Assembly: GCA_025331445.1 (NCBI GenBank)
Contig: JAIWNE010000109.1
Span: 1-64,000, forward strand
Length of the DNA: 64,000 nucleotides
Direction: 5' to 3'
From: Blakeslea trispora
Taxonomy: Eukaryota; Mucoromycota; Mucoromycetes; Mucorales; Choanephoraceae
In this document: positions 1-64,000 of the stretch, piece by piece
Layout of the letters: the number at the start of each line of letters is the position of its first letter
Position numbering within the stretch: the stretch's first letter is position 1
Notes under the pieces: model-generated
Database searches by the model: none
What the model was told of the DNA's origin: nothing
What the model saw: only the letters and a program-made list of their open reading frames with translations
Program-made: the position numbers and the translations under genes

Positions 1-1902
1 AATATATATATATTTCAAATACAAGCTATACTCCAACAATTTTCTTCCTTCTTAACATGTAACAATACAATCAGTCAATGAGTATGGGTATCAAAAACAA
101 TTGTTTTTCTTTATTTGGGCGAGTGATAAACTTGAGCAGCTCTTTCGGCAGCAGTGAACTGGTCTAGCAACTGGCTACTGTATTCTTTAATAAAAGCCTA
201 TTTGCCAGTTGCTAGCTTCTTCAAATATTGTTGAATGACAATCATCCTACCTTCAGCTCGTAAAAGGCCACGAGTGTTTCTTCAAGCCCGTCTATCTCCT
301 CGACACGAACAGGTAGTTTCAGACGCCTACCAGGAAGCACCATATCAATCCCCTCAAACTTCTTCAGGTAGTACATGTATCCACTTGTACACGTACTTAC
401 CATTCCAATCTAAACTCCAATACAATTAGAGCCACCTGCAAGTGCATTATACACCTGCAGGGACTTAGTGCAGCGAATACTCTTTGACTCCTGTATCATT
501 GAAGAATAGCTGCTCTTGCCATCTTTAACTTCAGAGATGCAAACAGGGACTTTCTTTTCGTTGTAAGCGACTAAGTCGCTTCTTCTTCCCATTAGATTTC
601 TGATGGTGGTAGTAGTGGGGGCAGCGGCACATTCGTTTTGCTTTCTCATTCTCTTTGTTGCTTCTGTGGTTCGTTCACCACTTCTCCAACGCAACAAAGT
701 ATCACCAAATACAGCATTTAGAAGCTCTTTGACAACTTGGACAATGTCAGACTCATCCAAGTCAGCTTCTCTCTTTCTCTTTCTTGTGCTTTCACCGTCT
801 TCTTCACTACTGCTGTACAAGAAAGGCTGCCATTCGGTGTACTTGTTCTTCCTGGTGTGTATTGTTAGTTAAGGTAGAAATGCTAAGATAGTTTACTTAC
901 ATCATGGTACAAATATAGGCAATCTGCTGCTTTGCTCCTTTAGACACCGAAATCTGAACGCCTTCATCTTTTTCAAACACGGCCTAAAATTTAACGTCAG
1001 TGCTGTTAGCTTGCTGTTAGCTTAGCGTGTATATCTTTATGTACTTACTTGCTTGGCATCCTTGAAGTAGCGCTTTAATTCTTCTTCTTCTTGGCTGATA
1101 ATTCTTGGTGCCTTTAACTCCGCCAGCTTCTTGTATTGAGCAAGACTTAAGTAACGAGCGTATTCATCTGAATACTGCGTGCAATTAAAGTTGATAATAT
1201 TTGAAACACTAAGTCTAGGTTGTCATGTTAGTTTTCTCGTGTTACGTTATACATATGTATGTCTCTTACTTCAAAACATTCTTTTGCAAACCTGTCAAGG
1301 TATCGAATGTCATTATCAACTTGCAGCTCATGATCTGTAATTGCTCAGTCAAACTCTTGTCAGCTTTTTCTTCTAAAAGAAAGACTTCAGCAGGAATGCT
1401 TTCTGATTCGACTTCATCTTCTTGTTCCTCCTTGAACTAATAGCAGCTTTTCATGAGTGCAAATCATAGAGCTAAATAATTTAAGTCTTTACCTTCTTCT
1501 CGCACCAACGAAACAAACGAGAGTCCAAATTGTTCTGTACATTCTATAAAATCAAGGAAAGAAGTGAGCAGAGATCTCATTACAAATGCACCTGTATTTA
1601 CCGTTGAAGAATACAACAACTTCCACATATCCTCTTCAACCTCAACCATACACCTCTTCATCTTTTCGTTCTTTCTTGCTTCCTTCCACAGCTCTTTGTA
1701 GCGTCTTGTCCAAGTGTTTCTTAGCTGTTCCCGAGAACTTTGGCTGCTAGTTGAAATAATTAGCATTTCATTCTTGCTGATGAAAGCTTGCAGAAAAAGA
1801 TCGTCAAGCGATTTGTCTGTAAGAAAGGAATATAATTCTATACAAAGTTGAATCAGTAAGGGAACAAACATTATTTCCAAAAAAAAAAATACCTTTGGCG
1901 CC
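1..1902. repeat. Left arm of a 1.9-kb inverted duplication
   Basis: The reverse complement of this stretch recurs at 27947-29849 with only scattered single-base differences and small indels. The match begins abruptly at a GGCGCC (near 1902 and 27947) and runs to the window edge, so the arm may be longer than seen. It contains most of a PD-(D/E)XK-like gene. The near-identity over introns as well as exons indicates a recent duplication or conversion. The 26 kb between the arms carries housekeeping genes. Confidence 0.93.
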
Positions 1903-2738
1903 CAAATCAGGCGAACAAAAACCAAAGGCAAATCTCGATACATCTCGGGTATAGCCCAAGCTGCCAGAGAAGCAGTTGAATCCTTCGGCAGGAAGCTTCT
2001 CATTGACCCAGATCTTGAAGGATGCCATATGATCCTTGTGAAAATGGTAAGGCTCCTTGTCAACCTTAAGTAGAAGAGGGATTAAAGTCAAAGACATTAT
2101 ACAATGGTTATTTAATAAATTACCTTGTTCATCAAGTTCAGAATGTCGTGGTAGTTGACCTTACGTTGAGATGCATGACCAAAAGAGTCAGCAGTCTTAA
2201 GCATGTCAATCCTGATTTGACGAGGACTCTTGGAGGAGTGCTTAAGCTGCTGCAAGATCTCATGCAATCTTTGCTTAGCAAGAGGAAGGGTGCGAATGTC
2301 ATCCAAAACATTGCCAGGAACGTGGTTGGTGTGGTCCTTCTCGAGAACAAGTTCATAAAACTCGGGATGAGCATAGTACTTTCTGATGCGAAGAGTACAA
2401 GCACAGTTGACCTTCTTCGACTTCTTCTGGACAGGACGTCGACTGGCTGTCGACTTGTAACTGCCAGTACGGTGACAGCAGTACTGCTGGGAGAAGACAA
2501 GGGTAATGCCTCTTGCACGGGCTTCTTCAGGAGAAAGATCACCGGCTTGCTTGTTGGAGTTGATGATTCTCCAGCTGTATGAACAAGCCTCGTTAATTGC
2601 AACAAAGCATTCCTTCCATTGAGCTGCTTCTACGCGAATAATTTCGTTGGTTTGCAACTTCATGACGCCTCTGATTGAGGATTCTTGCAAAGCATCTGTG
2701 ATGCTAGTCAAAGAGTAAACGGTGTTGTTAGCAGACAT
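111..2738 (-). CDS. Chimeric gene: MULE-like zinc-cluster N terminus joined to PD-(D/E)XK-like C terminus (possibly broken)
   Basis: Reading from ATG 2738, exon 1 encodes a cysteine/histidine cluster (YCCHRTGS, then NCACTL, then DHTNH), as in the DNA-binding domains of MULE transposases. It is followed after a clean intron by a segment with FAFGFCSP, also MULE-like. The next donor, GCGCCAAAG|GTATTT near 1891, ends in phase 1, which fits the acceptor before 1816 that opens the duplicated gene. The downstream exons give a lysine/glutamate-rich helical region, a KRKRE stretch, and then GRRSDLVAYNEKKVPVCISE followed by VK. This D-(about 13)-ExK pattern is typical of the PD-(D/E)XK nuclease fold. 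Near 418 this copy lacks one T relative to the copy at 29.4 kb and quickly meets a stop; downstream open segments remain to 111. The gene may be a transposon-derived fusion or two abutting fragments. No exact function is known. Confidence 0.5.
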
Positions 2739-2849
2739 TTGGAGTAGTGTATCTATAGCAGAGTAACTGTAAAAAGAGAGAATACAGCCACACACAAAAA
2801 AGATGCGTTGGGCAGAAATTTTGTTTACATTTTTCACATTCTTTATCTA

Positions 2850-3904
2850 CAGTTGCTGGAACCTGAAATTCGATCACTTTTTAAAATCAAAACTCAGCGT
2901 TAAAGATGCATAAACTAAAAGACACATTAGTGATTCAAGACGATATCCAATTGAGCTCTGTTTTTCGTCATTAAAAAAAAACGGGGCTAATGATTTGTTG
3001 TACTACCTTTAGCATCAATTACGGCTTGACAGAGGTCCTTCATGTTGTTCACCAAGCGAACAAGTAAATCACTGCTGACTTTACTTCACTCATCCAGCAG
3101 CAATTCCTTCAGCTGAGCAGTGTTATGGACAGCATGGCGTCTGCTTGCTATACGCTGCTCAAGAGCCCACCACAGATCCTCAATGGGGTTCAAGTCTGAA
3201 CTTTGGGCAGGCCAGTACTCAAGCTTCTTCATCAAATGACGGCTCCTCCAAAGACACGCAGAAGCTCCTGTATGACACGTAGCCCCATCTTCTTGAAACA
3301 AGAAGCGTCTGTCCTTCTGTGCTTGGGTTTTCAAGTACCAGGGTTGAAGCTCTGTTGTCCAAACGACATGTTCCTTAGCACATTTCAGGCGAAACTCCTT
3401 GTGAATCTTTTTCAAGGCAGGCTTGTGAGATGCGTGGTAAGATTTGAAGCCTAGCTGACGATAATAGCTGACGACAGTCTTTCTACGGACTGCAACTTCC
3501 AATTTCTCCAGCTCGTGTTTGATACCATCAATGCTAAAGAAAGGGTTGCTTGTTACAATTCGATCGAGGTGTCTCATTGTTCTTTCATTAGCTTTTGGGG
3601 TTGAGCCAGGATGAAACGCTGGACAGAAGTGTGCCTTTTTTCACGATGTTGTTTATAGTCGCGTAAGAGATCACCATTATGCGTGAAATCTCTCTCAAGG
3701 AATGCTAGCGCGATTCAACCAATACACTCCTCAATAAGCTTTCTCTTCACTCTTGTTGTGTTTGTCACGGCTGCTTTTGATTTCAATAGTAGACATATCT
3801 GAATTGAATTGTTTTTTGTAAAAGAATGAAATATTGATTGTGGTCATCATCATGCCAGATATGCTTTATTTAAGGCCCGATCGAATTTCTGTTTCCAGTG
3901 ACTG
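2850..3904 (-). mobile_element. Tc1/mariner-type element with an internal deletion
   Basis: The ends are inverted repeats of about 30 bp (CAGT.RCTGGAA..., then GAAATTCGATC), each flanked by TA, the usual Tc1/mariner target duplication (TA 2848-2849 and 3905-3906). The reading frame at 3086-3577 begins MRHLDRIV and encodes the helix-turn-helix part, then jumps to QEDGATCHTG and SSDLNPIEDLWW of the DDE core. The segment that should carry the first catalytic Asp (the WSDES-type motif, present in the sister copy at 33.06 kb) is deleted, so this copy cannot encode an active transposase. At 1,055 bp it is shorter than a complete Tc1. Confidence 0.9.
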
Positions 3905-4575
3905 TATATGACTTACCTTCAATAATAAAAAGCCTAAAATGTAAGCATTGCTTTAGTCTCCTGCTTCTCAGATATATTTTTAGCTTTTGAATAGATGACT
4001 TGCTGCATCTTTAAGAAAGAGAATAATTAAAAGTGAAGAAAACAGATAAAGTAAAAAAGAGAAGAGGGGGAAAACTTGGCACCCACAGTTTTCTGTCTGT
4101 CTTTCTATTACTTTCGTACCACGTATTACAGGTTGTGCATAAGAATGCTGTTCAAAAATGATCTTGAGTTTAAGAGTGATAAATGGGATGAGCAAGAGAG
4201 CAAAGCAAAAGTATAAGTGTATTTCACTTTCTTAATTTACTATAGTTAAGTCCACTTACAATGACAGAGCCTTGATACAATCTGCGAAAAAAAGGGGCCT
4301 CAAAGGTTCAAATCTTGTTGCGCAAACACAACAACACCATCCCTAGATGGTGAAAGAAGTCAAAACCTATGAATCTCTTTTGGTTTATTTTATTCGCAAA
4401 AATCAATTCCTTATAAGCCATTGAAAAAAACACAAGTAATTATTGATGTTATCAGCGTCTATCTATTTTCTTTTCACTTTTTTTTAGGGAAACAAGTCCG
4501 GTTTTGATTGAAATCCTTTAAATCATAATGAAAAAAAGTGAAAGAGAAGCGAGGGAGATGCCAGTAATCCGAATG
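3905..4575. other. Intergenic, no recognised feature
   Basis: AT-rich sequence with no open frame showing a recognisable domain and no clear repeat, lying between the Tc1 element and a dispersed repeat. Confidence 0.5.
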
Positions 4576-4579
4576 TAGC

Positions 4580-5012
4580 TTTGGATGTCAAAAGCTGAAA
4601 AGTAAAGGAAGCGGGGGAGCGAAGCAAAAGAAGCGATATGGATAGAGGTGAGGGCAAAAGTGAAGAATACGTCTTTAATTATACATTGGGTTGATATGAT
4701 AGCTAGAACCGAAGTCCATACTTTACCAAGAGGTAGTTGCACACTAGCGAGGCTCCAAGGCACTACACCTGAAGCATATCGCTAAGGTCTATGGGCTCTC
4801 CAGACCCATATTCCAATAGGCACTTCAACGAGGGAAACAGAGAATCATCGACAACAGATACCACGCACAGCAAGACCAAACGTTCGTTTTGAATGTGAGA
4901 GGAAGAAGTTGAAGAATAGGCATCAGAAGCATAAGAGGAGCGTGGGTAGAAGGAGTGCCTTGATCACCTTTACAAATGGCAAGTTCATAGTGAGTTTTGT
5001 TCAACCTTACCG
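4580..5012 (-). repeat. Dispersed repeat, copy 1
   Basis: On the minus strand this matches 45462-45925 on the plus strand at moderate identity. Examples are GGTAAGGTTGAACAAAACTC against GGTAGGATTGAACATAACTT, and shared blocks around GAGCCTCGCTAGTG and GGTAAAGTATGGAC. The two copies do not share a continuous reading frame, so I treat the unit as a non-coding or decayed dispersed repeat. It could be a fragment of a retroelement or of a non-autonomous transposon. Confidence 0.7.
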
Positions 5013-5300
5013 TTACACAAACAAAAAGTGAAGGATAGCGGGAAGAAAGACAATCTTTTTCGGAAAAGATGTTTACATACAAAAAAAAACAATTGTATCT
5101 CAATGTAACGCGTAAAGCAAAAATAAATTGCAGTGCCTAAACAGTCAAACTAATTTTTTTCTCTCTTCAACTTTTATTATTTTTCTCTCTTCTCTGTATT
5201 TTTAAAAAGTCTTTTCAGTATTATTGTTATTCATTTAACCTGGAATTTACCAAATCTAGGCAACGTTTCTAGGGCTATATAGTACAACAACTTCACCTTT

Positions 5301-8300
5301 ATGCATCAGCTTGATATCAGTCTGGATAGTATAGGTTATGCGTGTTCCCGACAATTGCTTGAGTTTCATCCCAATCAACCACTACCTACCGCTTTGGAGT
5401 CTGTGGTAAATAAAGCAATACTTGTGCTTACCATAAACATATAAAGTGAAAAGAAGAAAAGGTACTCACTTTCACTGCACAATAAAAAAAAGTGTCATTA
5501 TTATGATATTGTAGTTCCTGATTCATCTTTGGCTGAAAGCGATAATAGTTCAGGTACACGCATAAAGACATACATTTTACTTTTGTTACCAAACCTTAAT
5601 TTTCAAAAAAAAATGATAGCTTTCAGCGATTTCGAAGATATTGTTACTTCTGCAGAACCATATGCATCATTCTATCATCATGACAACGTATCATTGCCTC
5701 AAAAAAGACGATTTGTAAAGGTATTTACATTACCTTCAGATTTCCGCTGCTCTGTTCTTTAATTAGCATCTCTTTTTTTTTATATATATACAAAAGAATA
5801 ATGAGAGAAGAAACGGTCTAATTCAAGAATTTATGCATACCGAAATTAGTTATTTGAACAGTTTAAGAACTTTCAAGAGTGTATGTTTGATAATCTAAAC
5901 TCATTTCAACATGCCATGTATTGATTGTTTTGTTTTGATAGCGTATTGCCGACCCATTACGACTAAGCTCGAAGGATAAAGATGGTGCTATCATTGGGCA
6001 GTACGAATGCACCAATATCTTTATGAACATCGATGAACTTATTCAAGTTTCAGAACAGCTGTGTCAAACATTGCTTGATTTTGATTCAGAAACACAAAAC
6101 CTGGGTGATCTGCTTCTTTCACATGTAGAATAATTATCCTGAAGCATATTAACGCTTGTTACTAATAATGATAAACTAGATGAACAACCTTGGTTGTTAT
6201 AACAAATATCTATTAGGCGTACACAACGCTCGCGTTCTGAATGAGAAACAAATGAAAAATCCACGATATGTCAATTTCCTAAAAGTAAGTGACTTGTATC
6301 TATCTCTTCCTTTCTTTCAATGGTTTCTGAAATGACACAAAGAATGCAAGCAGTTATTCAAGAGATGGAAATCAAACAGTTTATGATTACTTGGTTTTGC
6401 CAGGTCAACGAATAGGAAGATACGCAATGATGCTAAAAGGTACGTAGTAACAATTTGTTCCATGTAATCGAAGAATCCGTTCTCTTATTAATCTCAATAT
6501 TCCTTCTAGAATTGATAAAACATACAACTGACAATCATGCCGAAATGCCTGGTTTATGTGCTGCTCTTTCAAAGGCGGGAGAGATTGCCAATATGAGAGA
6601 AAATGTGGAAGGTGAATTGATGAAAGTGTTTCATTCCTTGCTTCAGTATATTCATCATTGTCCTGTAATGTATTTTATATTTTCTCTCTCTCTTTCTTCA
6701 CTCCCTCTCTGATGCTTACACAAGTTATGATTAGGAATCATTAATGAGCTATCAACGTCGCTTATTGTATTATCTTGATGTCGCTGAAATCGATTCACTT
6801 AGCCTAAAGCCAATAAGACCTATGACAATTTTTTTGTTTTCTGACAAATTAATGATTGCCAAACGACCCTCTTATGATATGGATGGTCTCGAACTATGTG
6901 GGCTTGAACAGAGATTGAATGGCAACCAAAAAGAGTTTTGCTTGAGCTCTCAGCTTGGTTATGGCAAACTAAAGTTTGTTGGATGGGCTCATCTGTCTGA
7001 ATTGAGCATACATTGCGATCCCTCAGGTAATTAGATCATAACAAGAAAAAGAATGCGAAAGAGGAAGCTAATTCTTTGCTTTCAGATGTTTTGCATAATC
7101 TAACCTTGGCCTACACCGATTATTCAAGTTCATACGTTGCTTCACCTGACACCGATGAAATGACTCAGAAATCATTAGAAGCTTATTTTCATTACGATCA
7201 GCTAAAACATTGTTTCTCGCTTAGCTTGAGTGGTGGTAACCTACACAACAAGATTCATCTCGAAAATTTAAGCAGTATCAAATCCGACTTCATCTATCAA
7301 TTTGGAAAGTCCAAACAAGACGTCAAACACAATGGTAGTGTATGAAGGAGGGTCTAACATGGGTCAAAAACACTAAGTATGTATATTATTTTAATAGATG
7401 ATTTGGCCAAATCAATCCATTGTCAATGGAATAATCATCATTTTTTTGCTAGCGTCTATCCTACATCAAAGTATCATCAAGTTGTAAGCAAGGTAGAAAA
7501 GATGAAGACTAACAGTAACTTGCTTTTTCTTTTCTTTTGAGCTTATCCATCCTAACACGAACATATCAATGTAGAGTGATATTGCCCTTTTCCTTGTCGA
7601 AGAAGACAAAGAGATAGATATCAAGTCGGTTCTTAGTCGCTGCTTCATGGCACCAAACATTGTGGGAATCGTTTTGTCGAAACGTAGCAGTGAGAAAATT
7701 CAGTTTCATCTTACCATGCGAAGTAAATGCGCTTTTGGTAAAACAAGTGGTGATGAACTATCTTCTAAGTCTTTTTCAAAAGAAGACATTGAATCTGCAC
7801 AAAGGCAGCTTTTTGGAAATTGTAAGCGACTCAAAAGATGAGCATAAATATAAAAAGAGAGTGCAGCATATACTAATCAAACCACTATATAGTATTCGCA
7901 TGCGACCATGACTTACTCCAAGCTGCATACATGGCTACTTCAAATACGCACATATCGTTGCCTGCTTCTAACTCGACTCACAGCAGCACTGGTAGTAATC
8001 ATAGTCGGTTCTCGTTAGTCAAGAAAGACTTGATGCGCAAAACAAGTAAAACGACCTTCAAGAACTTTTTCGCTCTGACTGGGCAAACATATAGACTCAA
8101 ACAAAATGACCTTAAATCAAGAACAAGCCAAATATCATTTACTGACTCCTCATCTTCTACTTCCCCTAGTCAAAGCTCAATACTGGATGATTCTGCAAAA
8201 TTGAGTACTAGCTCAATTGGCTGTAGTGAATATCAACTCAATATAGAAGCTTCAAGTAACTTATCTGTGGCTGAAACAACGAATGGAAGAGACTCAATGA

Positions 8301-9699
8301 GGTCGCAACAGAGCTTTGGATCAAAAACAAAATCTTTAAAAACCAGCCATAAAGATGAAAAGCTGTTGTCGCAATTTCAGTCATCTCTACATCGATTTGC
8401 TTCAACTCAGGTCAACACGCAGATAACCCAACTTGATGTACAGTGTTTGTCAGAAAAAGAAGATCTAAACATTGGCTAATTATTACTACTATAGGCAAGT
8501 TCCCAGTCTTCAAAAGCTTTGTCTATTGAGGCTGAGGTGAGCAAAGTTCCTTTCTAACAAATATACATCTCACCTTCCTTTTTTTTTGTTTCTAGCTAAT
8601 GGCAGCATCTATAGATAGTTCGGTAGAAGAAAACATTGGCACATTGCATCAAGATAGTCTTACTAGGTTGGATTCTGTGTTGGCTAAAAGATCAAAACTG
8701 CCTCTCAGTTTCCGTGAATCGACTCCTACAATGAGTGAAAATGATAGCAATTTCTCTACACTTGACAGTCGAAACAATTCTACTCTATCAACAACCAATA
8801 ACGACCATCCTCTTCCGTACGCTCGCAATTCCTTAGGACATGCATCCTTACCAAGGAGAGTAAGTTTTTTAAATACTGTTCAGACATTTTCTTCTTTTTT
8901 TTTTGCTTAAAAAAACTTGCCAATCGGCTTTTCCTTCTTCCACAGCTGATTGAATCATTGCCTACTCGACCTGTATCAGATGTGACTATCCCTATAGCTC
9001 CAGCCATAAACGATTCAAGGCTTTATGCTAATGATTCTTACTTTCATAATCGATCGCCTTACGATACCAATGTCTATTTGGAGTTGGAAAACAAGCAAAA
9101 AGCAGTTCGATACCTTACTTCGCAACTGGAAAAGGTTAGAAATAAAGGAACACTGTATGCTAATTGATGTGCTTATGCCTCTCTTCTTTTTCTTAGAGAG
9201 ACATTGAAATTGAAAACTTAAAAGCTGATCTTCAAGATACTATTACTATACTTGGATCTGTTTGCGATGTAAGTCTGTCCATCCGTACAGTGACCAGATC
9301 GATTTGTTCATTTTCTCTTTTGGATATAGAAATTCAATTCTGAATTGGATGCCTTGGCCAACATGTATAGAAATCAGAATATTGATGAACTAAAACATCA
9401 ACTACACACGGCACTACAAGAAAGAAACGAGTATCACTTGAAGACAATGTAAGCATGTCCGCTATTACTTTCTTGACTTAATATGATATGTTATTTGATG
9501 CTTTGTTCTTCCTTTTAGTGAACTTGAAACCAAGCTGAATCATCTTTCTCTGACTTTTACGCAATCACATCCTGGTACCAATCGTTCTTCTCCACAAAAT
9601 GAAGTAAAGAGCTTGCCGAAACCAAAGCGTCCTTCGCAACCGGCATTGATCAACAAAACTATTGCCAAAAGTACTACTACTACAGCGACTACATTCTGA
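5301..9699 (+). CDS. Dbl-homology (RhoGEF) protein with PH-like domain and coiled-coil tail
   Basis: A multi-exon gene predicted to exchange GDP for GTP on a Rho/Cdc42-type GTPase at the cell cortex. The DH domain is assembled from exons at about 5940-6700: KYLLG, NARVLNEKQMKNPRYVNFLK, then YDYLVLPGQRIGRYAMMLK, the conserved helix that contacts the GTPase. It is followed by a PH-like segment (MTIFLFSDKLMIAKRP at 6825, KLKFVGWAHL near 6970). The middle (7.9-8.9 kb) is Ser/Thr-rich and low complexity. The end (9.06-9.55 kb) is predicted coiled coil (ENKQKAVRYLTSQLEK and later heptads). The stop is TGA 9697-9699. The start is uncertain: ATG 5301 with a 28-nt first exon and acceptor at 5514 gives consistent phase. 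The gene converges on VAC14, 325 bp away. The match to the family is clear, the orthologue is not. Confidence 0.85.
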
Positions 9700-10024
9700 T
9701 TGAAATCCAAAAAGAAACAAGCTAGGATATATACCCCTTTTTACCAAATATACACCCGCAACTGCTTGCCTCTCTTTCCCTCATTCCAAATCCGATTTGC
9801 TTTTGTTTCTTTTGTTAAAGTCAGCGCAACACTAATAGGAGATTTTCAGATAAAAGGATGGTTTGTGAAAAGTTTCAATGGGCAATTACTGTATTAGTAT
9901 TATTCTTTAGTTTGTTATTACTTCTTTTTTACACAGAGACAATACAAGAAGAAAAAGAATTTTTCGTGTTTTCTTATTATGTTGTAGAATAGTCAACAAT
10001 CATTAAAATAGGGTGGCTCTCAAC

Positions 10025-13000
10025 TTATACTCTTCGATTTCTTCTTGTGCTTGCTGATAACCTAGCAGATGGATTGTTATGACCTGCACTCAAATTGTTG
10101 CTTCCGTTACTATAGTTTGGATTTGATAAAGATGAGTTGTTGTTTACAATTCCACTACCACTACTGAGACTATCGTTGCTATTGTTCGATGCATTTGAGT
10201 AATGACCTGACGAAGGTGAGAGCCCCAAACTAGCCATGCCGCTTCGAATACCTCCACCACCTACAATTAGATTATTGTTTATTCCAGAACTGATCCCTAA
10301 TCCTTTGTTTTCATGGCTGAAGAGCTGGTTAGGTGACCCTTCTGCTCCGCTGCCACCATAAAGGGTTCTTGGCCTTCTTGTGCGTGAAGCACTATTGACA
10401 GCAGAGGTACGAGATGTACTTTGTAATGCTATGACAATTCTCTTTGAGCTTTTATTGAAGATCCAATGAGCTTTTTTTTTTACCTTGTTTTCTCTGTTTT
10501 TCATGCCTGGCCTGCACCGACTTGAAATGAGTCAGTAGGTCTTGATACTTGATTGTACTGGTTTCTTCTATTTTTGTCTTGCCTAGTTGCTTTCTGTCAG
10601 ACGATGATGTTGTAGAAGAAGTAACAGGACTAATGGATGAAGACGATGAATTTTGAAATGAGTCATCTTGTACTTTTGATCAAAACTAACCTTTTGGGTA
10701 AGACATGTAGAAATCCTAGTGAAGAAACACTATTAAGTCTATTCCTTAATGTCGAGAATGCAGATGATTGTGGCAATAACATCAGAATACCATAGAGGCA
10801 CTTGAATAAATAGGGGTATTTTCCAGGCTCAAGTAGTTGCAAACGAAGATCTAAAGAGGATGTCAATCTTGTTTTTGTTCACTTGCTTTTTTTTTTCTTG
10901 GTGACATACATGTAAAAACAGGTGATTCTAGTAGTTGGACTAACTTGTCAATCTGAATTAACATGTTGACTGTGATCTCTAATTCAGCGCTTCATAGACA
11001 ATATTAATAAACAACCGTATGTATGTCCCTTTTCTTTTGACTTACAATATCTGAAGCATATTAGCAGCATGCTCGTACACTTGAGATAGCAAGCACAGGG
11101 AGAGGGCAGATACTGCATTGTGACACCATGAGCGGTACAATACATTAAACAGGCGTTGATTGTCTTTTAACTCTAGATTGCGCAATCGTTTTCTCAGGTC
11201 AGATAGTTCAGAAGAAGTAACTAGGATGATGTTCAAATTCTGAATCATGATACTGGCAAACTCCAGGTCTTCATCTTGTTCTAATATATCTGCAATAGCA
11301 CAATAAATACGCTCAGGATCAAGACTCATACACAGCTGACGGATAATCAAACTACCGCGTGTTTCCAGAAGACGCCTGTCAGTGCTGAATAGCGAAAGCA
11401 ATGCTACGATAAAACTGCGAAAATATTCATGATCTGAATGAGATGAGATCTGTGCCAATAGCTGCAAGTCACGGCGCACTACTTCTTCCGATGAATCAGA
11501 TAATGTCTTTAGCAATGCTGGAAAAGTGCCATCATCCGATGTAAGAATCTTGTTGGGTGCTTTTTTATGGAGCATGAGCAACCAATCCAAGCTCGCTACC
11601 CTAGTTTCTTCATGCTGATTTAGAAACTGAAGTCGTAAATTAGCTACTGTAGCTTGATAGTCAAATGGATCTGCACTGCTATCCACTTGATTCATCAAAG
11701 CAGATTTGTTCTTCTTTTGCTGAATCTGAATACCACCGGAGGGATCGCTTTTACTGGTCGTTGGCTCAGGCTGATGTACGGGTGTCTCAAGTACAAGTTT
11801 CTGAAGGTTGCGGTTCATCTCAAGGGCAATCATACGTATTTCGGCTACAGGATGAGCAAGCGAAGGTAAAACTGCTTTTATGATCTCAGGTGTGAATTTG
11901 ATAATCACATCTTTGGCGATCTCAATAAAGGCATTAATCCATAGTAAGGCCGTTTTTTGGATGTCTTCTTCTGTTGAAGAAAGGTGTGGAACTAGGATTT
12001 CGACAATGCGACTGTACTGTACAATAACACCCTGACCCGGAACATAGGTTCCTTTACCATGACCGTCATTTTCCGCATCAGGTATCTCTTGTTGTTCTGC
12101 TGTATTCTCTTCTTGCGTCACTAGCTCTTTGTCAAACACAATAGATTCCGACAAGCTCTCTTTGTCTTCTTCTTTTGTCCCAGCCTGACTCAATTGCTTT
12201 CGCTGGTCCTGTTCCCTCTGAATTTGCAGTGAACGTGCTGCTGCTGCTTCTTTGATTTCACTCAAAAAGTCTTGAAGCAACCCATTGGTCGCGACTCGAA
12301 CATCTTCACTCGCATCATTCAGACAACGAATCAATCCATCCAAGAACTCGGGCAGGAATGAAATCAATTCAAGATCTGGGATAGAATCCAAGACACACAT
12401 CCAAGAGACCAAGAACTGTCTTGCTGCTGAATTTCGAACATAGATACGTTGGCTGAGAAGGGGTATAAATCGAGGCAGAGAAAACGCTGTATTTCTAGGC
12501 AACGAAGATGGCGTTGGCAGCTTCTCACCACCTGCTTCTACTGAGTTATAAGGCTCGCTATAAGGTGAAACATAAGTAGTGGAAAGCTCAGACACAATAT
12601 CTTTGATGAGACGATCAAGCAATTCAGCGCCATTCTTGACACTAATCTCAGAATCAGCTGAAAGCTATAGTCAACAAAAAGAAATCAAGAAATGGTTGAG
12701 CCATCCCTCTGAATGACAAACAAAGTTCGAGAATTTTTTGTTCAAACTTACTTTACATAGTGCATCAAAAACACTATTGAAATATCGTAAAACTTCGCCT
12801 TTAGCTACTTTAGCTATATTGTACATACTCTCGCATGCATAATATCGTACTTTTTGGTCTTGGTTACTAAAACAAGACAAAATGGGTGGTACAATTATAT
12901 CCAAATATTGAGAAACACCCTAATATACCAAAAGAAAAAGAATGGTATAAATGAACACGCAAAACATAGCCATTCAAAATCTTACTGGGCCCAAAGCAAT

Positions 13001-13283
13001 GGAAGTAGCTGCTAATCCGATCAGACCACCATATCGGGCATAGGGATTATTAGAATAAACAAACTCTTGTACTAAAGCATCTACTATTTGCGTGATTCGC
13101 TCTTTTGAATCTTCGTTCTCGCGCACAAGTCTAGGAAAAAAACGATAAGAAAATGTATACAGCATCTTTCCAAACTAATGCCCTCATGCACCTCTCAATT
13201 TCTAAAGCTGCAGCTTTGCGCCTGTCGTATATTTTGTCTGTCAAGCCTTTAATAAGACTTGGAGAGAATATACTGGCCTCCAT
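10025..13283 (-). CDS. VAC14: VAC14-like scaffold of the PIKfyve/Fab1 complex
   Basis: VAC14 is a HEAT-repeat scaffold that assembles the Fab1/PIKfyve lipid kinase and Fig4 phosphatase on vacuole/endosome membranes to control PI(3,5)P2. The start is ATG 13283 ([17 protein letters not shown]). The exons then read [37 protein letters not shown] and [15 protein letters not shown], the hallmark N-terminal HEAT repeats. The large exon 11042-12622 carries the central HEATs. The C-terminal Vac14 homology region follows: [20 protein letters not shown] at about 10935, [20 protein letters not shown] at 10.77 kb, and [20 protein letters not shown] at 10.5 kb. The tail is unusual: an Asn/Ser/Gly-rich low-complexity stretch ending in STRRNRRV. 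The splice near 10690 is the one junction I could not settle. The start codon lies only 130 bp from the 3' end of the NmrA-like gene. Confidence 0.93.
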
Positions 13284-13412
13284 TTATTTGACAATGTTGT
13301 AAAAAAAAAAGAGAGCGAGAGAGAAAGAGAAGCGAGAAAAAAAGGGATGCGTTTGTTTAGCGGTCATTCAATAGGGTTGAAATTGAACGCATAAAATACA
13401 TTTATTTTTTAT

Positions 13413-14297
13413 TTATTTAATGAGATGTTTGTTAGTAGTTAAATAGTGCTCCAATGTTTCTGGCTTCTTTCCAGTAAGGATTTCAATACATGGTGTTACC
13501 CGCTGCATATCAGAGCCTACAAGGTTGTCAACCATATCCAATGCGATAGGAGGGGGTGTGTGATGCTCAACCATTTTATGATAGCGCTCAATGGGAGTCA
13601 CTTGCTTATAAGGGATCTCCCGTCCAAGAATTTTCGAAAAGATAGCAGCTCGTTCAGCTGGAGTTACAACATCGCTATGTAAGCCATAGACAGCATCTCC
13701 ATACTTGTTGGCATCACCTTGCAAAATAACAGCAGCGACAGCACCAATGTCGTTGGGAGAAATCCATGATTGAGGCTGGTCGGCAGGGATATCATCGCAT
13801 ATATATCCTTCTGTGTTGACATTAGACTGCCAGAACAAATTGGACATAAAGACGCCAGGACGTAAAGCAACAAACTTGCCCCGATTAGGGATGTCAAGTA
13901 CACTCTTTTCGCCTAAATAGTGTTCTTGACCAAGGTAAGAGCGTCTCCAGCCATGGTCAACAGTGAAGGAAGAGATATCAACTATTTGCTTGACACCAGC
14001 AGCATAAGCATATTCAGCAATCTCACGCTTGATTTCGGCAAATCTAGAAAAGTCACTCACAAGCAGAAATAGACGAGTATGCCCCTTGACTCCTTCTTTA
14101 AGAGGCGAAAGATCACTATAATCACCTTTTACTACTTGGATAAGGTTATTGTTTGTCGTAAAAGTGGTCTTGACCTTTTCGGGATTACGAGCATAAAGTG
14201 TTACAGGCACATTGTTGGCAACAAGATCATTGACCGTTTTGACACCAATGTTTCCAGTACCACCGATAATAAAAACGCGTTCAGTTGAATTGGACAT
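13413..14297 (-). CDS. NmrA-like NAD(P)-binding oxidoreductase
   Basis: A single-exon protein of 294 residues. The N terminus, RVFIIGGTGNIGVKTV, is a Rossmann GxxGxxG dinucleotide-binding loop. VTLYARNPEKV follows as the second strand, with an Arg suited to NADP(H). VKQIVDISSF, GKFVALRPGVFMSNL and ISPNDIGAVAAVIL match the atypical short-chain dehydrogenase group that includes NmrA and quinone reductase-like proteins. The classical YxxxK catalytic pair is not evident, as is common in NmrA-like regulators that sense NAD(P). I start at ATG 14297; the frame continues upstream only through a poly-Phe/Lys stretch from an A/T run. The substrate is unknown. Confidence 0.88.
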   Translation of the reverse strand: MSNSTERVFIIGGTGNIGVKTVNDLVANNVPVTLYARNPEKVKTTFTTNNNLIQVVKGDYSDLSPLKEGVKGHTRLFLLVSDFSRFAEIKREIAEYAYAAGVKQIVDISSFTVDHGWRRSYLGQEHYLGEKSVLDIPNRGKFVALRPGVFMSNLFWQSNVNTEGYICDDIPADQPQSWISPNDIGAVAAVILQGDANKYGDAVYGLHSDVVTPAERAAIFSKILGREIPYKQVTPIERYHKMVEHHTPPPIALDMVDNLVGSDMQRVTPCIEILTGKKPETLEHYLTTNKHLIK

Positions 14298-15014
14298 GGG
14301 ATATACAGTAGCAGATGCTTTTTTACGAAAAAAAAGTAAAGAAAAGAAAAAAAAAAACTTTGGCACGTTTTATATCAAAGTCTAATTTTGAGTTCAGACA
14401 TTTATGCCACTGCACCGGATAAATTTTAGTTACCTGTCCCGAAAGAAACCAAGCATTAGTCATTTATGAGATCTGAATCTAGTCGATTCGATTTTGAGTA
14501 GCATACCGAAACAACTTTCTTAATGTTGCGTATGTGAATGAGGCGTCAACAAACATGAGTGCTCGTGATGAATGAGATAGTTTCTCATGCCTTCCTTTTA
14601 TTTTCTCTTTCTCTCATAGTTGCTATTACTAATTAAATCAGACTTACTGTACAGCTCATAGTCGGGGACTATTCACCCACTTTTCACCTTCTAAAACACA
14701 CACATACACTATTTTTGGAAGTCTTGAGACATTAGCTGACATTGATTTGGAGCTTTAAACACCTTGATTTCCCAATAAAGCGTAAGAAGGCTTTTGTGTG
14801 TTTTGCCCAAACATGGATGTTTACAATCATCATTATCCAATTTAAGTTATTTGGTAGCTCAGCTCAAACCTCTCTCTTTTTTTTTCTTCCTTAATAAGCT
14901 AAGCACAAAAAAGAAGCAAAAAAGCGTAGATCTCGTACAGTAATGTGTTAGGTACACACTCGATATCTGTGCAAAGTTATGACACCTTTCTTTTTTAAAA
15001 AAATTCGAGGTGGT
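14298..15014. other. Intergenic, no recognised gene
   Basis: About 0.7 kb between the start of the NmrA-like gene and the 3' end of the Nup93-like gene. It is AT-rich with polypyrimidine tracts and presumably holds the NmrA-like promoter. No domain or repeat was recognised. Confidence 0.5.
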
Positions 15015-15703
15015 TTATTGAGTTGCATAATGTCCAGCAGAAACAATAAGAGTTGGGTCGAATTTGGTCTTGGACAAAGTAACAGTAGGTTTATCAAATG
15101 CACTCACATTGAGTTCATCAATTAAAATAGTCTGTGAAAAGCTATCCAAGTCATTTGTAAACAATCTGTCTGATTCAAGCATAATCTGTTTAAATGGAAT
15201 GAGTAAACGACAATAATGAACTCTCCGTTTGATATCTACCTCCTGACGTCCATCCTCAATAATTCTAATGACCGTCTCTGTACTTTGCTGCTCAATATAT
15301 CTTTCTACATCTGTGTCTTGAATAGGCTGTCTATGCTCTTCATGTCCTCCTAAATGAATTGTTCCAAGTTCTTTCATTAACACATGGGTATTGACACCAC
15401 CCTGCGCCAAGAAATAATGTCTAAGAACCCGCTTTTTTTTTTAGTCTAGTGAAGAAATGCACGACCATCAACTTACGCTCTCACATCAACTGGCTCCTCA
15501 GTACTTGTGGCTTTAGAAGACAACTCTTTAGATTGTGATTCGATTTGGTCTAATCCTCTTTCAATCGTAGGTAATTCTTGAGACAGAATCTTGTTATTTG
15601 TGAGTTTCGATCTAGCAAGAATCTGCTTCAATGTTGAATTGGCTGCGTCTATGGGCTCATTTGAAAAGGTATTGCTCTTGCTTTGAATACCGCTATTATT
15701 CAT
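15015..15703 (-). CDS. Short protein resembling only the N terminus of Nup93/Nic96
   Basis: Two exons (15477-15703 and 15015-15420), intron 15421-15476, giving about 210 residues. The reading frame through the junction is VDVRAHYFLAQGGVNTHVL. LPTIERGLDQIESQSKELSS, FLAQGGVNTHVLMKELGTIH and DTDVERYIEQQ followed by IRIIEDGRQ resemble the N-terminal region of Nup93/Nic96, a scaffold nucleoporin of the inner ring. Known Nup93 proteins are roughly 800 residues and continue into a long alpha-solenoid. Here the similarity stops, and the last 70 residues (ending SAGHYATQ) do not look like Nup93. No further exons are visible downstream. It may be a truncated paralogue or a separate short protein sharing this domain. 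Confidence 0.65.
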
Positions 15704-16918
15704 TGTTGGTATATGTGTATGTAGTTTAAGTTAAGAAGCAAGAAAATACACTTTATCATCCTGCCTTTCAAAAAAAATATGGCCGTGTGACGTGTTTGTG
15801 CCTATGACCATAAGTGAAATACTTTTGGAATCAAAGAAACATCCCACTATATCACAACAGAAAATCAAGCCATCTCATATTATTATCACCTCGTTAACAT
15901 TTCCCAAAACATATAAATACTCCATTGATTTCTATACAATAAACGATATCTTCTTATACTTATAAATCTATCTACTAAACTTGACTCTATTTCTCATTTG
16001 ATGTCCGACAATCATTACAGGCTGATAGTCATAGTTTGTTTATCTCGCTAAAAGCAGGTGAGACTCAACGAGCTTTCACCACCTCAGCGATGCAGTATAA
16101 CAGATGCAGACTCTGATCTGGCAATTTAAAGCTTCTATACTGCATGTCAACTTCAACCCAAAAAAAAAAGTCAGCGTAACAGATTGCTATTTTTTATCTT
16201 CAAAACTAAGCTTGACTCTCACCACGCATATCAAGCAGAAGGTAGGTTGCATTTCTGTGTTTGAGTCGGTTATGTCTCTTTCTTTTTGTTTTTCTGAAAG
16301 AAGTGGATTGCATCACGAACGAGAAGCCTTTTTTATGAATAAATGCACTTTTACGCAATAAACAACAACTGCTTACGAGTTATTTTATGGATTAAAAACG
16401 CAAAACTGGGCAATTTGGGACATGAGGCCGAGATGAGCTTGCATGTTCCCTGAGATCGTCTCTTTCCAACAACTTTTCGTTTACGAGCTCATCATCTTTT
16501 TGTAAATCTTTGAATTATGATCTTTTTAAACTTCTCTTTAAAGTGTTTTACATTTATTTTTTTTTTAGAAAAAAGTATTCGTTTTGGAGTAAGTTCTTCA
16601 GTGTACTTTTTAATGCAGTTTGTTATCGTTTGCAGTAGTTTTCCAAAAAAAAAAAGCAAAATAATCTAAATTGCTGTAAAATCTGAAGCAGGGAAGACAT
16701 AGCCAGAAACAAATGACTATTGAAAGTCCAAAACATACTTTGACAGATCTGACTAAAAACAACAACTTTCAGTGGTGAAATAGAAAAAGGCAATTCATGC
16801 AAAAAAACATTTTGTTCGACCCGAAAAATAGTTTCTACGGTCCGGAACAAATAAAAATTAGGTGCCCGGCTCGGATTTTATTACAATATTTATTTGTTTG
16901 CGTTAAAAAAATATATGA
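15704..16918. other. Intergenic, no recognised gene
   Basis: About 1.2 kb upstream of the Nup93-like gene and upstream of the tRNA. Short frames here show no domain, no repeats and no convincing splice structure. Confidence 0.5.
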
Positions 16919-16990
16919 GGTTCCATAGTGTAATGGTTATCATATCGGTCTTTGAATCCGGTGATCCGAGTTCGATTCTCGGTGGGACCT
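16919..16990 (+). tRNA. tRNA-Gln (UUG anticodon)
   Basis: A 72-nt cloverleaf. The acceptor GGTTCCA pairs with TGGGACC (one G-U). The D-arm is TAGTGTAATGGTTATCATA. The anticodon loop CTTTGAA carries TTG, reading CAA (Gln). The T-arm is CCGAG-TTCGATT-CTCGG. The discriminator is T and CCA is not encoded. There is no intron. The last pair of the anticodon stem, next to the loop, is a T-T mismatch. A T run follows immediately. Confidence 0.95.
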
Positions 16991-16994
16991 TTTT
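16990..16994 (+). terminator. RNA polymerase III terminator of tRNA-Gln
   Basis: A run of five T directly at the 3' end of the tRNA, the usual Pol III stop signal. Confidence 0.75.
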
Positions 16995-17305
16995 GATTTT
17001 AAAACTTTTAGATTATTGTTACATGTTAGTTATTTGATAACTTTTTGATTGATAGTTATAGTGGAATTTTTATAACAGCACTAAATAGTGTTACAGGACA
17101 AGAGATACTTTTTCCAAGAGATATAATAGAGAAATAGTTTGCTCATGTAGAGAACTATAAGATATAAATAAGACTGCTTCATAATTCTTTTCTGCTTATT
17201 TCGGCTATAAATGATCTAATAAATCCTTCCAAGGACAAAATAACTAGTGCTTAGTAGATAGATGCTGTTGATTTCTCAATGGCAATCAGGCTTTAATGAG
17301 ATACA

Positions 17306-20300
17306 CTACATTTTTTGAAGAACTAGGTATATAGTATGAACGATAGGTAAATGATCGTGTTCAACGGTTTCAATATCTATCTCAGTGTCTTCATTTTCCT
17401 CCTCTTGGTCTTCTTCTTCAACATATTTTTGCTTACGATCCTTTGAAAACCCTTCTGGAACAGCTACAACCATTTCCTTTAGTCGAAGTTGATCTCGATT
17501 GATGTTCTTTTCGATATCTTCTTGGACGAGTAGTGTCAGAGGCCAAAGTTTCCCTGTAAATGGATCACGTATATCTTTTACACCTATGATCAACATTCCC
17601 TTGGGCGCTAGTTTTACCAAAGCTTCTTCTGCCAATGAAACGAGTGACTTTCTATATTCATTGATACACTTGGGTGATAAATTTTCCAAGTGGTTCGAAA
17701 TCATGAGGACTAAACTGCCATTCTCGTATGGTTTTATCTGCATCATGTTTTCATAATGTATTACATCTTCTGACTCTTCGCTTAGCTCAGATATAAGACC
17801 CTAATTTATCCTTTGGATGTTAAGAAAGCGAGTAAAGATATATATATTCAGGCTTACCAATTTAAGCAAAGTCTTGTTGTTTTCTTGAATTCTTTCAACT
17901 CTCTGCCTTTCATATTCTGATAGAGGATTGCTCTCAGAAGAAGTTTCTTCCTGAGATTTTGCTAAATTTACAAATCAGTTTTTGCTCAACACTCTTATAA
18001 TTGTTAACCATAAACTTACCCATATGATGAGGCTTTTCTGTAGAGCTCGGCTCATTTGTCAACGACTATAGTAAAAAAAAAATCATCCACTCTTGTAGTT
18101 AAGAAATGTGCTAAATATTTTGATTTTGCTTTGTTGTTCTTACATCAAACTCGAATTCTATATGTTCCCAATTACCGTCATCTTTACCAAAGCGCTCAAC
18201 CATACGTGAGACGCACAAGTCCTTGAACTGGTGTTCCTCAGTTGGCTTGAACACCCAAACAGTGCCCATCACTACGCTTTTTCTAGTGATGGCGGAAGAA
18301 GGCACACCCCGAATAGTACGTCTACAATTAGCCTTTTCTTGTAGGCCTTAGATTGAATGTCAATACAAATCAGTACACTGAATCGAAAAAGTTAAAGGTA
18401 CTAACCGCCATCAGCATCGTTGATCAACATTCTGTCAATATTCTCCTGTGGTATCTTTCTAAAAGTTGCAATAAACTCGTGTGTGAAGACTAAGAAATCA
18501 TATTGGACACATAGTACTGATCCTAGACCAAATGCTGAACAATAACGTTGCCTTTTTACAATCTATGGATGAGGTTGAGAAAGAGCTTAAACTTGTAGAC
18601 TCTTGTTTTCGTGCTTAAATATATTACCAATTCTTCAAGTTCAAATCCATTGTCAATATAAAGCCTCATTAGCTGGAAGCTAACAGGTATATAGAAGCAA
18701 TGCTCTCTATTATCGCCTATACCCAGAGTCACTCTTCTGCTCATTTTAAGAAGTCTAGTTTAACGGCATCATGAATAAAAGTGTCAGTCAGTGTTGTATA
18801 GCAAGATCATTGCGAAGGTACCTCCAACTTTCCTGAACAACTTTTGTATATTCAGTTTTAAAGTCTTCCATGTTTGTAAACCTTAAAAATGCTTTACATT
18901 TAATTTGATTTGAAGTGCAACTAAAAGAGAACTTCTTACCTAGAAAGATCGCCATCTAAATGAGTTGAGTAAGCAACGCAATCTTTATAAGGCGGGTGGG
19001 AGAGAACATGATGGAACGATTCGTCACTAAATAATGTGCCTGACAAATTTCGAGAATCGGCTTGGGCAATGATGGGTCGATATTCAGCAGAAGTCAACCC
19101 TGGAGGAACCTCAAAGCAGCAATTGCGCTGAGATAAAGATACAGCAGCCTGTTTTTTTTTTTCCCGAAAAAACTCTTAATACAAGCAACATAAAGCATAT
19201 TGCCAAGTTGGCAAACAAAACTTACTGGATTGATGTCTACACCGCAACACCTTTTTAAAAGCAAAAACAAAAGTATTAGTTTTGAATCCCCTCATGTTAC
19301 ATTTATCTTACCTTCTTTGAAGTAAAAAGCACTCAATAGCATCTGTACCTGGAAGTGAAGCTGAGTGTTAATACAAAAGCACTCATTGTTATATGTTTAA
19401 ACAAGCCTACCTCTACCAAGAAAGTTTGATAGGACTCTTTCATCTTTACTCGTATATTTCAAAATGGCTCTAATTCAGAGTTTAGCAAGATTATCTTGAT
19501 ATAAAATTCTTTTGCCTAACAAACCTTCGTACTGTCTGCGGTAGCCAAGTTCCTACAACACAATGTGTTGGCATAATAATTATAATGAAAACATATTTTT
19601 TTTTGTTTGCTAAATACCATGATAATCAGTTCCAGAATGAGAAGCCCATCGTGGTGCTCTTCCAGGTATATCGAAATATGTTGAATCAAAAGTCAATGAA
19701 AACATTTGATGTGGTTGTGGCTCATATGTAGAAAGCCTTGGCCCAGTTGAGGTTTGACTGAATTTGGTTAGCGAAAGAGTATCTCTGGTGAAATAAGGTT
19801 TATGAGAATAATCGTCTATAGAAGTAGCATAATGGTCTTGTTCATGATCAAAACTATCTAAAGTATAAGAGTTTCCGTCGTTGTCTATCAGCAGAGCAAG
19901 CTGAAAGCAAGAATCACACATAATGACACCACCGTCATAGCCCTTTCGCCAAGCGCTTGCATCATATGTACCGCAATAGCAGCAAGATACAGGAGTTGTT
20001 CCATCCGCCAATTTCCTACGTCTTCGAGGAAACATTGGCTTTCTTTTTTTCTTGGCTTCATCTGAGAGATTATAGTGAATTACTTGTAGTATGGCAAATT
20101 TCGATTTATACTTACTGGCGCATCTTGTTTCTTCTTTAATTCTTGCGGCTTCCCTTGCTTTTTGAGCTTCCATTTCTTTTAATATAGCAAATGCTAGCAC
20201 ACATTGAATGAGCATATCGTTACAACAAACATTAGGGTAATACATACATGTTTCTTCAAATTCATCCTCATTATGCTCGTGACTTCTTGGAGATTTCTCG

Positions 20301-23300
20301 AAGCACTAAACTCTTTGTTAGCAGAGAAAAAAAGCAGGAGAAATCCTAGTTCAACTCATTTACCTCAGCACAAAGATCAAATGACTGAAAATAGCTTTCT
20401 GATGCACATGAGACACATGTAAACCAAGACTCATCGGTAAGTTTTTTCGTGCAGCCATCACAATTGAATATGTTAACATAAGTGTCTATCAGTGCTATAA
20501 GTTAGATCTCTTTTTGAAAAAGAAAAAACAAAACAAAACAAAACAAAAGCAATGAAAATTCTACCTTTTTTGTTATAATAAGCTTCATGAATACTGCACC
20601 AGAATATGACGCCGCTTCTAAAGTAACTCACAGGCTTTTGTGCGCAGGGCAAATGATAGCTTTTGTTGCATTTTGAGTCGAAGCAGCCTATTGTTGCACC
20701 TTTTTCTTTACAACCATGGCATCTCTTTATAAAAACAAGAAGTGATTTAATATTTTGCCAAAATGAGCTGATTCTACTTACCATTCCTCTTCCACGTCTC
20801 AGCGCCAGAGTGACATTATACCATTTTCCTTCTGGGGTACAAAACACTTCTGGAGAATATCTGGCACATGAATCATGTGCCCAAAAGGATCTTTTCTTTT
20901 CAACGCCATTCTTGTTAAAAGTTGAAATGATAAAAGGTCCAATAAATTGGCCTAATTCTTCAGAGTTGTCTTCGTCATCGTTACAAAACGCGCAGACTTT
21001 TCTGCTCCTCCATTTCTTTAAAAGTTTATATCCTTGATCAGTTTGGTTGGTTGTATCTCCTTTAAACACTTGACTAGCATTGGTGGCAAGGTCAGCATCA
21101 TTCTCTTTTCCATTTAATGAGTCAGTTTTAGAGCTTGTTTCGACAGAAGGCTGACTCTGCACAGATAGGCTCGGTATTTCTTCTTCTACATTCGTGCCTC
21201 CTATGTTTGAACTTGGATTCTCGTCATTAGGTATCGATGTATCTAGGATGTCTTCTTCCCATATGGTAACCAGTTCTCCTTTGATTGGTTTAGGTCCAAT
21301 AGCTGAGTCAATCACAGACTGAACTGCAAAGCCTGATCTTGGATGTTCATGCCAAAATGGAAAACTTTGGTCGAAACATCTGTTTTTCTTAAAATTAGTA
21401 ATCAAAATGAATAGCTTATTCTCCCAAAAATATAAAGCTTCACCTTAAACAAAGATCAAGTCCTTGATTGTCCTGTTTCTCAACTGATGTTTCACAGTAT
21501 GTACAATAATATCTGAACTGTTTGATGACAACATTGCATTGATTACAACACACCTTAGTTCTTGATTCTTCATTCACTAAATCAGAAGATAGAGTTCATC
21601 AGTTGAACGTTAGTTTTGTTTGTGTAATGAATACCTTCGTTTTGTGTATCAGTAGAGACTTCATTGGTATTGGATTGTTCTGCAACAGAACAATTTTCGT
21701 CTGATTCTACATCTGCTAAGGTAATACGTTTTCTACTGAACCTATTGATCAAGGGCTTTTGTGGCTCTCTTTGATTAACTTGTGAGACAACCTCAGTACA
21801 TTCATGGTCCATTGCTTCATATCGTTCACTATATCCTGGTTCAATACACAAAACCTCATGATCATTGTCGATAGGTTGAATTCTTCTACTGCCCAACGCA
21901 ATAAACTCATCAAAGGCGTCAATCCAACCACAGTAGTGAACTCTGACCTTGTTCTTATGCATCGATACAAGTCGACCTTCGTAGAGCTTCTTATCAAGAT
22001 GTAGTACTGTAACATGTTGCATATATGTATAGCCATAGACGTTTGCAACAAACTTATGAGCTTTTGGAGCTCTTGCTTGAGCTAGCCGAAGAGAAATTAT
22101 ATGAGGTTCATTAGGGGTTTCATCAGGCGTTTCTGGTGAATCGGATGCGTCTGATAAATTGGAAGAGTCGCTCATTTCTTCGACAAAGGAAGGTGTATGT
22201 CGCTTCTTTCTGGGCTTTGTAGATGGTTGCTTCTTTCTCTTAGCTGAAGCTGTTGTACCCTTGCAAGATAAACTGGAGGAGCATGTGTTGTCGTCAAAGT
22301 GATCAGAGCCAAATGTATTGTAATCTGTTGTTGATGAGCCATAGTCTCGCTCTACCATCTTTTCCTTGGCTTTTTCTTTTTGTTGTCCTTTCTTCCTTTG
22401 CTGCTTAGTATCTAACTTCTCAAGCATTCCTAGAGCATGGTAGTCTTGTGGTCTTATGATTTGTCTTTTCTTGTTCTTTTTTACTTCGTCCCTTATCTCA
22501 GGATTAGATTCTGCAATCAAAAAGTCAGAAGTGGTCTTTTTGTCAGTAGATGTTGGCGTAGGCGTTGAATCATGAGAAACTGAATCTGGGTCGATGTTTG
22601 CTACAGCAGCATCATTTTTTTGCGAGTTTTCGCTTACTTCAACACTTGAGGCGATACGAATTCGTCGACTTCCAACCATAATCCATTCGTCATAGATATC
22701 TGCCCATCCGTCATAATGAACTTTGACTTTTCCTGTCTTCATCTCTATCAATGTGCCTCGTTCCCAAAACATTGCCTTTCCAGATCTTGTATTCAACACT
22801 TCAACTGCTTGATTATAAGTATAACCATAAGGGTTTGGAACAAACCCATTATCGTCCTTCAATTGACGCATAGCTCTCCTTGTAGCGAATGCACCAGTTG
22901 TCAAGAATTGTGCATCATGGATTGGTTTCCTCTTTCCAGTGCTGTTTGCGCTAGCTTCTGTTGATTTGGACTTGCTTTGCTCGGCACTAATTTGTGTACC
23001 ATTGGTAGTTTTGCTTTTGTAATGGGAGTTTTTCTTATTTTCACTGGAAACCAATTTCTCTTTGACAGAGGAAGAGTTTTTATCGGATTTTAGTTTTGAA
23101 GCATGAACTGGTGCTGCCTTTGGCTTACAACCGTTATCTACAGAATGGGGTTGGCTCTCGTCGATCTTGGCATTATGACTTTTCGCATGCTTCGCAGTAG
23201 TATTTGTGGGTACTTCTTGGATACTAAAGTCTACATTGTTTTCAGAAAGCAAGACTTCTTCCTCTTTATTTGATAGCAATCTTAGTCGGCGACTCCCAGC

Positions 23301-25164
23301 TGGAACCCATTCTGACAAGTGAATTTCAGGATACCAAACACGAACTTGATCGTTCTGCATCTCTCGAAGATAGCCTATACATTCATCTTTTGTTTTTCTC
23401 TCACCCTTCTTCTTGGAGAAAAAAGTAACAGATACAGCTCGATTGCGACGATATCCAAATGAGTTGGGTTTAAACCCATGCTCATCTGTTAATTCACGAG
23501 CCAATCTTCGAGTCATAAAGATATCATTATTGTTGAAGATCTGCGTCTTGTTGCTATCTAAAGTCTGACTAACATAATCATCATTTTTTGGACGACTTGA
23601 ACTGCTTTGATTTGCATGACTTGAACTATTTTTACTAGACTGGATCTTGTTGGTATGTTCTGGAGCTGTGTTAGGTCTTTAGTAATTATGAGCAGATCAA
23701 TTTCTTCTTCTTCTTACTTTTTATATCTGTCTGTTTTTCTGGACTTGCTGATTCTGTTTCTTGCTCATCTGGGAGCTGTCTCAATCGCTTGCTTCCCATT
23801 ACAATCCATTCTTCTTGGTCGTTCCAATCATCGTATCTAACTTTGACTTTCCCTTTTTCCATCATTTCAAGTGTCCCGCTATACCAGTTACCATTGATAT
23901 TCAGTACTTCCACCTTTTGCTTGTGAGTAAGACCGTATGGATTAGGGTAGAAGCCGAACTTGGGGTCAGCCAATACCTTGGCAGTCTTTCTGGTCATAAA
24001 TGCACCAGTGGTATAATGAAGATCAGTCGAGCTCTTTGACTCATTTTCCTGCTTGTCAAGAGTTGTCATCATCTTGATGTTGGTTTTGATTGAATAGGCT
24101 GATTTAGTAGGAGGTACTATAGCAAGCTTTTGACTTGGTTTTGATTGAGACAGCTTTTTTGGTGCACCAGAAGCTTTCTTGTTTTGAGTTGCAGATCTGC
24201 AAGACTTGTTCTCGTCTTGTGCTTGTGGCTCGTTTGCTTGCTCATTCGTATGTGGCTTACTATCTGCGTATTTGAGTATTTGCGAGGAGATTTTATGGAA
24301 TAGAGTGTTCCATTGCTTAGTACAGTCTGAACAAGGCTTTATCGTGTCAAAAGGTGTACGAAATTCAGGGCTATTTCCGTCTTGGGTAACACATTTGTCA
24401 CAAATATTTGTACTTTTCAGGTTACTCGAATCTTCAGTTCTCATGCTAGTACGTTCAATCATACCAAGCTCAATCCATGGACCCAGCACATCGTCATCTG
24501 ACTGTAACGACTCAACAGAATGAGCATCTAGTTCAGAGGATACGGATATTATGGATTGTGTGTCGCTTTCTTTAGAATCACTGTATTCATTGGGGGAGAT
24601 TTCATGTGGTGTTGATAGCTCTTCTATATTTCGATTTTCAATCTCAGCTACTTCTGTTTTGGAAAGAAGCTCATCGGCTTGTTTTGATCCCATTACATCC
24701 CATCTAGTTATGCGTCCATCTCTCGTTCTACGCTTTTTGGTATCTGCAATAGTGTCAATTTCTACTCCATTGTTGTCTTGAAAATTTTGTGAAGGATCAT
24801 GGTTAGACTTTAAGCTGAACTTTATTCCGTTACAGGATTCCATTGGATGTAACTTTGAGTCTGATACAAATAAGCTTTCTCGGCCTTTTCTAGCTCGGAA
24901 CAGTCGGATGAATGGTTCTTCTGTAAGGGACTGTTGTCTTAAGGTTTTATCTCGAGTTACAGGTGAAGCTGGCTTTTTAACAAGCTTTTTTCCACCCTTC
25001 AGCAGTAGCTTGCCCATGAAGCTGCCAAATCTCTTATCCTTCTTCTCGTAATCAGCATCTTGATCTTGCTTCAAGCTTTCATGCTTGTCAGAAAAAAGCT
25101 AATATGTAATATTTTTAGATATATGTTATCATATACACAATAAATTACTTACGGGTGATTTCAT
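17306..25164 (-). CDS. Giant chromatin-reader/DNA methyltransferase fusion (Tudor-knot x4, ZZ x2, ePHD, GATA-like, N4/N6 MTase)
   Basis: About 22 exons give roughly 2,190 residues from ATG 25164 (MKSP spliced to LFSDKHESLKQ). I followed frame and phase through every junction. Four Tudor-knot/chromo-barrel-like repeats lie at about residues 372-444, 515-592, 719-800 and 991-1060; the first contains GKVKVRYDDWNDQEEWIVMG. A ZZ-like finger follows at 1145-1200 (CCNQC, YYCTYCE, LDLCLRCF, HEH). An extended PHD lies at 1312-1430 (CAFCNDDED, FWAHDSCARYSPEVF, CHGCKEKGA, SYHLPCAQ, WCSIH), and a second ZZ-like finger at 1440-1500 (CDGC, FTCVSC, LCAECF). A GATA-like finger is near 1553 (CCYCGTYDASAWRKG, MCDSC). 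The methylase begins near 1670: TWLPQTVRR, motif I VLSNFLGRGTDAIE, CCGVDINP, motif IV LSHPPYKDCVAYS (DNA 18986-18997 for SHPP-Y), and later VTLGIGDNR. This is the bacterial/archaeal N-4/N-6 DNA methylase family. It is probably nuclear and would modify cytosine N4 or adenine N6 in chromatin. Specificity and activity are inferred. Confidence 0.85.
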
Positions 25165-26356
25165 GTCTTCAGATTGTTTATTACCAAGTACTTTCGCGTC
25201 TATGTTTCATTAGAACGTTTATCAATAGCTTCGTTTTAAAGCCTTCTTATTGCTTACACTCTTGGACTTGAGTTTTGTTGCTGTAAAAAAATTATTTTGC
25301 TCACAGGCTTGATGCGTGATACTTTAGAAAATGAGATATAACAAAGAAAAGAAAAAGAGAAACAATATTCTTTGTTCTATTATTTATCTGACAAGATGTA
25401 CGTATTTTTTTTTGTGTCAGTATATACTCGGGACTCACGTACTCTGTACAACCTATTTTCAAACATAATCTAATCAAGTCTATTGTGGCAGTGATTCTGA
25501 AAAGCAGACTCTGGCTCGAATGATTCTGCTTGAAACCTCCAAGAATGACTGCTTAAATTACTGGATAGTTTATGCAGAAAATAATAAGTTTGTATCTAGC
25601 ATAAAGCTGATCAAAATAACTCATCCTTACTATATCTCTACAATGATATATTGTTTCACCTTTCTAGTTAATGACGAATTTCCACACAAATTGCGTTGTA
25701 GTTTATAACTACTATCATTACTTTACCCATTTGTTTTCTGATACAAGTGTATGGTTGCAGACAAAGATAAGAACCACTAACCAGACGTCTGTGTTTTGGA
25801 TACAAGTATAAAGTATGGAAAGCTCTTAAAATGGAATTGAACTAATTTTTTGTCGTAGCATAAGGATTTGAGTTTTTTGCTTGGATTTCCCTTTCTTTTT
25901 TGCTTTTGTTTAAAGTCAAGAGCATACGATATTCCATTAGTTCAAGTCTTTGAAATGTCAACTCTATCATTTTTATAATAGTATGTACAGACATAGCAGG
26001 TATGCCCTTACATTTCTGTGGAGGCAATGTACAGTACAATCAAATCAGTCAATTTGTTTCTATGAGCCTTACAGCTATAAAAGGAAACAGAGAAAAGTGC
26101 AACGGATTAAAATGATACATCGAAACGCCATGTTATTCTACAGGGGCGAGTTCATATGAAAGAAAATATTTAGTTTCCAAATAAAATGAGTGAAGGATAG
26201 AACAATAGACAATGTCCTCTATCTCTAGAATGCAGAATAAAATGATTAGATGATCGAACTGACTTTAGAAATTGTTAAACAAAGATGAATTGATTGTCTA
26301 ATTAGAGTATTTGAACTCTCACTTTGTAGCTCTATATTCTCTTTCTACTTTAATAG
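25165..26356. other. Intergenic region upstream of the methyltransferase fusion gene
   Basis: About 1.2 kb of AT-rich sequence, presumably including the promoter of the large gene. No domain-bearing reading frame, tRNA or clear repeat was seen. Confidence 0.5.
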
Positions 26357-26550
26357 TCAACTGCTATTTGAGGGTTTGGCTTTTGTGGACTTTTCAGGTG
26401 GTTTTGAGTCCAAATATTTGTCGAAGTTGGTAATATCTTTGAGTGGATACTCATCCTCATCGACCTCCATCTCAAAGACGTGCACTTGCTCCTTGTTTTC
26501 GTCGTAGATGTTTCCTCTGCCATCAAACAAAACGCGATCTATTGTTGTTA
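26357..26550 (-). pseudogene. Relic of the N terminus of an IS630/Tc1-like transposase
   Basis: The minus strand encodes DRVLFDGRGNIYDENKE, then VFEMEVDEDEYPLKDITNFD, then KYLDSKPPEKS, and stops. It aligns with the N terminus of the transposase at 53332 (VEMEVDNEQFPLEDVTNYDT, YMDLKPLERL). No catalytic part follows, so this is a fragment. Confidence 0.7.
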
Positions 26551-26599
26551 TAAATTCAAAAAGTGAACCAATTTTTTTAGATGCTATTGAGTGAATTTT

Positions 26600-27190
26600 T
26601 TTGCTTGCAAAAATAAACTTCTCTTCCTACTTTTTTTTTATAAATTGAACTCTCAAGCTACATTCAACAACTCTCAACTCACCGCTGCTAAGCCTCAAAT
26701 TAAACAAGCTAACGAAGCTTCTGATTGGGACAGCTACGATGTCAAAGAGTACTTGTCTTCTGACGAGGAAGTCATTGTTGAGAAAGATGAAACCAACTTC
26801 GACGAGTCTTCTCACAACATGAATGAGGAGTTGAGCAAGGCATTTTTTGTAGGCGCTAAGTTTAGGAGCATGGAAGAGCTCAGGGAAAAGGCTAAGGATT
26901 AGCAGAGGAACTGAATTTTGAGTGGGAAATACTCAATTAGCTAACGAAAAGAGCACCAGGGCTCACAAGTCTGGCAGAAAGGAATGTCCTTTGCGTATCT
27001 ACGCCAGTAAGGTACGTGATGTTGAAAATCCTTGGGAGGTTCGACAAGTCACTATCGAGCATAACCATGCTCTGAGCAATGACTTGTCGACATATGTTGT
27101 TTAAAGAAAGCTTGCTCCCAAAGACTTTGAGTTTGCCTGCAGCATGATGAGAAAAGGAGAGACGCCTAGTGTTGTCTTGAAGGTAAGCCA
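26600..27190 (+). pseudogene. Relic of a FAR1-type MULE N terminus
   Basis: The open segment 26640-26902 encodes NMNEELSKAFFVGAKFRSME followed by ELREKAKD and a stop. The next segment (from about 26940) reads KSGRKECPLRIYASKVRD, then VRQVTIEHNHALSNDLSTY. These are the two halves of a FAR1 DNA-binding domain and match the element at 58.1-58.75 kb. Stops and frame changes separate them, and the transposase core is absent, so the copy is dead and truncated near 27190. Confidence 0.8.
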
Positions 27191-27778
27191 AACGGTTATT
27201 TATGTCTGCCTTTTTAGTGCAATCCGCTATCGTTTCAATGATACCATTTTTGATAATGTGTTTGAGATACGAATGATTGGTTGGTAAAGTGTCTAATGCA
27301 TACAAAAAAAAAGAGCAAAGATAAACTATCGTTGTAAGAAGTCAATGACTATATCGTCGTATTTATGCTTCTGTTCCTTACTTCTCCTCTCCTTCCTCCA
27401 CCCCTCCAATCCTTCTTCAGCTGCACAACAGCCACCTCTATATCATTGAAATTAAGCCAAGATCAAGACCAAGATGACCAAGCACTTTTGTCTGCCATTA
27501 TTTCAACTGCAAGATATTCTCTTATGTATGAGCAATAACTATATGCTCTTTATGTCTCAATTTACATATGAAGGATAATTTGCAAGATTTTTTTTTGATT
27601 TTCAATGATTATTTGCATGAATTTCACATTCTTCTTCGGGCTTCGAATTTGTGCTATTTTCATTGGCTGAACTTTAGCTACGTCACTGAAGGGTCAAAAT
27701 GTTAGCGCGGGGAACTTTATTGTATTCTATTTCAACGCGTAAATAGAGATTGCGTAGTTCTTTTCTTTTGATATTCCT

Positions 27779-27880
27779 CTTCTCTTTGTTATCACCCTTT
27801 ATTTGGTATTGTTTTTCTCTTTGTTATCACCCTTTATTTGATACTCCTCTTCTCTTTGTTATTACCACTCTTAAATTCTC
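27779..27880 (+). repeat. Short tandem repeat, about 36-bp period
   Basis: The unit containing TTCTCTTTGTTATCACCCTT occurs about three times in a row, the last copy decayed. It lies just upstream of the right inverted-repeat arm. Confidence 0.7.
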
Positions 27881-27946
27881 ATTCATATTTGATACCTTTT
27901 GTTGCTGCTTCTCTGACTACTATCGATAATACAAATGCATTATTTA

Positions 27947-29849
27947 GGCGCCAAAGGTATTTTTTTTTGGAAATAATGTTTGTTCCCTTACTGATTCAAC
28001 TTTGTATAGAATTATATTCCTTTCTTACAGACAAATCGCTTGACGATCTTTTTCTGCAAGCTTTCATCAGCAAGAATGAAATGCTAATTATTTCAACTAG
28101 CAGCCAAAGTTCTTGGGAACAGCTAAGAAACACTTGGACAAGACGCTACAAAGAGCTGTGGAAGGAAGCAAGAAAGAACGAAAAGATGAAGAGGTGTATG
28201 GTTGAGGTTGAAGAGGATATGTGGAAGTTGTTGTATTCTTCAACGGTAAATACAGGTGCATTTGTAATGAGATCTCTGCTCACTTCTTTCCTTGATTTTA
28301 TAGAATGTACAGAACAATTTGGAATCTCGTTTGTTTCGTTGGTGCGAGAAGAAGGTAAAGACTTAAATTATTTAGCTCTATGATTTGCACTCATGAAAAG
28401 CTGCTATTAGTTCAAGGAGGAACAAGAAGATGAAGTCGAATCAGAAAGCATTCCTGCTGAAGTCTTTCTTTTAGAAGAAAAAGCCGACAAGAGTTTGACT
28501 GAGCAATTACAGATCATGAGCTGCAAGTTGATAATGACATTCGATACCTTGACAGGTTTGCAAAAGAATGTTTTGAAGTAAGAGACATACATATGTATAA
28601 CGTAACACGAGAAAACTAACATGACAACCTAGACTTAGTGTTTCAAATATCATCAACTTTAATTGCACGCAGTATTCAGATGAATACGCTCGTTACTTAA
28701 GTCTTGCTCAATACAAGAAGCTGGCGGAGTTAAAGGCACCAAGAATTATCAGCCAAGAAGAAGAAGAATTAAAGCGCTACTTCAAGGATGCCAAGCAAGT
28801 AAGTACATAAAGATATACACGCTAAGCTAACAGCAAGCTAACAGCACTGACGTTAAATTTTTAGGCCGTGTTTGAAAAAGATGAAGGCGTTCAGATTTCG
28901 GTGTCTAAAGGAGCAAAGCAGCAGATTGCCTATATTTGTACCATGATGTAAGTAAACTATCTTAGCATTTCTACCCTAACTAACAATACACACCAGGAAG
29001 AACAAGTACACCGAATGGCAGCCTTTCTTGTACAGCAGTAGTGAAGAAGACGGTGAAAGCACAAGAAAGAGAAAGAGAGAAGCTGACTTGGATGAGTCTG
29101 ACATTGTCCAAGTTGTCAAAGAGCTTCTAAATGCTGTATTTGGTGATACTTTGTTGCGTTGGAGAAGTGGTGAACGAACCACAGAAGCAACAAAGAGAAT
29201 GAGAAAGCAAAACGAATGTGCCGCTGCCCCCACTACTACCACCATCAGAAATCTAATGGGAAGAAGAAGCGACTTAGTCGCTTACAACGAAAAGAAAGTC
29301 CCTGTTTGCATCTCTGAAGTTAAAGATGGCAAGAGCAGCTATTCTTCAATGATACAGGAGTCAAAGAGTATTCGCTGCACTAAGTCCCTGCAGGTGTATA
29401 ATGCACTTGCAGGTGGCTCTAATTGTATTTGGAGTTTAGATTGGAATGGTAAGTACGTGTACAAGTGGATACATGTACTACCTGAAGAAGTTTGAGGGGA
29501 TTGATATGGTGCTTCCTGGTAGGCGTCTGAAACTACCTGTTCGTGTCGAGGAGACAGACGGGCTTGAAGAAACACTCGTGGCCTTTTACGAGCTGAAGGT
29601 AGGATGATTGTCATTCAACAATATTTGAAGAAGCTAGCAACTGGCAAATAGGCTTTTATTAAAGAATACAGTAGCCAGTTGCTAGACCAGTTCACTGCTG
29701 CCGAAAGAGCTGCTCAAGTTTATCACTCGCCCAAATAAAGAAAAACAATTGTTTTTGATACCCATACTCATTGACTGATTGTATTGTTACATGTTAAGAA
29801 GGAAGAAAATTGTTGGAGTATAGCTTGTATTTGAAATATATATATATAT
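27947..29849. repeat. Right arm of the 1.9-kb inverted duplication
   Basis: Inverted near-identical copy of 1-1902. The homology starts at GGCGCC 27947. To its left lies unrelated sequence, whereas the other arm continues into a zinc-cluster exon. It ends in an (AT)n run near 29835-29860. Confidence 0.93.
28031..29738 (+). CDS. PD-(D/E)XK-like protein, 5'-truncated duplicate
   Basis: Exons 28031-28245, 28304-28354, 28411-28577, 28633-28798, 28865-28947 and from 28997 join in consistent phase with GTAAG-type donors. They encode DKSLDDLFLQAFISKNEML, a charged helical middle (EEEELKRYFKDAKQ), KRKREADLDESD, and the core GRRSDLVAYNEKKV then VCISEVKDG. The spacing of the Asp and the E-V-K fits a PD-(D/E)XK nuclease-like fold. 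After NCIW the frame must change to reach YLKKFEGIDMVLPGRRLKLP and the last exon (29652-29738, ending AAQVYHSPK). So either a splice I cannot place or a frameshift lies near 29430-29480. The 5' exon present at the other locus is missing. Function unknown. It may be recently decayed or still partly functional. Confidence 0.65.
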
Positions 29850-30019
29850 ATATATATAGTATAATGACCATTCTCTCCACAATTCACGCATACGCTCCCA
29901 AATGATGGATTTTGGCATAAAGCAAAAAAGCAATAAGCGTAAAATAAAATATTCAATCAGTGGGTTTCAAAATGTCAATGAGTGTATACAGAATCTCCAA
30001 ATAACGTATTTTCGAGAAC

Positions 30020-30535
30020 TTTCATAAATGTACCTAAAACAAGAGCTAAGACCACCACAATCTTTGGCGCAATCTCCCCTTTTGGCGTAATCAATATTAG
30101 TGCAAGAAGACAGAGAGCATTGCCTCCATCAAAGAAAAGAAAAGAAAAGTAGCAGGAGCTTCGGCTGCAAAAGCAACTGGTAACACTGGTACAGTTACTG
30201 GACATTGCTTCAGCTTTGATAGTAGTGTTTTAGATGTAATGGATCGACATGAGGAGCTTCATGGCTATTATCTGGTTATGAACAATGCTTCTAATCACAA
30301 TTGTCAGGAAATCGAAACGCTAATCACCAAGAGAGGCTATAGATGTGTCGATTTTCCACCTTATTCGCCCGAGCTCAACCCTATTGAGCAATCTTGGTCT
30401 GTTTGCAAAAGCAAGCTTAAGAGAAAGCAGCTGCTCCAAGAAGAGACATTGTCTTCTACCGTCACACACAAAAAAGATGCGTTGGAAAACAATATTTTGA
30501 GATGCCGAAAAGCATACTGTATCATGCAATAAACA
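30020..30535 (+). pseudogene. Relic of an IS630/Tc1-like transposase (C-terminal half)
   Basis: Fragments in several frames match the middle and end of the transposase at 53.3-54.6 kb. The last open part (30239-30532) reads MDRHEELHGYYLVMNNASNH, then RCVDFPPYSPELNPIEQSW. The second catalytic Asp has become Asn (VMNNA instead of the usual MDNA) and the upstream portion is full of stops, so this is a dead remnant. Confidence 0.8.
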
Positions 30536-30628
30536 TAGTAAGCCCAAGAAGGGCTCTTGTTTTCTCGAATTCAACAGAAATGTAGCTCAAGTCATAGGGT
30601 TAAAGAACTAAGACAAAAAGATTCTTTT

Positions 30629-31705
30629 TCAATATTTGGTTGGACCACCGTTGGCATCAATAACTGCCTGACAGCGATCCTTCATGCTTTCAACCAAATG
30701 TGTTGCAAGACCAACACTGATCTGCGCCCAAACTTCTCTCAGAGTCGACTCCAATTGCTCAAAATTGTTCACTTCAGGCCTCTTTTCTTCAATGAGCTTA
30801 TCTGATGAGCTCCAGATATGCTCAATTGGGTTGAGATCAGGACTTTGTGGTGGCCAGAAATTAAAGCGGGTAATTTGATGTGTGTCTTTTCACCACGTTG
30901 CATACTTACCTGTGTGGCATATAGCGCCGTCTTCTTGCAGTGTGAAGTCCTGGTCCTCCTTCTCGCTCAACTCAATGAAGTTTTTGACAAGGATGTTGAC
31001 ATAAGCATCTTAATTTTCAGAGCTATCACACAAGACCAAAGGCCCGAAACCGCCAGCCTAAAAACAGCCCCAAATCATCACACTTCCTTTGCCCCACTTT
31101 GTTATGGGCACAATATGTTGCTCTTGGTACCTTTCGCCGAGCTTTCGGAACACTCTGGCCCCTCCACGATAACCTTCCACAGTAAACCCTGACTCATCAG
31201 ACCACACAACACGTCTCGAACTCTCTAATGGCCAATTGACCCTTTCTTTGGCCCATCGAAGTCGTTTAAGCCTGTTTACTTCAGACAGTTTTGGCTTATG
31301 ACCTGCGAAGTACGATGAAAAGTCCATATCTTTCAGGTAGCTCATTAAAGTGTTTCTGTGAATGTTGATACGAATCAACCTGAGCTCGGAATTTATTTGG
31401 TTGCAAGAAGCAAAAGGAGAGCGTCTTGCAATCAACTCAAAATGATTTAAATCTCTTTCAGACAAGACTTTGGATGGTTCAGGTAATTTGTTTTGCATTG
31501 GTGACCCGGTCTTTTTGATCCTGTTTGCAACTCTTTGGACACTGGTACTAGCTACACCAACTATGTCACTTATCTTGGCACAAGAGAAATTTGCTTCCTT
31601 AAGCCAATGAATACCTTACAATATCTTCAAATCAAGATTTTTATTAGGTTTGCGAGCTTCGCTAGCTGGTTCAAAGGTTAAAGTTTTGAGTTTCTGAAGA
31701 GGCAT
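30629..31705 (-). pseudogene. Degenerate Tc1-like transposase
   Basis: From ATG 31705 (MPLQKLKTLTFEP) the frame is recognisable to NGGPTKY at 30629: a helix-turn-helix (KISDIVGVASTSVQRVANRI), VVWSDESGFTVEG with the first Asp, DFTLQEDGAICHTG with the second, and PDLNPIEHIW with the Glu. About four in-frame stops interrupt it, including ones after KNLDLKIL and MIWGCF and near DSSEN. It belongs to a different Tc1 lineage from the 2.85- and 32.5-kb copies. Confidence 0.87.
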
Positions 31706-32482
31706 GTTAAGCTTTATGAGGAAAATCAGATAAAGAATGCGAGAAATATAATCAAGACGAGCATGTTACAAACCGCACCTCTATCGCGGTAATAAAATTA
31801 GCACCTCCGCTGTGCTCTGGTTAATTTTCTTGACCTTCACTATGGTACGGTGCGCTGCGTTTTGTAAGATGCTCGTGCTGCCGCAGGCCAACTAATTCGA
31901 TGAGAAGATTAATGTGGGGGAACCACCCATATTTTTTCTAAACCTTCGCTATGGTATAAAATAACCCCTTCGCTACGCTTCGTGTATTTTAAACCGTCGC
32001 TTTGGTAAAAAAAAACATCTGTCCCGGGGCAGCGAAAAAGACTTGAGCTTATCCTAATGATTGGTTCATAGATAAGTCAGATGGGATAAAAAATGAGTGA
32101 GTCTTTCAAAAGCAACAGTCCATGCTTGCTTTCAAAATAAAAATTCATCTAAACTTAAGACTCGAATTATTTTAGGGAATAGCAAATTCAATCGAATGAT
32201 ATGGACTGTCCTAACTTTGGAAAGTGTAGGAACCAATTCAATTAATACCAAAGTACAGATCAAGGTTTTCAACAACTGAAGTGAAGCTCAAATAGTAAAT
32301 GTATGTTCTAATACACTTTGAAACTCTTTGGAAGGGTTAGCGCTCGCTTGAGAAGATTTGCAACTTATAGTGGTTCTGGTTGCAAAGAACTTGAAATTGA
32401 CTTACCCTTACAATAACACAGTTTGAATATTAATACTGCCAAAAAATCATTCCCTAATCCACATCAAAGGAACACAATGATA
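31706..32482. other. Repeat-like intergenic stretch
   Basis: It contains loosely repeated CCTTCGCTATGGTATAAA-type blocks around 31840-32010 and is locally richer in GC than its surroundings. No coding domain was seen. Confidence 0.4.
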
Positions 32483-33233
32483 CAGCCACTGGAAACAGAA
32501 ATTCGATCGGGCCTTAAATAAAGCATATCTGGCATGATGATGACCACAATCAATATTTCATTCTTTTACAAGAAAACAATTCAATTCAAATATGTCTACT
32601 ATTGAAATCAAAAGCAGCCGTGGCAAATACAACAAGAGTGAAGAGAAAACTCATTGAGGGGTGTGTTGGTTGAACCGCGCTAGCATTCCTTGAGAGAGAT
32701 TTCACGCATAATGGTGATCTCTTACGCGACTGTAAACAACATCGTGAAAAAAGGCACACTTCTGTCCAGCGTTTCATCCTGGCTCAACCCCAAAAGCTAA
32801 TGAAAGAACAATGAGACACCTCGATCGAATTGTAACAAACAACCCTTTCTTTAGCATTGATGGCATCAAACACGAGCTGGAGAAATTGGAAGTTGCAGTC
32901 CGTAGAAAGACTGTCGTCAGCTATTATCGTCAGCTAGGCTTCAAATCTTACCACGCATCTCACAAGCCTGCCTTGAAAAAGATTCACAAGGAGTTTCGCC
33001 TGAAATGTGCTAAGGAGCATGTCGATTGGACAACAGATCATTGGACGGATGTCTTCCGGTCTGATGAATCGCTTTATACCGCTGAAGGAGCCGATGGTGG
33101 TGTCAGAGTGCACCTAAACCAAAGTGAGAGGTATTTAAAGAAGTTTACCATACCCAACACCAAGTGGGGTAAGGTTAGTGTGATGCTTTGGATTGCTTTT
33201 GGCGGGGCGATCTTGGTCCTCTTGTGTTTGTGG
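32483..33233 (+). mobile_element. 3'-truncated Tc1/mariner copy
   Basis: The left terminal inverted repeat (CAGCCACTGGAAACAGAAAT) follows a TA at 32481-32482 and matches the element at 2850-3904. The frame from 32811 (MRHLDRIVTNN) retains the first catalytic block (RSDESLYTAEGADGGV, missing in the other copy). It ends near GGAILVLL at about 33233, where the sequence passes directly into another gene. The right half is gone. Complementary deletions in the two copies show independent decay of one family. Confidence 0.87.
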
Positions 33234-33278
33234 AAGCCTTCTGAAGCAAGTCAGAAGTTCGCTATTTGCAAGTAAAGC

Positions 33279-34469
33279 GAATTTATGATCAAACCAGAGT
33301 GCAAGCAGAAGGCGAAGGTGCGCTTTTGAAAGACATTGAAGGTAAAAATGAATCGAAATATTATATGAATATATTCTCATAATTTCGCATTTATAGAGAA
33401 TCAATCCAAAGCTGACGAGAAGCCTGTAGGCAAGAAAAGGAAGTACATTCTCGACATCAGTGAAATTCAAAGAAAAGAAAGAGATTTTTATGCCATACAC
33501 TATGCTAACCTCCAATGAGGAATTTTGCATATACTTCATGCTTTCATTCATGTATGTATTGCCTTTCAACGACTGGTTGTCATTGACTAACTTCATGTAT
33601 CATAGTTTCATCAACACCAAAAGAGAACCAGTCAGAAAAAGCAGCAATTTGAAGCTCAAGTATACCCAATCCGAAATTGATTACATAATTAAGCATGGCT
33701 CTGGCATCTTGAAAACATCTTCTCAATGGATCATCTACTTTTTTACTGATTGGTAAGATATAGCGAAAGTAGATAGTCATTATATATTCATATCAACATA
33801 CTATGTGATGTTGTGATATTACAATAGGGATACTACTTCACTTGCTGTAAAAGAAATTCGACAGAGCTACACTGCTTTTCGACCTGGCTGTCTAATCATT
33901 ACTCACAATGGAGTTGAAGTTGGTACCATAGAAATCAAGCCTCTTACCACATACAAAGAACTCGTTGATGTTGATATATGCAAAGTTGCTGAGATCTGTA
34001 AACACCAGTTACATTTGCAAATGAAAGTTGCCAGATCAACAAAGGAATTTGCAACTTTTGGCATAATCTTTGTAGGTAAGAGATATATTTTGCTTACACC
34101 ATGCAAATTTTTTAAACCACCTGATTATACCTTGTTTTAGGCAAACATGTCTTCTTCAATTTATTGAGATTAGACACAGCAGATGGTACATACAACTATT
34201 TCCAGCATGGTCAAGCATCTCTTCCGAGCTTTGAGTCAACAGTAGCGCACATGAAAGTGTTCTTGGAGTCTTTCCTCTCCTTCAAGGTAATAATTTTACA
34301 GTAACGAATATTCGCGTTGTTGGCCACTTTTTTAAATCGTATCATATATTTTTAGGAGCTTATAAAGGAAAGCTTAGTGAGTGAAGAAGAAGAGATACCA
34401 AGTTTGTTTGATGAGTATTCTCACTTCGTCAAACCAACAATAGCTTTGAAAGACGATAAAGACAAATGA
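33279..34469 (+). CDS. PD-(D/E)XK-like family protein, N terminus lost or disrupted
   Basis: Exons (in order) encode KRIYDQTRVQAEGEGALLKD, ENQSKADEKPVGKKRKYILD, a frame-ambiguous segment around 33490-33550, then KYTQSEIDYIIKHGSGILKT, then SYTAFRPGCLIITHNGVEVG and TIEIKPLTTYKELVD, KHVFFNLLRLDTADGTYNYF, and a final exon ending KPTIALKDDKDK with stop 34467-34469. RPG-(about 13)-EIK matches the core of PD-(D/E)XK-like proteins, but the position normally held by Asp is Gly, so catalysis is doubtful. The gene directly abuts the broken end of a Tc1 element, and no upstream exon or ATG is clear. Confidence 0.6.
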
Positions 34470-35546
34470 ACAAAGATTTCGTCCTTTTTTTTTTCTTTAA
34501 GTGGTTCCTCTAAATTATAGCTTCTTGAGATAAATACTTTGTAAAATTGTCTGCCAAACACCTAATTTTATTAGTAATTTTACCCAAATTACTAGATGAA
34601 ATAAAGCTGACTTTTCTATTTTTTGGACACTGAACTATATGCATCTAACACCGTTCATAAAAATAAAAAGAAAAAAAAAGCTCGAGTGTACGCATTTGTT
34701 ATGAAGAGCGAGCTTGTAAAGTTCAGGTAATCGATGATGATTTATTACAGAAAAATAAAATAAGCATGAGTGAAATGAAAGTGAAAGTGAAAGTGAAAGT
34801 GAAATTGTAAAAGAAGAAAAATACAATGATACATTTCCACATTGCATTACGGCTTGAGTTGTGGCCAAAGCTAAGCAGACTTGTATAATTACTGAAGGAA
34901 AGCTTGGCAGTGTAAACAAGCTGTCTTTGGCTCTTGTGGGCCCTGCTGAGACAGTTGTAGTTTATGCCGACCAAAGTCTATTTTGACAGCTTGACTCCTC
35001 TTGAATGAAAGTGACACAAGGCTAATCAAATAGCTACGCTGGCAGTTCCCCTTTTTCTTCTCCTTCTGTGTCGTTCTTTTTTTTTATAGACAGTCATCTA
35101 TCACGACCGTGGTCTTCAGACGAAAGATCTCGGCACACAATGTCAAATACACAAGAAAATGGTATCTCGTAACCAAGCTTTATTTCTAGTCGACTCTTTC
35201 CGAATTTGAGGTAGCATCTTTATTTGCTTGACGACAGACGCAGTTCTCTGATGTGTTGTAATCTTTTCTTTTGGATTCGATTATGCGCTTCCAGTATTTT
35301 CCGGTTTTTTGCTTCTCTGGCCATTTTGCCTCTCTTCCTTTCTCATGTTGTCTGATGCTTGAAGCAGATCAGGCTAGCCTCTCTTTGCGGAATGAAAAAG
35401 GTTGTGGAGTTGGAGAGTGAGAATAATCAGATACAAGAGTATGAATAGCCGAGTAAAATGTGTTAGCGTCTTTGATTTAGCTCGAGTAAAAGAACTATCT
35501 GACTACAAAGAGAGAATTCAAACAATACAGCGGCCCCCTCTTTCCC

Positions 35547-35641
35547 CACACTCACACTCACACTCACACTCACACTCACACTCACACTCACACTCACACT
35601 CACACTCACACTCACACTCACACTCACACTCACACTCACAC
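35547..35641 (+). repeat. (CACTCA)n microsatellite, about 16 units
   Basis: A near-perfect hexanucleotide array. Both strands stay open across it, giving His-Ser or Val-Ser repeats, but these frames have no other coding support. Confidence 0.97.
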
Positions 35642-36041
35642 TACAAAAAAATATACCCAGAAAAACATTGCGCATATCAGATTGTACCAATAAGATGTAA
35701 AGGTGATGCAACTGATTGCCTTCTTTGGGGTTCTTTCAGATTGATTGGCTCTTATATGTTCCTCTTAATTGTCTGTTTACTTTTTGTTCTTCTCCCTTTT
35801 TATGCTTGCTTCTTTCCCGCTTTTCTTCTGCTATTCATTGCCCAAAGGTATTAATACACTTCGTATCTAATTCAGTAGATTTTTCTCTGTAGATACATAC
35901 CACACATGTCACTGTTTGGTTAGTTGGAGCTATTCTATAATATTTCATGCAACAAGTCTTTTCATGTAACGAGTGTTACACAAGAAAGTTTATCACCTTT
36001 AACTAGTTTTTTCTTTTCTTTTCTTTTCTCTCCCTCTTTGT

Positions 36042-36170
36042 CCTAGAAAAGAAAAGCTGAAATGCATTCACTTTTTTTGCTTCAAAGTTTTTTTCTCTTT
36101 GGTTTAGAAAAAGAAAAGCTCGAAACACATTAACTTTTTTTTTTTTTGCTTTAGGGCTTTTTTTTTCTGC
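36042..36170 (+). repeat. Imperfect direct tandem repeat, about 66-bp period
   Basis: Two consecutive units share TCTTTG, TAGAAAAG(A)AAAAGCT, a CATT(C/A)ACT block followed by a T run, and GCTT(C/T)A. They are diverged by substitutions and T-run length. Confidence 0.65.
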
Positions 36171-36796
36171 TTGTAGCTAAAGACGAATGGGATGGGCTTC
36201 TCTTTATTGGCAGGATTCAACTCCTCGCTGGGTTCTTGTTGGGGGGAAGGGGTGAACAGCGTAGCTGCGCCGTTCTTTTTCTTACTTTAATCTACTCTAC
36301 TTGTCTTGTTTTATTTTATTGTCTTTTATTTTATGACCCAATAAAAATGAAAAACACTTATCATCTACATTGACTATGGCTTTTGGGTTTTCTTGTAAGA
36401 AAAGTTTGATGCAAATACATAAATACATAGATAGCATAGTATGTAAGCCTACTATACTCTATCCATTTTCTTTCTTTTTTGTGTTCATGCATATTTGAAT
36501 TTACGGTAAGCAAGCAGCATGATACTTCTAAAGAAGCTTACCTGCCGAGATGCTATAACCTTGGCACTTTTCTCTTTACAAAATAATAATGTACTTAACC
36601 AAGATTGATATAGGCTTGTTTCTGGGACCATACTGTACCATCTATCGGGAAATAAAGTGTATCTATTTTAAAATATGCGAAAACTTGAGGCGCGACATTT
36701 TTGAATGCTCTTATAATTGCTCACATCAACCGGCAAACTTCCAGTACAGAGTTACTTCTATGGTCCTTTTCTCAAAGTGTCAGGGTGTCTTCTGTA

Positions 36797-37058
36797 GAGT
36801 GGGGTTACAAAAAATAAGATAAAAGTTTAATTTCCCGCAAAATCCAAATGAGGTTTACATCTGTAGCTCTCGGAATTTGCTTAGCATTCATACCATTTTG
36901 GCTTAATCTAGCAATAAGACGCTTATATTCATCAGTTATGTGGATTCTTTGAGACATGTTGATATAAAGAGAGATAAAGGAGATCATTCATCCCATACAT
37001 TGTTAACAGATTTGAAGCGGGAAATTAAACTTCTATCTTATTTTTTGTAACCCTACTG
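36797..37058 (-). mobile_element. 262-bp TIR element (MITE) carrying a transposase HTH fragment
   Basis: The ends are inverted repeats of about 40 bp (right end CAGTAGGGTTACAAAAAATA read inward), flanked by TA at 36795-36796 and 37059-37060. Inside, the minus strand encodes MSQRIHITDEYKRLIARLSQ then NGMNAKQI, which resembles the first helix-turn-helix of a Tc1/pogo-type transposase. The element is therefore an internal deletion derivative of a Tc1/mariner transposon. Confidence 0.87.
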
Positions 37059-37110
37059 TACATATTATCCTCCTCACAGACAGTCGATCTTTACTCTGCT
37101 TTAAATGAAT

Positions 37111-37675
37111 TGAAAAAAAAAGTTTTTGTTTTTTCTTTAAGTCTTTGGCCATCACCTTCGCATAGACTTTTCAACTTTTTTTTTTTATTTTGCACTTTTT
37201 TCTTCCAAGTCCTCAGATATGTTCCATTTCTGTGTGCTTTTCTTAGGCTGTTCTTCGTCTATTTCCGGCATATATCCATTTTAGAACAAATGCTTAAAAG
37301 AAGCTTTAAATGTTGTTGTTCGAACCATTCGAAGGTGACAAATTAAATCTCTTGTTTTGAAAATGCAGATTTATTTAAGCACCGATATCTGTGAAAGGCA
37401 CATACATGGAATAAGTATGTTCGAACCACTGAAAAGGTTGAAACATATTAGAGGAATACCCTCGGATTATTTTACCAAATTCGAATGATCTTAAAACTAC
37501 AAATTGGGAGTATAGAAAAGGCACATAGAACAAAGAACAGCCTAAGAAAAGCACACAGAAATGGAACATATCTGAGGACTTGGAAGAAAAAAGTGCAAAA
37601 TAAAAAAAAGTTGAAAAGTCTATGCGAAGGTAATGGCCCAAAGACTTAGAGAAAAAAAATTGTTTTCGATTCATA
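37111..37675. mobile_element. Foldback (long inverted repeat) element
   Basis: Arms at about 37111-37265 and 37515-37675 are reverse complements at high identity. Shared text includes CTTGGAAGAAAAAAGTGCAA and TGGAACATATCTGAGGACTT. A 250-bp spacer separates them. A transcript would form a hairpin of roughly 155 bp. No protein is encoded. Confidence 0.87.
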
Positions 37676-37979
37676 GAAAATCAACTTGGAGGTGGTGATG
37701 AGTTGTGAACGAAAAAAGCCAATTTCTTTCTTTGCCTGTTAAGCTCAAAATGCTCAAAATGCCCAAAATCGCTGCTTGGGCGTGGTGATGGTGATGTTTG
37801 CCTTGTTTGTATTGAAGATATAACCCTAAATGTTTTTTCTTCTCTTCAACGGATATCATTGTTTGCTCTTTTCTGTTACTTTTTATCTATATTAAACTCT
37901 GTATCTAAAGACAAAGGCAAAAAAAAAAGATGGAGAAAAGTGTTCTATATCAACAAGAAAGGAAAGGAAAGGAATGGGT

Positions 37980-39045
37980 TTATTGGCATATTTTTTGTTT
38001 CTTATTATTGGCATAGATGTTCTTGTACATTTCAAAGGATGGGAAGGGGGTTGGCAGAGGAGAAGAGGAGGGATTTGGCTTACAGAATTGTTCATAGATA
38101 TGCATAATGTTAAAAATCGAGTTCAATTGTGAGGGGAATGTCTTCAAGTCGGAGTAAAAGAAGGGAAGGGTGATGGTTTCGATATGGTTCATAAGGAAGA
38201 CATTCTTTGCTTTGGTCATAATATAAAACTTGAGTTGCTTTCCAACAACATGAAAGCACACAACAGCATCAACACCACCACGACTCAAGATTTGGCGTCC
38301 AAAGACACCCAAACGAAGCACGTCCCACTCAACACCGACCTTGCTTGTGCCCGAAGGCTTCACTTCACCGACAACGTTTTTTTGGGCGCCCTTGACTTCA
38401 ACAAGGTAATCTGGGCGGCAGTTCTTCAAGATTTCATCGTCTTTATCAAAGACCAAATTTGATCTATAAGGAAAAAATGCGTAAGTTTTTTTTTTCTGAA
38501 CAAATTAAAACGGGCAACCAAGACTTACGCATAGGCATCATGGTCTTTGCTTATTTTGAACATAGCCTTCATCAGGCTATGAACAAACGATGTCTGAAGC
38601 TGCATTTCTCCTATCTTCTTTTCTTTGGCAACCAACTCATCAGCCCTAGATAGTGAAAGAGATAGAAGAGTGTCAGTCAGAAATAACAAATAGTTAATTC
38701 TTATATGTACTTACAGACAAGAAACAAGGCCGATCAATCTCTTGACTGCAGGGTTGGTTTGGTTCAACCTCATTTTGCTCAGCTTGTCTTTGAATTCTTC
38801 CAAGTCTTCGAAACAGTCATCCTCAAAGTCCTGTGGATAGAGACGATATTAGCTGTAAAGAAAAGAGATTAAAAGAAGACAATGTATACTTACAGAGATC
38901 ACATCTTCCAATTCTGCTTTAACGCAAGAAGGAAAACGCTTGGGAGGCCCCCAGATCTTCTTCTTGTATTTCTTGTTGATTCTAGACAAGATATCGGCGC
39001 TGATGTAGTTGTCATAGGCTGAATCAACTACCAAATTAATTTTTA
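37980..39045 (-). CDS. PD-(D/E)XK-like family protein with canonical core, 5' end cut by a transposase relic
   Basis: Four exons join in phase: NYISADILSRINKKYKKKIW to ELEDVIS, DFEDDCFEDLEEFKDKLSKM to RLIGLVSCL, ADELVAKEKKIGEMQLQTSF to SKDHDAYA, and SNLVFDKDDEILKNCRPDYL onward. The last exon has a textbook core, RPDYLVEVKGAQKNVVGEVK (P-D, then E-V-K), followed by WDVLRLGVFGRQILSRGGVD. This suggests a nuclease-type fold, with the possibility of Mg2+-dependent DNA cleavage. Upstream of about 39050 the minus frame runs into sequence that on the plus strand is a DDE transposase, so the authentic N terminus appears lost. The C terminus may extend to 37980 or end at a donor near 38090. Confidence 0.65.
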
Positions 39046-39059
39046 CGACATGGTGCTTA

Positions 39060-39341
39060 CAGAATTGCATTTTTGTTGATGAAACTGGGTTCAACTTGCA
39101 CATCAACCGTACCCAAGCCAGAACAAAGCGTGGTGCTCCTTCAAGAATAAAGGCGGACATTTCTTCTCAGGGACGAAACCTCACTGTTTTTGCTGCAATG
39201 AGCCACGCTGGTTTAGAGATCTCAGCTTGCCACTGTAATCGAGGTACGACCAGGTCAGAGCAGTTCGAGGATTTCATCAACGTTTTGATCAGGCACATGA
39301 ATCAACGAGCTTTGAAGAAGCTGCTTCAGAGAGTTAGATGA
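39060..39341 (+). pseudogene. Relic of an IS630/DDE transposase
   Basis: The plus strand reads CIFVDETGFNLHINRTQART, then KADISSQGRNLTVFAAMSHA and FEDFINVLIRHMNQ, the first-Asp block of an IS630/Tc1-like DDE domain. The second and third catalytic blocks are missing. The fragment lies exactly where the PD-(D/E)XK-like gene loses its N terminus. Confidence 0.75.
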
Positions 39342-39521
39342 TCCGCTTCTCTCATTATTTCCGAGGACTGCAAAGGATGGATTAGACATTCTTTTCCTTT
39401 TTTTTTTTGCCAGATGTATCCGTGAAGAAGAGATGCTCTAAATAAATTCAATTACAAAAAGAAGCTGCTTTTGTTGCATTTGACTACTGTCTTGATTTTA
39501 TTTATTGAAAGCCTATAGAGA

Positions 39522-39724
39522 TATATTCAAAAAGTTTCACCCTGAAATTTATCTGTGATTGATAGCCATTCTACAAGAAATAGACTTGCATGAATTAGGA
39601 TATCATAGTATGCCTGGGAAGAAAAAGAGCTATCTAACCATGACATCCTGATTCATGCAGGTCTATTTCCTGCAGAATAGTTGTCAATCACAGATAAATT
39701 TCAGGGTGAAACTTATTGAATATA
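39522..39724. mobile_element. 203-bp foldback MITE
   Basis: Inverted arms of about 77 bp (39524-39600 and 39645-39722) share ATTTATCTGTGATTGA and GTTTCACCCTGAAATTTATC. The ends are TATA-rich and the right end directly touches the TIR of the next element, indicating a nested or clustered insertion. Confidence 0.83.
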
Positions 39725-40677
39725 GGATTTTGGGAGAAAAATTCAACGCTCTTAGGTTACTCTGTAAGAAAATAAACCTGAAAAAGGTCACGCTATCTAG
39801 AGGCGAACCTTATTCAGAGTACCCTACTAAGGGCGCTGAATAAGGTTTGTCTAAACATCGGTATATGAAATTAAGCAATTCCATTGTCTGAAATAAGGTT
39901 CCGACGAGCAAAAATGAGCAAAAAATGACTAGAAGAAGGAAGAGCATGGTCATTGTGATATCTCAATTTAACTAATAATGACACAATAGAATTAAATGAC
40001 TATGACCTGCATTGCTGCCAACCCAAATCTTGATATTTTATATGATAAATCAAGCCATTGACTATTCAATTACTTTAATGGTGTATCGCACATTCTTTAA
40101 AAGAAAATAAAGAAAGAGTATAGAAATGAAGCAAAAGAGAAAAGTGCATCTGCGTTACGGAATAAGCGTGTTCATTGTAGTATTTGATTGTTTTAGTGTC
40201 TTTATTAATGGACTGATTGAACACCTTACAACATCTACAATGTAAGTGCTTCTCTCAAGTAAGACATAGTATAGTAGATTGCATGAAATACTCTACAGAT
40301 TATAGCCTTGATATAGCGTAGTATTGCTGAACACAGTCATGAATTATACTTCTTGCATGAACATCATATACTCAATGGAAACAGTCTTCTTTAAATATCA
40401 AGAAATGAGCCAAAATATACAACAAACTAAGCTCAAATTGTCACCAACTCTGCCTAGAAGTAATCTCATAATTATTGAGTAAAAACATTACGTTTCTATA
40501 TTAGTTTTTATTGCTTTTACAGCCAAATATCCCAACGTAAATGTGAATTGCTTCAGGGCTGAAATCTGATTGCTCAATTCATTCAGAGACCGAAGGACAA
40601 GGATTAAAGTGAGACATACGGAGTGTGAATATTAAATGTTTTGCCGGTTCATGTGACTTTTGTCTCCCAAAATCCTC
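39725..40677. mobile_element. Non-autonomous TIR element, copy 1 (about 950 bp)
   Basis: The left end is GGATTTTGGGAGA, the right end TTTTGTCTCCCAAAATCCTC followed by TA at 40678-40679. It is homologous over its full length to 48875-49858, diverged in the left half but apparently identical over the last 395 bp or so. No transposase is encoded. Confidence 0.87.
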
Positions 40678-40682
40678 TACTG

Positions 40683-43600
40683 AAACCTGTGTACCCGGAG
40701 TTTGAATTTTAAGAATAGTAAAACCCGTCACTAGACTTTGGCAGAAGCATTTTACACTTTTTGATGATGATAGGTTGTAAACAGCATTTAAAGGAATGCT
40801 CATACCTCTGTTGTTTCTACTTTACTTAGCAGACTGCGTTGTTTGCTCAAGTTCTGGATATTAAAGATTTTATTTAAAAAAAGAATTAAAAGAAAACAAG
40901 CAAATTCAATGCTTCAACATATAACAAACAAACATCGTATTTCTTGCAACTTGAAGTTGCTTTGGACATTCGGTAATGTCTTTCAAGTCGTTAATAAGCT
41001 TGGCTGAGTAGCTCAAGTTATCTAGCTTGTACAGCGATGATTTGTGGCTCTCGGTTTGTACTTTTCCAATAGTAAAGTAATGCACGCCTGAAGTATGTGT
41101 AGAGTATAATCTTGAATGCAAGCTATACTCCGGCTTTGCTTTGCCTTCACTGACAGGAACGTCTACAGCAAAGGTTTCAGGAAAGTAAACCTGACAGTCT
41201 TCTTCTTTCAGTTCACTGAATTCATTGATAAACTTTGGATCCAGGTTTGTTGGATCCATGATTAAGAGGAATTCAGGAAGAGCCTCTTGAAGGATTTAAC
41301 CGCTTTTAAAAGCGCACTGCTTTCCACAACTGTTGCATCCAGATGACTCTCTTGTTTTGTAGAGTAGCTCTCTGCGGTACACCTCTTCAAACTGTATCTT
41401 CAGCTCACCCATCTTCTTCTTCTTGGCTTCTTGGTCTTTTATTTGCCTTGCAGCAAAATACTGTTTCATTGCTTGATAATTTCCCTTGATGAAAGGCAAA
41501 GCATCGGGAATTATTTGCTTCATTTGCAACTCTTCTTTTTGCTCCAAGCACATGTTGAACTCGTAGTGCGGGTACACACAGAAAAGAGAGCGCAAACGAG
41601 AAGAGGTGTTACTCAAGAACCAATGGAAGCAAGAGTACACACAGTTCCAATCTCCCTTCACAAATTCCGTGCTTTCTTTCCAAACAAATTCTCGAACAAG
41701 TTGGCTTCCAGCCACCACATCACCATCTACATACTTGTAAAAGGCCTCAAAGAGCACCTTGTCAAAAGCATTGCATTCATCATACAGCGAGGAGAAAAGC
41801 TGTTTCACATAAGGCAAAACACAACGAAATAGCATTTCAAAGGGGGCGTCTATATAGCAAGAATTGCTTTCGTTACTGTTAAGTCTAGCAGTATTAATGA
41901 AGACAGGCTCTTCAACAACAACAGGCTTGACAAAATCCGTTTTTAATTGATCGATTGCATGTTCTGAGCTTGGGATATCATCGTCGCTATTACACAAATT
42001 AATACAATCGTGCTCCTCAAAAGAACTGTTTGTATTGTCTTGTACTGCTGCCTCTTTGTCCTCGATAATCTCTTCTGACTTTCTACACAACAAAACGCTT
42101 TCCTCAACCAAAGTAGCTTCTGTTTTGTTGACAGAGAGCTGCGAAAACAAGTGTGTACAATCTTCATTGTCATGATTGCACAAGAGACAATCAACATCAT
42201 CAGGGATTTCTTCACCCTTGTTGGGGAAGCTCCTTCTGATACTGTCGATGTCCTCTTGATTTTCGTGATTGCGAGCACTGCTGTTGATGACAGTGAGATC
42301 TACAACTGCATCATAGATCAAGTCTCTTTCATCACTGATCCCAAAAAGATCTTCTGTCTCAAACTCTTCTTCGCTTTCAACAACTTCTTCAATCAAACTT
42401 GACAGCTTTCTCTTTTGGCTATCCTCATCAATCGAACAAAAGTAACGTTCTTCTTTTTTCTTCTTCCTTCTTCTTGTTCTTGTTAATTGCAGAATCAGTT
42501 CTGCCAAAGAGTGCTTCAGAGGTGTCAGGAGCACGACTGTCGCTTTCTCTATAGAAATGCACGAGTCGCTTGCTCTTTCTATAACGCTTCTTGTTACCGT
42601 AGCGAGGAGCAATTCCACCGTCATAGTAACTTGCAAGCAAGTTCAAATCACCCTTTGCAAACTGCAAAATATGTCTTAATGACACGGATAAGCTGAGCTT
42701 CTCATTCATAGTACGATAAAGTGCACTATGATATGCTTCAACCGAGTTTGACGTTCTTGTAGGATGAGAGGCGAGAGATTCCTTCATCAAAGACTGGCAT
42801 TTGAAGATTGTGCTGCTAACAGCGTATCTCATCCACCATCTTAACCATCTACGGCAGTTGGGAAACTTGCTGTGGATCAAGCCAATTGTCTCCAAAAAGG
42901 TTGATTGAGCTTCTGCTGTTCTCATTTTGTATGTAAGAGCAAGAAACTCATTCTTTAAGTGGGGAGGCACAGCTGAATGGTTCTTCACTACTCTTTGAAC
43001 GCTCTGCATCCAATGCATGTAGCACCCTTTCAAATGGCTAATGCCTTCATTGATTTGATCGGGAGAGCCACTGCCATTAGCACTATTGTTGTAATAGTAG
43101 TTAAATGCATGCAGAAATCCTAATCGTTGTGCAGCAGAATAATCCATGATCATTCCAAGGAAGCAATTTTTTGCAACATTTATTTGCTCAAGCATTTTGA
43201 TAAAGTAAGTTGCAAACGTCTTTGCTTCGAGACTGCCGATAATGGCTTGAAAAAAGACGATGCTCTTCTGCATTTGAGGTACATAAATGACAGATGAGCA
43301 TAGATACTTCTTGTCATTTGCAACAGCCTTGTATGTGACATCTGTCACAGTTGGTTGAGTAGCGAACGGAAGATTGTACCTTAACATGTTCAAAGCTGAA
43401 AAAGCGATCATGAAATCCTTGTCATTGGTAACTTGAGCATGTGATATATCCTTCATACTCTTTCATAATCTTGTTCAAATCACCCAAAAAGTCTGAGCTC
43501 TTGTTAATACCTAGAGAAGCCTTGGTGGCATTCAATTGGTACTTGGCTCTATCTTGATTGCCTAGAGCAGAGCTGATTTCTCTGGCCATGCTGGCGAATT

Positions 43601-44254
43601 GTCCAGGAAGAGACGTAACACCAATGCTAAAGCTCTTTGGTGCCAAGAATTGATCGTTTTGCACCTTTTCGTGCAGAACTTTGTCTTCTTCTCCAGAAAG
43701 GTGAAGACGCTTGTACTTCTCATGACTGTGTCTGCCTTGACATTTGACAATACAGCTAGTCAAGTTATCAATCTCATTAAAGATCAAAACGAATTTGACA
43801 GCAACACTGCACACTTTGTGCTTCATTGTTTCTTTACAGTGCAAACATGTCTGCTTTTTGATTTTTTCTAAAGTATGGAGAGGTCTCATATCTTTATTAA
43901 AGAATGGGCAGCTTTCATTAGCACAGTAAACGCTACCAAGACATTTCTTGTAGCGAGTAGGACAGCCCTTGGTTACTTTTTTTGAGCCTCCTGTCAGGGC
44001 CCAACTGATGTCAAGATTACACTTGTCAAAAGTATCTTCCTGTCCCTTACAGGGCTCAATAACGAATGATTCGAAATGTTCGCCATTCGGGAATTGGTTC
44101 TTGAAGTAGTTTTTCTTTCGATAGTCTTTGTCTGTCAATTGGTTCATAGTTAAAGTAAAAAGAGTTACAGTGCTTAAATGATAAGAAAGTGTAAAATGTA
44201 ATTTGTACCTTTGTGGCTTAAGTTACAGCATTTAAACTCCGGGTACACAGGTTT
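40683..44254 (-). mobile_element. MULE-type transposon with 25-bp TIRs
   Basis: A 25-bp inverted repeat (AAACCTGTGTACCCGGAGTT core) sits at 40683-40707 and 44230-44254 and brackets a single broken coding unit on the minus strand. No 8-10-bp target duplication is visible, because the left side is occupied by the adjacent TIR element. Confidence 0.87.
40906..44147 (-). pseudogene. MULE transposase with GCM/WRKY-like zinc domain and USP-like peptidase domain, frameshifted
   Basis: A reading path of about 1,080 codons with three breaks. Its first part (44147-43422) has a zinc domain (CPTRYKKCLGSVYCANESCP, CLHCKETMKHKVC, CQGRHSHEKY) of the WRKY/GCM1 type used by some MULEs. The second (43456-42428) is the transposase: VTDVTYKAV (first Asp), CFLGMIMDYSAAQ (second), CYMHW (the MULE CxxH), SVEAYHSALY (Glu). 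The third (42636-41296 and 41259-40906) holds LNSNESNSCYIDAPFEML, like the Cys box of ubiquitin-specific proteases, and STHTSGVHYFTIGKV, like the His box. Frame changes occur near 43440 and, in an AAG-rich tract, near 42450. A single in-frame TAA at 41296-41298 splits the peptidase. The copy is recently inactivated. Confidence 0.83.
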
Positions 44255-44350
44255 TATAAGGCACCCCCCTGCTCGTCATCAACTTCCTGTTGCTGTTGCT
44301 TCTACACGATTTTCGTGTTATAATAACAACAGTTTTTTCATCCTTTTTTC

Positions 44351-44615
44351 TCAGTAAGCAATGCATGTATGATTGCATCCGACCTTGAGGCTTTCAATAC
44401 CTCTGCCTCTTGCTTACCCGATCGGCACTCTGGTTGCATCCGACCTTGAGGCTTCTAGGGCCGTTCACTTAGTCTAGCTGTTTTCTATCTCTTTTTTCTC
44501 AGTAAGCAATGCAAGTATGATTGCATCCGACCTTGAGGCTTTCAATACCTCTGCCTCTTGCTTACCGACACTCTGGTTGCATCCGACCTTGAGGCTTCTA
44601 GGGTCGTTCACTTTG
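44351..44615 (+). repeat. Two-copy tandem repeat, about 148-bp period
   Basis: Two units (starting 44351 and 44499) share TCAGTAAGCAATGCA and, twice each, GCATCCGACCTTGAGGCTT. They differ by a small indel and a few substitutions. A diverged inverted match (GGATGCAATC, GCATTGCTTACTGAG) occurs at 52870-52910. Confidence 0.85.
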
Positions 44616-45001
44616 CATCTTGTGTCTGCACAAGTACTTTATTATCCAAAAATTGGTCTCCTTGAACCATTTGAAATTGATAAACTTCTATGCAAGCACA
44701 CTTAGATTGTAAATCAGCCCGATATGATAAAATGTATACCTTTAGCCTCATGCTATCTTAGCGACTGTCGCAAGGAAAGAGACGCTTCACTTTGAGACAA
44801 CTACAGCAAACTTTAATCTTCTATACATGAATGTTAAGTTTTTATTATGTATCAGAGTATGTATACCATAAACATATCTTCAAAGAATCATGGGCCATAA
44901 ACATTTGCGAATCTTTTTATTAATTATAGTTTACTTTTTTACTGTATCAAGAGGAAGGGAGTTTGATAAGTGCTTTGGTACCCTATATAGTACTATTAGA
45001 T

Positions 45002-45374
45002 TTAAATGTATAAAAACATCAATTGTTTCAATATTACCACATTTTGCTGGTCGGTTACAGCTATAAGTAGCTCAGCAATGTCATAAATGCCGTCTTGAAG
45101 AAGCCTTTGTAAACGGGTGTTATTTGATTGTTGGATTTGCTCGATAAGTAGAGGTATAATGAACATCCTTGGCAATATTGACTCTACGATTTTATGCGAT
45201 TGTACAAGACGTGCACTCGAGAATCGCATGTAGGCCTTGGAATTTGATTTGAATAGCCAAAAGTCCTTCGCATAATAGTCAGAGATACGTTTGTAGTCTT
45301 GATGTTTTGTCTTAACAACATCTACAAAGCTATTGATACTAGGTGTTGCTTTGAGTATTTGGTAAGGTGTTTCC
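45002..45374 (-). pseudogene. Unrecognised coding fragment
   Basis: After an acceptor-like CATAG the frame stays open for about 120 codons: ETPYQILKATPSINSFVDVV, YYAKDFWLFKSNSKAYMRFS, KIVESILPRMFIIPLLIEQI, ending LKQLMFLYI. It looks like real protein with helical character, but I recognise no family. No start or upstream exon is visible, so it is probably a gene fragment. Confidence 0.4.
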
Positions 45375-45461
45375 TATGAAACTGTATACCAAAACGAGAC
45401 GTCGATGTGTATTTGCTATACTTTGAAGACAATAATAGGCGGTATTTTTGTTTTTATAATG

Positions 45462-45925
45462 GTAGGATTGAACATAACTTACTACGAGCTTGTCACTCGT
45501 AAAGATGACCAAGACATTCCTTCAACCTATACTTCATCTAAGTCCCTGACGCTTGCCTCCAACCTCCATTTCGTTGCGTTTCTCGCTTACTTTGCAACCA
45601 ACTACTTCGGTCTTGTTGTGCGCGTTGTACGTTATCTGGTCTTGTTTGTTTCCCTTATTGCTGGTGCCTCGCGGAAATGAGTGTGGAGAATTCATTGCCT
45701 TTGTGATGTACTCCAGGTGTAGTATCCCAGAGCCTCGCTAGTGCGTAACCTTCTTTGTGGTAAAGTATAGACCTCGGTCCTAACTGTTGCATCAACTAAA
45801 TATATACCCAAATACTATCCTTCACTGTCACCCCTCACACATGCCAAGTTATTTGTCTTGCTTTATTTTCCTCTTATCTCGCCATACTTTTCATCAACGC
45901 TTCCTTTATCTTACTGTTACTTTTC
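45462..45925 (+). repeat. Dispersed repeat, copy 2
   Basis: Plus-strand counterpart of 4580-5012 (see there), with shared blocks such as GAGCCTCGCTAGTG. No stable common reading frame. Confidence 0.7.
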
Positions 45926-46423
45926 CTCTATAGTATATCCAGTCTTTTTTTTTTTTTTCTCCTGACATTTAAAGGACTTTAAATAAAAAAGGAGTTGCTC
46001 CCTTAAAAAAAAGCTAATTCGGATATTACTGGCGCAAAATGAATAAATCAATTGAAGCACCAGCACAAAACAATTTGGAAACTAAAGAAAATAAGATGAT
46101 AAAGGAACCAGTTTTCCTACTTTCACTCAAATAAGTCAAAATCTAGCAAAGTGGAATCGAATTTTCAAAAACCGGCTTAATTCTCAACTTCAATAAGATT
46201 AATAATCAGGACCACAGTTTTCCCAGTTATGTCAGGTCCGCCGCCATTTGGGATTGTAAACACTGTAAAAGAGTTAGATTCTATTAAAGGTGAAATTATT
46301 ATGTATGTTATAGTCAAGGACAAAGAAGAAAAAGAATAAGGATATATTTAAAGATAAAGAAAAAGAAGGGTATATATATAAACAAATAAAAATGAACAGA
46401 GAAAAAAAAATAAGACTTGCAAC

Positions 46424-48146
46424 TTATTCTTTGAGTCTCTTTGTCCTCAAAGTGTATTGCAGTGGAGGCTGGTAGCTTCTAACTACTGTTGTAATATTCT
46501 TCTCCAAAATGCATCGAGCATTGTAAGAAAGATGCAGTAAAGGCACTATTCTCTTAAATTCGTGAATTGCCTCACAGAAATAAAAACGGTCGGACTTGAC
46601 CAGCAACAAAGTAGAACCAGGCGAAGGATTTACAGACAAGGCTGTACAAGCAAACCCTTTTTTTTAAAGAAGTTAGTAAAAATAGAATGCAAATTAAAAG
46701 AGTTTACATACCGCTAAGGACAAATCCTACAGTACACAAATCTTTTTTGGCAGCAGAAGGGTAAGTTGTGCACAGTTCTTCTAGCATTGCACTCAGCATC
46801 ACAGGGCACTTGAAATTTAGCTCATTAAATTCCTTGATTGAAAATTGGCCTTTGTCTTTGAGGCCGATCTCAACACAACCCATCTCGTGGCCAAGGTACT
46901 TGTAATAAAAATCTGCCATTCTTGCATTTGCTGTGGCGTTCGTTAATTGGCATGCCGACAAACTTCTTTTCTTGTTAGCCTCATTTCTTGATGATACGGA
47001 GGCAGCGTTACTAGTAAAATCAAATCAATTAGTGAATAACTTCTAATAGATAAATAAAGGTTTAGCATACCCATCGGTTTCAATTGCAGTATTTTTGTTT
47101 AGATTTGTCAAAAAATACCAAATGGTATACAGAAGGTGATTTTCGCTATGGTAATCATTCTTTATAGTATCACAAGTAGCGAAAAGATCAACTGCATGCT
47201 GCAAAGAGTCCTTTATCCATGCTTCAATTGGGGCCTTGCGTACGTTGCTACTCATGAGCTCTAACGCGTTCGTAATATCATCATATGTTGCCTATACAAT
47301 AGAGAGTAAGTTAGGCTTACGTGATATCAACAGAAAGAGATGGCTTTTACCTTTGCAACAGTTTCATTAATCAATTTGTTGATTTCATCTGGTAATGAAT
47401 CAAACAACTGATTGCTACAGGCAGCCTCAATTTCCTTGCGTTCTTCAGCAGTAAATTCGTCAATCCATAGATCATCGTCGATGTCAATGATGAAGTGGTG
47501 AGCAGGGCTAATATCGAATATCAATACAATTGTATGCTACACATTGAATGCCTTAACTTACTGCTCAAATTTAAAGTCCTTTGCTTTTTGAAACATGACT
47601 TCTTCAACTACACGACCAGACTTGAGTGTCCATTTTTTGCAGCTACGGAACTTTCTTTCATATTCAAGTCGCTTCACTCTGTCAAAAACACATTGGAATT
47701 TTGATGATGATGTACTTTGTTGATGGGGCTGGCTTGCATCTTTCTAATGGATTCAGAAAAAAGTTAGTATAGGACTATATTTGAAAATGACGGATCTTAC
47801 TGCCTTCATTAACTTGTTGATTTTGTTGTAGCAGGCCTTCCAATTACCACGCAGCTAATCCAATGTGTTAATATGGATCAGCACTTTAAATACAGCAATA
47901 AATAGTTTACCAGTTTGAAATTCATCTCTTGAGCTTGATTTTTCATTTCATTAAAGACTAAATCTGCCCATCCTTCTATTTCAAGATTCTCAACGATGAA
48001 AGATTCGTTGAGACTTACAAATTCTGATAGTATTGGCTTTTCGCCGCAGTTTTGGAGGTAGATAGATATGACTAAAGAGAAATCAGATATCCATTTGCCA
48101 TGTTTTTTTGAAAGGCTGTTTTCTTACGTTCAAGCAAAGTAGACAT
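46424..48146 (-). CDS. PD-(D/E)XK-like paralogue, left member of divergent pair
   Basis: ATG 48146 starts MSTLLE; short exons follow through LISIYLQNCGEKPIL, GWADLVFNEMKNQAQEMNFK, LRGNWKACYNKINKLMKA, DRVKRLEYERKFRSCKKWTL, and HHFIIDIDDDLWIDEFTAEE to the intron near 47350. Beyond it, this copy diverges from its partner: SSNVRKAPIEAWIKDSLQHA, MADFYYKYLGHEMGCVEIGL then KDKGQ, LCTVGFVLSG, and the last exon to TLRTKRLKE at 46424. Conserved AD-(about 13)-EIGLKD suggests a PD-(D/E)XK-like core. The protein is about 430 residues with no visible breaks. Function unknown; it may be a DNA- or RNA-cleaving or transposon-linked protein. Confidence 0.75.
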
Positions 48147-48874
48147 TTATGATAATCAATAAAGAAAGATGAAGTTTGTGCAGAAACGCAAGTCTAAAGT
48201 TATATTTCAGTCGGAAGGTGAATAGATAGCACACAATCGTTACACATTTGTAAAGAAACAAAGAAAAGTCTTCAAAAAAAAAAACATTGAATAGGTCAAT
48301 GTTCATACAGGTCAGTTTTCAAATAGGCATTTAGTTTATCAATACCAACACATTAGCTTCTGCACATAGCGATCCTGTTCTGTTGATTTATTTAGTATTC
48401 GAGTGAGCATAGAGAAAGTATTAGGATGATCTTTTTTTTTTTTTTTTTTTTTTTGCTGCTGTTGAAAGAACAATATTGCGACACTAGTGATGGCAATATT
48501 TGAAACGCATAACCTGTTTTCTAAGTTGACGCTACAGCTATATCATTGGAACGACCAATACGAAACACGACAGACAGATGAGCCTTTGACTTCCTTGTAA
48601 GGTTATTTTTCTCCATCCCCATTGTGAAGTTTTTAGTGAGCTAACTTGCCAAAACAGCAGAAGTGTTTTTGCTCTCGTTCTTAAGCTTCCTGAATCAAGC
48701 CATGAAGAATATTGTTGTTTGCTTATGTAACAATCGCGTGCTCAGTGCATGTATCAGGACCTTGGGTCACAAAAAAACATTTTGTGACACAAAATTAGCA
48801 CTGTGTAGCTAAATCTCTTGTCACAACTTTTTGCTCTCTTAGACCAGAGAAATAGACAAGAACGAATTACATTA
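47357..48874. repeat. Left arm of the identical core of a palindrome
   Basis: About 1.52 kb whose reverse complement recurs at 49859-51377, apparently identical apart from about one indel, including a 23-bp homopolymer. The outer limit is abrupt at the end of an exon (GAAACTGTTG). The inner limit is the TA bordering the central TIR element. Confidence 0.93.
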
Positions 48875-49858
48875 GAGGATTTTGGGAGACAAAAAATTTG
48901 TCCTTAGGCTACCCTATAAGGAAATAACTCCGTTTAGGGTCACGTTATCTTTAGACAAACCTTATTGAACAGACGCTGCTGGCGTCCGTTGAATAAAGTT
49001 CGTCCAAACATCGGTATATGAATTTAAGCAGTTCTATTGGCTAAAATTCAATTTCGACACGCTAAAATGAGCAAACAATGAATAGAAATCAGTATTGAAG
49101 AAGGAAGAGTGTGGTCGTTGCAACATCTTAATTTAACTAGCAGTGACATGATAGTTTGAGGAAAAGACTAAATGACTATGGCCTACATTGCTGCCAACCC
49201 AAATCTTGCTATTTTGTGTGATAAATCAAGCAATTGACTATTCATTTTCTTTAACGGTGTATCACATATTCCTTATAAGAAAATAAAGAAAGAGTATAGA
49301 AATGAAGCAAAAGAGAAAAGTGCATTTGCGTTACGGAATAAATGTGCTTATTGTAGAGCATTTGATTGTTTTAGTGTCTTTATTAATGACTGATTGAAAT
49401 GCTCCCTTACAACACCTACTGTTCAAATGCTTCTCTCGAGTGAGATATAGTCTAGTGAATTGCATGAAATACTCTACAGATTATAGCCTTGATATAGCGT
49501 AGTATTGCTGAACACAGTCATGAATTATACTTCTTGCATGAACATCATATACTCAATGGAAACAGTCTTCTTTAAATATCAAGAAATGAGCCAAAATATA
49601 CAACAAACTAAGCTCAAATTGTCACCAACTCTGCCTAGAAGTAATCTCATAATTATTGAGTAAAAACATTACGTTTCTATATTAGTTTTTATTGCTTTTA
49701 CAGCCAAATATCCCAACGTAAATGTGAATTGCTTCAGGGCTGAAATCTGATTGCTCAATTCATTCAGAGACCGAAGGACAAGGATTAAAGTGAGACATAC
49801 GGAGTGTGAATATTAAATGTTTTGCCGGTTCATGTGACTTTTGTCTCCCAAAATCCTC
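48875..49858. mobile_element. Non-autonomous TIR element, copy 2, at the palindrome centre (984 bp)
   Basis: A perfect 20-bp inverted repeat GAGGATTTTGGGAGACAAAA ends the element, with TA on each side (48873-48874 and 49859-49860), as for Tc1/mariner-type insertion. It encodes no protein. It is homologous to 39725-40677. It lies exactly between the two arms, which read ATTACATTA and TAATGTAAT outwards. Confidence 0.93.
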
Positions 49859-51377
49859 TAATGTAATTCGTTCTTGTCTATTTCTCTGGTCTAAGAGAGC
49901 AAAAAGTTGTGACAAGAGATTTAGCTACACAGTGCTAATTTTGTGTCACAAAATGTTTTTTTGTGACCCAAGGTCCTGATACATGCACTGAGCACGCGAT
50001 TGTTACATAAGCAAACAACAATATTCTTCATGGCTTGATTCAGGAAGCTTAAGAACGAGAGCAAAAACACTTCTGCTGTTTTGGCAAGTTAGCTCACTAA
50101 AAACTTCACAATGGGGATGGAGAAAAATAACCTTACAAGGAAGTCAAAGGCTCATCTGTCTGTCGTGTTTCGTATTGGTCGTTCCAATGATATAGCTGTA
50201 GCGTCAACTTAGAAAACAGGTTATGCGTTTCAAATATTGCCATCACTAGTGTCGCAATATTGTTCTTTCAACAGCAGCAAAAAAAAAAAAAAAAAAAAAA
50301 AGATCATCCTAATACTTTCTCTATGCTCACTCGAATACTAAATAAATCAACAGAACAGGATCGCTATGTGCAGAAGCTAATGTGTTGGTATTGATAAACT
50401 AAATGCCTATTTGAAAACTGACCTGTATGAACATTGACCTATTCAATGTTTTTTTTTTTGAAGACTTTTCTTTGTTTCTTTACAAATGTGTAACGATTGT
50501 GTGCTATCTATTCACCTTCCGACTGAAATATAACTTTAGACTTGCGTTTCTGCACAAACTTCATCTTTCTTTATTGATTATCATAAATGTCTACTTTGCT
50601 TGAACGTAAGAAAACAGCCTTTCAAAAAAACATGGCAAATGGATATCTGATTTCTCTTTAGTCATATCTATCTACCTCCAAAACTGCGGCGAAAAGCCAA
50701 TACTATCAGAATTTGTAAGTCTCAACGAATCTTTCATCGTTGAGAATCTTGAAATAGAAGGATGGGCAGATTTAGTCTTTAATGAAATGAAAAATCAAGC
50801 TCAAGAGATGAATTTCAAACTGGTAAACTATTTATTGCTGTATTTAAAGTGCTGATCCATATTAACACATTGGATTAGCTGCGTGGTAATTGGAAGGCCT
50901 GCTACAACAAAATCAACAAGTTAATGAAGGCAGTAAGATCCGTCATTTTCAAATATAGTCCTATACTAACTTTTTTCTGAATCCATTAGAAAGATGCAAG
51001 CCAGCCCCATCAACAAAGTACATCATCATCAAAATTCCAATGTGTTTTTGACAGAGTGAAGCGACTTGAATATGAAAGAAAGTTCCGTAGCTGCAAAAAA
51101 TGGACACTCAAGTCTGGTCGTGTAGTTGAAGAAGTCATGTTTCAAAAAGCAAAGGACTTTAAATTTGAGCAGTAAGTTAAGGCATTCAATGTGTAGCATA
51201 CAATTGTATTGATATTCGATATTAGCCCTGCTCACCACTTCATCATTGACATCGACGATGATCTATGGATTGACGAATTTACTGCTGAAGAACGCAAGGA
51301 AATTGAGGCTGCCTGTAGCAATCAGTTGTTTGATTCATTACCAGATGAAATCAACAAATTGATTAATGAAACTGTTG
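49859..51377. repeat. Right arm of the identical core of a palindrome
   Basis: Inverted copy of 47357-48874. It contains the shared upstream region and 5' exons of the right-hand gene and ends at GAAACTGTTG 51368-51377. Confidence 0.93.
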
Positions 51378-52302
51378 AAAAAGTAAGTTTATTTTTATTG
51401 AAACTGCGTAAACTTGACTTATCCTTTATTGTGTAGAACAATTATGATGATATTGTTGAAAGCATAAGCTTGATGAGCAGCAATGTGCGCAAGGCACCAG
51501 TTGAGTCGTGGCTGAAGGGCTCTCTTCAAAATGCAGCTGATTTGTTCTCTGACCAAGATACCATCAAGAATGACTTTAGAAGTGAAAACCACCTTCTATA
51601 TACAATCTGGTTTCTGCTGACTAGCTTAAACAAAAGCACAAATATTGAAACTGATGGGTAAGCCAAACTCGTTGTTCTTTATTTGGAGTCGTACACTAAT
51701 TATTTTATTTTCACTAGAAATGCATCATCTATGTCTTCAAGAAATGATGCAAACAGAAAAAGAAGCCTATCAACGTACAGCGCCACCAACACCACCTCCA
51801 ACTCCAAAATGGCAGATTTTTACTATAAATATCTCGACCATGAGATGGGTTGTATCGAAATTGGCTTAAAAGACAAGGGTCAATGGGCCACCAAAGAATT
51901 TAACGAGCTGAATTCGAAATGTCCTTTGATGTTAGCATCAATGTTGCAGGAGCTCTCAACAGCCTATCCCTTGGTTGACAAAAGGAAATTATGCACAGTA
52001 GGCTTTGTTATCAGTGGTGAGTAAATCTCTTCCTCTATATTATACTTTCGCTAATCTCCTAAAAAAAAGGTTTTGCGTGTACAGCTTTGTCTGTCAATTT
52101 CTCTCCTGGCTCCACTCTTGTTGTTGTCAAATCTGACCGCTTTTTTTTCTGTGAGAACCTCAAAGAGTTCAAGAAGGTTGTTCCCTTGTTGCACCTTGCG
52201 TACAATGCAAGATGCATCTTTGAAAAGAATGTTGACATGATAATCCAAAGCTTCCAGCGCCCAATGGAATACGTCTTGAGAAGCAAAAGACTTCGTGAAT
52301 AA
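50587..52302 (+). CDS. PD-(D/E)XK-like paralogue, right member of divergent pair
   Basis: ATG 50587, the mirror image of the left gene through HHFIIDIDDDLWIDEFTAEE and NKLINETVEK. It then has its own 3' exons: SSNVRKAPVESWLKGSLQNA, MADFYYKYLDHEMGCIEIGL then KDKGQW, LVDKRKLCTVGFVISG, and a last exon LSVNFSPGSTLVVVKSDRFF to VLRSKRLRE ending 52302. The 3' half is roughly two-thirds identical in protein to the left gene, with the AD...EIGLKD core kept in both. That pattern suggests selection on the core. All exon phases I checked are consistent and no stop interrupts it. Confidence 0.77.
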
Positions 52303-53292
52303 ATTGTTTGTTTGTCTTTCTTCCCTTTTCTTCTTCAAAAAGAAAAAAAAATCCATACGACCTTCTCATTCTTTCTTTTTTCTGTGTTTGCTTTATACAT
52401 CTTAAATATAAGTTGTCGAGTCTCTTTTTTTCTGTGTGCAGCCTTCTTTCCAATCGCATTATTAGGATGTAGCAAAGATTTGATCAGTCAAAAAATTAGT
52501 GAACAAGAAATAAAAATCACAAAGCTTTGTAGGCCATGATTCTTTACAGATATGTTTATTACGTATGTTTCTTGACATATGATAAGTTTCCTTGATGAGC
52601 GTTTGTTGCAAATGTCGATAATTGAAGTTCGTTATGGCTATCTCTACTTCAACTGCGGCAATCGCTCGGACAACATGAAGCTAGCAAAAAGAAAAAAAAA
52701 AGACACTATGCATATACCTACTTCTTGGTATTGTGCTGGCCGAAAGACTGAATGTGTCTGAATGTAGACTATTGAATTCTAAATATTTTAAGATCAGTGC
52801 TTACTTGTGTACAGAAAGATACTTGCATAAATACAAGATGTAAAGGGAAGACACTGAGAGTCTCAGTCGGATGCAATCAGGCGCTGCATTGCTTACTGAG
52901 AAAGAAGACGAAGAAACAGCAAGGCCAAAAAAAGACTTCTACTAACTGAAAGTACCCAACCTCAGATACCATAGATGATGTCAAGTCGCATTTAAACTCG
53001 GGGATCATGTTATTTTATACTGAGAGGGAGTTTTTTCTCTCAAGCTCCTTCTCAGACGGTCATCTCACTCAATTTAGCCCCACTCTGTGACGAGTTCCAA
53101 ATATGGTCTTTCCATTGACCTGTCGCTTTAGTGCAGATCATCAAAGTTTTCGCATGGACATTTCTTGCAGACATCAAATAAACTGTACGAGAGTCACCAG
53201 CATCTGATGAGTAACATAAAGAGATTAAATGGGCTTTATATTTAAACAGACACTACTTGATGAAAACTACTCATTAGTACAAAAACAATAAA
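52303..53292. other. Intergenic, no recognised gene
   Basis: About 1 kb between the palindrome and the IS630-like element. It contains a diverged inverted match to the 44.35-kb tandem repeat at 52870-52910. Nothing else was recognised. Confidence 0.5.
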
Positions 53293-54747
53293 ATAGATTG
53301 CACATACTTAGAACTACAAGAAACATATGAAATGGGCCTCGCATTTTTTCAGGAAGACGGAAAGGGCAGCGTATTTGATGAACCAGTTGAAATGGAAGTT
53401 GATAACGAGCAGTTTCCGCTTGAGGACGTTACCAACTATGACACCTACATGGACTTGAAGCCTCTTGAAAGATTAGAGAAAATGAAAATTTTCAAAGCCG
53501 AGATTGTCGCTGATCACGGCCATAGTCAGCGCAAATACACCAGACATAGTGACGAGAAAAAGGAGCGCTTTTTCCACCTCGTCTACATTAGAGTCTATAA
53601 AGTTCCTGAAGCAGCAAAAGAGCTGGGCGTACCTAAGCATACCGCTCACTATTGGTTCAAGAAGGAGGAAGACGCAGCTCAAAAGAGAATCGAACAACTT
53701 GAGCTAGATCAAGAAGAAGAGGAAGAGAAGAAGAAAGTTGGACGGCCAAATATTATTAACGAGGAGCACAAACGTTTCTTGCTCCAGAAATACAACGAAG
53801 ACCCTAGAGCCACTGTAAATGAAGCAATGGAAAGCCTCACCAGCCAATTTGAAGGACTTGAGATTGCAAAAAAGAAAACTGCTGTCCATGATTTTATGGT
53901 CAATGATTGTGCTCTTACCATTAAGAAAGCTCACTTTGAGCCTAAAGAAAGAAATCATCCTCGTAGCATTGAAGCACGCTTTCAATGGGCAACCAATTTG
54001 ATGCAGACAGACATCGACTTCCAAAGCAACTGTGATTTCATTGACGAGTCTGCTTTCCATATCAACTTGAGCTGTACTATGGCCTGATCGACCAAGGGTA
54101 CTCGAGCTACTGTTGTTCAGCCCAAGACGAGAGCTAGAACAATCACTATTTTGGGAGCAATATCGTCGCAGGGTGTTATTACCATGAAGGTTAGAGTGTC
54201 CTACCAAGGAAGCTCAAAGAAAAGAAAGGTCACAGGTAAGCCAAAGGCAAAAAAAGATAGTAGGAACTGCTCTTGTTCATTATTTCAATTTCATTTCTGA
54301 CACATTGGATCTACTTGATTGACATGAGCAATTTAAAGGGCATTACCTTATTATGGACAATGCTCCTATACATATTTCAGGCCAGATTGAGAAGCTGATT
54401 GTCAGTAGAGGATATGGATGCGTGTATCTTTCACCTTATCTCACTGGGCTTAATCCAATTGAGCAGTTCTGGTCTGTGGTTAAGAGTAAGGTGAAGAGAG
54501 AGAAGCTGCTGAAGGAGGAGACTTTGACTTCAAGAATAGTTGATGCTTGTAACAGTCTCTATTTGGGAGATCTTCATGGCTTCTATCGATACTCTGACTC
54601 TAAATTACAAGTATGCTTGAATAAAGAGGCTCTTTGAGATTGCACATTTATGCAATCTATTCTAAAGAAGTGTGCAATGTCTTGTCTCCAAGCGTGCAAT
54701 CTGAATTTTTTGTTAGCGCAATCTAAAAAAATTCAAGTGCAATCTAT
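53293..54747 (+). mobile_element. IS630/Tc1-like element with GTGCAATCT subterminal repeats
   Basis: The ends ATAGATTGCAC (53293) and GTGCAATCTAT (54737-54747) are inverted and contain the usual TA. Between the coding end and the right terminus, variants of GTGCAATCT occur about six times (54639-54747), a layout like transposase-binding subterminal repeats. Confidence 0.75.
53332..54637 (+). pseudogene. IS630/Tc1-like (DDE) transposase, recently broken
   Basis: The frame opens with MGLAFFQEDGKGSVFDEP and EMEVDNEQFPLEDVTNYDTY, then a helix-turn-helix (AAKELGVPKHTAHYWFKKEE), an acidic/Lys linker with KKVGRPN, and CDFIDESAFHINLS (first Asp). A TGA at 54085-54087 ends this frame at a place where the family normally continues (RARTITILGAISSQGV follows in frame). 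A second break follows around an A7 run near 54255, plus another stop. The rest reads GHYLIMDNAPIHISGQIEKL (second Asp) and GLNPIEQFWSVVKSK (Glu). All three catalytic residues survive, so inactivation is recent. Confidence 0.87.
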
Positions 54748-55090
54748 TTCCAGAAAAGGTGTACACTATTTCCGGAAATCATTCGCTCACAAAAAGAAAA
54801 ACAATTGCTCACTAGAAAATTAAAACATCACTCATAAGAAAATAAAAATAGCACTCAGAATAAAAGTAAAAAATCACTCACTAGCATTTAAAAAATTCGT
54901 TCACTTTTTGAATTTATAACAACAATGAATCACGTTTTGTTTAAATACGGCAAGGATTTGAAGGCTGCTTGAGCAGAAAGCCTATTTAGTATTTTCGTTC
55001 ACTTTGCACACTATTAATAAACGAATTTTTTTCTTTAACTTTGAGCGATCACACCAAACGATTTTTCATACACTATTTTATAAGTAGTTT

Positions 55091-58000
55091 TTTTAGATTA
55101 AAGTTCCGCGCACCTAGGTTTTGCAACAAGGTTTTGTCAAATGCCTACCTAGGCATTTGAACAGCCAATAAGATGCGAGCATTTTGGTGCATGAATTCAA
55201 AATAAATTCTAAAAAAAAAGGAAAGTAAAGGTGGCATAATTTATTCATATCATATTTTTTTTGTTAATAAATGAGCGAAAAGTCTTCTAAAGAGTGTCTT
55301 TTGCAGTTGAAGGAGTGTCCTGGGTAAGTTCTTGGCCATCTTGGCTTTGAATTGGGCTTGAGCTCTACAATGTAAAAATGACTATTGTAGAGTTGCAATG
55401 GAATAGGGCGAACAGGGAAGGGAGGGGAAAAGTAAGGAGCGAATGTGGTACTTTGATTGTCGGGCGTATAACAAGCAATAGCTCTGTTAAAGGTATCCGC
55501 TGCTAATTGGACCATTTCGGGAAATTGGAACCAATTATCAGTGATACCTGCTGAAGCGTCGTTGCTAAGCTTGCTTTGGATACTTTCAAATGTACCAGAG
55601 AGAACTTCAGAGGCGGAGGGAGAGCCACCAAAAACTTGGCGGTAGAATTGCTCATTCTTTCTCAAACACAAAGCATCTCATGCTTGACCTTGCCAAAACT
55701 GGCTTCATCATCGAAAATGGCATGAGCAATTGCTCTATAGCCACAATTACCATCAGGCGAAGGATTGAAGTGGCCTGTCACTTGCTTGGCACTCAATCCT
55801 TTAGGGATTGGAATGGCTAGGCGGACTACTTCAACCATTTAGTGTCTATGTTAATTTCAGTTTTTGGTATCAATACCTTGGGCACTTCTTTTTGACTTGC
55901 TTTTTCTTGTTTGGCAAGTTGAGCGATTTTGTCCATCTCTCTCTCCAAAGCAATTTTTTCTCGGGTAGTGTTTTTAGGACGACCTTTGATGTCATATACT
56001 ATTGGAGGAGGAAGGATGCGCTCAACTTGCTTGTCATCAGAATACTTGCTTATGATTGCTCTAAGCTCATCCTCTAAGCTGATTCTTTCTCCTTGAGTTT
56101 TTAAGTCTGCATTGATATATTGCAGCTTCTGCAACTGAACCTCTACAGGCTTTCTGACTTCATGCTCTTCAGGATTATGCTTCTTGCTGGCATTTGTCAT
56201 TTCAGCAATAGTAGCAACTTTAAAACACGGATATTAGACATTTGTTTGATACTCTATACTCTAATCTACTAACCTCTGCCATTCTGATACATAATGTGCC
56301 ATCTTCTGTGGACGGCAGCCAATGGAATAGGACCATTATATCTTGCAATTCGATGTCTGCAAGGAAGACGGTATGCTCTACGCAATTCGCAAAGGCATTT
56401 ACCGTAGTAGGATCCACATGAGAGACATGGTCAGGATCAGCTTTGTTGTCCATCAAATTGATGTATTCGAAACGAATACGATCAAAGGCAAAGCTGGTGA
56501 TCCTGCCTGTCAGTTGGCTCATCTTGTCATCAATTTCATGGCCAGTCTTATCCTTCACTATCGTTTCAAACAAAGACTCACGTACAGTTTGTCTGTTTCT
56601 GTAGCTTTCCTGTATCCGAAAATAAAGCGAATTAACCAAACTTGATCCAGACACAATTGTAACAATTAACTCACTCTTCCTTCAACCCATTCGCGAATTT
56701 TCTTGGTCACCAAGCCAAGCGAACCAGAAGATGTCTTGTTGTGGCGCTTAATGCCACTGTGAGTACTTTCGACTCTGTTAGACGTGCGATTGCCCATGTG
56801 CACATAGGTGTTGACATAATAGCCAACCCAATGGCGACGAAAGGCCATCATGCTATACAAGTTTGAACGTTAGAAAAATTCATGCTAAATGCTCTATAAC
56901 TTATTTTCATTCACATTACCTGTCAAGATACGTTTTCATTTCTTTGCCTTTATCAACGCAAAGATTATCTTGAGAGACAAACGCATCGTACTCATTCTTG
57001 AAGCCTATCAATGCTTCCTTGGTGTTGGATTGAAAAGCTATTTTGTGGACGATAGCTTTGAATCGCTTTTCCAGCAAAGGGCGGCTTTCTTTGTCTACAA
57101 AGAAGAGCAATGCAAAAATAAGTTGTCTTTACTCATAAGAAAGTTCAATACTAAATTACCAAGCTGGACTTTCTTGCTCATGCTTTTGATGAGTCTTTTC
57201 ATAAAGTTGTGCACAATGTGCACATAACACAAAATGTGTCTTGACTCAGGAAACACAACCTTAATAGCATTCATCAAGCTTGATCCTTATCAGTGACAAA
57301 GTTGTCAGGAAGAAGACTGGGATCAGTTCCACTGGGCCAGCAATGCTTCTCAGTTGCTTCATGGCCCACTCATAAGACTCGGTAGTCTCCTTTCTCATCC
57401 AACATCCAGCAACATGGATGGTTGCAAGTTGGCTTCGGCGATACTCCGAAGCTACTGTGCCTGCACCAACAATGTTGAGCAACACCATGCGGTGGCTGTT
57501 GGTCTTGTATGTTGCATCAATGATGACACTTTCAGGGAGTCGTCTGAGCTCATCCCTTCCATGCTCATGCATGAAGAAGACAGCATTCACCTTATCATCA
57601 CTGTCTACTCTGGTACGTACTTGATGCCCAGTTTGCTCCAAATCTGAGATGAACTCAGGCATACCAGAAAACTGGTCATTGCAGAAGCGTTGCTGAATGT
57701 TATGCAAATCGCTTAATGTGATGCCATTATCAACTTGCTTTTCTACCAACAACTAGTAAGATGTACGTATATTAGTATTGCAAATGAAAGAATAAAATGG
57801 AATTCTGTCGAATTCAAAAGTAAAAGGATTTGGTCTGAAGCAGCAAAAATGATACAAGACGAGAAAAGGATATGAAATCAAATCACTCATTCTTTATTTC
57901 CTCTCTTTATTTTGTGGTAAAAGACATTCCATCAACTAAATATTCATCTCTCAAATGCAACACCGTCGAAATGAACATAGCTGTATAAAAAATATATAGC

Positions 58001-58912
58001 ATAAGAAGCTCATCTTACCTTCAAAACACTTCTAGGAGTTTCTCCCTTCTTCATCAGCTACAAGCCGCTTCGAAATCTTCGGGGAGAAGCTTCCTGAAGA
58101 CCGAATAGGTTGACAAGTCACTGCTAAGAGCATGGTTATGCTCAAGAGTGACTTGGCGAACCTTCCAGGGCCTCTCAGTATCGCGTCCTACAGAAGCATA
58201 GATGCGCAAAGGGCATCGCTTTCTGCCAGATTGATAGTGTCGTCCACTCTTGTTCGTATCTATGAAAAAGGAGTCCAGTCAATCGCTTGATTCAGCTAAT
58301 CCATTTCGTTTATAATTCTCTATGCAGCACATACCTCGGAGCTTTCTTCTCGCTCAGCGTCGGCTTCAACTTTCTTGGCCTTTCTATAAGCACCGCCATG
58401 TCTACGTTGCAAGACAATGTAGCTGTTCTTGCTACTTCTAGCAGTGGTGATTGGGCAATTGAACTCTTTGCCCAAAGCCTGTGCTTTGTCACGAAGCTCG
58501 TCTAAGCTTCTGAACTTGGCACCAACAAAGAAAATTTTTCCAAGTTCTTCCTTCATATCGTTGGAGGATTCGGCAACGACGGTTGATACAACTTGGTGTT
58601 CGCTTTCCTCTCTAGTTTCGTCAAGATCAAGCGATTCAGCATCACTGAAATCATTCCAGTCGCAAGTGACAGTGGCACTAGTCGTCATTCGTCTCATTTG
58701 AGAATCGGTAACGGTAAGTTGAGAGTTGTCTAAAGATACTTGAGAGTTCATAATGGAAAAATAACAGAAAGAAAAAAAGGTTTAATTCGAAAAAGCAAAA
58801 AAAAATCTTCAGGCACCAAACTGCTCGCATATTATTGGCTGTTCAAATGCCTACGTAGGCATTTGACAAAACCTTGTTGCAAAACCTAGGTGCGCGGAAC
58901 TTTGATCTAAAC
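55091..58912 (-). mobile_element. FAR1-type MULE transposon with long TIRs
   Basis: Inverted repeats of about 90 bp (55091-55183 and 58812-58912) share AAGTTCCGCGCACCTAGGTT, TTGCAACAAGGTTTTGTCAA and ATGCCTAC.TAGGCATTTG. The long TIRs and the transposase type place the element in the Mutator superfamily. A 9-bp target duplication could not be identified. Confidence 0.87.
55264..58751 (-). pseudogene. FAR1-domain MULE transposase with OTU-like cysteine protease, several frameshifts
   Basis: ATG 58751 (MNSQVSLDNSQLTV). The FAR1 zinc domain spans two exons: FFVGAKFRSLDELRDKAQAL and NCPITTARSSKN, then RKRCPLRIYASVGRD and VRQVTLEHNHALSSDLSTY. The MULE core has LPESVIIDATYKTNSHRMVL (first Asp), FVTDKDQ (second) with SRHILCYVHI, and SNRVESTHSGIKRH (Glu). 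A tail with KGRPKNTTREK follows, then an OTU domain: SPDGNCGYRAIAHAIF with the catalytic Asp-Cys and YNSHFYIVEL with the His. Single-base or dinucleotide indels break the frame near 58060, 57310, 57280, 55840 and 55680. The element is inactive but young enough to read through. Confidence 0.87.
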
Positions 58913-59030
58913 TAATATTAGGCAGAGTGTTCGGGGTTTGAAAGGTCCCAAAAACACTGTGTGAGCAATGTTTTTTTCTTTTTGTGAGCGAATAATTTCC
59001 GGAAATAGTGTATCCGATTTCCTTTTCAGG

Positions 59031-61081
59031 TCTTCTCACAAAAAGAAAACAAATCGTCATTGAAAGACTACATTCCAGATATTCTGTGCGACAGTGAGGA
59101 TAATGGCTCAACTTCATGTATGCCATACAAAAAACAATTCAAATAGGTAAAAAGCAACTATTACTGCCAAGGCGCCAAAATACCGTGTCTATTAAATGGA
59201 GCCACTGTGCATTTTGAGATGTAAAAGAAGGTTTACTTCTGAAACTCTCAGGCAAGAAATAGATTGAGGTTTGCCAACACAAAATGAACTAGAGGAATAC
59301 TGTTTGTGTTACTAACGAAGATGAACACTTTGCATCACATGCAGTTCACAAAAAGATATGCCATACATAGGTGTTTTTTGATAGAGTTTGTGGATGATAA
59401 GCAAACAGTGGTTGTATAATATTTGCCATGGATAACAAATACTCTGTAAAGCAGATGGAGTCCGATTTAATGCATTGAGAAGATAGGGAAACATTAGCGG
59501 ATTGTAGAGAAACAAAAGAATGTTTCTGAAAAACATGTCTAAATCAGCTTTTGAGGAATTTGTATTGTAGAAGATTGCCTATGTATAGAACCAAAAAGCT
59601 TGCTACTATTCTATTTCTTTTCGTATCCTAAACAAGGCATTTTTTAATATTCCATAGCCTATTTCTTATATAAAAGGAAAATGTTTATAATCCAATATTT
59701 CCTTTCAAATACCACCTTATAAACGTGCTTGGTTTATCAAACAAATGTTACTGAGAATGAAAGAAGAACTTGTTTGCTATAAAATCAAAGACCTAATGTC
59801 GTTATAAAATAGTGTTGATTGTAATTCCTTATTTGATTCGATTGTTTCGTTTTGTTACTGTCAGCTATTCTTTGTCAATTATGTGCGTCTTGCATGGTAT
59901 TCATTCAACTAACAGCATCTGGATGATTGGCTACATATGTTTTGGCGGTTATTTTGACTGAACAGTATGCAATGCTCATCTTTTTCTTCTCCTTCTTAAA
60001 GTCTTTTTGCTATAAGCCACAAAATGCACATATAAATTCATATAGATAGAGTTTTTGTTAGTTATAATATGTATATCGCTTTTTGATATCTTTATGCATC
60101 ATTACTCCTGCATCAGCAAAGAAATTAAAATCAGTCGATTAAAGACTTGCCAATCACCGTTTTTTTTTTAATCTTTATCCTGTTTCTGGAATCGCAATCC
60201 TAAAAAAGATGCATCTATAACTCCCTTCCCGAAATATTGACACCTATTTGCTCCTTTAATATATTTGAATGCTAAGCTTCTTATTCATACCAAACAATTA
60301 CCTGGTAGAAGCAGGCTACAAACGAAATCTAGCTCTTTCTATATTCAACTAGTTATCGTTACCTTGTTTCATATTGAATATCAGTAGAATGGAGCAGTAT
60401 TGTACCGATCTTCACAACACATGAGCGAAAGGCAAGATCCTGCATAGAATATGTTCAAACAACGATTTAAGTAAAAAGAAGAATAGACAAGCAAAATCAT
60501 TACTACATCTTCTATTCAAGAAATACAAATGTTTAATATTTAACATCATTATAAGGTTTCTTACTTTTCAGTTGACAAACACTCTTTCTCAAAGTCCGTT
60601 TTTTGACTGAGTTTTGTTTTAAAGTTTTTTTTCGAATCACAGGTCGCACGAAATCACTCAACAGTATCGAAAAGACCTCAAAGAAAGAGGGAATAGGATC
60701 ACTTTTCTTTTCAAACACTCATATTCAGTTTTAAGCTATGATTTTATATATTCGGGCTACAAATCTGAATTTGATTAACGAGAGATCATCAAAAAAAAAA
60801 CTCCTTGCTGCTCAATAGTGCATTCTCAATCTGAAATTAATGAGCTGATAAATCTATAAATTGCCCTTTCCCAAAACCTCGGAATATCTTACGTCAACCC
60901 ATCTAGCTTTGCATTATTGTTTTTAGCCTTTAACCAATCATTTTCATTGGTTTGATATTGAAATTGTGCAGAAAAAAAAAATCAGGCCGTTTCTGAGATG
61001 AAAATAAGGTACAAAATGTACTTTGAATATCCGAAAAGAAGCGTATTTATTTTGGGTATTGGAAGGTAAGTATATGTACAT
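59031..61081. other. Long gene-poor stretch
   Basis: Two kilobases of AT-rich DNA with no frame showing a known domain, no tRNA and no long repeat. Short frames at 59.3 and 60.6 kb lack support. Confidence 0.5.
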
Positions 61082-61996
61082 TCACTTTGCTAGACGGATA
61101 TATTTAGAAATAAGCAGATCTTCTTGCTCTTCAAGTGGTCTTTTCTTGTTCATGGCACTAGGCGCTAAAGGAGGTGTACAAAGAGGGGAGATTGTATCAC
61201 TACTATCACTATTATATTCAGTACTAAGCAATGATGCTTCACTACAACTATCGTCGCCGTCATCGTCATCATCATTGTCATGACTACTACTTTTCTTTGT
61301 ATCGTCATCATCATGGTCATGACTATCTTCAATTAAAACATGACTGGATGAAGCTGCGGGTTTGGGTTGCGCAGTTGGAGCAGGTGGGTCTTTTTTAAGC
61401 TGATGAATCAGATTCTTCTTCTGAATGTGCTGATAGAGCAGAGAAACCCATTTGTCATACAAAGGCTTTGAAACGTGTAGTCGATAATCAATGAGTTTAA
61501 GAAAAACAAGTTCGGATGCAGTGATTTCCGCAGCGCTTAAGCTAGCAATCTTGGCCCATGTTTGGGTTCGGTAATTTCGGTCATGAAGGTACTTTGAAGC
61601 AAGTATTAATGCGGTCAGAAACATGCGTCGACTACAGGAAACGAGGCAGTGTGTGCTTGAGTGGATGAGTTTTTTGATACGAAAGATGTAAAATAGAGCA
61701 AGTTGAAGCATGGAATAGGTTGCTTTTGATCGTTGAAGTATCTCTCTGATGAACACTCTCGTTGGCAATATAGTCTTTGTCGTTGGTTTTTGTTTGTTAA
61801 GCCATATGGAGTCAATGATTTCTGCTGAAACGTCAATCAGTCGATCAATCATCATAGATTTTTGTTGACAAGGAGTACTTGAAATTGGATGATTCAGTTG
61901 AAATAATGCCTTTTGAATGGATGGTAAATGAACCATACTTTTGAGGCATTCTAATGTAGAGTCTGATATGTATTTTTCTATAGTATGTGAAGACAT
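61082..61996 (-). CDS. PHO80/PCL-type cyclin
   Basis: A single-exon protein of 304 residues, start ATG 61996 (MSSHTIEKYISDSTLECLKS). The cyclin box reads TRVFIREILQRSKATYSMLQ, ALFYIFRIKKLI, RRMFLTALILASKYLHDRNY and TWAKIASLSAAEITASELVF, then LKLIDYRLHVSKPLYDKW. The KYLHDRNY and NxxE-type pattern is characteristic of cyclins that partner the Pho85 kinase (Pcl1/Pho80 group) in cell-cycle and nutrient signalling. The tail is low complexity (Pro/Ala, then Asp/His/Ser-rich from about residue 215), ending PLEEQEDLLISKYIRLAK. A GAGA run sits just 5' of the start. Confidence 0.88.
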   Translation of the reverse strand: MSSHTIEKYISDSTLECLKSMVHLPSIQKALFQLNHPISSTPCQQKSMMIDRLIDVSAEIIDSIWLNKQKPTTKTILPTRVFIREILQRSKATYSMLQLALFYIFRIKKLIHSSTHCLVSCSRRMFLTALILASKYLHDRNYRTQTWAKIASLSAAEITASELVFLKLIDYRLHVSKPLYDKWVSLLYQHIQKKNLIHQLKKDPPAPTAQPKPAASSSHVLIEDSHDHDDDDTKKSSSHDNDDDDDGDDSCSEASLLSTEYNSDSSDTISPLCTPPLAPSAMNKKRPLEEQEDLLISKYIRLAK

Positions 61997-62190
61997 GATA
62001 AAGTAAGAGAAAGAGAGAGAGAGAGAGAAAAAAAAGAGAGCCTGATATTTATTTATTTTAGGGATGAACAAAAATAAAAAAAAAATCAGTCGAATTTATT
62101 TTTGATCAAATCCATTAAAACGTATGATATGTACATATCCCTCACTCTCTTCTTGCAAATAAATACATGTGTTTATTGTTGTGCCGAAGA

Positions 62191-62529
62191 TCATTGATAC
62201 AAGTGCACTAAGCCATACAGCAAAGTGTGAAATAGAATGTAAGAAAGTAAGCCGCCCAAAGCGCCATCCAGAACTACATCGCGGTAGCCATGCACAAAAT
62301 AAGTCTTGCTACCACCTGTCTTTATCAGCAACAGTGCTGACAAGACAACCCAACTCATGGCGTAGAACAAAAAGCCAAACAGATTGCTAAGACCCAAGAT
62401 GCCAGCAGCAGATCCGGCTATGGCTGCGAAACAGGAGCGTATAAACTGAAGTTGTCTAGCATTATGCATAACATGAGGCTGTATGTATTTATGCGCGTCT
62501 TGACCGGGTGCTGGTGGTGAAGCGTTCAT
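62191..62529 (-). CDS. EMC6: ER membrane protein complex subunit 6
   Basis: 112 residues, the usual EMC6 size, single exon from ATG 62529 (MNASPPAPGQDAHKYIQPHV). The sequence QLQFIRSCFAAIAGSAAGIL, GLSNLFGFLFYAMSWVVLSA and the C-terminal GALGGLLSYILFHTLLYGLV, HLY are the conserved EMC6 membrane segments. EMC6 is a core membrane subunit of the EMC insertase, which places moderately hydrophobic transmembrane helices into the ER membrane. It is followed about 200 bp later by the start of the cyclin gene on the same strand. Confidence 0.93.
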   Translation of the reverse strand: MNASPPAPGQDAHKYIQPHVMHNARQLQFIRSCFAAIAGSAAGILGLSNLFGFLFYAMSWVVLSALLLIKTGGSKTYFVHGYRDVVLDGALGGLLSYILFHTLLYGLVHLYQ

Positions 62530-63213
62530 TTAAGATATATGGCAAGTTTTTTTTTTTATCAGAAACAAACAAGAAAGGAGCACATAATTAAAGTTTCTTT
62601 TCCCAGAAGACAACAGTTATGAAAATCCTGTCGGTTTTCAAAACTGAATTTCGTTTTAAAGGTATTGCTTTTTATCGTCAAAGCAACTGTTCATTTAAGC
62701 ATCAATCTAGTTCAACTTTTCACTTTTACAATAGTTGCCCGATTTAAGAGTTGTTTGATGTAAGAGCACATAATATAAAAGTAACCCTTTGAACTTATGA
62801 TCGCTTCAAGCGCTAGACTGTAATTCAATTCAAGAGTATATAATATAAGAACACATTTCTCAAGAATATGACCACTCTTAAATAAAGCGATTATTGTACT
62901 ACACCACATACAAGCGAATATTTCATCGCTTCGAACGCTAACTGCGCTTTTTTAGGTAATATACAAATCAATCATTGACTAGTTTACAATGTGTTGAGTT
63001 GACTGCAGTGATGTTTATCAACCATACTATGCCTACATACAATCAACAGTACTATAGCTAAACCTTTATGTATGTGAATTTTGAGTGGTCTTTCTCATGA
63101 AATGCGGCCTAAAGCCTTTTGTATTGTACTTGCAAAATGGTTGGTATTTACTCAAAATTATAAGACTACTTTTAACATCCAAGCCTTTTGTATATACACA
63201 ATTTAGATTTTAT
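62530..63213. other. Intergenic, no recognised gene
   Basis: 0.68 kb between EMC6 and the acidic repeat protein. It presumably contains the EMC6 promoter. No other structure was seen. Confidence 0.5.
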
Positions 63214-64000
63214 TTAGCTTCTATTATTATGTGCCAAGGCAGCTAACAGATCTGATTCAGATGGATTCTCATCATCACTGGATGAGTCGTTTGCAGTGTC
63301 AGGCTTATAAAAACCTGCTTCACTCTCATGACTTTGGTGAGGCTGTTCTCTAGAATCAGGTTTCACTGTTTTGCCAACTACAGACTCATCAGCATGTACT
63401 TCAGTCTCATCTAAACTATCATCATCCGAGTCACTATCTTCAAACATCTGAAATACTTTCTGTGTTCTATTAGGTGCACCCACTACGGCCTGTTCTTGTT
63501 TCGCTGGAGGTTGATTCTCCTTGATATCTAAGCTTTGAACAATATCATCGTCACTATCACTGTCATCATCAGGGAACATCTGAAACACTGTTTGATCTAC
63601 AGGGGGCGATACTAGTATAGGAGGGGAAGGCTTTGACACAGGTGAAGCATCCTCTTCATCATCTGTAAGACTATCGTCCGCAAAGATATCAAATACGCCT
63701 CGCTGTTCAGTTGGTTTAGCAGTTGATGTCTGTGTTAGTTCTGCAGGCCGTGGGGGTAGTAAGGGTGGCAATTCTGGTGACTCGGTTTGGAACAATTCAG
63801 ATGACTGTTCTTCTTGTTGCTGTTGTTTTCCTTGACGACTGTATAACTTTAGATTTGAAAAGAACCCTTTCTTCTTTTCAGACGATTGAGTGGATGTACT
63901 TCCTGTGGACGATTTTCTAAAAATGCCGCTTAGACTATTTCTCTTGGATTCTTCGTTTGGCAACAAAGTAGAGTTGGGTGAAGTGGGTGATGGCTGTAGC
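63214..64000 (-). CDS. Acidic protein with three VFxMF-acidic repeats (3' part only)
   Basis: The frame is open from the window edge to the stop at 63214, so the gene is incomplete at its 5' end. It is Ser/Pro-rich at first (RNSLSGIFRKSSTGSTSTQS, KKKGFFSNLKLYSRQGKQQQ, then LPPLLPPRPAEL, a possible SH3 ligand). It then holds three similar units, GVFDIFADDSLTDDEED, TVFQMFPDDDSDSDDD and KVFQMFEDSDSDDDSLDE, spaced by Pro- and Lys-rich linkers. It ends DSSSDDENPSESDLLAALAH. The hydrophobic-then-acidic repeats look like short linear docking motifs with casein-kinase-2-type sites. No family was recognised. Confidence 0.75.
   Translation of the reverse strand, partial: LQPSPTSPNSTLLPNEESKRNSLSGIFRKSSTGSTSTQSSEKKKGFFSNLKLYSRQGKQQQQEEQSSELFQTESPELPPLLPPRPAELTQTSTAKPTEQRGVFDIFADDSLTDDEEDASPVSKPSPPILVSPPVDQTVFQMFPDDDSDSDDDIVQSLDIKENQPPAKQEQAVVGAPNRTQKVFQMFEDSDSDDDSLDETEVHADESVVGKTVKPDSREQPHQSHESEAGFYKPDTANDSSSDDENPSESDLLAALAHNNRS

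What the first reader, a model, noticed from the sequence alone, without database searches (positions are those of the whole stretch)
17306..25164. A single gene fusing four Tudor-knot repeats, ZZ, ePHD, ZZ and GATA-like fingers to a bacterial-type N4/N6 DNA methyltransferase
Seen: intron phases link all domains into one frame of about 2,190 residues. The methylase keeps motif I (NFLGRGTDAIE), DINP and motif IV (HPPYKDCVAYS) and the downstream GIGD block. Known: this methylase family is mainly prokaryotic and methylates cytosine N4 or adenine N6. Early-diverging fungi are known for abundant 6mA, attributed to MT-A70-type enzymes with a DPPW motif, which this is not. Inference: the protein could place or maintain methylation in response to histone marks read by its N-terminal modules. 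Whether the architecture has been described I cannot check.
Basis: partly seen in the sequence, partly recalled or inferred. Interest (0 to 1): 0.88.

Follow-up and report, generated by a model that had tools for sequence, protein, structure and literature searches.

The report
Fungal chromatin-reader-fused DNA methylase
A single large fungal gene joins probable chromatin-binding modules to a bacterial-type DNA methylase; relatives occur in many early-branching fungal groups, and its function is untested, so it may write a DNA mark that has not been looked for.

Summary
Confirmed. The minus-strand gene 25164..17306 splices into one 22-exon frame of 2191 residues; the database model for Blakeslea trispora (P0051) differs by 3 residues. 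Of 120 listed full-length homologues, 104 carry Tudor-like, ZZ, ePHD, ZZ, GATA-like, methylase and C-terminal parts in that order. Every listed hit with an organism name is an early-diverging fungus; no Dikarya was listed.

The methylase passes the PF01555 cut-off, with motif I before IV and an unusual HPPY motif. Short bacterial relatives share the signature; a 5mC methylase (one only a fragment match) lies within 5 kb in 3 of 3 loci with long flanks.

Best reading: an active chromatin-guided DNA amino-methyltransferase, distinct from MTA1c and MetB, base unknown. Against: no characterised HPPY enzyme found, PDB fold matches led by tRNA Trm11, activity untested. My searches found no paper on this family.

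The parts
17306..25164 (-). 22-exon coding region, 2191 residues (2188 with the database's intron-6 acceptor)
   Evidence: spliced; equal to P0051 but for 3 residues
23773..24012 (-). Tudor-like repeat 1 (residues 367-446)
   Evidence: Tudor_4 6.5e-7 and Agenet 7.8e-7, both above cut-off; place
23274..23528 (-). Tudor-like repeat 2 (residues 511-595)
   Evidence: no Pfam hit alone; internal repeat, aligned and found by the family HMM
22653..22901 (-). Tudor-like repeat 3 (residues 720-802)
   Evidence: MBT 21.6 bits, cut-off 22
21873..22106 (-). Tudor-like repeat 4 (residues 985-1062)
   Evidence: MBT 0.059 only; found by the family HMM
21328..21547 (-). ZZ-like finger 1 (residues 1152-1203)
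   Evidence: ADA2-type ZZ 0.02 here (double zinc ribbon 0.011), 3.8e-5 in P0190, all below cut-off; ZZ-like finger before the ePHD in 115 of 120 homologues
20584..21003 (-). extended PHD finger (residues 1312-1432)
   Evidence: PF13771 5.6e-8, above cut-off; closest solved relatives of the Phycomyces homologue include KMT2D, PHF6, BRPF1
20258..20465 (-). ZZ-like finger 2 (residues 1449-1498)
   Evidence: ADA2-type ZZ 8.4e-5, below cut-off; ZZ-like finger after the ePHD in 112 of 120
19904..19984 (-). GATA-like zinc finger (residues 1554-1580)
   Evidence: PF00320 0.0022, below cut-off; 118 of 120
18455..19675 (-). methylase domain (residues 1657-1893) spread over exons 10-18; motif I NFLGRGTD 19341-19426 (split by an intron), DINP 19226-19237, HPPY 18987-18998, GIGDNR 18706-18723
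   Evidence: PF01555 39.8 bits against cut-off 26.7; coordinates
18147..18281 (-). conserved linker with a G[ST][VTI]W block (residues 1932-1976)
   Evidence: block present in 21 of 21 rows taken (where each row was cut around a match to that block); no profile similarity to the AdoMet-binding half of a methylase
17309..17716 (-). second, degenerate methylase half without HPPY (residues 2056-2191)
   Evidence: hhalign Prob 83.9, E 7.7e-6, 0 of 200 shuffles (weaker); order of helices and strands in the AlphaFold model of a homologue

Best explanation
The gene encodes an active chromatin-associated DNA amino-methyltransferase, the Blakeslea member of an old family of early-diverging fungi. Shown: the fused architecture, conserved AdoMet-binding and catalytic-loop residues, kinship with short bacterial and phage DNA methylases, a C-terminal segment resembling a second, degenerate methylase half, and a tree that broadly follows fungal groups. 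Inferred: the Tudor-like, ePHD and ZZ modules dock the protein on nucleosomes; the GATA-like finger next to the catalytic domain helps place DNA; the first domain methylates an exocyclic amino group (N4 of cytosine or N6 of adenine); the degenerate half, lacking HPPY, acts as an in-chain partner that helps fold or grip DNA, as METTL14 does for METTL3 and MTA9 for MTA1 (analogy recalled). In Mucor it is unlikely to be the main 6mA writer, because mta1 or p1 deletion left no symmetric 6mA detected and metB deletion cut 6mA by 70-75% (PMC11258239), so 4mC, a locus-restricted 6mA, or a stage-specific mark is most likely.
For: One 22-exon frame, same protein in the database. 104 of 120 listed full-length homologues have the whole order Tudor-like, ZZ, ePHD, ZZ, GATA-like, methylase, C-terminus. 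PF01555 above cut-off; PDB sequence profile best 2zie putative modification methylase 9.5e-13; PHROG DNA methyltransferase 4.1e-14; viral structure library led by phage methyltransferases and DNA methylases, with giant-virus N4-cytosine methylases below, 5.8e-15 to 2.1e-8 among the first ten. Signature invariant across 5 fungal and 5 bacterial-type rows: G1700, G1702, D1719, HPPY 1773-1776, YS 1782-1783, D1789, S1791, G1825, R1828, K1857, Q1859, HE 1882-1883 in P0051 numbers. The methylase is the best conserved part in 6 of 7 species compared (62-87% identity in all 7, C-terminal half 37-60%; in Rhizopus the ePHD is 88% against 87%). A C5-cytosine DNA methylase gene or fragment lies within 5 kb of the bacterial relative in 3 of 3 loci with long flanks (no chance control made). 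AlphaFold pTM 0.88 for methylase plus C-terminus of a Coemansia homologue.
Against: The first catalytic residue is His, not Asp, Asn or Ser; a search of the held library for HPPY with methyltransferase gave no characterised enzyme. HPPY in L001-L003 is partly built in, because the scan patterns contained it; L023 and P0221 were not found by those patterns. The best PDB fold matches are tRNA m2G10 methylases (Trm11/TrmN, 2.4e-10) and then general class I methylases. In a Coemansia homologue (P0161) the PUA_4 'RNA methyltransferase PUA domain' passes its cut-off over a Tudor-like repeat (1.2e-9). Two earlier tests of the C-terminal repeat were weak: Prob 13.8, and Prob 2.8 with 3 of 100 shuffles scoring higher. 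The first half of that second domain shows no sequence similarity. No expression, binding or activity data.
Confidence: 0.58

Rival explanations
1. It is a chromatin-bound reader or scaffold with a dead methylase: the fold still binds AdoMet or DNA, but His in place of Asp/Asn/Ser has ended catalysis.
For: HPPY departs from the catalytic consensus; the second half has clearly lost it; no characterised HPPY enzyme found.
Against: HPPY in 154 of 154 fetched proteins that match the frame PPY-x5/6-YS plus D[LI]S (the frame was required; 67 of 221 do not match it, 7 of these 67 contain HPPY anyway and none shows LS-x-PP[YFW] with another residue); the methylase is far better conserved than the C-terminal half; the same signature occurs in free-standing bacterial proteins, which would have little else to do.
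Confidence: 0.2
2. It is an RNA methyltransferase (tRNA, rRNA or nascent RNA) brought to chromatin by its reader modules.
For: Foldseek against PDB leads with Trm11/TrmN; 5e71 Trm11-type is the second sequence hit (1.4e-7); motif order I then IV is shared with them; PUA_4 passes its cut-off over a Tudor-like repeat of one Coemansia homologue, and is below cut-off here; mRNA cap methylases appear lower in the viral fold list (3.5e-8).
Against: No THUMP match in Pfam at E up to 1; sequence profiles favour PF01555, 2zie and phage DNA methylases; beta-class DNA methylases are permuted, which penalises them in a sequential fold search; the viral library gives phage methylases lower E-values (E-values of two libraries are not strictly comparable); bacterial relatives sit near 5mC DNA methylases.
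Confidence: 0.15
3. Two neighbouring genes, a PHD/Tudor protein and a methylase, wrongly joined.
For: Only DNA was available here; no transcripts.
Against: Phases join across every intron; 104 of 120 listed full-length homologues carry the same fusion in full; P0190, an unnamed metagenome protein of 804 residues, holds a Tudor-like repeat, ZZ, ePHD, ZZ, a GATA-like stretch (by eye) and the methylase.
Confidence: 0.02

Closest known systems
Bdelloid rotifer N4CMT (PMC8885841; passages seen)
   Same: PF01555 amino-methylase of bacterial origin in a eukaryote with introns; fusion to a chromodomain is recalled, not seen in the passages.
   Different: SPPY motif, 4mC activity shown, orthologues confined to bdelloids in that paper; here HPPY, Tudor-like/ePHD/ZZ/GATA-like modules, a second degenerate half, and presence in many early-diverging fungi.
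Mucor MetB (PMC11258239; abstract, passages and section 11 seen)
   Same: Bacterial-type amino-methylase in early-diverging fungi, with a fungal clade that follows taxonomy.
   Different: MetB is PF02384, related to type I methylases and MmeI, and writes asymmetric 6mA; this protein has no PF02384 match at E up to 1. The same genome carries PF02384 places elsewhere.
MTA1c / AMT1 (MT-A70; PMC11258239, PMC12695648 passages)
   Same: A catalytic and a non-catalytic methylase copy working together is the closest functional analogy for the C-terminal half.
   Different: MT-A70 family PF05063 with DPPW on separate chains; no PF05063 match here; MT-A70 genes lie elsewhere in the genome.
Bacterial mobile-island HPPY methylases (L001, L002, L003, L023, P0221)
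   Same: Same motif order and invariant signature.
   Different: About 294-301 residues, no reader modules; a DpnI_C-like helix-turn-helix at the C-terminus of L023's protein (2e-4, 21.9 bits against a cut-off of 23) and, weaker, of P0221.
Trm11/TrmN tRNA m2G10 methylases
   Same: Best PDB fold matches, same collinear order.
   Different: Have THUMP and DPPY (recalled); weaker in sequence than the best DNA methylase.

Membership tests
PF01555 N6_N4_Mtase | Score above the curated cut-off | tested here: met
   27.1 bits full length, 39.8 domain alone, cut-off 26.7
Beta-class DNA amino-methylases | Motif IV before motif I (class rule recalled) | tested here: not met
   Motif I at residue 1700, HPPY at 1776; Pfam match in two stretches, the best one, over motif I, to the end of the profile
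DNA amino-methylases in general | Catalytic [DNS]PP[YFW] | tested here: not met
   HPPY in 154 of 154 testable proteins of 221 fetched
DNA amino-methylases in general | Methyl transfer to N4-C or N6-A of DNA | not testable with these tools
   needs an enzyme assay
MetB family | PF02384 domain | tested here: not met
   absent at E up to 1
MT-A70 (MTA1, METTL3/4) | PF05063 with DPPW | tested here: not met
   absent at E up to 1; HPPY instead
Rotifer N4CMT | SPPY plus chromodomain (the latter recalled) | tested here: not met
   HPPY; Tudor-like repeats instead; DNA cytosine-N4 methyltransferase 8s9n matches only the motif I region, 2.5e-4 (that 8s9n is the rotifer enzyme is recalled)
Trm11/TrmN | THUMP domain (recalled) | tested here: not met
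   no THUMP match at E up to 1
Extended PHD finger proteins | PF13771/PF13832 above cut-off | tested here: met
   33.3 and 31.8 bits against 29.1 and 27
Histone-mark readers | Binding of modified histones or nucleosomes | not testable with these tools
   needs binding assays; no aromatic-cage comparison was made

The most novel reading that the evidence does not exclude
Early-diverging fungi carry a third, unstudied DNA-marking pathway besides MTA1c and MetB: a single polypeptide that reads nucleosomes through Tudor-like, ePHD and ZZ modules and writes N4-methylcytosine, or a restricted N6-methyladenine, with a His-Pro-Pro-Tyr active site and a built-in degenerate methylase partner, taken from a mobile bacterial or phage methylase near the root of fungi and missing from Dikarya.
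Probability: 0.3. Interest if true: 0.9.

Novelty: new variant of a known kind. Interest (0 to 1): 0.74.

Why it matters
Bacterial-type amino-methylases captured by eukaryotes are known from a few recent reports (rotifers, liverwort, Mucor MetB; PMC12344493 passages). Here the capture looks older and wider: it is found by name in Mucoromycota, Mortierellomycota, Glomeromycota, Zoopagomycota, chytrids, Neocallimastigomycetes and one Rozellomycete (group names recalled). The writers deleted in Mucor did not include it, as far as the main text shows. If active, it would add a writer to the question of why 6mA and related marks differ between early fungi and Dikarya, and it can be tested by removing one gene in a laboratory Mucor strain.

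Tried and rejected
Contamination: rejected. Of 9 other open frames of the window tested, three give ordinary fungal genes (Vac14, NmrA-type, cyclin), one a FAR1-like fragment and five no hit; the gene has 21 introns, and the contig length (114,886) equals that listed for the Blakeslea protein.

Two-gene reading: rejected (see rivals). Paralogues in the same genome: a protein search found six pieces, all in this gene.

Complete second methylase: not supported. The stretch before the C-terminal half (linker with the G[ST][VTI]W block) has no profile similarity to the AdoMet-binding half (score 7.9; 81 of 100 shuffles as high), although its predicted helices and strands come in a compatible order. 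I claim only the second half.

Viral relatives by DNA pattern: none confirmed. Sample of the phylum of L003's genome: 2 of 299 genomes had a match at 1e-8, one of them the genome started from. VIA-align comparison: the library was not ready on both tries. Blastocladiomycota were not seen by name either. An earlier count of mine (115 of 120) tested fewer order constraints and let either ZZ profile match either finger; the stricter recount is 104 of 120.

Literature: searches (listings) and passages of PMC11258239, PMC12695648, PMC8885841, PMC13297926, PMC12344493, PMC7862722 and PMC8298701 showed no description of this family. The 2016 Iyer and Aravind survey is not held; the 2017 Mondo paper I did not try to open. 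Either might mention it. No supplement was read.
Full report
What is there. The gene lies on the minus strand. Reading exons from ATG 25164 to the stop at 17306-17308 gives 22 exons, 21 GT-AG introns of 52-78 bases, and a single frame of 2191 residues. The window sits on a contig of 114,886 bases in a 37.2 Mb assembly, and the database protein P0051, annotated as a hypothetical protein of Blakeslea trispora on a contig of that same length, is identical except for three residues at one splice site. The shorter form is probably right, since the Phycomyces homologue also lacks these residues. No RNA evidence was available.

Domains. Pfam puts ePHD, MBT, Agenet and N6_N4_Mtase above their cut-offs on the whole protein. 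The four Tudor-like repeats differ in strength when cut out: one passes, one is just below, one is weak, one has no hit; they share a common pattern. The two ZZ-like and the GATA-like fingers are below cut-off in this protein. What makes them credible is conservation. With profile HMMs seeded from this protein and retrained on the homologues, the 120 listed full-length homologues all have at least one Tudor-like repeat (4 have one, 23 two, 34 three, 59 four), the ePHD and the methylase; 118 have the GATA-like finger and 117 the C-terminal domain. Because the two ZZ profiles match each other's fingers, I recounted by place: a ZZ-like finger lies before the ePHD in 115, after it in 112, on both sides in 107; the whole order Tudor-like, ZZ, ePHD, ZZ, GATA-like, methylase, C-terminus holds in 104 of 120. 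These 120 are the listed part of 173 hits, limited by the search to lengths of about 1200-3800 residues, so they are biased to full-length models.

Who has it. Three searches of 5.8 billion proteins gave 50, 173 (120 listed) and 98 hits. Every listed hit with an organism name is an early-diverging fungus: Mucorales and relatives, Mortierellomycota, Glomeromycota, Kickxellomycotina, Dimargaris, Basidiobolus, Syncephalis, Smittium, Spizellomycetes and other chytrids, Piromyces, and Paramicrosporidium (Rozellomycota); the group names are recalled. No Dikarya name appears. Many rows are unnamed metagenome proteins. A maximum-likelihood tree of 47 methylase rows needs 7 changes for 7 groups (least possible 6; shuffled mean 25.4). 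Mortierellomycota, Glomeromycota and the bacterial rows each lie on one side of a branch; Mucoromycotina (2 changes), Zoopagomycota (3) and chytrids with Neocallimastigomycetes (2) do not; the 28 rows of terrestrial groups join at 96/93. Seventeen of 44 inner branches are unresolved, several rows are long, one bacterial-type sequence (P0221) was entered twice, and the root is a midpoint. The simplest reading is one old origin and mainly vertical inheritance. In this genome a protein search found the methylase only here, beside PF02384 (3 places) and MT-A70 (2 places).

What kind of methylase. The domain passes PF01555, but the match comes in two stretches because motif I precedes motif IV. Against PDB sequences the family profile ranks a putative modification methylase (2zie) first (9.5e-13), an archaeal tRNA Trm11 (5e71) second (1.4e-7), then MboIIA and N4-cytosine methylases. 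PHROG families called DNA methyltransferase match from 4.1e-14, the best in one unpermuted stretch. A deep-branching homologue (P0020) finds 14 phage or archaeal-virus records at 2e-6 to 6e-4; eight of them are annotated as DNA methyltransferase, DNA methylase or N4-cytosine methylase, the others as hypothetical, ParB-like or not at all. Bacterial relatives were found in a Burkholderiaceae bin, Azospirillum and a cyanobacterial bin, a Salmonella genomic island and a metagenome (P0221). They are single-domain proteins of about 300 residues. Of the four loci, three have flanks of about 5-6 kb, and all three hold a match to C5-cytosine DNA methylase (PF00145) 1.2, 4.8 and 3.1 kb away, the one in Azospirillum (L003) only to the last part of the profile (2.6e-5); I made no estimate of how often that happens by chance. 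The fourth contig is only 4.1 kb. Across five fungal and five bacterial-type rows the glycines of motif I, the acidic residue after it, HPPY, YS, D and S of the DLS block, G and R of the GDxR block, K and Q of the KxQ block and the HE pair are invariant. For L001-L003 the HPPY was part of the scan patterns, so their agreement on that motif is not independent; the rest of the signature is.

Structure. AlphaFold on P0173 (a Coemansia homologue of 572 residues holding the methylase and C-terminus, 82-row alignment) gives mean pLDDT 86.1 and pTM 0.88. Foldseek against PDB leads with Trm11/TrmN at 2.4e-10 and then many class I methylases. This is evidence for the RNA rival, tempered by the fact that sequential fold alignment penalises the permuted beta-class DNA methylases. 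Foldseek against predicted viral structures leads with an uncultured-phage AdoMet methyltransferase (5.8e-15), and lists a mycobacteriophage DNA methylase (2.3e-13), a phage modification methylase (9.1e-13) and giant-virus N4-cytosine methylases (4.3e-10 and weaker); mRNA cap methylases come further down (3.5e-8). E-values of the two libraries are not strictly comparable. The longer Phycomyces model with the zinc fingers is less certain as a whole (pLDDT 78.7, pTM 0.65).

A second methylase half. Residues 2056-2191 align with the HPPY-to-HE half of the first domain: GVKDIR with GIGDNR, the KLWPL and FYIPV segments, LRLKEMVV with FELEELIV, and the closing HTIYLVLQK with HEFIATFRK. With 22 rows on one side (18 fungal-type, 4 bacterial-type; 2 of the 24 chosen dropped out when the segment was cut) and 17 on the other, hhalign gives probability 83.9, E 7.7e-6, score 37.1 over 91 columns, against at most 19.75 in 200 column shuffles. 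Two tests with narrower alignments were weak: probability 13.8 with P 0.002, and probability 2.8 with 3 of 100 shuffles scoring higher. The model's elements support it: strand 440-445, helix 456-476, strand 482-487, helix 500-516, strand 517-527 and strand 562-570 follow the same order as strand 133-138, helix 162-179, strand 180-190, helix 202-212, strand 215-225 and strand 248-256 of the first domain. HPPY is absent, so this half should not be catalytic. The stretch before it shows no sequence similarity to an AdoMet-binding half.

How it most likely works. The methylase is the best conserved segment in 6 of 7 species compared, from Rhizopus to Piromyces: 62-87% identity, against 37-60% for the C-terminal half, 35-78% for the Tudor-like repeats and 50-88% for the ePHD, which is one point ahead in Rhizopus. 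That and the signature shared with free-standing bacterial proteins argue for catalysis. The reader modules argue for chromatin; solved relatives of the ePHD include KMT2D, PHF6, BRPF1 and JADE1. On the other side, PUA_4, an RNA-methyltransferase domain model, passes its cut-off over a Tudor-like repeat of one Coemansia homologue. I commit to an active chromatin-guided DNA amino-methylase at 0.58. Which base is open. In Mucor lusitanicus, whose homologue keeps HPPY (P0086), no symmetric 6mA was detected in mta1 or p1 mutants, and deletion of metB cut 6mA by 70-75% and removed its motif; the mutants measured there were metA, metB, metC, mta1, p1, dmt1 and a metA/metB double (PMC11258239, section 11). 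This protein is thus unlikely to be the bulk 6mA writer under those conditions. The main text mentions 4mC once, in a reference title, and does not mention this gene's number.

What is known. A 2026 review of fungal 5mC and 6mA names MTA1c, MetB and METTL4-type enzymes (passages); the 2025 survey of eukaryotic 6mA deals with MT-A70 and mentions MetB (passages); the rotifer paper reports its PF01555 gene's orthologues absent from other sequenced eukaryotes (passages), which concerns its own orthologues. The searches named under Tried and rejected found no description of the present family, though one database record calls the Mucor ambiguus protein 'DNA methylase N-4'. Bacterial-type amino-methylases taken up by eukaryotes are therefore a known kind; this is a new variant by architecture, active-site motif, degenerate second half, likely age and spread.

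Noticed in passing
L001 5746-6642 and 7818-9248; L003 5746-6633 and 11455-12153; L023 4989-5873 and 9001-10626: Small HPPY methylases in bacterial mobile or genomic islands lie close to a C5-cytosine DNA methylase gene or fragment; the Salmonella island copy is annotated only as conserved hypothetical and ends in a DpnI_C-like helix-turn-helix just below cut-off.
   Followed up: partly
P0189 and P0190 (metagenome proteins): Homologues whose frames end just after the GSVW linker, lacking the C-terminal half; P0190 packs one Tudor-like repeat, ZZ, ePHD, ZZ, a GATA-like stretch and the methylase into 804 residues (by eye, ZZ also).
   Followed up: no
window 26922-27101 (+): Fragment resembling a FAR1 DNA-binding domain (6.3e-5, below cut-off), perhaps from a MULE-type transposon, about 1.8 kb upstream of the gene's 5' end.
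   Followed up: no
window 16918-16991 (+): tRNA-Gln (TTG) gene about 310 bases beyond the 3' end of the coding region.
   Followed up: no
window 11045-12664 (-), 13416-14369 (-), 61085-62095 (-): Ordinary fungal neighbours: Vac14, an NmrA-like protein, and a cyclin.
   Followed up: no
L010, L011, L012 (own genome): Three PF02384 places over the cut-off in this assembly; which of them is MetB was not worked out.
   Followed up: no
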